A DNA stretch of 34,223 nt from positions 1-34,223 of IMG/VR virus record IMGVR_UViG_3300044712_001018; one strand, written 5' to 3'. Numbering within the stretch: position 1 is the first letter of the stretch; each line of letters begins with the position of its first letter. Of the stretch, positions 1 through 34,223 are shown one piece after another. The notes under the pieces were generated by a model. That model worked only from the letters and a program-made list of their open reading frames with translations. It had not been told where the DNA came from and searched no databases. The position numbers and the translations under genes are program-made. The DNA is from a virus.

Positions 1-72
1 GCCGCCGCCGACAGTTACCCCAACCTGCCGACGACAAGTCGCCTGCAAAGTGCTCGCGAGACAGCCCTTCAT
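1..72 (-). CDS. Partial gene cut by the left edge, function unknown
   Basis: An ATG at 72-70 overlaps the TGA of the upstream HTH gene (ATGA, 72-69), the coupling used throughout this operon. Only 24 codons are visible, starting MKGCLASTLQATC and still open at position 1. The fragment is too short to assign. It is called because of the overlap and because the downstream direction matches the rest of the leftward early operon. Confidence 0.45.
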   Translation of the reverse strand, partial: MKGCLASTLQATCRRQVGVTVGGG

Positions 73-392
73 CGCGCCGCCTCCGAGAGCTGGCCGGGCC
101 GCGCCCGGCGCTGGTAGCGCCGCCGCACATTGCCGGAGCCGGCAGGCCGAGGGCCGACCGGCGCGACCGTCTGGGTCGCCATGATGTGCGCGGCGACCGA
201 AGGCGGATGAAAACGCACGATCCGCCCGCAGCGCAGAAACGGTATCCGCTTCGCCCGGACCCATCGGACGAGCGTGCGGTATGTCGGCGCGCAGCCGGGC
301 GCCCAGACGCCGGAGGCGATCAGTCCATGGTAATCGACGAAGCCGGCCGGGATGCCCAGATCGGCCGCAGACAGGGAAAGCGCGCCGCCCAT
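69..392 (-). CDS. Excisionase-like / helix-turn-helix DNA-binding protein
   Basis: A 107-residue protein. Residues about 37-70 (TYRTLVRWVRAKRIPF... then GRIVRFHPPSVAAHI) match the pattern of excisionase/HTH_17 winged-helix domains: a helix ending in RW, a turn with R-I-P, then R-x-x-R-F and a closing helix. Such proteins bend att DNA or act as small repressors, so a role as recombination directionality factor or early regulator is inferred. The start at 392 was chosen over a longer upstream reading because a GGGAGG ribosome site sits 7 bases upstream and the upstream reading is an arginine-rich shadow of the neighbouring membrane gene. It lies 2 nt after the membrane gene and overlaps the next gene by ATGA. 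Confidence 0.6.
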   Translation of the reverse strand: MGGALSLSAADLGIPAGFVDYHGLIASGVWAPGCAPTYRTLVRWVRAKRIPFLRCGRIVRFHPPSVAAHIMATQTVAPVGPRPAGSGNVRRRYQRRARPGQLSEAAR

Positions 393-394
393 GC

Positions 395-742
395 TCAGCC
401 CTCCCCCCGTGCGCGTGCCGCGCTGGCGACCAGGCCGGAGACCTTGCCCCGCGCGAAGGCCCGATCGGCGCCGATCTGCGCGTACAGCTTGGCGACGGCG
501 AGATCCGCGTTGAGCGACTCGGCCCGGGCCTCGGCGGCCGTCAGGTCGGCCCGGTAGCGAGCCAGCACCATGCAGGCATTTACCCATCCGGTCGCGGCGA
601 GGCCGAAGGCGCCGGCCCACAGCCACGGCCAGCCCAGCCAGTGCACGACCGCCCAGACGCCGACCGCGCAGATCGCCACGAAGGCGACCAGGACGGCCCG
701 ATACCCGATCTCGCGCAGACGCGCGGCGCGTTGCGTATTCAT
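395..742 (-). CDS. Small two-TM membrane protein, early operon
   Basis: A 115-residue protein with two hydrophobic helices at about 14-34 and 38-58 (YRAVLVAFVAICAVGVWAVV and WPWLWAGAFGLAATGWV), followed by an alanine-rich amphipathic helix likely to be cytoplasmic. The family is not recognised. Small early membrane proteins in temperate phages often serve in superinfection exclusion or lysis timing, but nothing in the sequence decides this. The ATG at 742 overlaps the stop of the zinc protein upstream (ATGA), so translation is probably coupled. Confidence 0.6.
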   Translation of the reverse strand: MNTQRAARLREIGYRAVLVAFVAICAVGVWAVVHWLGWPWLWAGAFGLAATGWVNACMVLARYRADLTAAEARAESLNADLAVAKLYAQIGADRAFARGKVSGLVASAARARGEG

Positions 743-1011
743 AGAGTGGATTTGCGTGAAGTGGCCTGCCGGTACTCGGCGCGCATGCGCTCGGCGCAGG
801 CCGGGCAGATCCCGTGCGAGGCGATGAAGTCGCCGGGCCGCGGAGCTGCGCCGTCCTGGCACCACGCACAGACAAACGTCAGCGCGGCCGGCTCGAGCGG
901 GAGCTCGCGATCGGCGATCGCCTCGAGGGCCGAGCCCTCGCGCACCTGCAGGCCGAGCTCGGTATGGGCGAGGGCGCTTATAGGGTAGCCTCCGCGCTCG
1001 GCGCCTTTCAT
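739..1011 (-). CDS. Small zinc-ribbon-like protein (CxxC...CxxC)
   Basis: A 90-residue protein. The C-terminal half has CAWC and, about 20 residues on, CPAC (in HGICPACAERM), a spacing that suggests one structural zinc site. HGICP-x-C endings occur in short phage and bacterial zinc-ribbon proteins. The first 45 residues are unremarkable. It may bind nucleic acid or another protein; no specific role is claimed. It overlaps both neighbours by ATGA. Confidence 0.6.
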   Translation of the reverse strand: MKGAERGGYPISALAHTELGLQVREGSALEAIADRELPLEPAALTFVCAWCQDGAAPRPGDFIASHGICPACAERMRAEYRQATSRKSTL

Positions 1012-1184
1012 GCTGCCACCCCTTTTTGCGCGCGGGCCTTGCGCAGCGCGTGCAGCGCTTCGCGGAGGAGGTCTGCCGGGCGCTTGCGGCCGTCCTTGAG
1101 TTCGGCCTTCACAAATTTGAGGTCTTCTCCCTGGGCCCTCAGGGATAGCACGATGCCGTAGTTCGGGGTTTTCTTGCGTGGCAT
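1008..1184 (-). CDS. 58-aa ribbon-helix-helix-like regulator, first gene of the leftward early operon
   Basis: The protein begins MPRKKTPNYGIVLSLR and continues with a short basic helical segment (PADLLREALHALRKA). It resembles the divergent plus-strand protein starting at 1327: both open MP(R/K)K, then YG-x-V-x-S-x-R, then P-x-(D/E)-(L/I)-LR and LH-x-L. This spacing suggests the ribbon-helix-helix (Arc/MetJ type) fold, although the match is by eye. ATG at 1184 was chosen because the longer reading runs through the AT-rich intergenic operator region. A sigma70-like promoter lies just upstream (1206-1234). Cro-like antagonism to the 1327 protein is inferred. Confidence 0.55.
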   Translation of the reverse strand: MPRKKTPNYGIVLSLRAQGEDLKFVKAELKDGRKRPADLLREALHALRKARAQKGVAA

Positions 1185-1203
1185 GCGCGGACAAAGCTCT
1201 AGG

Positions 1204-1274
1204 TTTGTATACAAGTGAAGACAAAACCCAGCAAACCGCCCCGTTTTCATAGGTGCATTTTTGTAGACAAATGA
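1204..1274. promoter_or_regulatory. Divergent operator/promoter region with two copies of TTTGTANACAARTGA
   Basis: The 142-bp gap between divergent regulators is distinctly AT-rich. TTTGTATACAAGTGA (1204-1218) and TTTGTAGACAAATGA (1260-1274) are near-identical 15-mers 56 bp apart. Each centres on a dyad: TTGTATACAA is perfect, and TTTGT-AG-ACAAA is perfect around two bases. On the minus strand TTGCTG (1229-1234), a 17-bp spacer and TATACA (1206-1211) form a plausible sigma70 promoter whose -10 lies inside the first dyad. These are the best operator candidates for the flanking RHH-like proteins. Confidence 0.6.
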
Positions 1275-1326
1275 GAAAAATGGGCGCATGCAGGCCTTTC
1301 GCGCGTCAGTGGGCGCGCCTGCGCGC

Positions 1327-1644
1327 ATGCCCAAAAAAACAAAGCAGCCCTACGGCACCGTCTGGTCGGCCAGGTTAAACGAGCGGCTGACCGAGGCGCT
1401 CAAGGCCTGGGGAGAGCAGCACATGCTAAAGAGCCCGACGGAGATCTTGCGGCATTTCGTCTCGACCGGGCTGCATGAACTCATCGAAAGCGGGCGCCTG
1501 CGCGTCCCTCCTGTATTGTCTCTCACGGTTGCCGCGAACACAGCCGATCCGCCCGCACTCTCCGTGGCTGAAGATCCTCCCCCTTCTGTGCCGCTGCGCC
1601 ATACTCCCAAACGCACGCCTGCGCCGCCGAAGAAGACCGGCTAG
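1327..1644 (+). CDS. RHH-like regulator, candidate lysogeny repressor
   Basis: A 105-residue protein beginning MPKKTKQPYGTVWSARLNERL, with PTEILRHFVSTGLHELIE at about 38-55 as the likely second and third elements of a ribbon-helix-helix fold. The proline-rich tail from residue 62 has no recognised domain and ends in a basic PKRTPAPPKKTG. It is divergent from the shorter relative at 1184-1008 and shares its operator region. Because it is the first gene of the rightward (integrase-side) group, a lysogenic repressor role is inferred. A plasmid-type or toxin-antitoxin regulator is the alternative. The ATG at 1327 is favoured over 1288 by alignment with the paralogue. Confidence 0.5.
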   Translation: MPKKTKQPYGTVWSARLNERLTEALKAWGEQHMLKSPTEILRHFVSTGLHELIESGRLRVPPVLSLTVAANTADPPALSVAEDPPPSVPLRHTPKRTPAPPKKTG

Positions 1645-1737
1645 TACCCTTCGAGCAACTACAGCCACCCGCCCCGTCCTGTATCATCCCATGTCCATAC
1701 CATCGCCCCGAGCGCTGGTGTTACGAACCGTGACCGC
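1645..1737. other. Short gap, nothing recognised
   Basis: This gap separates the RHH-like gene from the membrane gene. A short frame (1691-1741) ends in an ATGA overlap with the start of the next gene, but 16 codons without any ribosome site are not enough to call it a leader peptide. No hairpin or promoter stands out. Confidence 0.3.
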
Positions 1738-2223
1738 ATGACTCCGCCTCCCCCTGCCGCTATCGGATCCTCGCCCGCCGGCACTTCACTGCGGGTGCTC
1801 GCCTGGCTCGCCATCGTCGCGGCCGTCGTGATCGCGGTGCTCCCGATCTACCTGCTCCGCGGCATCGGACACCCCCAATCCAGCGACGAGGCGGCCGTGA
1901 TCGGCGACTTCGCCTGGTCCTTCTGGCGCTGGTCTGTCCTCCTGATCCTCCCCGCCTGGCTCTTCTTCATCGCCGGGAAAATCGCCGACGGCATCCACAC
2001 GACCGCCCGACACGCCGTCATCCACAGCCAAATACTCGCCGAGGTGCGCGCCGCGACGGCCGCGACAGCGACGGCCGCCCAGGCATGCGCCGACGTGCTC
2101 GCCGCGCACAGGGAGCGCCAGGCAGAGCAATTCGCAAACGTCCTCGGCCTGATGCGGGCCGCCGACGAGCTCGAGCCAGAGGCCTCCGGAGCCGGGTCGC
2201 CACCCCGCCACCCCGAAGCGTGA
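1738..2223 (+). CDS. Two-TM membrane protein with C-terminal helical tail
   Basis: A 161-residue protein with hydrophobic segments at about 19-43 (VLAWLAIVAAVVIAVLPIYLL) and 64-84 (SVLLILPAWLFFIAGKIADG), then an alanine-rich helix (about 95-145) likely to form a coiled coil, and a proline-rich end. No family was recognised. Its place beside the repressor candidate and the integrase, on the strand expected to be read in the lysogen, suggests a lysogenic-conversion or superinfection-exclusion role; this is inference only. No good ribosome site precedes the ATG. A long open frame on the opposite strand here is a shadow. Confidence 0.55.
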   Translation: MTPPPPAAIGSSPAGTSLRVLAWLAIVAAVVIAVLPIYLLRGIGHPQSSDEAAVIGDFAWSFWRWSVLLILPAWLFFIAGKIADGIHTTARHAVIHSQILAEVRAATAATATAAQACADVLAAHRERQAEQFANVLGLMRAADELEPEASGAGSPPRHPEA

Positions 2224-2310
2224 CCGATTGTCCAACGGTTGCCCAAAGCCTCAAAAATCCGGGCAATCACTGTCCTTTCCTGTCTTCTCGATAACACCTT
2301 GAATACGGCC

Positions 2311-2399
2311 GGTTTCACTCTAGAAACGCGCAAGCCCCGTGTATTCAGCGGTCGAGCACGGGAGGACCTTTGCGGGTTCAATTCCCGCCACCTCCACCA
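2311..2399 (+). other. attP core: 3' end of a tmRNA-like (ssrA) gene
   Basis: The stretch ends with a complete T-arm (GCGGG 2372-2376, loop TTCAATT, CCCGC 2384-2388), a 3' acceptor strand CACCTCC (2389-2395) and ACCA (2396-2399). No matching 5' acceptor strand GGAGGTG is found upstream. Upstream lie two hairpins: GTTTC/GAAAC (2312-2327) and CCCGTG/CACGGG (2336-2362, 15-nt loop). There is no 7-nt anticodon loop, so this fits the 3' part of a tmRNA better than half a tRNA. Phages that integrate into ssrA carry exactly such a 3' fragment next to the integrase and restore the gene on integration. Confidence 0.6.
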
Positions 2400-2451
2400 T
2401 TTCTGCGCGTTGTGTATCAGCTTCTTGCGCACTTTCTCGCGCTACTTTGTT

Positions 2452-2481
2452 GAAAGTTGCCCGAGGTGTTGGGCAACTTTC
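2452..2481. promoter_or_regulatory. 11-bp inverted repeat just upstream of the integrase
   Basis: GAAAGTTGCCC (2452-2462) and GGGCAACTTTC (2471-2481) form a perfect 11-bp inverted repeat with an 8-bp spacer, ending 8 bp before the integrase ATG. GTTGCCC also occurs at 2238-2244 on the other side of the att core. It may be an integrase/excisionase arm site, an operator autoregulating int, or an RNA hairpin masking the ribosome site. The copies on both sides of the core favour arm-type binding. Confidence 0.5.
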
Positions 2482-2489
2482 GAGAAGAC

Positions 2490-3656
2490 ATGAAGCGACA
2501 ACACTTCAGCGTGTCAGAATTCGTGAACCGATCGGGGTCCGTCGCCTATCGTGTCAGCGGTTACGACGTGCAGGGCGCTAGGGTCCGCGAGAACTATGCG
2601 GACCAACTCGAGGCCGAAGCCGCGGCCGACGCCTACGAGCTGGCCAGGGTGAACGCTGAGGCCGGCTGGCGCACGATCGCGACCCGGTCGACCGACGCGC
2701 AGCTCGAGGACGCGGACCGGGCGCGCGAGATCTTGCGGCCGCTGGGCAAGACACTGACGGCAGCCGCGGAATTCATGCGCGATCGCTGGCGCCCGGCCGA
2801 GGCCGAGCGGTCGACCTCGGACGCGCGCGACGCATATCTCGCACAGCGGGCGATCGAGGAGGCCAACGGCGAGCTATCGCGCCGGCAGCTGCGCGCCCTC
2901 CGGCTCGAGCTCCGCCGCTTCGTGCAGCGCCACCCGGGCCGCGTCGGAGATCTCACCCAGGCCGAGGTCCTCGAGTATGTCTCGGCCGGCGGAGTCAAAA
3001 ACAAGACGCGGCTCAACCGCCGCGGCTACCTCGCGCCCTGGTTTGCGTTCTGCCGGCGCCACAAATGGACGACCCTCAATCCCTTCGCCGACGTGCCCCA
3101 GCGCCGAGGCAAGCGCTCGCGCGGCCTGGCGCCGATCCTCTCACCGGAGGCCGCGGAAGCGGTGATGCGCTGGGCCGAGAAGGAGCACGGCGCCCGAGCC
3201 GTGACATACTTCGCGCTGTGCCTGTTCGCCGGGATCCGGCCCGACTGGCGCGACGGCGAGATCTCGAAACTCACGCCGGCGCACGTGCACCTCGACCGCT
3301 CCGTGATCGTGATCCCGCCCGAGGTCTCGAAGATTAACGAGGTCCGCGAGATCACGATCCGGCCGAACCTGGCCGACTGGCTCAAGCGGTATCCGCTCGA
3401 TAAGTACCCGCCGATCTTCCGCAACTATCGCAAGATCCTCCCGCCGGCGCGCAAGACGCTCAGCCTCGCTCACGACGTGCTGCGGCATTCGTTCTGCACG
3501 TATGTCCTCGAGCAGACCGGATCGCTCGATCGCACGGCCGCGGAGAGCGGGAACTCTGTCGCGATGATCCGCGCGCATTACCGCGGCCGCCTGGTCGACC
3601 GCACCTGGCTCGAGAAGTTCTGGGCAATAAAGCCAAACGGCGCCGGCCCATCGTAG
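2490..3656 (+). CDS. int: Tyrosine-recombinase integrase
   Basis: A 388-residue protein. The N-terminal 90 residues are a probable arm-binding region, about 100-200 a SAM-like core-binding domain, and the C-terminal half the catalytic domain. Visible active-site elements are Arg in LCLFAGIRPD, Lys in VSKIN, HDVLRHSFCTY (HxxR), GNSVAMIRAHY with Asn where the second His/Trp usually sits, and the Tyr of AHYRG. The Asn form is common in integrases from Verrucomicrobiota and Planctomycetota. ATG 2490 was chosen; the longer frame would start with TTG inside the inverted repeat. The gene lies directly after the tmRNA-like att core and its stop is in the loop of a strong hairpin. Confidence 0.93.
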   Translation: MKRQHFSVSEFVNRSGSVAYRVSGYDVQGARVRENYADQLEAEAAADAYELARVNAEAGWRTIATRSTDAQLEDADRAREILRPLGKTLTAAAEFMRDRWRPAEAERSTSDARDAYLAQRAIEEANGELSRRQLRALRLELRRFVQRHPGRVGDLTQAEVLEYVSAGGVKNKTRLNRRGYLAPWFAFCRRHKWTTLNPFADVPQRRGKRSRGLAPILSPEAAEAVMRWAEKEHGARAVTYFALCLFAGIRPDWRDGEISKLTPAHVHLDRSVIVIPPEVSKINEVREITIRPNLADWLKRYPLDKYPPIFRNYRKILPPARKTLSLAHDVLRHSFCTYVLEQTGSLDRTAAESGNSVAMIRAHYRGRLVDRTWLEKFWAIKPNGAGPS

Positions 3657-3670
3657 GACCGGCGCCGTTT
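3635..3670. terminator. Bidirectional hairpin between convergent int and the 58-aa gene
   Basis: AAACGGCGCCGG (3635-3646) and CCGGCGCCGTTT (3659-3670) are a perfect 12-bp inverted repeat with a 12-nt loop. The loop contains the integrase stop codon (3654-3656). Weak A/T ends on both sides of a GC core make it usable from both directions. It sits 16 bp beyond the end of the convergent minus-strand gene, so it probably terminates both transcripts. Confidence 0.75.
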
Positions 3671-3686
3671 AGAGATCACCCCAGGC

Positions 3687-3863
3687 TCAGGCCTTCGCGC
3701 CCTTGGCGGCCGCCGCCTGGCGCGCCCGCTCGCGCTCCCAGCGCACGAGCACGGCCGCCCTCGCCTGCTCGCTCGAGCGCGCCTTCGCCTTGCCCGTGCC
3801 GGCCGCGCCGCCCAGGCGGCCGAGTGCGACGGCCGCCGGATTCTTGTCGCTCTTCTTTTTCAT
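3687..3863 (-). CDS. 58-aa basic protein with GRLGG motif
   Basis: The reading is MKKKSDKNPAAVALGRLGG at the start, then a lysine/alanine helix and AAVLVRWERERARQA, ending in KGAKA. Short basic proteins with AxxLGRxGGxxGGxARA followed by A-R-W are widespread in bacteria and phages, with no settled function; this one fits that pattern with the second GG replaced by GTGKAKARS. It is the last gene of the leftward accessory operon, 31 bp after the preceding gene and just before the shared terminator hairpin. Lysine-rich AAA/AAG codons at the start are unlike its GC-rich neighbours. Confidence 0.6.
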   Translation of the reverse strand: MKKKSDKNPAAVALGRLGGAAGTGKAKARSSEQARAAVLVRWERERARQAAAAKGAKA

Positions 3864-3894
3864 GGTCTCGTGTTACGCAACCGCTCGCGCACGG

Positions 3895-4350
3895 TCAAGC
3901 CGGCCGCACCTCCTCGAGGATCCTGGCATGCAGACCCCAGGCCGCGATCACGCCGACCTCGCTCGGCCGGCCGTCCAACTCCTTCGCGGTCTCGCGGCCG
4001 CCGGTGAAGTTGACCCCGTTGAAGTACTCCCCGGTGATATCGCTCCGCAGGACATACACGACGCGCAGCGCCGCCAGCGCCGCGCCCTCGAAGACAGGCG
4101 TCCACTGATCGGCCCCGCCCTGGTGGGTCCCGCGCGTCGCCTCGTAGATCTTGCCGTTACTGCCGACCGCCAGGGCGCCAGGGCGATAGTCCTGCGGTCG
4201 ATCCAGGGCAGAGTCCCAGCCGCAGGCCTTGAGCTTCCAGAGGATCACATACCCGCCCGCCAGGGCCTCGGGAAAACCGTGCGCGGCCCAGAGTCGGGCC
4301 ACCTCGAGCGCGCGCCGCATGCGCCGGCGATAATTGGCCGCGGAGCTCAC
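3895..4350 (-). CDS. 151-aa accessory protein, unknown function
   Basis: The GTG start at 4350 is supported by an AAAGGGG ribosome site and a GTGA overlap with the gene upstream. The N-terminal third is a basic helical region (NYRRRMRRALEVARLWAAHGFPEALAGGY). The middle (about 70-100) reads GALAVGSNGKIYEATRGTHQGG, then W, like the short beta modules of phage structural or carbohydrate-binding proteins. The C-terminal part has ITGEYFNGVNFTGG. No catalytic motif was recognised. It belongs to the four-gene accessory operon ending at the shared terminator. Confidence 0.5.
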   Translation of the reverse strand: MSSAANYRRRMRRALEVARLWAAHGFPEALAGGYVILWKLKACGWDSALDRPQDYRPGALAVGSNGKIYEATRGTHQGGADQWTPVFEGAALAALRVVYVLRSDITGEYFNGVNFTGGRETAKELDGRPSEVGVIAAWGLHARILEEVRPA

Positions 4351-4580
4351 AGCGCACCCCTTTCCTCGGTCACGATCGCGACGCGAGCGCTCGCGGTCGA
4401 GACATGCAGCGCCACGTGCGAGCCGCCCCGATACACGAACCAACCAGGGAAGGCCGCCTTCAGCCGCCCAGCGACCTGGTCGAGATCCTGGCACAGCGCG
4501 AGCGCCTCGAGCTCGCGCTGCACGACCGGGAAGAGACCGGCGCCAAGGGCGCGCCGGGTTGCCTCGAGCCGCGCGATCAC
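4347..4580 (-). CDS. 77-aa accessory protein, unknown
   Basis: A GTG start at 4580 overlaps the upstream stop (GTGA) and has GGGAGG 9 bases before it, so this short frame is well supported by its signals. The sequence is helical to about residue 44 (QRELEALALCQDLDQVAGRLKAAF is the centre), then a short beta-like end (WFVYRGGSHVALHV). No known family was recognised. It overlaps the 151-aa gene by another GTGA, so the three genes are translationally chained. Confidence 0.55.
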   Translation of the reverse strand: MIARLEATRRALGAGLFPVVQRELEALALCQDLDQVAGRLKAAFPGWFVYRGGSHVALHVSTASARVAIVTEERGAL

Positions 4581-5098
4581 TTGGCGCCTCCCTTCTTCAT
4601 CTGTCCGAAGCGCAGGGCGAGATGCTGGATCGAGCGCTCGTCGAGCGACGCGATCGACGGCGCCCAGACGCGCACGCTGTGACGGTTGGCCTCGGAGTCC
4701 CAGATATAGGCGTCGCGATCGTGATGCATGAGGAAAAACCCGGCCTCGATCTGATTGGACCCGCCGGCCAGGATCCGGGCGATCGTCTCGCGGATCACCG
4801 CGACGAAGGGCGCCGCGTGCGCCGCGTCGACTTCGGCCGTCGTCGAGACGTGCACGCTTTGGCCGGTCACGTAGTCGTCGATCGCCATCGACCAGGTATG
4901 CAGACCCTTCGCGAGCTGCTCGACCGCGGCGACGTCGACCGCGGCATCGCGGACGATGATCTTCAAATACTGCGAGCTCTCGCCGCGGACCGTCACCTGG
5001 CGCTGGTTGTACCCGAGGGTTTGCTTGATCAGCGCGCGGAGATCCGCGGCCGAGATCCAATCATTAGAGGAGCGAGGAAGTGTTTCGGTGTTTGTCAT
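4577..5098 (-). CDS. 173-aa protein, possibly LPD29-like, first gene of the accessory operon
   Basis: The ATG at 5098 follows a 106-bp gap holding an 18-bp palindrome. The N-terminal half (SAADLRALIKQTL, then RQVTVRGESSQYLKIIVRD and VAAVEQLAKGLHTWSM) resembles the polyvalent-protein associated domain LPD29, which is found in phage and conjugative polyvalent proteins and small stand-alone phage proteins. This is memory of the pattern, not a search. The C-terminal half (about 90-170) is alpha/beta with no known motif. Being led by its own operator and placed between integrase and tail suggests an accessory (moron-type) operon. Confidence 0.5.
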   Translation of the reverse strand: MTNTETLPRSSNDWISAADLRALIKQTLGYNQRQVTVRGESSQYLKIIVRDAAVDVAAVEQLAKGLHTWSMAIDDYVTGQSVHVSTTAEVDAAHAAPFVAVIRETIARILAGGSNQIEAGFFLMHHDRDAYIWDSEANRHSVRVWAPSIASLDERSIQHLALRFGQMKKGGAK

Positions 5099-5112
5099 AA
5101 CGCCCCCAGACC

Positions 5113-5130
5113 TACGCAAGCGCTTGCGTA
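5113..5130. promoter_or_regulatory. 18-bp perfect palindrome, candidate operator
   Basis: TACGCAAGCGCTTGCGTA is a perfect palindrome 15 bp upstream of the 5098 start codon, in the only gap before the four-gene accessory operon. Position and symmetry suggest a dimeric repressor site controlling that operon. The surrounding minus-strand sequence has TTGCTT upstream as a possible -35, but no clear -10 was found. Confidence 0.5.
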
Positions 5131-5184
5131 TGGACAAGCAAAACCGTCCTCCCCCTTCGTAAGTTGCTGGCGCCCAGGCCAAAC

Positions 5185-5206
5185 GAGTGCTCGCCGGCGA
5201 GCACTC
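5185..5206. repeat. Dispersed palindrome GCTCGCCGGCGAGC, copy 1 (22 bp symmetric)
   Basis: The 14-bp core is at 5189-5202, and here symmetry extends to 22 bp (GAGT...ACTC). It begins at the stop codon of the tail hub gene (TGA 5207-5205), so as mRNA it would form a hairpin directly after the stop. It is one of five copies in the window. Confidence 0.7.
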
Positions 5207-6914
5207 AGGCCGGCGGAGGTAGCGAGGTGTTCGGCGCCGGGTCGACGACGGTCTCCGCGCCGTCGGCCCAGTCGTATGCGTCCGGTGAATACTCGCGCAC
5301 GTCGAGATCGATCACGGTCGCCGGCACTTCGCTGCCCTCCTGCGGCTCGTCAAATTCCCGCTTCTCGACGACCCGGAAGAGCTTGCCTACCCAGCCGAGC
5401 TCGGGATCCGTGTACGCGACGATCGCGCCCGGGTCGATCGGCGCCACGCGCAGCTTGCACGGCAGCGTGCCGGTGATGTCCTGGCGCGCGGTCTCGAGAT
5501 GGATCTTCCCGATCCGCTGCGCCGCCGCGGCCGACTGCACCCAGGGGAGTTTGAGGTCGCGCCACAGCTCGACCCCGTCGTCCTCGGCCAGGTAGAGCGC
5601 ATTCACGACCGGCGGGAAAGGCCGCTCGATATACCGGTCGCCCGGGAAACAGAAGGTCCCCTTGACCCGGTTGCACGTATCGCGGAAGTCGTCGCGGGTC
5701 TGGATCGAGAGATTCCCCGTGCGCAGGTCGTCGGGCCCGATCGAGGCTGTCGCCACGCGTGCGACGCCGGCGTGACAGATCCAGCGGCCGCCGATGCAAT
5801 AGAGCTCCCCGGCCATCGTCGCGACGAGCTGCTCGAGCACGGTCCCGCGCTCGGCGTCGGTATCCCAGACGGCGCTGCAGCGGTAGCGCCGCTCCGCGCC
5901 TCCAGCCGTGAGCGAGACGCCGCTCGCCGTGGCCGTCGCGGCCGCGTCGATCACGAAGAGCGGATCGAGATCCGTATCCGCCTCGACATACACGATGCGC
6001 GCCCCGGCCGGGATCCCGGCTCCGGAGACAGGCATCCCGACGGACAGGCCGGAGAGCGCCGCAAAGCTCGCGACCTCGATCGTCGGGCTGCCGTTGGTCG
6101 TGTCACCACTGACAGCCACGCCACCCCCCGCGAGAGCGACCGACTCGTCACACGCGTTTGCGGCCGCGATGAAGGAGGCCTCGTCGATCTCGTCGGCATA
6201 GTCGCAGCCGACGCCCAGCTCCTCGTCGCAGAGGTAGTCCATCACGCACAGCGCCGGGTTGTCGGACCATTTCCAGGTCGCCGGATCCGCCCGACTCTGG
6301 CTCACGTCGCGCGGGTCGAATACCTTGCGACAGCGCACGAGGGCCGAGACGTTGGCCAGCGCCGGCATCTCGGCCGTGTTGTGCCGCAGTATACAGAAGA
6401 GATACGCGATACCCCGGCCGCGGTGCGCGCTTGTCCACCTGGCCGACAGGCCCATCAGGGTCGCATCCGCCGTCTGGCTCGAGGATCCGAGATGCGGATA
6501 CGCCCAGAACCGATCGGAGAGGATGCCCACGGCCGCATTGCCGGGCCCGATGATCACGCCGCGATTGTCGACGAAGTAGACCCCGCCGATCGCGTCGACC
6601 TCGTGGCAGAAGAGCGGGAGCACGAGGTACGCCCAGTCGTTCGGCTGGCCGCTCTCGTCCTTGGTCTCGGCAAAGGTGATCGGACCGGAGACGCGCACCT
6701 CGCCGTATCCGGCCCGCGCGACCGGCGCCGGCTCGCGCTTCATCTGGATCATCGACCCCGTGCCGAGCGCGTCGAGCGACTTGCGCGCGAGCGCCTGGCC
6801 GGCGAGCGAGAAGGCGGTCGAGATCGCCGCCGACTGCAGGATCGCCCCGATCGTGACGGTCCCGACGACATGAGTACCGGCGATGGCCGCCGCAGCTGCT
6901 GCAACTGGAGGCAT
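5205..6914 (-). CDS. Tail hub / tail-tip protein (gpJ-type role)
   Basis: A 569-residue protein, the last gene of the tail module. It opens with an Ala/Gly-rich membrane-like stretch (residues 3-45: AAAAAAIAGTHVVGTV and following), as in other tail-tip proteins. It then has a beta-rich body (GYGEVRVSGPI, GVYFVDNRGVIIGP, SARWTSAHRGRGIAYLF, CDEELGVG) similar in order to the N-terminal hub part of lambda-gpJ-like and related central tail proteins. Residues about 265-339 (NGSPTIEVASF, VGMPVSGAGIPAGARI) look like a small beta module inserted between hub domains. The C-terminal part (VYTD/LGWVGKLFRVVEKREF) is typical of hub domain ends. The gene starts 7 bp after the preceding minor tail gene. Confidence 0.75.
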   Translation of the reverse strand: MPPVAAAAAAIAGTHVVGTVTIGAILQSAAISTAFSLAGQALARKSLDALGTGSMIQMKREPAPVARAGYGEVRVSGPITFAETKDESGQPNDWAYLVLPLFCHEVDAIGGVYFVDNRGVIIGPGNAAVGILSDRFWAYPHLGSSSQTADATLMGLSARWTSAHRGRGIAYLFCILRHNTAEMPALANVSALVRCRKVFDPRDVSQSRADPATWKWSDNPALCVMDYLCDEELGVGCDYADEIDEASFIAAANACDESVALAGGGVAVSGDTTNGSPTIEVASFAALSGLSVGMPVSGAGIPAGARIVYVEADTDLDPLFVIDAAATATASGVSLTAGGAERRYRCSAVWDTDAERGTVLEQLVATMAGELYCIGGRWICHAGVARVATASIGPDDLRTGNLSIQTRDDFRDTCNRVKGTFCFPGDRYIERPFPPVVNALYLAEDDGVELWRDLKLPWVQSAAAAQRIGKIHLETARQDITGTLPCKLRVAPIDPGAIVAYTDPELGWVGKLFRVVEKREFDEPQEGSEVPATVIDLDVREYSPDAYDWADGAETVVDPAPNTSLPPPA

Positions 6915-6921
6915 GATGTGT

Positions 6922-7500
6922 TTATGAGTATCCCGGCTCGCCCGCCCGGCTGCGCGTGCCGAAGTGGATCGGCGCTTCCGCGAGCGCGCTCGCGAACTCG
7001 AAGAAGAGGTCGCCCGGGTAGCGCGCCTGCTGCTCCTCGTGCGAATACCGCCGCGTCGCCGCCCGGCGCAGATCCGCGAGCCGGCTCTCGCAATTGACCT
7101 CGATCGAGGCCGTCGTGCCGGTGCGCTCGATCCGGCATGTATTCATGCGCCCGGCCCAACGAAGATCCGGGTCGGCCAGGAGCGCGGTAAAGCCCGCATT
7201 CATAAAGCCGCGCCACAGCTTCACGGAGCGCAGCCGGTAGTTTTCGCCGAGGACGGTCGCGATCAGCGTCGACGGCACGCCGGAGAGCGACAGCGACAGG
7301 TTGCGCGCCGTCACGCCCTCGGCCTCCTCGATCGGCGCGATCCCGATCAGCTCGCCGCCGCCGGCGAAGGTCCGGCCGAGTGTCACGATATCGCCGACAC
7401 CCGTCCACATCCGCACGTATCCGCCGGAGAAGTTCAGCTCGCCGAACCACGCCGGCCGCACGAACGGGAGGACGACCGTCGCCGCATTGGCGCTCGACAT
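6922..7500 (-). CDS. Minor tail protein (DUF2163/gpL-like role)
   Basis: A 192-residue protein read as SSANAATVVLPFVRPAWFGELNFSGG at the start. Key parts are VKLWRGFMNAGF, then LLADPDLRWAGRMNTCRIERTG, then CESRLADLRRAATRRYSHEEQQARYPGD. The last pattern (ESR-x-x-L-x-R then R-R-Y-S and Y-P-G-D) is characteristic of minor tail proteins that sit just before the tail-tip assembly genes in gene-transfer-agent and lambda-type tails. ATG 7500 was chosen because upstream sequence is the C-terminus of the previous gene in another frame (stop 7503). Confidence 0.7.
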   Translation of the reverse strand: MSSANAATVVLPFVRPAWFGELNFSGGYVRMWTGVGDIVTLGRTFAGGGELIGIAPIEEAEGVTARNLSLSLSGVPSTLIATVLGENYRLRSVKLWRGFMNAGFTALLADPDLRWAGRMNTCRIERTGTTASIEVNCESRLADLRRAATRRYSHEEQQARYPGDLFFEFASALAEAPIHFGTRSRAGEPGYS

Positions 7501-7502
7501 AC

Positions 7503-7994
7503 TCACGGCGAGACCCTCCGCGTCATCTCGCCTTGTCTCGCGCCTGGCGCTACGCGCCAGGCGCGGCGCCAGGCCGGCATGCGCACGAAGCGCAGGCCCT
7601 CGAGGCCCGCGGCCGCGGCCTCGGCGCCGACACAGATCGCGAGCGCGACGAGCGGATCGGCCTCGCCCTCGATCGGCGCGAGGATTGAGACCAGGTCGCC
7701 GCGCATGGCGTGCCGCGCCGGGATCTCGACGAGTCCAGTCCACGCCGGCCACAGCTCGGCGCCGAAGAGATCGGGCCGCTCAGTCTGGCCAAACACCTCC
7801 TGCGCCAGGCGTAGCGCTCCGGCCGCGTCGCTGTATCGCCCGCGCAACGTAGCTCCATGGATGCGGCCCGATACCTGCGCGACCCAGTCGGCCGCCATCA
7901 GGCAGCAATCGTGATCGCCCCAGGCAAACGGCCGCGCGCGCCGCACCTCGATAAACTCCGCGAGCAGCACCCCGCGCTGTCGTGTCGTCATCAT
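7503..7994 (-). CDS. DUF6950-like tail assembly protein
   Basis: A 163-residue protein with a strong AGGAGGT ribosome site 7 bases upstream of the first of two ATGs (7994). The N-terminus has EFIEVRRARPFAWGDHDCCLMAADWVAQVSG, the FxWGxxDCxxLAADWV signature of DUF6950. That family is related in shape to NlpC/P60-like tail-assembly proteins and sits beside hub genes in many phages. Cys in DHDC could be a thiol catalytic residue, but a full Cys-His pair cannot be confirmed. It overlaps the upstream tail gene (ATGA). Confidence 0.7.
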   Translation of the reverse strand: MMTTRQRGVLLAEFIEVRRARPFAWGDHDCCLMAADWVAQVSGRIHGATLRGRYSDAAGALRLAQEVFGQTERPDLFGAELWPAWTGLVEIPARHAMRGDLVSILAPIEGEADPLVALAICVGAEAAAAGLEGLRFVRMPAWRRAWRVAPGARQGEMTRRVSP

Positions 7995-8359
7995 GCGGAT
8001 ACCTCCTCGTACGCCGCGATCTGGTAGGAGAACTCGACCGCCCCGCGCGACGTCCACCCCGTGGCCCCGGCGACCACGCGAAACTCGCGCACGCCAGGCG
8101 CAGGCGACTCGCCCGGGCACCACGGGTCCAGGTCGAACAGAAAGGTATCGGCCATGCCGTCGAGCGCCGCGACGAAGGCGCACAGGAGCGCCGCCTTCGT
8201 GCGGCCCACACGGTCGAACCGGATCACGATGCGATACTGGCGCCCGCCGCGGTCCTGCACCTGCGCGCCGAACGAGGTCGGCGAGACGGTCGCGACCTGC
8301 GCACGCGCCTTGACCACTTCGACCGAGCTCGGCCACACGTTGGGGAATGCTAGAGCCAT
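7991..8359 (-). CDS. Minor tail protein, paralogue of the core of the 10402 protein
   Basis: A 122-residue protein. Residues about 18-38 (RAQVATVSPTSFGAQVQDRG is the key part) closely match the centre of the 214-aa protein at 10402-9758 (RAQVATISPATYSAQVQDRG), and the similarity continues through a hydrophobic helix, a TF-x-(F/M) strand and a Pro/Gly loop. Both are therefore built on one domain, probably a tail-tip or distal-tail beta domain. Its start lies 1 bp from the GTATTCAG repeat that bounds the 468-bp insert. Confidence 0.65.
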   Translation of the reverse strand: MALAFPNVWPSSVEVVKARAQVATVSPTSFGAQVQDRGGRQYRIVIRFDRVGRTKAALLCAFVAALDGMADTFLFDLDPWCPGESPAPGVREFRVVAGATGWTSRGAVEFSYQIAAYEEVSA

Positions 8360-8367
8360 GTATTCAG

Positions 8368-8835
8368 AGGTCTCGCAGATTTGGGGTTGATGGAGTTGCC
8401 TGGCTCAGGCTCGCGCCGCTATCCCCGAAGTTGGTGTTTTGGGGTTGATGCGATTAGCGGCGGCGGCCTCCGCCATCAGTTTTCGCAGTTCACGGCGTCC
8501 CAAGGTCGCCGTGATGCTACTGAGGCAATTGCCGAAAGTCTGACTCTCCTTCTTGTTCTCGCGGGCAATCGGAGAGCGCTTCCAGTTTTTGCAGTCCGCC
8601 CGGTCAACCCACGGAGTCCACGCCTCCCAGCGGTTCAATTCTTCCGCCAAAGAGAGAGCCCACTCACGAGACATGGCTATGGTCACTGTTCGCTTGCCAA
8701 CCTTCCACCGCGGCGCCCCACCTGGCATAGGCCTGAGCTGCGTGCGTGATTTGGTTCGTTTCATATCAACCTTTGAGTGCGTGCTGCCGTTTCTGTCGTT
8801 TGTTCGGTTCGATCAACCCCAAATTTGGGTTACCC
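8368..8835. mobile_element. 468-bp insert with inverted termini and an 8-bp direct repeat
   Basis: GTATTCAG lies immediately outside both ends (8360-8367 and 8836-8843). Reading inward from each end, 24 bases match at 19 positions, with the last 12 identical (most of ATTTGGGGTTGAT, at 8379-8391 and inverted at 8812-8824). Removing the insert and one GTATTCAG leaves the upstream tail gene's TGA, four bases, then the downstream ATG, the tight packing seen elsewhere. The insert is visibly AT-richer than flanking genes and carries one 119-codon gene. This is the form of a small transposon or non-autonomous element; the protein is not a recognised transposase. GTATTCAG also occurs elsewhere in the window. 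Confidence 0.55.
8405..8764 (-). CDS. 119-aa protein carried by the 468-bp insert, unknown
   Basis: The protein begins MKRTKSRTQLRPMPGGAP, is rich in Lys, Arg and Trp, and has a central region with SREWALSLAEELNRWEAWTP and a helical C-terminal part (LGRRELRKLMAEAAAANRIN). The Lys/Asn content and lower GC set it apart from the neighbouring tail genes. No HNH, DDE, Rep or reverse-transcriptase motif was seen. It is entirely inside the element, and the element's direct TTTTGGGGTTGAT copy (8437-8449) overlaps its C-terminal codons. It could be a small DNA-binding protein of the element or a moron protein. Confidence 0.5.
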   Translation of the reverse strand: MKRTKSRTQLRPMPGGAPRWKVGKRTVTIAMSREWALSLAEELNRWEAWTPWVDRADCKNWKRSPIARENKKESQTFGNCLSSITATLGRRELRKLMAEAAAANRINPKTPTSGIAARA

Positions 8836-8839
8836 GTAT

Positions 8840-9754
8840 TCAGGCCTCCAATTCGTTGCCGGCCCAGTCGAAGTATCGGACCCGGGCCTCCTTGAAGATG
8901 AAATTCCCCTGGGGCAGCGAGTGCCGGAACATGAGCCAGCGCGGGAAGTTGACCGTATTCAGATCGGTGCGCCAGTTGCTGGCGACGTCGCCGTGTATCG
9001 TGCCCGTCTTGACCTGCGCGATCGTAGATCCCGACCCGTTGGTGAACGCCGCAAACATGCCATCGCCGGAGAGCGACTGCTGATTCTGCACGAGCGAATA
9101 ATACATCGTGCGGTCGACATTCGAGGCCCAGATCTCCCACGCTTTTGTCCACACGGCGGCCGAGGTCGCATGCGCGTGCAGCATGTGGTACGAGTCGGTC
9201 TGCGTGAGGTGCCCGGCACCCGCAAAACTGAATGATGCGTAGGTCAGAATACGGCCGCCGATGCCGTCGAGAAAGGAGTGCGGCTGATAGAGCTGCGGGC
9301 TGCTCGTCCACCAGCCCGCGGTGCCCGACAGGTACGGCCCGCCTGTGGTGACTTCGTTCCAGGTCGTCGGGACTACCTGCATGGCCCCGATTCGGTCGTA
9401 ATCTTTCGTGGCCGGATCGCTTATCCACGGCACAAGACTCGACGTGTTGAGCGGATACATCTGCATGATCCCGAAGAAATCCGTCGGCCACCAGGTGTGG
9501 CTGCCTGGATACGCGATCGGGATCGGAAACTTCGGGATAGCACTGGAGAACCGCAGGCCGAAAAAGTTGGTGTGATTCCAGCCCTTCAGATCCCAGTCTC
9601 CGGTGCCCACAGGCGAGACATGCGCCTTCATGCAGATCTGCATGCGCTTGGCCGCGGCCGGAGCCGCCGCGAGCTGGATGCGCCAGGCGCCCGCGCCGAA
9701 GTCGTCGCCCTCGATACGCCTCTCCGCATTTACTGGATCGTAGACGACACCCAT
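8840..9754 (-). CDS. Putative tail fibre / receptor-binding protein
   Basis: A 304-residue protein, rich in aromatic residues, Ser, Thr and Asn, with few charged residues, and beta-like throughout (AWRIQLAAAPAAAKRMQICM, then SYHMLHAHATSAAVWTKAWEI, and RWLMFRHSLPQGNFIFKEA at the end). There is no collagen or coiled-coil repeat. Base composition is less GC-rich than the surrounding tail genes, as is common for exchanged receptor-binding genes. It sits between two paralogous minor tail genes (10402 and 8359), suggesting a cassette. Receptor binding is inferred from composition and position; a baseplate structural role is possible. Confidence 0.5.
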   Translation of the reverse strand: MGVVYDPVNAERRIEGDDFGAGAWRIQLAAAPAAAKRMQICMKAHVSPVGTGDWDLKGWNHTNFFGLRFSSAIPKFPIPIAYPGSHTWWPTDFFGIMQMYPLNTSSLVPWISDPATKDYDRIGAMQVVPTTWNEVTTGGPYLSGTAGWWTSSPQLYQPHSFLDGIGGRILTYASFSFAGAGHLTQTDSYHMLHAHATSAAVWTKAWEIWASNVDRTMYYSLVQNQQSLSGDGMFAAFTNGSGSTIAQVKTGTIHGDVASNWRTDLNTVNFPRWLMFRHSLPQGNFIFKEARVRYFDWAGNELEA

Positions 9755-9757
9755 AAA

Positions 9758-10402
9758 TCAAAGGCTCGAGTCGTTCGCGCCATCCCAGCCGGAGGCGTCT
9801 GCGGTTACGTCGACCTGCTCGGCGGCCGCATAGTCGAGCGCCCCGCCCTGCCAGCCTGGCGTCGATGCCTTGACCACGATCGATTCGGCGACGACACCGC
9901 CGACCATCTCGACCGCCTCGAGCGAGGCCCCGAAGGCCACGCCGGCGCGGCTCTCCCAGCCCGGGTCGACCTGCAGGCAACCGAAGAGGACGATCCCCGC
10001 CGGCGCGCCTGGCGAGACGCGGTCGAGCGACATGGTAAAGGTGTGACCCGGCACGGCGACGAAGGCCAGGAACTCGACGAGCTCGGCCGCGGCCGCGCCC
10101 GTGAGCCCATCCCAGGCGAGCGAGATCTGCCAGCCGCGGCCGCCCCGATCCTGCACCTGCGCCGAGTAGGTCGCCGGCGAGATTGTAGCCACCTGCGCGC
10201 GCCGATGGTTGTATGTGGCCTCGTGCACATAGAGGCGATCCGGGAGCTCCCTCGAAGCGCCCGCGCTCAGGTCGCGATAATCCAGGGCGCCGCCCTGCCA
10301 GCCGTCGGCATCGGCCCCGATCACCCAGGAGACCGCCGGGGCATAGTCCAGCGCTCCTCCCTCCCAGCCGCTCGCCGCCGCATCGATCACGAGGACGCTC
10401 AT
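9758..10402 (-). CDS. Minor tail protein with flanking GW(E/Q)GGALDY repeats
   Basis: A 214-residue protein. The centre (about 66-160) is the tail domain shared with the 8359 protein (RAQVATISPATYSAQVQDRG). Two repeats of 22 residues flank it on each side: GWEGGALDY at 12-20 and GWQGGALDY at 34-42, then GWQGGALDY at 183-191 and GWDGANDS at 205. The repeats look like small surface-exposed turns that could decorate the tail or bind a fibre. The ATG overlaps the tape-measure stop by ATGA. Confidence 0.65.
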   Translation of the reverse strand: MSVLVIDAAASGWEGGALDYAPAVSWVIGADADGWQGGALDYRDLSAGASRELPDRLYVHEATYNHRRAQVATISPATYSAQVQDRGGRGWQISLAWDGLTGAAAAELVEFLAFVAVPGHTFTMSLDRVSPGAPAGIVLFGCLQVDPGWESRAGVAFGASLEAVEMVGGVVAESIVVKASTPGWQGGALDYAAAEQVDVTADASGWDGANDSSL

Positions 10403-12552
10403 CGATGGCCGTCCTTCTTGCGGCGCTGTGCGTCCAGCACGCCGCGCCGTTGCCGGCGCTCCATGTCCGGCAGCATGCGCGCGAGATGCGCCGGGGTGAG
10501 GCCGTCCGAAAAATGGTTGTGTATGGCGATCGACTCGCCGCCCACTCCACCGGCCGCGCCGGCGGCCGCAGCGCCGCTCGCCATCTCGGCCACGTATCCG
10601 CCGGCAGCATACCCGGGCGCGGAGCGCAGGCCCGCGAGCAGGTTGCGGAAAAACGGCGCGCCGCCGTGCCGGTCGAGCGTCGGCTTGTCGATCACGCCCT
10701 CGCCGGCGTGCACCACGCCCGCGACCTTGAACCGGGGTCCCGGGCCCGTGTATCCGCCCGAGGCAAATCCCATCTGCCCCAGCCCGAGAAACCCGGCCAG
10801 CCCCTGCCCGGCGCCGCCCGAGGCGCCGATGATCGACTTGAAGATGATCGCCCGGATCGTCGCCGCGGCCAGGTCGGCCGCGATCGACTGGAAGACATTC
10901 GAGAGCGACTCGCGCAGATCCCCGCCCCGCACGGCCGCATCCGCGAGCGATCGCGAGACGCCGTCGATCCCTTCGCGCAGCGTATCGGCCAGGCCGATCT
11001 GTTTCTCCCAGGTCGTCGCCTGCGGATCCACACCGCGGCCGAGCGTCTTGTCCTCCTGCTCGAGCCCCTGGATATCCGCCTCGAGCTGCACCTTCTCGCC
11101 ATCGGTCGCCGTCGCCAGCGCCTCGCGCTTGAGCCGTAGTATATCCGCCACGACAGCGCGCTGTGCCTCCACGAGGACCTTGATCGCGCGCTGCTTCTCC
11201 ACCTCCGAGAGGTCCTCGCGCTGCGCGAGCTGGTCGCGCTCGAATTGCAGACGATCGATCACCGTCCGCCGGCGCTGCACCTCGAGCTCGAGGAGCTTGC
11301 GGCGCTCGGTCTCGTCCTGCTTCGCCGTCGACGCGATCGCCTTCTCGGCCGCGTCGACGTCTTTCATCACGGCGAGCATTTTCTCCGTGTATTGCAGCGC
11401 GACCTGTTCGCGCTCGGCCTGGCTGCCGGCCGCCTGCAGCGCGATCACGCGCTCCTGATCCAGCACGCGCAGGCGGATCTGAAGAGTCTCGAGCCGCTGC
11501 TGATCTGTCGCGAGCCCCTCCTGCGCCGCCTGCACGCGCTCGCGCGTCTTGCGCGCCTCCTCACTGGCGAGCCAGATCCGCGCTTGCTCCTCGCGGATTT
11601 GCTCCGGCGTGGCCACAGCCGCGGCCGCCGCAGCTGCAGGAGACGCCTCGCCAGCAGCCGGGCCCGGCACAGCGGCCGCGGTCGCACGCCGCATCTCGGC
11701 GAGCTCGGCCCGGAGCCTCTCCAGCCGGCCCGGATCCCACAGCTTAAACCCTTCATCTTGCGACCGCTGATGCCGGTCCTCCTCGAGCTTGATCAACCAC
11801 TCGAGCTGCTTCTCGCGCCCGGATCCGCCGGCGACGTCGAAGATATTCAACAGGTCCGCGGCGACATTCCCGAAGAAGTTCGACGAGCGCCGCTTCAGAT
11901 CTTCGATCCCCTGGCTGGCCCGCGAGATCCGATCCGAAAACTCTTTTTCCATCACCTGGCCGGCGCGCTTGCCCTTCTCGGCGAACTCGTCGAAGGCGGC
12001 CGACCCGCGCAGCGTGTCGAAGAGCTTTTGCGAATTCACGCCGGCGATCTCCACCGCGCCGGAGTAGACCTTCGCGCTACCCTCGCCGGCGATCAGCGCC
12101 GTACCAAAGGCCTGGAGACGCCGCTCCCAGGAGAGCCGCTCGAGCGCCTCGATCGACAGGCCCATGTCGCCGAAGGCCTTGGCCGCCTTGCCTCCCTCCG
12201 TGCGGGCCTCGGCGAGCTTGGCCTGCAGCCGGTCGGAGAAGCCGGCCAGGTCGTCGACGGTCTGGCCGAAGCGCCGCGCGATATAGTCGGCGACCTGGAT
12301 CGCCTCCGAGGTCGTGCTGAAGCGCTCGGCGAGGTTGCCGAACTTTTCCTGCAGGTCGAAGGCCTGCGACGTGAGCGAGCGCACGATCGACACACCGGCC
12401 TGCAGCGAGAGGTTGACTCCAGCGATCGTCCCGGCGACACGACCGAGCGAGGCGAAGGTACGCTCGAGCTGCGACACGTTGCGCTGCATCGACGTGAGCG
12501 CCGCGGTGCGCGCGTCGATCCGCAGGAGTATGTCGATCACTTGCTGGGACAT
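10399..12552 (-). CDS. Tape-measure protein
   Basis: A 717-residue protein starting MSQQVIDILLRIDARTAALTS. It has long helical and coiled-coil stretches (about 30-190 and 280-480 with heptad Leu/Ala and many Gln/Glu/Arg), a middle hydrophobic segment near ATIRAIIFKSIIGASGGAG, and a Gly-rich C-terminus (GFASGGYTGPGPRFKVAGVVHAGE). That C-terminal sequence, FASGGYTG...VHAGE, is a hallmark of tape-measure C-termini. At about 0.15 nm per residue the tail would be near 110 nm. The start at 12552 was chosen over the longer frame, which runs into the chaperone gene; the ribosome site is weak. Confidence 0.88.
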   Translation of the reverse strand: MSQQVIDILLRIDARTAALTSMQRNVSQLERTFASLGRVAGTIAGVNLSLQAGVSIVRSLTSQAFDLQEKFGNLAERFSTTSEAIQVADYIARRFGQTVDDLAGFSDRLQAKLAEARTEGGKAAKAFGDMGLSIEALERLSWERRLQAFGTALIAGEGSAKVYSGAVEIAGVNSQKLFDTLRGSAAFDEFAEKGKRAGQVMEKEFSDRISRASQGIEDLKRRSSNFFGNVAADLLNIFDVAGGSGREKQLEWLIKLEEDRHQRSQDEGFKLWDPGRLERLRAELAEMRRATAAAVPGPAAGEASPAAAAAAAVATPEQIREEQARIWLASEEARKTRERVQAAQEGLATDQQRLETLQIRLRVLDQERVIALQAAGSQAEREQVALQYTEKMLAVMKDVDAAEKAIASTAKQDETERRKLLELEVQRRRTVIDRLQFERDQLAQREDLSEVEKQRAIKVLVEAQRAVVADILRLKREALATATDGEKVQLEADIQGLEQEDKTLGRGVDPQATTWEKQIGLADTLREGIDGVSRSLADAAVRGGDLRESLSNVFQSIAADLAAATIRAIIFKSIIGASGGAGQGLAGFLGLGQMGFASGGYTGPGPRFKVAGVVHAGEGVIDKPTLDRHGGAPFFRNLLAGLRSAPGYAAGGYVAEMASGAAAAGAAGGVGGESIAIHNHFSDGLTPAHLARMLPDMERRQRRGVLDAQRRKKDGHR

Positions 12553-12570
12553 GGTGTGCTTTCTTCGATT

Positions 12571-12586
12571 TGCTCGCCGGCGAGCA
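12571..12586. repeat. Dispersed palindrome GCTCGCCGGCGAGC, copy 2
   Basis: TGCTCGCCGGCGAGCA (core 12572-12585) directly follows the TGA (12589-12587) of the second chaperone frame, so the minus strand reads TGATGCTCGCC.... It ends 18 bp before the tape-measure ATG. It may act as an mRNA hairpin between chaperone and tape-measure translation. Confidence 0.7.
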
Positions 12587-12907
12587 TCAGGCCGTGCGCA
12601 TCGCCTCGAGGCGCTCGGCCAGGCGCTGCGCGTAGTCGACACGCTGCGGCATGTAGGCGGCCGCGCAGGCCACCTCGAGCGCCGCGAGTGCCTCCCTGGC
12701 GTCGTCGCGGCGCTGCATGCGCAGGTGCAGCCGTATGACCGGGAGCGGCATGTCCGCGACCTCGGTCAGCCACTTGCCGAGGATGTTTCCGGCGAGGGCG
12801 CAGGTCTCGGCGAGCGACTCTCCCCGGCCTTGCGCTCCAGGCTCGGATACATCCGAGCCAGTATCGCCAGCTGGTTTTCTATCCAGCGCAAGGCCAACGG
12901 GAAATTT
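12587..12907 (-). CDS. Downstream (gpT-like) frame of the tail assembly chaperone, probably reached by -1 frameshift
   Basis: This frame is open from upstream of 12907 to 12587 and lies in the -1 frame relative to the first chaperone ORF. Its convincing part begins near 12820 (ESLAETCALAGNILGKWLTE), and it ends in a helix (AYMPQRVDYAQRLAERLEAM). It has no good start codon near the join, so a fusion made by frameshift, as in lambda G-GT, is likely. An independent start at ATG 12751 would give only 54 residues. In long-tailed phages the fused form binds the tape measure during tail assembly. Confidence 0.5.
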   Translation of the reverse strand, partial: KFPVGLALDRKPAGDTGSDVSEPGAQGRGESLAETCALAGNILGKWLTEVADMPLPVIRLHLRMQRRDDAREALAALEVACAAAYMPQRVDYAQRLAERLEAMRTA

Positions 12908-13227
12908 AGGTCGACGATCCTTGCGACGAGCGCGAAGTGCGAATCCGGAGTCAGGCCGTCGGCCCAGCCGGCCGGCATGCCGCAGATCCACTCGATCAGC
13001 TCGGCCTCCTTCGCCGTCATGTCGAAGAAGTCAGGCATCTCCCGCACGGAGGCGAGCCGGACCTTGACCTCGAGCTCCGACCCGTCGCGCATGTGCACGA
13101 GGAGCGAGGAGCCGAAAAGCGCGGCCTGATCCTGGCGCTCGACCTGCGCGCGCTGCTCGGCCGCCTCGCGCTCCTGCGCGACGACGGCCGGCGGCCGCTT
13201 GACCACGGGCATCGTTGTGGGGATCAT
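12766..13227 (-). CDS. Tail assembly chaperone, first frame (gpG-like)
   Basis: A 153-residue protein between the tail tube gene and the tape-measure gene, the standard place for this chaperone. It has a charged helical N-terminus (VVAQEREAAEQRAQVERQDQ), a beta stretch (LEVKVRLASVREMPDFFDMT), and helices ending RWIENQLAILARMYPSLER. The last 20 residues are Ser/Pro-rich and look non-native, while the alternative frame there looks native. This supports ribosomal switching before the end. Confidence 0.65.
   Translation of the reverse strand: MIPTTMPVVKRPPAVVAQEREAAEQRAQVERQDQAALFGSSLLVHMRDGSELEVKVRLASVREMPDFFDMTAKEAELIEWICGMPAGWADGLTPDSHFALVARIVDLNFPLALRWIENQLAILARMYPSLERKAGESRSPRPAPSPETSSASG
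12901..12907 (-). promoter_or_regulatory. Candidate -1 frameshift heptamer A AAT TTC
   Basis: On the minus strand AAATTTC fits the X XXY YYZ rule in the frame of the first chaperone ORF (Asn-Phe codons), and slippage would enter the -1 frame that stays open to 12587. The site is about 46 codons before the first frame's stop, earlier than in lambda, and the native-looking change of frame lies nearer 12820. Assignment is therefore tentative. Confidence 0.35.
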
Positions 13228-13262
13228 AGGTGTATCCTCGCTGTGGCGACTCGCGGCCGGCG

Positions 13263-13766
13263 TTACGGCACGGTATCCGCGTTTTTCGTGAAGGTCGGCG
13301 GCACGTCGGCCGCGCGCAGGGTCACCTGGATTTTAGCCCAGTCCTCGCGCACGTAGGAGATTTCCGACGACGCGTAGGCGTAGACGTTGAACTCGGAGGA
13401 CATGAGCCGCGCCACGTCGGCCGCGTCCTTGGTCGAGTAACCCCAGATCCGGCACGGCGCATAGACCGGCACGGCGCCGTTGACGAAGGTCGCCAGGAGG
13501 TCGGTATCGTGCCCCTCGAGCTCGACCGTCACCTCGGAGTGGTCGGTCTCGACCGGCTCGGTCAGGTCGACCTCGAGCATCTTCGATATGGCGTTATACC
13601 CCTTGTGCTCGACAAACTGGGGCTGCGGACGCTTGAGACGGAAGCCGCCGTTGAATGGGAAGTTTTTCTGGACGGATGCGATCTCGAGCGCGAAGACGCC
13701 GGAGACGATGCGCATCAGGTCTGCGGACGCGATGGAGGCGACAGGCTTGGTTACCGGGATGGCCAT
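13263..13766 (-). CDS. Putative major tail tube protein
   Basis: A 167-residue protein of all-beta character with repeated short strands (EVTVELEGHDTDLLATF, VPVYAPCRIWGYSTKD, KIQVTLRAADVPPTF). The length, the position directly before the chaperone pair and after the tail terminator-like gene, and the compact beta composition fit a siphovirus tail tube subunit. No diagnostic motif is seen, so this rests mostly on gene order. Confidence 0.6.
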   Translation of the reverse strand: MAIPVTKPVASIASADLMRIVSGVFALEIASVQKNFPFNGGFRLKRPQPQFVEHKGYNAISKMLEVDLTEPVETDHSEVTVELEGHDTDLLATFVNGAVPVYAPCRIWGYSTKDAADVARLMSSEFNVYAYASSEISYVREDWAKIQVTLRAADVPPTFTKNADTVP

Positions 13767-13814
13767 GGTGGATTCTGAGTTGTATCTATCTTGCGGTTAC
13801 GTGGAAATATGGTC

Positions 13815-14279
13815 TCAGGGCTCTACGCCCCGGATGCGGAAGTCAATCACGCGCAGGATGTATCCGTTCTCATCCTCCCACGCGTCGAAGCCGGCGCAGC
13901 TCGCCGTGTCCTCGCCGGCAAGGCTCGGGTGCGGCGCCGTCACGGCGCCGATCACGGCCGAGACCAGCGCCTCGCCCTTCGGCGTATGCGCCTTGGTGAT
14001 ACTCTCGGCGATCTTGACGAAGACGACGAGGTTGAGCAGCGATGCGCCGGCGCGATTGGTCGCTCCCGATTCGCAGTACGGCGGATCGATCAGGATCACC
14101 ACGCCCGCGGCCTCGAGCCTCCGGTCGATAAAATCGTCGAGACCCTTGGTCGTGTCGGCGGGATTGTCCGGATCGCGCGTGTTGAGCGGATCATACTGCA
14201 CGGCCGAGCCGAAGGCCGCGAGCGCCGGCACGGCCGCGATCTGCGCGGCGACATAGGCCTGGACGTCGGCGAGTCTCAT
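13815..14279 (-). CDS. Putative tail terminator / minor tail protein
   Basis: A 154-residue alpha/beta protein starting MRLADVQAYVAAQIAAVPAL. The size, the N-terminal helix, the strand VVILIDPP and the place just before the tube gene match tail terminators (gpU/HK97 gp10-side proteins). The middle has LLNLVVFVKIAES and a C-terminal YILRVIDFRIRG strand. It overlaps the neck-type gene by ATGA. Confidence 0.55.
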   Translation of the reverse strand: MRLADVQAYVAAQIAAVPALAAFGSAVQYDPLNTRDPDNPADTTKGLDDFIDRRLEAAGVVILIDPPYCESGATNRAGASLLNLVVFVKIAESITKAHTPKGEALVSAVIGAVTAPHPSLAGEDTASCAGFDAWEDENGYILRVIDFRIRGVEP

Positions 14280-15199
14280 GTGCCACGCCGCGCCGCCTTG
14301 GCCAGCGCGCGGTCGAGCTCCTCCTTTTGCTTGCGCGTGACATACGCCAGCGTGTCGGCCGTGGCATCGTCGAGCACGGTCACCAGGCCCTGCACCTGCT
14401 CGCGCGTATGCAGGCCGAGCTCGCCGCGGATGCGGATCGAGGCGCCGACGAATCCGCCGACCTCGAGCGAGCCGAGCGTGCGGCCCTTCTTGTTCTCGAT
14501 CGTGATCCGCTTGTGTTCCTGCATCATGGCCGCGTCGGTCGACGACACGCCGACGAGCTGGCCGCTCCGGTATTTGCGCCCCGCCAGGCGCTGCAGCACG
14601 GTGCGGTAGCGCCGCGGGAGCACCTGCGCCGCCGTGGCCAGCCGGCTGCGCTCGCGCCGCTGCACCGTGAGCGCCGCAGTCAATGCCTGCTCATTAAGCA
14701 GCACGCCGCCGGCGGCCCGGGCCGCGGCCCGGCTCGTGCGGTAGGCCGTGCGCAGGGTCTTGCTGCGCGAGCCGAAGCGGAGCAGCCCCTTGTGCTTGCC
14801 GCGCGTCATCACGGCGCCCGCCTGGATGCTGCCGATATACTTCACCCCGCCGGCCTCACCTTCGACCATGCGCACCGGCGCCGAGCGCCGGCCGGCCAGG
14901 ATCTCCTGCGCCTTAGCCCGCGCCCACGTGAGCGAGCGTGAGTTTTTGCGACCGACCTGCCAGGAATCCGCCTGGCGACCGGCCGTGATCGAGCCCTTGC
15001 GCGGCGCCGTGTCGGCGAACCGGTCGAACAGGCCCGGCTTGCGATCGCCCTTGATGCCGACGCCGAGGAGAATCTGTTGTGCCTTTTTGGCTACAGCCTC
15101 CGCCGGAGCCTGCCGGGAGTACTGCAGGTGCGCGCCGATCGCGCTATTGAGTCGCGCGAGCGCCGCAGTCGCCTCGGAGGTGTCGAAAGAGACAGGCAT
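14276..15199 (-). CDS. Putative neck / head-tail connection protein (HK97 gp10-like position)
   Basis: A 307-residue basic protein. It begins with SFDTSEATAALARLNSAIG and continues with APAEAVAKKAQQILLG, the pattern of HK97-gp10-like neck proteins (a helix then A-x-x-x-x-x-A-x-x-I). A long Arg/Lys-rich middle (VKYIGSIQAGAVMTRGKHKG, RTAYRTSRAAARAAGG) makes it about twice the usual length. The C-terminal GGFVGASIRIRGELGLHTREQ is beta-like. Order (before tail terminator and tube) supports the call. Confidence 0.5.
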   Translation of the reverse strand: MPVSFDTSEATAALARLNSAIGAHLQYSRQAPAEAVAKKAQQILLGVGIKGDRKPGLFDRFADTAPRKGSITAGRQADSWQVGRKNSRSLTWARAKAQEILAGRRSAPVRMVEGEAGGVKYIGSIQAGAVMTRGKHKGLLRFGSRSKTLRTAYRTSRAAARAAGGVLLNEQALTAALTVQRRERSRLATAAQVLPRRYRTVLQRLAGRKYRSGQLVGVSSTDAAMMQEHKRITIENKKGRTLGSLEVGGFVGASIRIRGELGLHTREQVQGLVTVLDDATADTLAYVTRKQKEELDRALAKAARRGT

Positions 15200-15206
15200 G
15201 GTACGC

Positions 15207-15491
15207 TCAGTGCGCAGCCCTGGCGCTGTCCTTGAGCGCGCCTATCTTCTCCTCGATCCGGCCGGTCATCACGGCCAGGTCGCCGATCTTGTTCGCGACG
15301 GCCGCGATCTCCTTGCGCAGCTCGGCGTTTTGCGCCTCGAGCACGGTCACCCGGTCGCGGATCGCGGAGATCTCCGCCGATCGGTTGCCCTGGGAAATGC
15401 CGTAGGTGATCGCCGGCGCGGCGATCGCGCTCACGAAGATAATGAAAGCTGTCAGACCCGAGATGCTCAGAGGCGGTTTGTCGGAAGACAT
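15207..15491 (-). CDS. Small membrane-anchored coiled-coil protein
   Basis: A 94-residue protein with one TM helix at about 12-34 (LTAFIIFVSAIAAPAITYGI) followed by a regular coiled coil (ISAIRDRVTVLEAQNAELRK and following, heptad I/L/V) to the end. This shape, TM anchor with periplasmic or cytoplasmic coiled coil, is shared by i-spanin-like and hemolysin XhlA-like phage lysis proteins. It is the last gene of a block of four small membrane proteins (16.8-15.2 kb). It is separated from the gene upstream by repeat copy A. Confidence 0.5.
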   Translation of the reverse strand: MSSDKPPLSISGLTAFIIFVSAIAAPAITYGISQGNRSAEISAIRDRVTVLEAQNAELRKEIAAVANKIGDLAVMTGRIEEKIGALKDSARAAH

Positions 15492-15512
15492 GGAGAGGAC
15501 GCGTCACCAATA

Positions 15513-15600
15513 GGCCGCACTGTCCGACCCGGCAGACACTTGCCGCAGGCAAGTGTCGAGCGAGGCGGGAAGCTCTACCGCGCGCACTCGCGCGGGCCTT
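15513..15600. repeat. Composite dispersed repeat, copy A
   Basis: From left: GGCCGCACTGTCCGACC (15513-15529), a dyad ACACTTGCC-GCA-GGCAAGTGT (15536-15556), CGAGCGAGGCGGGAAGC, CTACCGCGC, and GCGCGGGCCTT at 15591 onward. Copy B (27156-27264) has the same blocks in the same order and orientation; copy E (20616-20678) has several in inverted orientation; C and D carry only the first block. It fills most of a 130-bp gap between two small membrane-protein genes. Confidence 0.7.
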
Positions 15601-15621
15601 GAACTTCCCGCCGCTCCGAGA

Positions 15622-15822
15622 TCAACCTCTCGGCCAGCACTCCCTTACCATGCCCGCCACGTGGTGCCACATCCGGCGCACGAGGTGCCAGGGCTCGCCC
15701 AGCAACAGCACGAGATGCCGCAGCATGCGCGTGCCCCGATGCTCGCCCTCGAAGCACGGCAGATACACGAGTGCCGCGTATGCGATAGCCCACGACGACA
15801 CCCAGGCGATGATCGCGATCAC
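15622..15822 (-). CDS. 66-aa membrane protein, holin-like candidate
   Basis: The GTG start (15822) overlaps the spanin-like gene stop (GTGA). The N-terminal 20 residues are hydrophobic (IAIIAWVSSWAIAYAALVYL), and the rest is basic with several His and Trp (HLVRRMWHHVAGMVRE). A single TM with a charged tail fits small holins or holin-associated proteins, but the family is not recognised. Location in the membrane-protein block supports a lysis role. Confidence 0.5.
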   Translation of the reverse strand: MIAIIAWVSSWAIAYAALVYLPCFEGEHRGTRMLRHLVLLLGEPWHLVRRMWHHVAGMVRECWPRG

Positions 15823-16568
15823 GACACACTCCCCGGCGCCGGAGCAGCCTCAGCCTGCACGTTGGTCCGAAGCAGCCATTTGCGTACGGCGGCCTGTGCG
15901 CCTGGCGTCAGGTGCGCGTCGACCTCGCTGCGCACAGTGCGCATCACGCTGGCCGGCAGGCCCGCGTCGAGCGAGGCGAGGGCCTTGCCCAGGCCCGCCG
16001 GCATGTTGCCCATATACAGCCGCAGCACGACCAACGACGCGGATCCCAGACCCATCGCGCCCCACTTCACCCAGCCCCAGATTTGCGCCCGGCGATACTT
16101 CTGCGCGAGCTCGTGCTCGCGCGCATAGGCGGCCTCCAGGTCCTGGCGCGCCGTCTCGAGCGCGGCCTGCGCCGCCTGCAGCGCCGCCGACTTCTCCGCC
16201 ACCTCGGCCACGCGCCTGCGCGTGTCGCGCTCGGCCGCCGCACGTATCTGCTCATTTTCCGAGAGGAGACCCGCGATCCGCTCGCGCAGGGCCGCCACGG
16301 CTGCCGCGTCGAGCCCGCCGTTAGCATGGTCTAGCAGAGCCGCGGCCTCGCCGGCCGAGCGGCTCGCCACCTCTACCGGCCGGCTTGCCGGCGCCTGCGC
16401 GAGCGCGGCGACGGTTTCATGCGCCGAGACTTGGGCCTCGCGCAGCACGGCGCCGCGCGCCTGGTCGCGCGCCGTCTCCCGCTGTTCGACGCGCCGGCCC
16501 GGCGCCGAGAAGCACCCGGCCAAGGCGAGCAGGGCCGCGGCACCGAGGATCGCACGCGCTGGCTTCAT
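15819..16568 (-). CDS. Lipobox plus C-terminal TM coiled-coil protein, unimolecular-spanin-like
   Basis: A 249-residue protein. Residues 7-19 (ILGAAALLALAGC) are a lipoprotein signal with lipobox LAGC, giving lipidated Cys19. Residues about 88-160 form a long alanine-rich coiled coil (AALRERIAGLLSENEQIRAA, then KSAALQAAQAALETARQDLE). A TM helix follows at 164-186 (WVKWGAMGLGSASLVVLRLY), then about 60 residues. Outer-membrane lipid anchor, periplasmic helix and inner-membrane TM is the layout of a u-spanin, although those end soon after the TM. ATG 16568 has GAGGTGA 8 bases upstream, better than the GTG at 16577. Confidence 0.6.
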   Translation of the reverse strand: MKPARAILGAAALLALAGCFSAPGRRVEQRETARDQARGAVLREAQVSAHETVAALAQAPASRPVEVASRSAGEAAALLDHANGGLDAAAVAALRERIAGLLSENEQIRAAAERDTRRRVAEVAEKSAALQAAQAALETARQDLEAAYAREHELAQKYRRAQIWGWVKWGAMGLGSASLVVLRLYMGNMPAGLGKALASLDAGLPASVMRTVRSEVDAHLTPGAQAAVRKWLLRTNVQAEAAPAPGSVS

Positions 16569-16573
16569 GGCGA

Positions 16574-16774
16574 TCACCTCGGCAGCTTTAAGCCGGCCAA
16601 CTCCTCGAGCAGCTTCTCGAGCGCGAGATACCCGAAGGAGGTCGTCAGCTTCTTCCAGCGCGCATTGTCGCGGATCGACGGCGTGCCGTCGACCGCATGC
16701 TGGATCACGCGTACGAGCAGGTTAAAGACGACCCGCACGACCAGGACGATTGCGATCAGTGTCTCGGCGCTCAT
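16574..16774 (-). CDS. 66-aa single-TM protein, holin-like candidate
   Basis: The protein reads MSAETLIAIVLVVRVVFNLL at the start, a single N-terminal TM helix with very short periplasmic lead, then a basic/helical tail (NARWKKLTTSFGYLALEKLL). It overlaps the secreted FN3 gene by ATGA and ends just before the spanin-like gene. Together these suggest a lysis cassette without a visible endolysin. It could also be an unrelated membrane protein. Confidence 0.5.
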   Translation of the reverse strand: MSAETLIAIVLVVRVVFNLLVRVIQHAVDGTPSIRDNARWKKLTTSFGYLALEKLLEELAGLKLPR

Positions 16775-17514
16775 GGTACGGCGTAGATTTCGACGAGCGC
16801 GGCGCCCTGGCCGCCAGACACGCCCGAGAGGTGGACGGTATAGGAACCAGCCGGCAGCGTGAGCACGATCGCCGCATCCTTACTCCCGGCCGCGAGCGCG
16901 AAGGCGCCGGCCGCAGTCGCCGCGTCGGCCACGGCCTGCCCGCTCCAATTGTCATTAGTCCCGATCTGAGTCGATCCGCTGTACAGCGTGATCTGCGGAT
17001 CAGCCATCGGCGACGGCACGGCAAAGGCCGCGAGCGCCGGACCGACGCCACGGATCAGCACCTTCGCCGGCCCGCCTGCGATCGTGAAGCCTCCGATCAG
17101 CGGATCACTAGCGACCATCACGACGCCCCGCGTCGAGATATTCGAGAGCACGCCGGCCGCCTCGAGCACGGGCGCGCCAGGCGCCGCAGGCACGGACGGA
17201 GGCTCCGGCGGAGTGGTCCCGCTCGCCACGTTGCTGTATCCGGAATTTCCCGCCGCGTTATACGCGCGCAGGCGATAGCTGTAGGCCGTCGCATTCGGGA
17301 GCCCGGCGTCGACGTAGCTCGTCACACCAGCGCCGACCGTCGCGATCTCGACGAATCCTTGGGTCGCATTAAGCCCGGCGGCGCGCTCGATCCGGAATCC
17401 GGTCTCATTGGTCGAGTTGTCCGTCCAAGTGAGGGTGAATTGCGCGGCGAAGCCGACCGCCGGCACGAGCGCCACCAAGAGCAGCGCGAAGACAAACTTG
17501 CGTTTCTGTTTCAT
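16771..17514 (-). CDS. Secreted protein: signal peptide, fibronectin III domain and Verrucomicrobiota-type IGGF domain
   Basis: A 247-residue protein. Residues 1-23 (MKQKRKFVFALLLVALVPAV...GFA-A) form a classical signal peptide. About 25-105 is a fibronectin type III domain (FTLTWTDNSTNETGFRIERA, YSYRLRAYNAAGNSGYSN). About 118-247 match a module common in secreted proteins of Verrucomicrobiota and neighbours: LSNISTRG, LIGGFTIAGGPAKVLIRGVG, ADPQITLYSG, NDNWSGQ, then LPAGSYTVHLSG and LVEIYAV. A signal peptide on a phage protein inside a virion gene block suggests export during infection or lysogeny, or a host gene captured and reused as an adhesin. ATG 17514 was chosen at the signal peptide. 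Confidence 0.75.
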   Translation of the reverse strand: MKQKRKFVFALLLVALVPAVGFAAQFTLTWTDNSTNETGFRIERAAGLNATQGFVEIATVGAGVTSYVDAGLPNATAYSYRLRAYNAAGNSGYSNVASGTTPPEPPSVPAAPGAPVLEAAGVLSNISTRGVVMVASDPLIGGFTIAGGPAKVLIRGVGPALAAFAVPSPMADPQITLYSGSTQIGTNDNWSGQAVADAATAAGAFALAAGSKDAAIVLTLPAGSYTVHLSGVSGGQGAALVEIYAVP

Positions 17515-17527
17515 GGGAAAGGTTTGT

Positions 17528-18517
17528 TCAGTCCAGGAGCACGGCAATGGCGCCGTGCTCCTGGAGGACGGCGCTCGCCCCGGCCGAGGCCGAGAGCACC
17601 CCGAGCCTGCGATCAACGACCAGCCAGGGCGGCGGAAGGATCGGCACGGCGTTGTCGACAGTCGCGATCCCGAAGGCCTCGGCGCCCGCGATCCCGACCG
17701 GCGAGATCCGCAGCATCACGACCGGAAGCCCGACCGTCTCCACGGATATAATACCGACCGGCGATATTGTCACCTGGATACTTGGCGTGCCAAAGGCCTC
17801 AGCCCCAGCCACACCCGCCGGCGATACGCGCGCCTGCAGCGCCGCCACCCCAAAGGCCTCGGCGCTCACGATGCCCGACGGCGCGATCGTGCCCTCGAGC
17901 AGGCTCGGCGTGCCGAACTCCTCGGCCGAGCTGATCGATCCCGAACCGATCGAGAGACTCACGAGCGGACCGCCGAAGACTTCGGCGGTCGCGATGGCCG
18001 CCGGCGCTACCTGCGCCCCGGCCCCAGGAGCTCCGAGCGCCTCGCTCGTGCCGATAGCCCCGGCCGCCGCCAGACCCGCCCCGATACCGACCACGCCAAA
18101 CTCCTCGCCTGAAGGTATGCCAGATGGGGCGATCGTGCCCGCTGCAAGGCTGGGCGTGCCCCAGGCCTCTCCGGAGGCGATCGAGCCGGCGCCGATGGAG
18201 AGCGAGATGGATGGCGTGCCCCACGTCTCGGAGCTGCCGGCAGATACCGGCCCGATCTGCGCCGCGATGCCAGGTGTGCCCAGCGCCTCAGCCGGGGCGA
18301 TCGAGGACGGTGCGGCGGATGCGGATACGGCCGGCGAGCCGAAGGCTTCGACGCTCGCGATGGAGGATGCGGCTAGCTGAGCCGAGACTGTCGGCGAGCC
18401 AAATGCCTCGGAACTGGCGATGCCGCCAGCTCCTGAGATGCCGGAGCCGCCGGCTGCCTGCTCGAGCAGGATACCGCCGAGAGGCGCGCCGCCGAGGTAT
18501 GTGCCGCCGAGGGTCAT
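17528..18517 (-). CDS. Repeat-built fibre protein (13 repeats of 20-21 residues)
   Basis: A 329-residue protein. After a Gly-rich start (MTLGGTYLGGAPLGGILLEQ) come 13 repeats with the pattern (S/G)I-x-S-x-E-(A/E/V)-(F/W/L)-G-x-P-x-(I/V/L) then a variable half. Examples are GIASSEAFGSPTVSAQLAA and GIAGAEAFGIATVD. Repeats of the form I-x-S-x-EAFG-x-P are well known in phage appendage proteins and are likely to stack as a beta solenoid. A non-repeat tail (PPPWLVVDRRLGVLSASAGA) closes the protein. DNA of adjacent repeats is similar enough for recombination to change repeat number. Probable adhesin or tail/head fibre. Confidence 0.7.
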   Translation of the reverse strand: MTLGGTYLGGAPLGGILLEQAAGGSGISGAGGIASSEAFGSPTVSAQLAASSIASVEAFGSPAVSASAAPSSIAPAEALGTPGIAAQIGPVSAGSSETWGTPSISLSIGAGSIASGEAWGTPSLAAGTIAPSGIPSGEEFGVVGIGAGLAAAGAIGTSEALGAPGAGAQVAPAAIATAEVFGGPLVSLSIGSGSISSAEEFGTPSLLEGTIAPSGIVSAEAFGVAALQARVSPAGVAGAEAFGTPSIQVTISPVGIISVETVGLPVVMLRISPVGIAGAEAFGIATVDNAVPILPPPWLVVDRRLGVLSASAGASAVLQEHGAIAVLLD

Positions 18518-18520
18518 GGG

Positions 18521-19354
18521 TTAGCTGATACCCCATTTTGCCATCAGATACGCAAAGACCGCGGCGCGATCCGTGTCTGTTAGCGTCGCCGTATAAAGCA
18601 GCACCTCGGCGATCTTTGCCGTGATCGGCGTGACTCCGTTGTTATAGGCCCCAATTCCGCACGACGTGGCTGCCTTCGTGAATGTGCCCGGATTGCTTGT
18701 GAACGTCGCCGTGCTTGCAGGCTCGTTTCCGTTCAAGAATAGCTTGTGCCCGGCGTGCGTCCCGTCAGTGCGCTGGGCGACGCAGACAAAGGTATTGAGC
18801 CCCACTGCCGAATTGCTTTCTCGCCCGGTCAGGTAAACTCCCGACGATCCGCCATTGTGCAGCGCCGCAAACTTCCCGGCGTTAAAGTAAATCGACTGCC
18901 CGCCCGGCGACGGACTTTGATAACTACTCGCCCACCCGACCGCTATATCTGTTCCTGACGCTTCAGTTAACGCGAGCACGGCGAATGTTGTACTTGCCTG
19001 AGAGCCCGCGAAAGCTGGCGTATTTAGCCAGTCATCGACAAATGCCAAAGCGTCGCGGCCGTTTTGCTGAGCGACGCGACGCAGCGGGCGCAGGCTGCTT
19101 GTGGCCTGCGTCGCGTGTCGTGCGTTTCCGCTTTTATCCTCCCAGCGCGCAACAGCCCCATCGGCCGCGACCAACGATCCGCCGGAAGTCGCATCGTAAA
19201 GCGTGCTCGCATCGGATGCGTCGAGCCACAGAGCGAGACTGCCGATTGACGTTGGCACGAGGTCAGACGCGAACCGATACGGATTGATAACCAGGCGCGA
19301 CATGCGTGGCGTTTCGTGTTGGTTGAGGATCGGCGCGATTACTCGCTCGCCCAT
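18521..19354 (-). CDS. LamG/concanavalin-like lectin domain fibre protein
   Basis: A 277-residue protein with a single lectin-like beta-sandwich domain: SLALWLDASDASTLYD, WEDKSGNARHATQ, then IYFNAGKFAALHNGG, and a closing AEVLLYTATLTDTDRAAVFAYLMAKWG. The ALWLDASD...W-x-DKSGN-x-x-A-x-Q opening and ExxLY...L-x-x-(Y/L)L-x-x-K(W/Y) ending are typical of LamG-type domains in phage fibres and in Planctomycetes/Verrucomicrobiota proteins. ATG 19354 has GGAGG 5 bases upstream inside the end of the previous gene; ATG 19303 lacks one. Probably carbohydrate binding on the host surface. Confidence 0.7.
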   Translation of the reverse strand: MGERVIAPILNQHETPRMSRLVINPYRFASDLVPTSIGSLALWLDASDASTLYDATSGGSLVAADGAVARWEDKSGNARHATQATSSLRPLRRVAQQNGRDALAFVDDWLNTPAFAGSQASTTFAVLALTEASGTDIAVGWASSYQSPSPGGQSIYFNAGKFAALHNGGSSGVYLTGRESNSAVGLNTFVCVAQRTDGTHAGHKLFLNGNEPASTATFTSNPGTFTKAATSCGIGAYNNGVTPITAKIAEVLLYTATLTDTDRAAVFAYLMAKWGIS

Positions 19355-19878
19355 CCGGCCTCCAGATCCGGCTCTTGGCCGGCGGTGATCTGCGTCTTGA
19401 TCTCCTGCGCGCGCGCGTGATTCTGCCAGAGCTTGACGGCCAGCGCGGTGCAGCGATCGGCGATCGCCTGCTCTTTGGCCGTGAGCGTGAGCCCCTGCAC
19501 GCGGCGGAACAGCACGCCCACACCGAGCGCGAGGATCTTGAGCTGCTCGACCTCTTTCAAATGCCGATCCAGCTCGGCGCGCTCTTTGTTGTCGACATGC
19601 GTCGCGATCTCCAGCTCGGCGCGCTTTTGCGTGGCGTGCGTGATGAGCCACGGGTGCAGGTGCGGGAAGGTGGCATCGGCCACGGCGCCGCGTTGCTCGG
19701 TCGTGACGAGCGAGTAGTAGCGCGGATCATAGTCGGGAGCCGGATACGGCTCGCGCACGATGCACCACTCGAGGTCTGGATCGAGGCCGTCGACCGGCGC
19801 CAGGTCGGCGCGAGGATACGGCGCACGCTTGAGCAGCTCGCCGGTGGATTTGCGGATAAGGACAGAGGGAAGCGACAT
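19339..19878 (-). CDS. 179-aa conserved-type phage protein of the fibre block
   Basis: The N-terminal part (LIRKSTGELLKRAPYPRADL, then PYPAPDYDPRYYSL) reads like short phage proteins next to fibre genes that describe an aromatic/proline-rich beta domain. The C-terminal half (HVDNKERAELDRHLKEVEQL and onwards) is long helix, perhaps a coiled coil. This suits a fibre connector or chaperone, but no family was recognised. It overlaps the lectin-like gene by 16 nt. Confidence 0.5.
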   Translation of the reverse strand: MSLPSVLIRKSTGELLKRAPYPRADLAPVDGLDPDLEWCIVREPYPAPDYDPRYYSLVTTEQRGAVADATFPHLHPWLITHATQKRAELEIATHVDNKERAELDRHLKEVEQLKILALGVGVLFRRVQGLTLTAKEQAIADRCTALAVKLWQNHARAQEIKTQITAGQEPDLEAGWASE

Positions 19879-19904
19879 GGTGGAAGCAGGTAATCAGTGA
19901 GCGG

Positions 19905-20615
19905 TTATGATCTGGTACCGATGAATGTGACCTTGAGCCCCTTGCCGGGGACCGTGCTGCCGACTTGATCGATATCGATCGTGATCTCGTCGTCGTCGGC
20001 GATGGCGGTTGTGGTGAGCGCGTGCGCGGTGGCGGCCGTCTCGCTCGTCTCTTCGCTGGCGTCGATCGAGAGCTTGCTCGTCGTCATCATCGTCGAGCCG
20101 TTGAGATTTACGTCGACGATCAGCGTCGAGCCGGTCGGCGCGGTGTTCACGTTGGCCCGCAGCTCGGTCAACGTCATCGCGAACGGCGCGCGGAATGTCA
20201 CCTTGGCCGTGCCGGTCGAGAGGTTGGTCGTCTCATCCGAGCAGGCGACCACGATCTCGACAACCAGGAGCTGCCCGAGCAGCGCGGCCGTGACGGCCTG
20301 AAAGATTTTGTAGGTCTTGCCGGCTGTGTTTTTCGTCGTCGCGCTCGTGCCCTCCTGCGCGCGTGTGACGGTGAGCGTGTCCGTGCTGCGCGCGGTCACG
20401 CGCACGATCTCCACGTTGGGATCGTCGGCCGGGTTGGCGTAGTCGGTCGAGTTCCACCAGACCGCATAAAACGCCGTGCTCGGGAAACGCGCGCCGTGGC
20501 CGCTGGAGAGTGCGATCGATGTCGCGGCCGCGTCGTAGCCGGTCGAGACCGTTCCGACGGCGAAGTTTTTGAGGGCGTCCATGGGCGGGAGGAGTGTGGA
20601 TAGCGTCTCCGGCAC
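19905..20615 (-). CDS. Putative tail fibre / receptor-binding protein
   Basis: A protein of 236 residues from GTG 20615, or 225 from ATG 20582. The region FAVGTVSTGYDAAATSIALS then GHGARFPSTAFYAVWWNSTDYANPADDPNVEIVRV and TDTLTVTRAQEGTSATTK matches the N-terminal module of many phage fibres. It continues into a hydrophobic beta C-terminal domain (VEIVVACSDETTNLSTGTAK, RANVNTAPTGSTLIVDVNLN) of the appendage type. Neither start has a good ribosome site; the GTG lies in repeat copy E, so ATG 20582 may be the ancestral one. Confidence 0.65.
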   Translation of the reverse strand: MPETLSTLLPPMDALKNFAVGTVSTGYDAAATSIALSSGHGARFPSTAFYAVWWNSTDYANPADDPNVEIVRVTARSTDTLTVTRAQEGTSATTKNTAGKTYKIFQAVTAALLGQLLVVEIVVACSDETTNLSTGTAKVTFRAPFAMTLTELRANVNTAPTGSTLIVDVNLNGSTMMTTSKLSIDASEETSETAATAHALTTTAIADDDEITIDIDQVGSTVPGKGLKVTFIGTRS

Positions 20616-20678
20616 AAGGCCCGCGCAGGTGTGCGCGGTAGTGCCTGCGCCTTGCCCGGCACTTGCCAGGCAAGTGCC
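20616..20678. repeat. Composite dispersed repeat, copy E (inverted relative to A and B)
   Basis: On the minus strand the order is a dyad GGCACTTGCC-A-GGCAAGTGCC (20658-20678), GGGCAAGGCGCAGGC, CTACCGCGC and GCGCGGGCCTT (ending 20616), the same blocks as copies A and B but inverted. The dyad starts 3 bases after the TGA of the 20682-21083 gene and could act as a terminator or mRNA hairpin. Confidence 0.65.
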
Positions 20679-20681
20679 TGA

Positions 20682-21083
20682 TCAGAGCTTGAAGATCTTG
20701 TTCGCCCCGTTGTCCCAGGCGATCGGCACGGCCTGGCCGGCGGCGGGGGTGAAGGGCAGACCGGTGGCCGTGTCGATGTAGCCGATCAGGCGCGCGGTGG
20801 CGTCGCTGCCGGTGTGCTTGAAGATCACGAGCGCCTTGCTTGCACTCGCCGCAGTTGCGTTGAGCGTCGTGTCGGCCGCGTCAGCGATACCGTCGGCCAC
20901 GGCCTTGCCCGTCAAAGCGGCGCTGCGGCCGTTGTCGACCGCGCCGAGGTCGGCGACGAATTTGTCGGTCGCATCAAACGTGTAGCTCGAGAGAATGAGC
21001 ATTACGCGGATGTCGTCGGTATCCCAGTCGATCGAGCCGTCGAGAAAACCCTCGCGGCCGGGGTTGAAGAGTGCGTTTGCCAT
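20682..21083 (-). CDS. 133-aa phage structural-type protein
   Basis: The protein opens MANALFNPGREGFLDGSIDW, a beginning shared by many short phage proteins of fibre or head-fibre regions (MANAL-x-x-x-GR-x-x-FLDG-x-I-x-W). The rest is small beta (IRVMLILSSYTFDATDKFVA, ALVIFKHTGSDATARLIGYI). Function is unsettled in that family; a decoration or fibre-attachment role is guessed from neighbours. The ribosome site AGGACA precedes the ATG. Confidence 0.6.
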   Translation of the reverse strand: MANALFNPGREGFLDGSIDWDTDDIRVMLILSSYTFDATDKFVADLGAVDNGRSAALTGKAVADGIADAADTTLNATAASASKALVIFKHTGSDATARLIGYIDTATGLPFTPAAGQAVPIAWDNGANKIFKL

Positions 21084-21126
21084 GGTCGTGTCCTGTTGCG
21101 GTTACTTGCTGCGGTTCGTTGAAAAG

Positions 21127-21142
21127 TGCTCGCCGGCGAGCA
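21127..21142. repeat. Dispersed palindrome GCTCGCCGGCGAGC, copy 3
   Basis: The core is 21128-21141. On the minus strand it directly follows the TGA (21145-21143) of the gene upstream and is followed by CACTTTTC, so it is terminator-like. The same stretch also spells a 13-codon frame starting at an ATG that overlaps that TGA (MLAGEHFSTNRSK). Confidence 0.7.
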
Positions 21143-21490
21143 TCACGCCGCCGGCTCGGCCATCTCGGCCTCGATCGTGAATCGGGTCTGTTTGGTCTCC
21201 GGGATGATCCGCGGCGAAGGCCCGGTCGCGTAGATCAGGCGAAACTCCGCCTCCCATTCTCCCGCCTGGCCGATCACGGCCGCCGGCCACTCGCAGGAGA
21301 CTTTGCCCGTCGGCGCATCATCGATCGTCATCGCCACATCGGCCGCCGTCGCCGTCGTGTACGCGCGCCGGAAGCGCACGCGCACCTCCTGCACATCGCC
21401 GAGCGGGATCGGCACGCCGGCGTCGACCAGCTGCACAGCGAAGACAGGGCGGAGACTATTGCGCTTGCGCGCCGGAAGAGTCGTGCTCAT
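21143..21490 (-). CDS. 115-aa protein, BppU/appendage-like
   Basis: The reading starts STTLPARKRNSLRPVFAVQL and contains EVRVRFRRAYTTATAADVAM, GKVSCEWPAAVIGQAGEWEAEFRLIY and a closing IEAEM. The pattern v-x-F-R-R/k ... G-x-v-x-y-x-W ... G-x-W/Y-x-A-E-F-x-x-x-Y is found in the N-terminal domain of BppU-type baseplate proteins and other phage appendage domains. A short stand-alone copy next to fibre genes suggests it attaches a fibre. It overlaps the connector-type gene by 4 nt. Confidence 0.5.
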   Translation of the reverse strand: MSTTLPARKRNSLRPVFAVQLVDAGVPIPLGDVQEVRVRFRRAYTTATAADVAMTIDDAPTGKVSCEWPAAVIGQAGEWEAEFRLIYATGPSPRIIPETKQTRFTIEAEMAEPAA

Positions 21491-21807
21491 GCGACCAGGA
21501 GAATCGTTGTGATCCCGTGCGGCTCATCGTCGGGATCGCGGATCAGGGCGTGTTTCTTCCCGTCGCGCTCGAGTTTGTCGCCCTTGCGCGGTCGCACCGT
21601 CGGCAGGGTCGACGTCGCGACCAGGAGCGCGATATGTCGGTCTCCGGCGCCGCTCAGCCGCGGATCGCTCGGCCGCAGCGTGCCGGCCGTGCCGACGATC
21701 TCCACCGTCGCCCCGCCGCCGCTCGGCGTGAAATACCAGCGCCCCGTCGCCGGCGCGACCTGCGCGACGATCGAGGCGATCTGGGTCTGGAGGAGCGTGC
21801 GGTCCAC
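21487..21807 (-). CDS. Putative head-tail adaptor/stopper-type protein
   Basis: A GTG start at 21807 gives 106 residues: VDRTLLQTQIASIVAQVAPA, then GGATVEIVGTAGTLRPSDPR, and a beta end RKGDKLERDGKKHALIRDPD. The strand-rich, loop-rich reading and the place shortly after the head genes fit a small connector. The KGDxLxxDGxxxAIxxD turn is typical of such beta-barrel joiners. The GTG has no strong ribosome site, and a different start is possible. Confidence 0.45.
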   Translation of the reverse strand: MDRTLLQTQIASIVAQVAPATGRWYFTPSGGGATVEIVGTAGTLRPSDPRLSGAGDRHIALLVATSTLPTVRPRKGDKLERDGKKHALIRDPDDEPHGITTILLVA

Positions 21808-21829
21808 AGCGTGGATTAGTGAGCTCCGG

Positions 21830-22072
21830 TCACTTCCCCGCCGGACGCTTGTCGAGGCCCTTCTCGGCCAGGAGCGCGGCGAGATCGTCGACGTGGATAC
21901 AGTCACACATGCAGGCGTATTCCTGCGCATTCTGCACGACGGCGATACTGCCGTTGCAGTAGTCGTTTCCCGGCGTCGCGCCGTGCAAGACACCGAAGGC
22001 CTCGATCCGGCCCCCGTTCAGTCTCACGATCTTGTCGCCATTCTTTGCTTCGCGTCCGTTTCGGTAGTGCAT
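21830..22072 (-). CDS. 80-aa small conserved-type phage protein
   Basis: The protein begins MHYRNGREAKNGDKIVRLNG and continues GNDYCNGSIAVVQ with CMCDCIHVDDLAALLAEKGL. YRNGREAKxGDxV starts are common in small phage and bacterial SH3-like proteins. Three closely placed Cys (CMCDC) could bind metal. It is the first gene after the strong terminator at 22095-22155, so it may be transcribed less, or by read-through. Confidence 0.55.
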   Translation of the reverse strand: MHYRNGREAKNGDKIVRLNGGRIEAFGVLHGATPGNDYCNGSIAVVQNAQEYACMCDCIHVDDLAALLAEKGLDKRPAGK

Positions 22073-22094
22073 GGTCTTTTTGGTTGGGATGGAA

Positions 22095-22155
22095 AAGACA
22101 AAGGGCGCCGGGTCGGCGTAGTGGCCGAAGCCACACAGCGCAGCCCGGCGCCCCG
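22095..22155 (-). terminator. Rho-independent terminator with inner cUUCGg tetraloop hairpin
   Basis: An outer stem GGGCGCCGGG/CCCGGCGCCC (22103-22112 with 22144-22153) encloses an inner perfect stem GTGGC-TTCG-GCCAC on the minus strand (22134-22121). The outer stem is followed on the minus strand by TTTGTCTTTT (22102-22093). The cUUCGg loop is unusually stable. It lies directly after the decoration-like gene and so separates head genes from the following genes. On the plus strand there is no T-run. Confidence 0.85.
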
Positions 22156-22176
22156 TTCACCTATGAGAGGAACGGA

Positions 22177-22578
22177 TCAGGAGAGAAGGCGCAGCGTGCG
22201 CGAGACAGCCGTGTTATTGCCGGCCGTCGCCGAGCAGGCCGTGTTTTCGCGCACGTAGCGCCGCACGGTACTCGGGAGTTTGTACCGGCGCGAGGAGGCC
22301 GCGGCGCCGGCGCCACCGGCGCCCGTGCGCACGAGCGCCGCCAGGCCGGCCACGGCCGCGAAGGTCGTGCCGTCGGCGCTGTCCTGGATCGTGGTCGTCG
22401 TGGTCTGGCCGTCGGCCAGGTTCGGCGTCGCCGGGATCGAGATCTCGAGCTCGAGCGCGTCGGGCAGGCTCGCGCCGTTCAGGACCTCGAGGTCGATCGC
22501 CGCGGAGTCGCTGTTGGTGTTCTGAGCCGGCAGCGCCGTGACCTTCGTCAGCAGCGCGTCTTTGCGATTGGATTGCAT
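22177..22578 (-). CDS. 133-aa head protein, decoration-like position
   Basis: The protein starts MQSNRKDALLTKVTALPAQN and contains ELEISIPATPNLADGQTTTT and an internal ADGTTFAAVAGL; it ends in a beta-rich SSRRYKLPSTVRRYVRENTA. It follows the capsid gene directly and has the size and pattern of small head decoration or stabilising proteins. It is the last gene before the strong terminator, matching high co-expression with the capsid gene. Confidence 0.5.
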   Translation of the reverse strand: MQSNRKDALLTKVTALPAQNTNSDSAAIDLEVLNGASLPDALELEISIPATPNLADGQTTTTTIQDSADGTTFAAVAGLAALVRTGAGGAGAAASSRRYKLPSTVRRYVRENTACSATAGNNTAVSRTLRLLS

Positions 22579-22625
22579 GAGTGTGTATCCGCTGGATTGT
22601 TACGGTTGGCGGGTGGCGGCGCGTC

Positions 22626-23600
22626 TTACTCGATCGCGTCGGTATTCAGGATCGAGTCGGTCTCGACGATCGGCACGCCCTCGTAGGAGGTCGGCCGCGG
22701 CGCGACGACCTCCTGGTCGGGCCGGTTGCGGCCCTGGCCCTGCAGGGTCACGGTGCGCGCCTTCTGCAGCTGGTTGATCGAGCGCCGCGAGGCGAAGATC
22801 GCGTCGGGGCGATAGTTGGCCGGGAAGGTCGAGAACAGGTCGGCCAGGAGGCCGTCCGTCAGACCCTTACCCGTTTCGGCCGTCAGGTTGATGATGCGGC
22901 GCGCGCAATTCTCGTTGCCGAGCTGCAGGCCGATCCAGCCGCCGAGGCTCGCGACGTAAGCCTCGAGCAGCTTGGTCGCATCGTTCGGATCGGTGATCAT
23001 CTGCTCGCGCCAGGCGCTCAGCTGCAGGCTCACCCCGTTGCCCGGGACGAGGATCGCGTCGCGCAGGCCGAACTTGACCGCGTAGACCGAGCTCGCGGTG
23101 TTGGCCGTCGTGCCCGTCGCGTTGACGGTGAGCGGATCGCCGACGCTGGTCGTCTGATCCTTCGGGAGGAAGGCCTTCAGGCCCGGGAAACCGTCGGCCG
23201 CGCCGTCGGCCTTGGTGTTGGCCAGGCCGTAGAAGATCTGCCCGCCGAGGCCGCGCATCGCGCCCTGCGCAGCGCCGGCCGCCTCGATCGCCTGGTAAGC
23301 GGCCGCGCCATCCTCGTGCGCCTGCGCGACGCGCTTATCGACTGCGATCAGCGCGTCGAGAATATAGCACTCAAACTTCGCCTGCTTGAAGGTCGACTTG
23401 ACCGGAACCGTACCCGCATTGGCCTTACGGAAGGAGACGCGCGGAACACCCGTGCGCACGCCCGATGTATAGGTCGTGCCGCGTATCGGATCGCGCATCG
23501 GGAAAACCTCCATCTCCGGCGCGGCCTGCAGGCCCTCCTCGATCATGCCGACAAGGGAGTCGTTTCCCGAGAGCTTGACCATATCGAGGAGCGAGGCCAT
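22626..23600 (-). CDS. Major capsid protein (HK97-fold, GP7-type)
   Basis: A 324-residue protein from ATG 23600, opening MASLLDMVKLSGNDSLVGMI. Many GP7-type major capsid proteins begin with the same MA-x-LLD-x-x-KL-x-GND. It continues VFPMRDPIRGTTYTSGVRTG, then FECYILDALIAVDKRVAQAH and KFGLRDAILVPGNGVSLQL with the closing NYRPDAIFASRRSINQLQ. The in-frame upstream segment (23601-23774) encodes a membrane hairpin and is treated separately. Neither ATG has a strong ribosome site, so the true start needs protein evidence. Confidence 0.8.
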   Translation of the reverse strand: MASLLDMVKLSGNDSLVGMIEEGLQAAPEMEVFPMRDPIRGTTYTSGVRTGVPRVSFRKANAGTVPVKSTFKQAKFECYILDALIAVDKRVAQAHEDGAAAYQAIEAAGAAQGAMRGLGGQIFYGLANTKADGAADGFPGLKAFLPKDQTTSVGDPLTVNATGTTANTASSVYAVKFGLRDAILVPGNGVSLQLSAWREQMITDPNDATKLLEAYVASLGGWIGLQLGNENCARRIINLTAETGKGLTDGLLADLFSTFPANYRPDAIFASRRSINQLQKARTVTLQGQGRNRPDQEVVAPRPTSYEGVPIVETDSILNTDAIE

Positions 23601-23774
23601 CGCGCCCAGGCGCAGCGACCCCAGCATCCGGATGCGCAGCGACGAGTCGACGATGAGATACGCGCAGAGCGCGACGGGTGCGCCATACTGGGCGCCGATC
23701 AGGCCGAAGACGGCGACGATCGCGGCGAGGGCCGCCACGACGAAGAGGATACCACGGAGGGAATATTTACGCAT
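23601..23774 (-). other. In-frame 58-codon membrane-hairpin segment upstream of the capsid ATG
   Basis: The open frame continues without a stop to an ATG at 23774, giving MRKYSLRGILFVVAALAAIV and a second hydrophobic run (GAPVALCAYLIV), that is two TM-like helices. M-(R)-x-(F/Y)-SLR-x-(L/I)-L is a common beginning of small membrane proteins in Planctomycetota/Verrucomicrobiota. Either it is translated as an N-terminal extension of some capsid subunits, or it is the remnant of a separate gene fused by loss of its stop. A noncoding origin is unlikely given the clean hydrophobic pattern. Confidence 0.45.
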
Positions 23775-23824
23775 GTGAGGAAAAGCGCGAGTGTGAGTGA
23801 TGGACGGGTGTCGCCGGCGCGTAT

Positions 23825-25162
23825 TCAGTTGCGCCCGACGTTGGCGGGATTATGCGTGTCCGCCTTGAAGGCGGCCGCGATACGGTCGATGCCCTTGAGC
23901 TCGCGCGGTTTCGCGTCCGTGCCGGAGCCCAGGCCGGCCGCGGCGCCTAGCGCCACCGGCGCGGGATGGCCCGAGGCCTTGAGCGTCGCGATCTCGCGAT
24001 CCTTGGCCGCGAGATCGGCCTGCGCCTTGGCGTGCGCGTCCTGCAGGCGCTTGAGCTCGGCCGCGTCCTGCGCGGAGAGGTGCGCCTCGATCTGCTCGAT
24101 CGTCGCATCCGGCTTGCCGGCGACGAACTCGAAGGCCTTGGCGAGCCGGCCCTTATCCGCGCCAAACTTCGCCGAGATGGCCGAGAGCTCGAGACCCTTC
24201 GGCGCCTCGGCCGCGGGAGCGGCGACAGCGGCCGCAGGCTTGGCCGCGGCGAGCTTGGCGTCGATTTGGTCGATCGTGAGTTTCGAGTCCTCGGCGAGCA
24301 GCTTGCAGGCGCTCGCGAACTTCATGGGATCGCTCCCGTATTTGGCATGGATGGCCGTCAGTGTGTTCATCGTGACTTGGTCGTGATTGGTTTCTTCCGC
24401 GCGAGCGGGCTCTACATCAGAGGCCGCACTGTCCGGCCCGTTGCTTTTGCAGAACACGGCGACGGCCTCAGCCAGGCGGCCGAGCGCCTCGAGCTGGCGC
24501 CGCTGCGCCCCGCCACCGAAGAGCGCGCCCAGGCCCGGGAGCTTAGAGAGCGTCGCGAACACGCCGCCGGGATTGGCCGCCGGCTCGTCAACGAAGGCCG
24601 CGTAAGCCAGGTCCGTGACGCGCAGCGCCGGCAGGCCGTTATACTTCAGCTCGCGATCGATCGGAGGCTCGCTGTACTCGTCGTCGTTCTCGTCGACGTA
24701 GGCGAGATATCCATACGGCTCGATCGACACGCCGAAGAGCTCCGGCGTCTTGTCCGCCATCTCCAGGAGCGTGTCGACGTGGGCGGCGTTGGTCTTCTTG
24801 AATGTGTCGTAAAACTGGAAAACCCCGGCGACGAGCTGCTCGCCCTTGGCCGCCACGGCCGAGAAGTATCCCGGGATCTCGAGCATGCGGTCGGCGCCGT
24901 GACTCGTGATGTAATCAAGCATCGACGGGTGCCGGAAGGCCGCCTTCAGCCGGCCCTTTTTCGCCGCGACGACCTCGGCCGCCGTCTCGATCGTGCGCTC
25001 GTCGATGAAGATCCCGTGCCCCTTGGCCTCGCCGACACTCAGGAGCGCGACGTCGCGCAGCATGCCCGAGGCGCGGTCGACGGCAAACTTCGGGGCGATC
25101 TTCAGCGAATAGGAGCGGCCGCCGGTCGCCGGCGCCTGCAGGAGTTTCTTTGCGGTATTCAT
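23825..25162 (-). CDS. Fused prohead protease-scaffold protein with duplicated C-terminal module
   Basis: A 445-residue protein. The first ~220 residues form a head maturation protease-like domain: GHGIFIDERTIETAAEVVAA, FRHPSMLDYITSHGADRMLE, then VDTLLEMADKTPELFGVSIE; His in FRHP and Ser in GVSIE are candidate catalytic residues. The C-terminal half is Ala-rich and charged as in a scaffold. It contains two related units, LTAIHAKYGSDPMKFASACK...DQIDAKLAA and LSAISAKFGADKGRLAKAFE...EQIEAHLSA, so a tandem duplication. It overlaps the portal gene by ATGA. Internal ATG 24370 could make scaffold alone, as lambda Nu3. Confidence 0.75.
   Translation of the reverse strand: MNTAKKLLQAPATGGRSYSLKIAPKFAVDRASGMLRDVALLSVGEAKGHGIFIDERTIETAAEVVAAKKGRLKAAFRHPSMLDYITSHGADRMLEIPGYFSAVAAKGEQLVAGVFQFYDTFKKTNAAHVDTLLEMADKTPELFGVSIEPYGYLAYVDENDDEYSEPPIDRELKYNGLPALRVTDLAYAAFVDEPAANPGGVFATLSKLPGLGALFGGGAQRRQLEALGRLAEAVAVFCKSNGPDSAASDVEPARAEETNHDQVTMNTLTAIHAKYGSDPMKFASACKLLAEDSKLTIDQIDAKLAAAKPAAAVAAPAAEAPKGLELSAISAKFGADKGRLAKAFEFVAGKPDATIEQIEAHLSAQDAAELKRLQDAHAKAQADLAAKDREIATLKASGHPAPVALGAAAGLGSGTDAKPRELKGIDRIAAAFKADTHNPANVGRN
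24422..24438. repeat. GGCCGCRCTGTCCGG block, copy C (inside the protease-scaffold gene)
   Basis: GGCCGCACTGTCCGGCC matches the first block of copies A and B. Here it lies in the linker between protease and scaffold, encoding GPDSAAS on the minus strand, with CTCTAC close by as in copy A. The frame is kept. Confidence 0.65.
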
Positions 25163-26880
25163 TCTTTGGGTTGCTTCGATTGCTTGCGGCTGTCGCCTTC
25201 TTCGTCCTCGAGCTCGGGATCGGTGGCCGGGTCCTGGCGGCCGGCCGCGGCCGGATCGTCCGGAGGATCGTCCTCGCCCCGGCCCGTGCCGCCGGGCAGG
25301 TATGGATACTTCGTCGTGCCCGGCAGCTCGCCGCGAAGCAGGAAGCCGACCGGCACCTTCTCCCGGGAGTGATCGCCCTCGGCCTCGAGTTCGCCCGCCG
25401 CGACCTTGGCCGCGATCCAGAGCTGGCGCCGGGCCGCGAGGACCTCCTCGGGAAATTCGCCGTTGTCCATCCACACGTCGCCGAGCGAGAGCTCGCCGGA
25501 ATCCAGCCCGATCTGGTTGGCCTTTCGGGCCCGCTCGTCGTCGAGCACGGCCGCCCGTTTCCAGCCCCAGACGATCAGGTCGTCGTCGCCGTCGGGGTTG
25601 GCGATCGGCGCACCGGTCTCGATATCGACGATCTCGCCCAGCCGGTGCGCCAGGTCGATGCGCCAGTCGTGCAGCGGCCCGTGAAAGGCCTCCTCGAGGA
25701 ATGCGCAGACATACGCGCGCCGCGCCTTCCACTGCACACCCAGGCCCTTGAAGCCCGAGTAATTGACGTCGCCCAAGCCCGAAAACCACAGCTCCACCGG
25801 CAGGCCGACCGGCGCACTGATCGCATGGAGCATGAGCATCACGAGCTCCTTGTAATCAGTCGCCTTGTACTCGTTGACGAGTTGGTGCAGCTTCTCCCCC
25901 GGCTCGAGGAAAACGAAGGTCCCGGGCGGGAGCTCGATCTTCAGCGGTCGCTTGTCCGTGGATACACGATCGGCCGGGCTGTCGGCCGTCTCGGCCGCAG
26001 TCGCCTCGGCCTCGGGAGCATCCGAGTCGAGCGGGCCCGCGCCCGTCCCGATATCATTCAGAAAGTCGTTTGCGTTGGCCTTCTCGACCGCGCCGGTGAT
26101 CGAGGTCACGTCCTTGATCTGCTTCGTCTTGGCGCGCGTGATCTCGTGCAGGTCGCGCGCAGTCTTCATCCCGGCCAGGAGCCAGGGGAGGCCGCGGCCC
26201 ATCAGCACGCGGTCCGCGTCGAACACGTGCACGACGTTGGCCGCGTCGACCAGCTCCTCGTCGCGGCCGGTGAAGATCACCGTCCCATAGTCCGACAGCT
26301 TGCCGAAGCGATACGCCACCGGCACGCCCTGGCCGTCATACACGATCCCGTTGACCTCGCGCGTGCCGAAGCGGGTCGCGCCTCCAGGAGATCCGCAGAA
26401 CTCCGAGGCGACGAGCTGGATGCGGCCGCCGCGCAGCTTGATCACGAAAAGCTCGCCGGCGAGCAAAAGCTCGCCAAGGAGGATCCGTTCGGCCCAGCGC
26501 AGCGACTTCTTGTGATGTGTGAGCGCTTTCGACCAGCGAAACCAGAATCGCTCCTTGGCGAGATTGTATCGCTTCGAGCGCGTGCGCGAGCGAAGCGAGG
26601 TGAAGCCGACCGCCTCCGGGTACTTGGCGTGCAGGCCGGCGAGATACGGGTTGTTTCGCACCTCGCGCCGGAAGCGCGACAGCGCGATATTGCGCACCGA
26701 TCCCGTGAAAAGATAGTCCTCGAACACGCCGTTGCGCAGCGGACCCCAGTCGGTCTCGCGCATCGTGCTGGCAGCCTCGTAGTAGGAGGCGGATCCGCCC
26801 GAGGACAGGACGAGCGTGCGCGGCGATGTATCCGCCAACGGAGCACGCCGGAAGGTGATGGCCGGTGCGTCGGAGCTCAT
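25159..26880 (-). CDS. Portal protein (lambda gpB family)
   Basis: A 573-residue protein. Typical features are YYEAASTMRETDWGPLRNG near residue 33, VRNNPYLAGLHAKYPEAVGF, FWFRWSKALTHHKKSLRWAE, then a DANNVVHVFDADR-like segment, SAPVGLPVELWFSGLGDVNY and the C-terminal EDDPPDDPAAAGRQDPATDP acidic tail. Order TerL, gpW-like, portal, protease-scaffold and capsid is the lambda-like head order. It forms the dodecameric DNA gate of the capsid. It overlaps both neighbours by ATGA. Confidence 0.9.
   Translation of the reverse strand: MSSDAPAITFRRAPLADTSPRTLVLSSGGSASYYEAASTMRETDWGPLRNGVFEDYLFTGSVRNIALSRFRREVRNNPYLAGLHAKYPEAVGFTSLRSRTRSKRYNLAKERFWFRWSKALTHHKKSLRWAERILLGELLLAGELFVIKLRGGRIQLVASEFCGSPGGATRFGTREVNGIVYDGQGVPVAYRFGKLSDYGTVIFTGRDEELVDAANVVHVFDADRVLMGRGLPWLLAGMKTARDLHEITRAKTKQIKDVTSITGAVEKANANDFLNDIGTGAGPLDSDAPEAEATAAETADSPADRVSTDKRPLKIELPPGTFVFLEPGEKLHQLVNEYKATDYKELVMLMLHAISAPVGLPVELWFSGLGDVNYSGFKGLGVQWKARRAYVCAFLEEAFHGPLHDWRIDLAHRLGEIVDIETGAPIANPDGDDDLIVWGWKRAAVLDDERARKANQIGLDSGELSLGDVWMDNGEFPEEVLAARRQLWIAAKVAAGELEAEGDHSREKVPVGFLLRGELPGTTKYPYLPGGTGRGEDDPPDDPAAAGRQDPATDPELEDEEGDSRKQSKQPKE
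26451..26464. repeat. Dispersed palindrome GCTCGCCGGCGAGC, copy 4 (inside portal)
   Basis: The core lies within the portal coding sequence (encoding LLAGEL) and, read on the minus strand, is bounded by TTTT on both sides, with a third GGCGAGC half just before. Unlike copies 1-3 it does not follow a stop codon. Confidence 0.6.
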
Positions 26881-27146
26881 GTCTCGATCCGGGTCTGGGT
26901 CACGGCGAGGCCGGTCGCGGCGCGCCCGCCGGCGAGCCTGGCCTCGAGGCCGCGGATCTCCGTCGTCAGCTTGCGCTCGCGCTCCTGCGCACGATCGACG
27001 GCGATCTGGGTCACGGCCACGCCGCCGATATTGAACTGTTGGCCGTTGGTCTCCGCGCGCTCGATCACCTGGCGCGTGCGCGCCAGCTCAGCCCGCAAAC
27101 GCGTGAGCCGCTCGCCGATCGTCTCGCCTCCTTGTGGTGTGGGCAT
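26877..27146 (-). CDS. Head-tail joining protein (lambda gpW-like)
   Basis: An 89-residue protein from ATG 27146, with two helices and a central beta hairpin: GERLTRLRAELARTRQVIER, then GQQFNIGGVAVTQIAVD and a final helix RERKLTTEIRGLEARLAG. The central FNIGG-x-x-VTxx matches the gpW hairpin (S-x-x-I-G-G-R-S-V-T). In lambda gpW fixes packaged DNA and lets tails join. It sits between TerL and portal, as in lambda. Repeat copy B occupies the 129-bp gap upstream. Confidence 0.8.
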   Translation of the reverse strand: MPTPQGGETIGERLTRLRAELARTRQVIERAETNGQQFNIGGVAVTQIAVDRAQERERKLTTEIRGLEARLAGGRAATGLAVTQTRIET

Positions 27147-27155
27147 CCACCGAAA

Positions 27156-27264
27156 GGCCGCGCTGTCCGGCCGGCCAGACACTGGCGCAGCAAGTGTCGA
27201 GCAAGGCGAAGCCGCTACTCAGCGTTTGCGCAGCAAAGCGCGGGGCGCGCACCCGCGCGGGCCT
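27156..27264. repeat. Composite dispersed repeat, copy B
   Basis: Same order as A: GGCCGCGCTGTCCGGCC (27156-27172), GCCAGACACTGGCGCAG then CAAGTGTCGAGCAAGGCG, CTAC, an extra 30-base GC-rich part, and GCACCCGCGCGGGCCT. It ends 12 bp before the stop of TerL and its first block begins 10 bp upstream of the gpW-like ATG. Confidence 0.7.
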
Positions 27265-27275
27265 CGCGGCCGGGC

Positions 27276-29174
27276 CTAATTCTCCACCTTTGCCATCGGC
27301 CGCGCCTGATCGCCGGCCGCGCGTGCAGCATCGCGCCGGCGCTGGTCGGCGTTGCGCCTGGCCCGCAGCGCCCAGAAGAAGGCGAGGATATACACCTCGC
27401 AGTCGCCGGCGTGGTTTTGCTTCGTGCGTGGCCGGAACTCATCGCCCGGCAGCCCGCGCTGTTTGCGCGCCCGCGGCACCCGCGACTCGTCGAGAATCTC
27501 CTTTTTGTATTCCGCATACTCGGCGATCTCCTGGTCGTTGGCCTGGTCGAGCAGGCCGTGGCGCCCGAGCCGGAACAGATACCAGTTGCGCAGCTTGCCC
27601 GCATAGCGCGCCTCGAGCTCGCACTTAAAATCGTACGTGGAGATCACGAGCCGCACGCAATAGGCCTTTTGCCCGCCGCCCTTGCCTCCGAGCAGCACGT
27701 TCTCGCGGTCGACCTTCACCCGCTCCGCGGAGTATTCGACGCCGTCGGCCAGGACCCAGCCGCGCGCCTGGCGCGCATACACCTGCTCGCGCACCTCCTG
27801 GCGCCTGTCCTCAAAGTTCATATCGACGATCGCGCGCCACACTCCGCCGCAGCGCTGGCGATAGTCGCGCTCGATCGCGTCGAGATCCGCCCAGGTCGGC
27901 GCCCAGCCGAAGTCGAGCAGGTAGAGCGAGCCGGACCAGGTGAAGCCGCGCAACACCCAGCGAAAGCGCGTGCGCTGCACGTCCACGCCGAGGATCAGCC
28001 CGTCGAGCCGCACGCCCTCAGGCACATCGCCGCGCATATAGTCGAGCTCGAGGTCGGCGAGCTTGCGGACGTTGACCTCCTCGATCTTCGCCTCCCACAC
28101 CTCGCCCATGTCTGAATTCCAGAAGTCTTGTCGATCGAGGAGAAATCCCGTCGCGCGCGCCGACAGAAACTTCGCCGCCAGGCGCCCGACCTTCCGCGAG
28201 GCGTTGTGCCCATACAGGCCGTTGAGCAGGTAGGAGCGATACCCCGGGAGCGCGGCCTTCGTCGGCCGCCACTCCCCGCGCGGATCCTCCACAGCGGCGA
28301 GCCGGGTCGCATCATCCCAGGGCGCGCCCGGGCACTCGGGATTCTCGCACTCGTAGCGCGTCTCGAGCTTCACCCGCTCGAGATCCCAGGAGCCGTCGGG
28401 TCGCTTCGCATTGACGGGCCACTTCACCCCGCCGCGCGAGTGCTCGTCGCCCCAGCGCAGGGCCTGCATGCGGCCGCAGTGCGGACAAGGCACGAAGTAC
28501 CGGCGCATGTCTCCGCGCACGACCTCCTGCCAGAACAGATTGCCCGCGGTGCGCGGGGTCGAGCTGAAGAGATGCTTGCGCGTGTCGCCATACTTCTCCG
28601 TGCGATGCCGCACGAGCTCGAGGATCGCCGCCTCCTCCTCGGTCGCCGTGCGCCACTTCGCGGCCTCGTTTCCGAGCACAGTCTCGACCGTGTCGCCGGC
28701 GACCTGGGTCTCGCTGTTCGCGCCGTAGACATTGAAGGCCGCGCCGGCGAAGAGTATCTCGGAATTGGTTACGTGGTGACGATCCGCCGGCAGCCGCGCC
28801 CGCAGCACCGGGTTGTGCATGATCATCGGCCGTATCTGCTTCTTCACGACGGAGCGCCCCTTGTTCTCCGTCGAGTCGAGCCACATCACGGGCCCGATGC
28901 GCCCCGCGATCTTATAGGCCAGCGCCATGCGCAGCAGGAAAGTTTTCCCCTCCTGGGTCGGCCCGGAGAAGAGGATATCCCAGACCGTGCGCAGCTCGAA
29001 ACAGTCCAGGATCTCGCGCATCCAGCCGCGCAGCTTCACCCGGCCGTGCTCCGATTCGTTGGCGCCGGCCGGCAGCCGCAGATACTTCTCGACCCACTCC
29101 GACGGCCGCAGCCACTCCGGCACGCGAAAGAAGCGCCGTATCCTGTCGCGAAATACTACCTCGCCGGAGATCAC
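27276..29174 (-). CDS. terL: Terminase large subunit (lambda GpA family)
   Basis: A 632-residue protein. The ATPase domain has Walker A FSGPTQEGKTFLL (about 70-78) and a Walker-B-like GPVMWLDSTEN just after. The middle has zinc-like CPHCGRMQALRW and CENPECPGAPW, as in GpA proteins. The nuclease half carries GLILGVDVQRTRFRW with metal-binding Asp, and SLYLLDFGW. The family packages DNA from cos ends in lambda-like phages. It overlaps TerS by ATGA and is followed by gpW-like and portal. Confidence 0.92.
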   Translation of the reverse strand: MISGEVVFRDRIRRFFRVPEWLRPSEWVEKYLRLPAGANESEHGRVKLRGWMREILDCFELRTVWDILFSGPTQEGKTFLLRMALAYKIAGRIGPVMWLDSTENKGRSVVKKQIRPMIMHNPVLRARLPADRHHVTNSEILFAGAAFNVYGANSETQVAGDTVETVLGNEAAKWRTATEEEAAILELVRHRTEKYGDTRKHLFSSTPRTAGNLFWQEVVRGDMRRYFVPCPHCGRMQALRWGDEHSRGGVKWPVNAKRPDGSWDLERVKLETRYECENPECPGAPWDDATRLAAVEDPRGEWRPTKAALPGYRSYLLNGLYGHNASRKVGRLAAKFLSARATGFLLDRQDFWNSDMGEVWEAKIEEVNVRKLADLELDYMRGDVPEGVRLDGLILGVDVQRTRFRWVLRGFTWSGSLYLLDFGWAPTWADLDAIERDYRQRCGGVWRAIVDMNFEDRRQEVREQVYARQARGWVLADGVEYSAERVKVDRENVLLGGKGGGQKAYCVRLVISTYDFKCELEARYAGKLRNWYLFRLGRHGLLDQANDQEIAEYAEYKKEILDESRVPRARKQRGLPGDEFRPRTKQNHAGDCEVYILAFFWALRARRNADQRRRDAARAAGDQARPMAKVEN

Positions 29175-29923
29175 GCCGCGCTCGGCTCCGGCAGCACGGC
29201 CGCCGAGCTCATCGCCGCGCCGGCCGCGTTCATCTGCTTATAGATCTCGACGACCGCGGCCTGTATTGGCTGCAGGTGTCGCGCGGGGTCCTCCGGGCAC
29301 AGCTCGGCCGCCAGGCGCGCCGGCAGGTCGTCGAGCAGTTGCTGCAGCACGGCGAGCTCGCGCCCGACGATATCGGCCGCACGGTCGACCGTGATCACGT
29401 TCTCCGACTTCTCGAGGAGCTTCTGATATCCCTCACGGATCTCCCGGCAGCGCTTCGCCGCGAGCTGCCAGTTGTCGAGCGCGGCCGCGATCTTCGCGGA
29501 ATTCTTCGTCGAGCACGCCTCGCGATACAGCCCCGCCGCGATCTTCACGACCGCCTCGGCCTCCTGGATCATCCACTGGTCGAAGTTGTCGATCGGCACG
29601 AGAAACTGACTCGCGTCAAACTTCTCGACCTCAGCCACCGGAGCCCGGGCAGGAGCCGCTCCCCCGCCCCCGGGTCTCTCTCCTTTGCCAGCATCCGGGG
29701 TCTCCGAAACCGGTGCGGCCGCGACAGCGGCCGCCGACTTTTTCCGCGGCGGCGCATGGATCAGTCGCCACGCGTCGGCCTCGGCGAATCGATCCGGATC
29801 CGCCTCGCCCCGATCCTCCCACTCCGGCGGCCTATCGTCACCCGCGCGTAAGCGGAGCTGGCGGACGTAACCTGTCGACGTCCCCCAATGCTTCGCTAGC
29901 GCTCCGGTCGGGATTTTCGGCAT
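29171..29923 (-). CDS. terS: Terminase small subunit, DNA-packaging HTH protein
   Basis: A 250-residue protein. Residues 3-45 (IPTGALAKHWGTSTGYVRQL, then RAGDDRPPEWEDRGEADPDR) form a helix-turn-helix DNA-binding region, as in Nu1-type TerS. A charged Ala/Pro linker follows, then a helical region (IQEAEAVVKIAAGLYREACS, AADIVGRELAVLQQLLDDLP). It would recognise the packaging (cos) site and recruit TerL. ATG 29923 is preceded at once by repeat copy D. The cos site is expected nearby but was not identified. Confidence 0.75.
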   Translation of the reverse strand: MPKIPTGALAKHWGTSTGYVRQLRLRAGDDRPPEWEDRGEADPDRFAEADAWRLIHAPPRKKSAAAVAAAPVSETPDAGKGERPGGGGAAPARAPVAEVEKFDASQFLVPIDNFDQWMIQEAEAVVKIAAGLYREACSTKNSAKIAAALDNWQLAAKRCREIREGYQKLLEKSENVITVDRAADIVGRELAVLQQLLDDLPARLAAELCPEDPARHLQPIQAAVVEIYKQMNAAGAAMSSAAVLPEPSAA

Positions 29924-29931
29924 CTACTATC

Positions 29932-29948
29932 GGCCGCGCTGTCCGGTC
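29932..29948. repeat. GGCCGCRCTGTCCGG block, copy D (upstream of TerS)
   Basis: GGCCGCGCTGTCCGGTC at 29932-29948, ending 9 bases upstream of the TerS start when read on the minus strand. Copy B lies at almost the same distance from its gene's ATG, suggesting a function tied to gene starts. Confidence 0.6.
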
Positions 29949-29964
29949 CGCGTTAGTAACGCCG

Positions 29965-30507
29965 TCAGTAACTTTGCGGATCAGTTCTCACGATCGATCC
30001 CGTGCGCCGTGCGGAACCTGGACTGGGCTTTTTGGCGGGAAGGACCCGCGCGCCAGAGTTGCGTAAGTCGTTGGACGACCCGGTTGTAAAAGTCGCGCAA
30101 GTCGTTGAAGGATTCGCGTGCGCCTGCGGCGCCTCGGAGTGCTCGCCGGCGAGCACCTTGCGCCAGTGTGCAGCGTGATCACCGATCGAGGACGGGGGCA
30201 CGCCGAGCAGGGCGGCCAGGTCGCGCACGGTTTGGCCCTCAAACATCTCGGGCGCCGTGACCCAGGCGAGCGCGAGAAAGCGCAGATATCCCGCGCGGAA
30301 GCGTCGCAGGCCGCCGTTTGTCTCCGCGCTCGGGATACACAGTCGCATGATCTCGTGTATCGTGCGCGCGAGCTCGAGCGCCTCGGCGCGCCTGGTCGAC
30401 GTCTCGTGCGTGTCGAGCGGATCGGTCGAGAGCTCGGGAGCATACTCGAGCGGGACCTTGTTCTCCCACCAGCCGCCAGGCCGCCGATCCATGCCCTTGC
30501 TGCTCAT
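29965..30507 (-). CDS. HTH protein upstream of the terminase genes
   Basis: A 180-residue protein from ATG 30507 (MSSKGMDRRPGGWWENKVPL at the start). It has a helical region EALELARTIHEIMRLCIPS and then an HTH-like TVRDLAALLGVPPSSIGDHA near residues 92-112. The C-terminal 60 residues are low-complexity Ser/Thr/Pro, with palindrome copy 5 in their first codons. Its place before TerS suggests a late-gene regulator or an accessory packaging protein. It overlaps the next upstream gene by ATGA. Confidence 0.55.
   Translation of the reverse strand: MSSKGMDRRPGGWWENKVPLEYAPELSTDPLDTHETSTRRAEALELARTIHEIMRLCIPSAETNGGLRRFRAGYLRFLALAWVTAPEMFEGQTVRDLAALLGVPPSSIGDHAAHWRKVLAGEHSEAPQAHANPSTTCATFTTGSSNDLRNSGARVLPAKKPSPGSARRTGSIVRTDPQSY
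30141..30154. repeat. Dispersed palindrome GCTCGCCGGCGAGC, copy 5 (inside HTH gene)
   Basis: Symmetry extends to 18 bp (30139-30156). It encodes VLAGEHS on the minus strand, the same amino-acid reading as seen at copies 1 and 3. The protein downstream of this point is low-complexity, so the palindrome may mark a former gene end. Confidence 0.65.
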
Positions 30508-31250
30508 GCGCGATCCTCGAGCTTGTCGATCATGCGGCCGATGCGGATCCGCCGCTCCCCCGTCGTCTCGTCGACGCTGACGTGCGCGTGATGAATCGAG
30601 CCGTCGGCGCCGACCCAGCGCGTAAACTTCGTGCGGAAGTCGTGCCCGGGCTCGAGCCTGGCCGCCTTCCACTGGATCCCCTCGAGCCCGTCGGCCTGGT
30701 CGGGTTGTGTTTCGTTTCTTTTCTCGGGCCCGGCCTCAGGCCTCGGCGCCGGCGCCGGTATAGGCTCGGACACTTCGGATACGTTTTTGGCGCTAGCGGT
30801 TTCTGTATCATGCGCCTGCGCCTGCGCGCACATATTAAACTTTTGGAGAAAATCTGTCCGAAGCGTCCGGGATTGGCCTTCGGTTCGCGTCGCCGCCGGC
30901 ACGCACTGCGCAAAACCTATCCGAGGTGTCCGCGTTTCCGGACCCTTGCGCGCCGGCGCTCGGCCAGGCTCGCCCCCGCGCGAGCGCTCCTGGTCGCGAG
31001 CGCGCGGGCCCTCCCACTTGCTTTTCGCCGCACTGTCGAGCTTGTGTTTAAGCTCCTTTGCCGACCAAGCCGGCGAGCATCGGCCGTTGTATTCGTCGAG
31101 CACCTTCGCCGCATCCTCGCGCGAGAGCTCGAAGAAGTGCAGCAACACCCGCGCGACGTCGAAGGTCGCGCCGTGTCCGTTGGATCCGGAGACGGCCGCC
31201 GGCATCTTGGCCACGTAGGCGCGAGCCCGATCAATAAGGCTTGTCGCCAT
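30504..31250 (-). CDS. Primase-associated domain protein
   Basis: A 248-residue protein from ATG 31250. Residues about 5-80 (SLIDRARAYVAKMPAAVSGS, then ATFDVARVLLHFFELSREDA and CSPAWSAKELKHKLDSA) match the alpha-helical PriCT-like domain usually found inside replicative primases between prim-pol and helicase. Here it is a separate protein directly after the primase-helicase gene, overlapping it by 20 nt. The rest is Pro/Arg-rich with a final beta-like segment (TKFTRWVGADGSIHHAHVSV). It may assist the primase in trans. Confidence 0.6.
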   Translation of the reverse strand: MATSLIDRARAYVAKMPAAVSGSNGHGATFDVARVLLHFFELSREDAAKVLDEYNGRCSPAWSAKELKHKLDSAAKSKWEGPRARDQERSRGGEPGRAPARKGPETRTPRIGFAQCVPAATRTEGQSRTLRTDFLQKFNMCAQAQAHDTETASAKNVSEVSEPIPAPAPRPEAGPEKRNETQPDQADGLEGIQWKAARLEPGHDFRTKFTRWVGADGSIHHAHVSVDETTGERRIRIGRMIDKLEDRA

Positions 31251-33387
31251 CGCCGGCGGCCTCCTGGGCAACCGGCTCGGCCGCCTTCGCGACGCGGAGG
31301 CCCTTGTATCCGCGCTGCGCCTTCTCCTTCTCGCCCTCGCCCGATGGCCGCTTGATATCGTTGCGCGGGGTGATGCGCCAGATCTCCGAGACGGCGTCGA
31401 CAAGCATGGTCTGAGCACGCTTGAAGGTCTCGGCGCGCCACCCTTTGGCGTCGCAGTAGAGCGCATACGCCTCGCCGAGCTCGTGCAGCGTGACGTTGTC
31501 GGGCTCGCTGCGCTCGACGCCGTGCTGGACGAAATGCCGGACGCTGTCGCTCTCGGCCAGGAGCGAGTCGATCTCCTCCTGTTGCTCGGCCGTCAGGACA
31601 AAGTCGCCGTGCGTGCGCTTCTCCTCGAGCGTCTTCACGGCGCCCGCAATCATCCAGTTGAGTATCCCGGATGCCTCGGACGAAAATAACGTGGACAGGA
31701 AGTCGGGGTCGCGCTTCGCCGGTTTAGGGAGAGCGTAGCGGAAGGGAAGCATCCGCCGACGGAAGGCGTCGGCGTCGCCCTCGAGCTTGATCAGCAGCCG
31801 CGAGTTGCAGGTGATCGCGATATGAAAGTCGCCCGTGACCTGGATCGCCGCGCCGCCCTGCTTACGTTCGGCCGAGAGAGGATCGCCGCCGACAAGCGCC
31901 TTGAGCACGTGCGCCCCGTCTTGCTGCAGAAAGTCGCCGTTGACGTCTGGGGCGATGAGCAGCGTCTTGCCGACGTAGAAGAAGAGCTCGAAGCGCTCCT
32001 CGAGGTGTTTGGTCCGCAGCTGGGTGCAGTTGTCAGCGCCGACAATCAGGCGCAGGAGCCGGACGAGCGTCGACTTGCCCGCGCCGGCCGTGCCGTAGAG
32101 AAGCGCGAAGCGCTGCATGATGTTCGGCCCGAGGAGCAACGAACCCGACCAGCGCTGTAGTAGGTCGGCATTGGATACGGACAGCGCGGATAGTATAAGC
32201 TCCTTGGTGAACCGCGGGCAGGTCGCCTCCGGGTCGAACTTCACCGGGACCTGGTTGCGCGAGTACCACCGCGGCGAGAAGGGATGCGTCTTCAGGGCGC
32301 CGTCGCGGATATCGAGCATGCAGTTGGCGAGGTGGATGAGTCCCGCTTCGCGCCGGAATGCGTCGCGCCTCAGGGTCGCCCCGCGGAGCATATGGACGAG
32401 GTTTTTCAGGAAGGTATTTGTCCGGATCGTCAGGAGATCATTGATCCCCGACTCGTCGGACATGCGTTTGAAGTCGGCCGCGAGATCCCACTGTATTTGA
32501 TCGTCGGAGACCTTGACCCAGAGGCCGCGCTCCTCCTCGTACTGGTAGAAGGCCGCCTCGTCTGGCTCGAAAAGCGTCTCGTGCTCCATCGCATACTTGG
32601 CGACGAAGTACGGCGGATTGAGCGTGATCGCGCCCTTGGCGCTCACAAACCAGCCCGGCCCGTGCTTCTCGACGAGCTTCTCGGTCGGCGTCTTCTCCCA
32701 GGGGAGCGCGAGGCCTTCAGGCCAGCGGATCTCGGAGAATGCGCAGCGCGCCGGCGAGGCCGACGCGCTGACCCGCCGGTATGGCATGCTCTCGGGGTGC
32801 GTGCCCCAGATCACGGTCTGGCCGCCGTCGGCGCGCCATTCACCCCAGGGCCGCTGTTTATCGGGCGAGCCGTCGCGTTTGGCGAAGTAGATCTTGCCGA
32901 CCGCTGTCGGGTAGCCCTCCGAGTCGATCCACAGCCAGAAATTGCCGCCGCGGCGCGCGCGGGTGCGCAGCGTGCCGGCCAAGTGCGGGTTTAGCGCGAT
33001 GAAAGGCTCGACGGCCTCGTCGGCGTCGACGTCGATCGAGCACAGCACGTAGCGCTTGCCCTCGATCGGGACGGCGGCCGCGCTCGCGGCGCCCAGGAGC
33101 ACGCCCAGATTGCCGCCCTCCTGGCGCACGCGCTCGAGCTCCTCGCCGTACGTGCTGGCGCGCCAGACCTGGCGCTCCTTCTGGCCTTCGACCTCCTTCG
33201 ACCAGGTGAGCGGGGTCGACGGATCCTGGGTTTTCTCCCAGGTGATGGTCTGCCACCCGTCGAAGCGCGGTCCCTTCTTCCCTTTCTCGATGGGAAGGAG
33301 GACCGGGCGGCCGCCGAGTGCCTTTATAATAGAGGACACCGGGTCGGAGGCCGGCCCGGTGTCCGTGGTGATGGGGTGATCTGTCAC
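31231..33387 (-). CDS. Primase-helicase: bifunctional prim-pol plus D5/P4-type SF3 helicase
   Basis: A 718-residue protein. The N-terminal prim-pol domain has CSIDVDADEA (117-123) and GEWRADGGQTVIWGTHPES. A D5-N-like part leads to the helicase: Walker A LLYGTAGAGKSTLV (Gly432-Thr440), Walker-B-like KTLLIAPDVNGDFL, sensor HIAITCNSRLLI, and an AFRRRMLPF arginine finger. It would prime and unwind phage DNA. The start is GTG (33387) without clear ribosome site; no ATG fits better. It is the first of the four genes leading into packaging genes. Confidence 0.88.
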   Translation of the reverse strand: MTDHPITTDTGPASDPVSSIIKALGGRPVLLPIEKGKKGPRFDGWQTITWEKTQDPSTPLTWSKEVEGQKERQVWRASTYGEELERVRQEGGNLGVLLGAASAAAVPIEGKRYVLCSIDVDADEAVEPFIALNPHLAGTLRTRARRGGNFWLWIDSEGYPTAVGKIYFAKRDGSPDKQRPWGEWRADGGQTVIWGTHPESMPYRRVSASASPARCAFSEIRWPEGLALPWEKTPTEKLVEKHGPGWFVSAKGAITLNPPYFVAKYAMEHETLFEPDEAAFYQYEEERGLWVKVSDDQIQWDLAADFKRMSDESGINDLLTIRTNTFLKNLVHMLRGATLRRDAFRREAGLIHLANCMLDIRDGALKTHPFSPRWYSRNQVPVKFDPEATCPRFTKELILSALSVSNADLLQRWSGSLLLGPNIMQRFALLYGTAGAGKSTLVRLLRLIVGADNCTQLRTKHLEERFELFFYVGKTLLIAPDVNGDFLQQDGAHVLKALVGGDPLSAERKQGGAAIQVTGDFHIAITCNSRLLIKLEGDADAFRRRMLPFRYALPKPAKRDPDFLSTLFSSEASGILNWMIAGAVKTLEEKRTHGDFVLTAEQQEEIDSLLAESDSVRHFVQHGVERSEPDNVTLHELGEAYALYCDAKGWRAETFKRAQTMLVDAVSEIWRITPRNDIKRPSGEGEKEKAQRGYKGLRVAKAAEPVAQEAAGDGDKPY

Positions 33388-33469
33388 AAGTATTTGGTTA
33401 CAGGGTTAGACTGTCCCTTCTTCGCAGCTTTCCAGGAGAAGACCGAACCAGGCGCCGCAGCGGATCCCG
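33388..33469. other. Short gap upstream of the primase-helicase gene
   Basis: This gap is AT-richer around 33388-33402 (ACAAGTATTTGGTTACAG), which would lie just upstream of the GTG start on the minus strand; no convincing promoter pair is seen. The rest contains the left part of an inverted repeat. Confidence 0.3.
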
Positions 33470-33485
33470 CTAGGCGGGACCGCTG
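33458..33485. terminator. Hairpin at the end of the zinc-protein gene
   Basis: CAGCGG-A-TCCCGC (33458-33470) pairs with GCGGGACCGCTG (33474-33485) around a TAG loop with one bulged A. It overlaps the stop codon (33472-33470) of the minus-strand gene. No T-run follows, so it may be an mRNA-stability or weak terminator hairpin. Confidence 0.45.
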
Positions 33486-34150
33486 GGCTGGGTGTTCGGC
33501 GCACGCTCGTCACCGATTGCCTTCTGAGATGGCTCAGCCGCAGCCGCGCCGCCACAGATCGCACTGCCAGCGGCGACGACGTCGGACATCTTGGCGCCGC
33601 GATCCGGGACGAGCTCGAGCGCGAGCATCGCCACGTCGCGCCAGTAGCTCGGGCGCTGGAAATCCGAAAGCAGCCCGCCGGCGACGGCGAGCGAACGGGT
33701 CGCCACCGCGACCGCACGCGCAAGCTGGTCCCGATCTGTCGCGCGCCGGCCCTCGGCATGCTCGCACGCCACACGAGCGTACTCGAGGGCGAGCGCGAGA
33801 TCGCGCACGGCCGCGAGGGCGTTCTGCTCGGGGGTCACCACAGCGGCCGCGATGCCGTCGAAAGCGCGGCCGCACCTGGGACAACAGGCGAGCGCTCCCG
33901 AGTTCCAGAATGCGCCGCAACATTCCTTTCGCAGCGGCGAAGGCGGCCTCTCGATCTCTTCCCATTCCGCGATTTCCCCCTCGGCGTCATAGCCGAACAC
34001 AAGCGCGTGCCCGACATGCTCGAACAGGAAAGCCTCCAAGGCCGCCCGGTAATGCTCGCCCCAATACAGGCTTGGGCTCCCGCAGCTGCTTTGTGCGATC
34101 CACAAGGCTTTCCGGCAGTCGCGGCACCCGATCGAGTAGGTCGTGCTCAT
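33470..34150 (-). CDS. Zinc-binding phage protein of unknown role
   Basis: A 226-residue protein beginning MSTTYSIGCRDCRKALWIAQ. CxxC (CRDC) is followed by SLYWGEHYRAALEAFLFEHV and GHALVFGYDAEGE, then a second pair CCPRCGR with nearby CC. The opening YSIGCRDCxxALWIxQS...(F)LFxHxGHxLVFGYD is a recognisable phage protein family with no known function. The C-terminal 120 residues are Ala-rich helix. GGAGGG 9 bases upstream supports the ATG. It is upstream of the primase-helicase, suggesting an early or replication-linked role. Confidence 0.6.
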   Translation of the reverse strand: MSTTYSIGCRDCRKALWIAQSSCGSPSLYWGEHYRAALEAFLFEHVGHALVFGYDAEGEIAEWEEIERPPSPLRKECCGAFWNSGALACCPRCGRAFDGIAAAVVTPEQNALAAVRDLALALEYARVACEHAEGRRATDRDQLARAVAVATRSLAVAGGLLSDFQRPSYWRDVAMLALELVPDRGAKMSDVVAAGSAICGGAAAAEPSQKAIGDERAPNTQPSGPA

Positions 34151-34223
34151 GGCGTCGGCCCTCCGCTGGCGCCAGGCTCGCCGGATGCGGCCTCGGTCGC
34201 GAGTGTTGACGCTTCAGCGCAAG
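34147..34223 (-). CDS. C-terminal end of a gene cut by the right edge
   Basis: A frame open from the right edge ends in TGA 34149-34147, overlapping the ATG at 34150 as ATGA, and reads CAEASTLATEAASGEPGA before the stop. The overlap matches the coupling used elsewhere. Twenty-four codons are too few for any assignment. Confidence 0.4.
   Translation of the reverse strand, partial: CAEASTLATEAASGEPGASGGPTP

Follow-up and report, generated by a model that had tools for sequence, protein, structure and literature searches.

A probable MITE-like insertion between two tail genes of an uncultured phage

The question raised by this locus is how 468 bp of DNA (8368–8835) came to separate two genes of the tail module in an uncultured phage, and whether this DNA is a mobile element. 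The window analysed was the whole virus record, 34,223 bases in length. Based on its ends, flanking repeat, composition and reconstructed insertion site, the 468 bp are probably a MITE-like, non-autonomous miniature transposon in the phage late operon. The insert is termed MITE-like, rather than a proven MITE, because neither further copies nor a parental IS were found in the collections searched. Feature coordinates are collected in Table 1.

Table 1. Features at and around the insert, with positions in the window
Feature	Position	Strand	Remarks
122-aa downstream gene, distal-tail-protein-like	7991–8359	−	phrog_1302, E 2.5e-6
Putative target-site duplication, left copy, GTATTCAG	8360–8367		just upstream of the 122-aa tail gene start codon
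Left terminal inverted repeat, AGGTCTCGCAGATTTGGGGTTGAT	8368–8391	+	
119-aa orphan ORF P0001	8405–8764	−	AAAGG 5 nt ahead of ATG; codon usage foreign; putatively coding
Internal third copy of inner terminal motif, TTTGGGGTTGATG	8438–8450	+	possible extra transposase-binding site
Right terminal inverted repeat, GGGTAACCCAAATTTGGGGTTGAT	8812–8835	−	
Direct repeat GTATTCAG, right copy, 8 bp	8836–8843		holds the stop of the 304-aa upstream gene (TGA, minus strand, 8840–8842)
304-aa upstream tail-module gene	8840–9754	−	without family match
GTATTCAG copies	2341, 8360, 8836, 8955, 22642, 23821	+	

Structure of the insert

The insert is flanked by an 8-bp direct repeat, as a sequence-only reading of this DNA had described. 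The repeat is exactly 8 bp, because the bases preceding and following it are not the same on the two sides. Alignment of the two ends, AGGTCTCGCAGATTTGGGGTTGAT and, reversed, GGGTAACCCAAATTTGGGGTTGAT, gave the same result as that reading: 19 of 24 positions are identical, including all of the inner 12. Agreement drops to 7 of 12 positions in the outer halves, where the tip base is A at the left end and G at the right. The end pattern can be written as GGGTNACCCNAATTTGGGGTTGAT, the two ends taking the form GGGT...TTTGGGGTTGAT, and the one on the right forms a strong palindrome (CCCAAATTTGGG). TTTGGGGTTGAT is common to both ends and to one internal copy, 58 bp from the left one and in the same orientation; the 12-mer of the ends has no further occurrence in the window outside its three copies in the insert. 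Repeated subterminal sites are usual for transposase binding, and the repeated TTTGGGGTTGAT sites may also have a regulatory role. The internal third copy, a 13-mer, was absent from the earlier reading.

The GC content of the insert is 57.7% in a genome of 67% GC. Its two flanking genes have values of 69.9% and 61.9%, so that the earlier description of the insert as AT-richer than its neighbours is well borne out for one gene and only slightly for the other. Folding of the minus-strand RNA was better than that of shuffles (z −2.8), with pairing of the ends contributing in part; a search for structured RNAs or self-splicing introns in Rfam gave no match at E ≤ 1 over 8200–9000.

Bacterial MITEs are AT-rich, measure about 50–600 bp, lack a transposase and have a duplication as long as that of the parent IS (PMC6382973); transposase-less MITEs of such size have been well documented in bacteria (PMC6382973, PMC10969869). 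Like MITEAba12 (113 bp) and the 439- and 502-bp elements of Acinetobacter (PMC6382973), the insert is short, relatively AT-rich and transposase-less, with terminal inverted repeats and a direct repeat of IS-like length, here exact at the one locus available. Unlike the Acinetobacter elements, it is single copy, has no known parental IS, contains a 119-aa ORF that is putatively coding and lies in a phage. A limited literature search found no published description of a MITE in a phage.

The insertion site in the late operon

The minus strand carries the late genes, which encode a terminase, portal, major head protein, tape measure, distal-tail-like proteins, an NlpC/P60-like protein and a host-specificity protein. 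The capsid protein is nearest to that of Akkermansia phage Chantilly (31%), and the terminase to those of a Cerasicoccus (Verrucomicrobiota) contig (43%) and an Omnitrophota contig (46%); these nearest relatives point to a phage of PVC bacteria. Another virus record, IMGVR_UViG_3300034257_000034, has a terminase 68% identical and also shares the portal and capsid genes. Over window positions 22177–33387, compared with this record (L004–L006), packaging, capsid and primase genes are mostly 39–68% identical. Such a pattern between two phages, with the same module joined to unrelated tails, resembles that of module exchange.

Because the tail module of this closest relative is unrelated, the record is uninformative on the insertion site. 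No relative found shares this tail region or shows an empty site, so the empty site was inferred by excision. Removal of the insert and one repeat gives the junction GAATTGGAGGCCTGAATACATG, in the context ...GAATTGGAGGCCTGAATACATGGCT..., so that the reconstructed empty site reads GGAGG-CC-TGA-ATAC-ATG. The GGAGG falls within the last codons of the upstream gene and, in the reconstructed site, 9 nt from the downstream ATG; in the interrupted state, only GCGAGACCTCTGAATAC precedes the downstream ATG. The reconstructed junction would therefore give the downstream gene a good Shine–Dalgarno sequence, which is counted as supporting evidence only, since Shine–Dalgarno use is patchy in this phage. 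The other junctions of the tail cluster overlap or are 0–4 nt apart, in agreement with the earlier proposal that excision restores a TGA followed 4 bp later by an ATG in tight packing. Roseobacter phage CRP-811 and Serratia phage Serbin have homologous tail modules, in the order tape measure, distal tail (phrog_1302), phrog_2048, NlpC-like (phrog_2134) and host-specificity protein; these are also tight, and no additional small gene occurs in the stretch from the distal-tail to the NlpC-like gene. Insertion is thus supported by three independent signs, namely the restored Shine–Dalgarno sequence, the tight tail-gene junctions, and the foreign GC3 and codon usage described below.

The upstream gene had been called a fibre gene, a label that the absence of any family match leaves without support. 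It sits between two distal-tail-like genes, the proteins of which (7991–8359 and 9758–10402) have the motif RAQVATxSPxxxxAQVQDRGGR in common. From this, the tail module seems to hold two distal-tail paralogues with a lower-GC orphan, the 304-aa gene, between them.

The 119-aa ORF and rival explanations

The frame of P0001 is the best of six by codon score. Its GC3 is 0.667, compared with 0.80–0.91 in nearly all phage genes, and its codon score is −0.09, compared with 0.26–0.61 in 15 of 16 phage genes; GC3 and codon usage of the insert are foreign to the phage. An ORF of this length is found in 5% (ATG) to 12% (any start) of random 468-mers with the same dinucleotide content. Comparison of the protein with phage and host genomes had been suggested as a check, and no relatives were detected in Pfam, PHROGs, NCBIfam, IMG/VR, GTDB contigs, 388 verrucomicrobial genomes or phages. 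Verrucomicrobial matches at E ~1e-3 were regarded as noise, the best one being antisense to another gene, and a PDB match (E 4e-6, a 'CAP REPEAT' chain) was discounted as low-complexity helix, no stretch of which passes alone. Structure prediction from the single sequence gave a mean pLDDT of 49, too poor for use. The ORF annotated by the sequence-only reading is present, but it is weak as a gene, and that label is not warranted on present evidence. As that reading had also stated for the encoded protein, no transposase-like match was seen, either in P0001 or in the other window ORFs scanned. One structural-protein gene elsewhere in the window (18521–19651, phrog_10356) stands apart from all others scored, with a GC3 of 0.586 and a codon score below zero, and may have a different origin.

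Coincidental repeats around an orphan intergenic region, in a phage rich in GTATTCAG, would be a very unlikely explanation of the structure. All exact 8-mer pairs 100–5000 bp apart in the window (n = 14,107) were scanned and their inward terminal match was scored. The insert was the best of these at 19/24, followed by GC-rich pairs at 17/24. The maximum in 60 Markov-simulated windows was 18/24, and in a control scan covering 228 kb of viral and bacterial sequence from elsewhere, none of 34,933 pairs reached 17/24 or more; by a binomial estimate, about 0.001–0.004 such structures are expected per window. The joint structure is thus beyond both simulated windows and control pairs, and chance would not readily give a biologically sensible reconstructed junction. 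To be set against this, inverted repeats exact over 12 bp are not unusual at kilobase spacing (an estimated ten or so per window of this size), and GTATTCAG is found 6 times, always on the plus strand, where 0.24–0.3 copies are expected. The earlier caution that the octamer is frequent was well placed, and its over-representation weakens the direct-repeat evidence without removing it. The copies at 8836 and 23821 coincide with minus-strand ORF stop codons. Two copies fall within coding regions, one in the 304-aa gene and one towards the end of the capsid gene; the over-representation could not be linked to a function. A role for CTGAATAC as a general signal before start codons was rejected, as a listing of all GRATAC sites gave no support.

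The insert could also be a 'moron', a small foreign gene gained by illegitimate recombination, with repeats that are coincidental or act as operators of an autoregulatory 119-aa protein. Such a gene would account for the foreign GC and codon usage, the AAAGG ahead of the ATG, the position between two late genes and one 12-mer in three copies within the insert, and the flanking octamer is itself frequent. What makes this explanation unlikely is that the inverted repeats coincide exactly with the ends of the insert and have an exact 8-bp repeat flanking them, that no promoter-like site was found for the insert and its single terminator-like site is on the other strand, at about the number that shuffles give, and that the protein has no relatives in anything searched. 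The sequence-only reading had favoured a new small mobile element, or a non-autonomous one carrying cargo. A transposase-less insertion is the part of that proposal best supported; a new, cargo-bearing element overreaches, because the ORF is barely above chance length and without relatives, the searches gave no further copy, and the empty site is a reconstruction. Fainter still than coincidence is the prospect of an undescribed small transposon family of PVC-bacteria phages, with three TTTGGGGTTGAT binding sites, CTGAATAC-like intergenic targets in phage hosts, and its own 119-aa protein as a DNA-binding helper or anti-host cargo.

Mechanism and source of the transposase

For a MITE-like element, a DDE transposase would have been supplied in trans, most likely by an IS resident in the host, which is probably verrucomicrobial. 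The enzyme would recognise the two GGGT...TTTGGGGTTGAT ends, which would then be joined to an 8-bp staggered cut in CTGAATAC, a target that covers both the 304-aa gene's stop codon and the 4 nt preceding the start codon of the 122-aa gene. Repair of the gaps would duplicate the 8 bp, sparing both reading frames while parting the upstream GGAGG from the downstream gene. Movement, a host enzyme as the mover and the family of that enzyme are all three inferred; with no transposase match among the window ORFs scanned, the enzyme most likely came from elsewhere than the phage. If this is correct, a transposase-dependent miniature element rides in a phage late operon with no gene broken, and MITEs, known from bacterial chromosomes and plasmids, would extend to a phage genome, in a host group the phages of which are poorly known. 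This would enlarge a known class of mobile DNA only modestly, leaving general understanding unchanged.

Searches for other copies with the same termini, as had been proposed, were negative: none was seen in IMG/VR viral contigs with three end patterns, in plasmids or phages searched, or, for the whole insert, in 303 genomes of the order, and the end pattern with mismatches had no clear match in 388 verrucomicrobial genomes. The one exact viral match to an end pattern (L007) was within a coding region of an unrelated contig. Ten verrucomicrobial matches with 2–3 mismatches were in no clear excess over a control pattern, and the best of these sits in what reads as coding DNA. The lack of a second copy in these collections is not conclusive, since one may reside in the genome of the host.

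Candidate enzyme families were compared by reading the ends of autonomous elements from Verrucomicrobiota (ISL3, IS1595, IS256 and ISKra4) and building tip-fixed profiles. The ends of the insert did not fit the IS256 or ISKra4 profiles (p 0.22–0.68), and IS6 was set aside as almost absent from the Verrucomicrobiota sampled. They gave p values of 0.009–0.018 with the ISL3 profile and 0.011–0.026 with that of IS1595, both marginal. Each profile was built from few elements (4 to 19 ends), and the two tested ends are not mutually independent; for these reasons ISL3 is given only as a first guess at the family.

A narrower form of the transposon reading, in which the insert derives specifically from a verrucomicrobial ISL3-family element, is possible but rather doubtful. 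ISL3 is common in Verrucomicrobiota (64 of 195 genomes), and its elements there have 8-bp duplications, as found here, and GG-tipped ends, e.g. GGTTCATCGTCGATTACCGGGGAA. The ISL3 profile p of about 0.01–0.02 for the two ends also favours this origin. However, their scores of 1.5 and 1.3 are far under the mean of 23.5 for true members, IS1595 scores equally, and no Pfam match to a DDE_Tnp_ISL3 transposase or remnant was found in P0001 or two plus-strand frames. The verrucomicrobial ISL3 elements and the insert are alike in the 8-bp duplication and in GG-tipped ends of about 24 bp, with an A/T tract followed by a G-rich motif; they differ in that the insert has no transposase, and the match in end sequence is marginal. 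One ISL3 element (L048) has an end, GGGTCAACCCCAAAATCGGTGGGA, that resembles the right end of the insert. The two ends of L048 differ strongly from one another, and it is this one that is near-palindromic.
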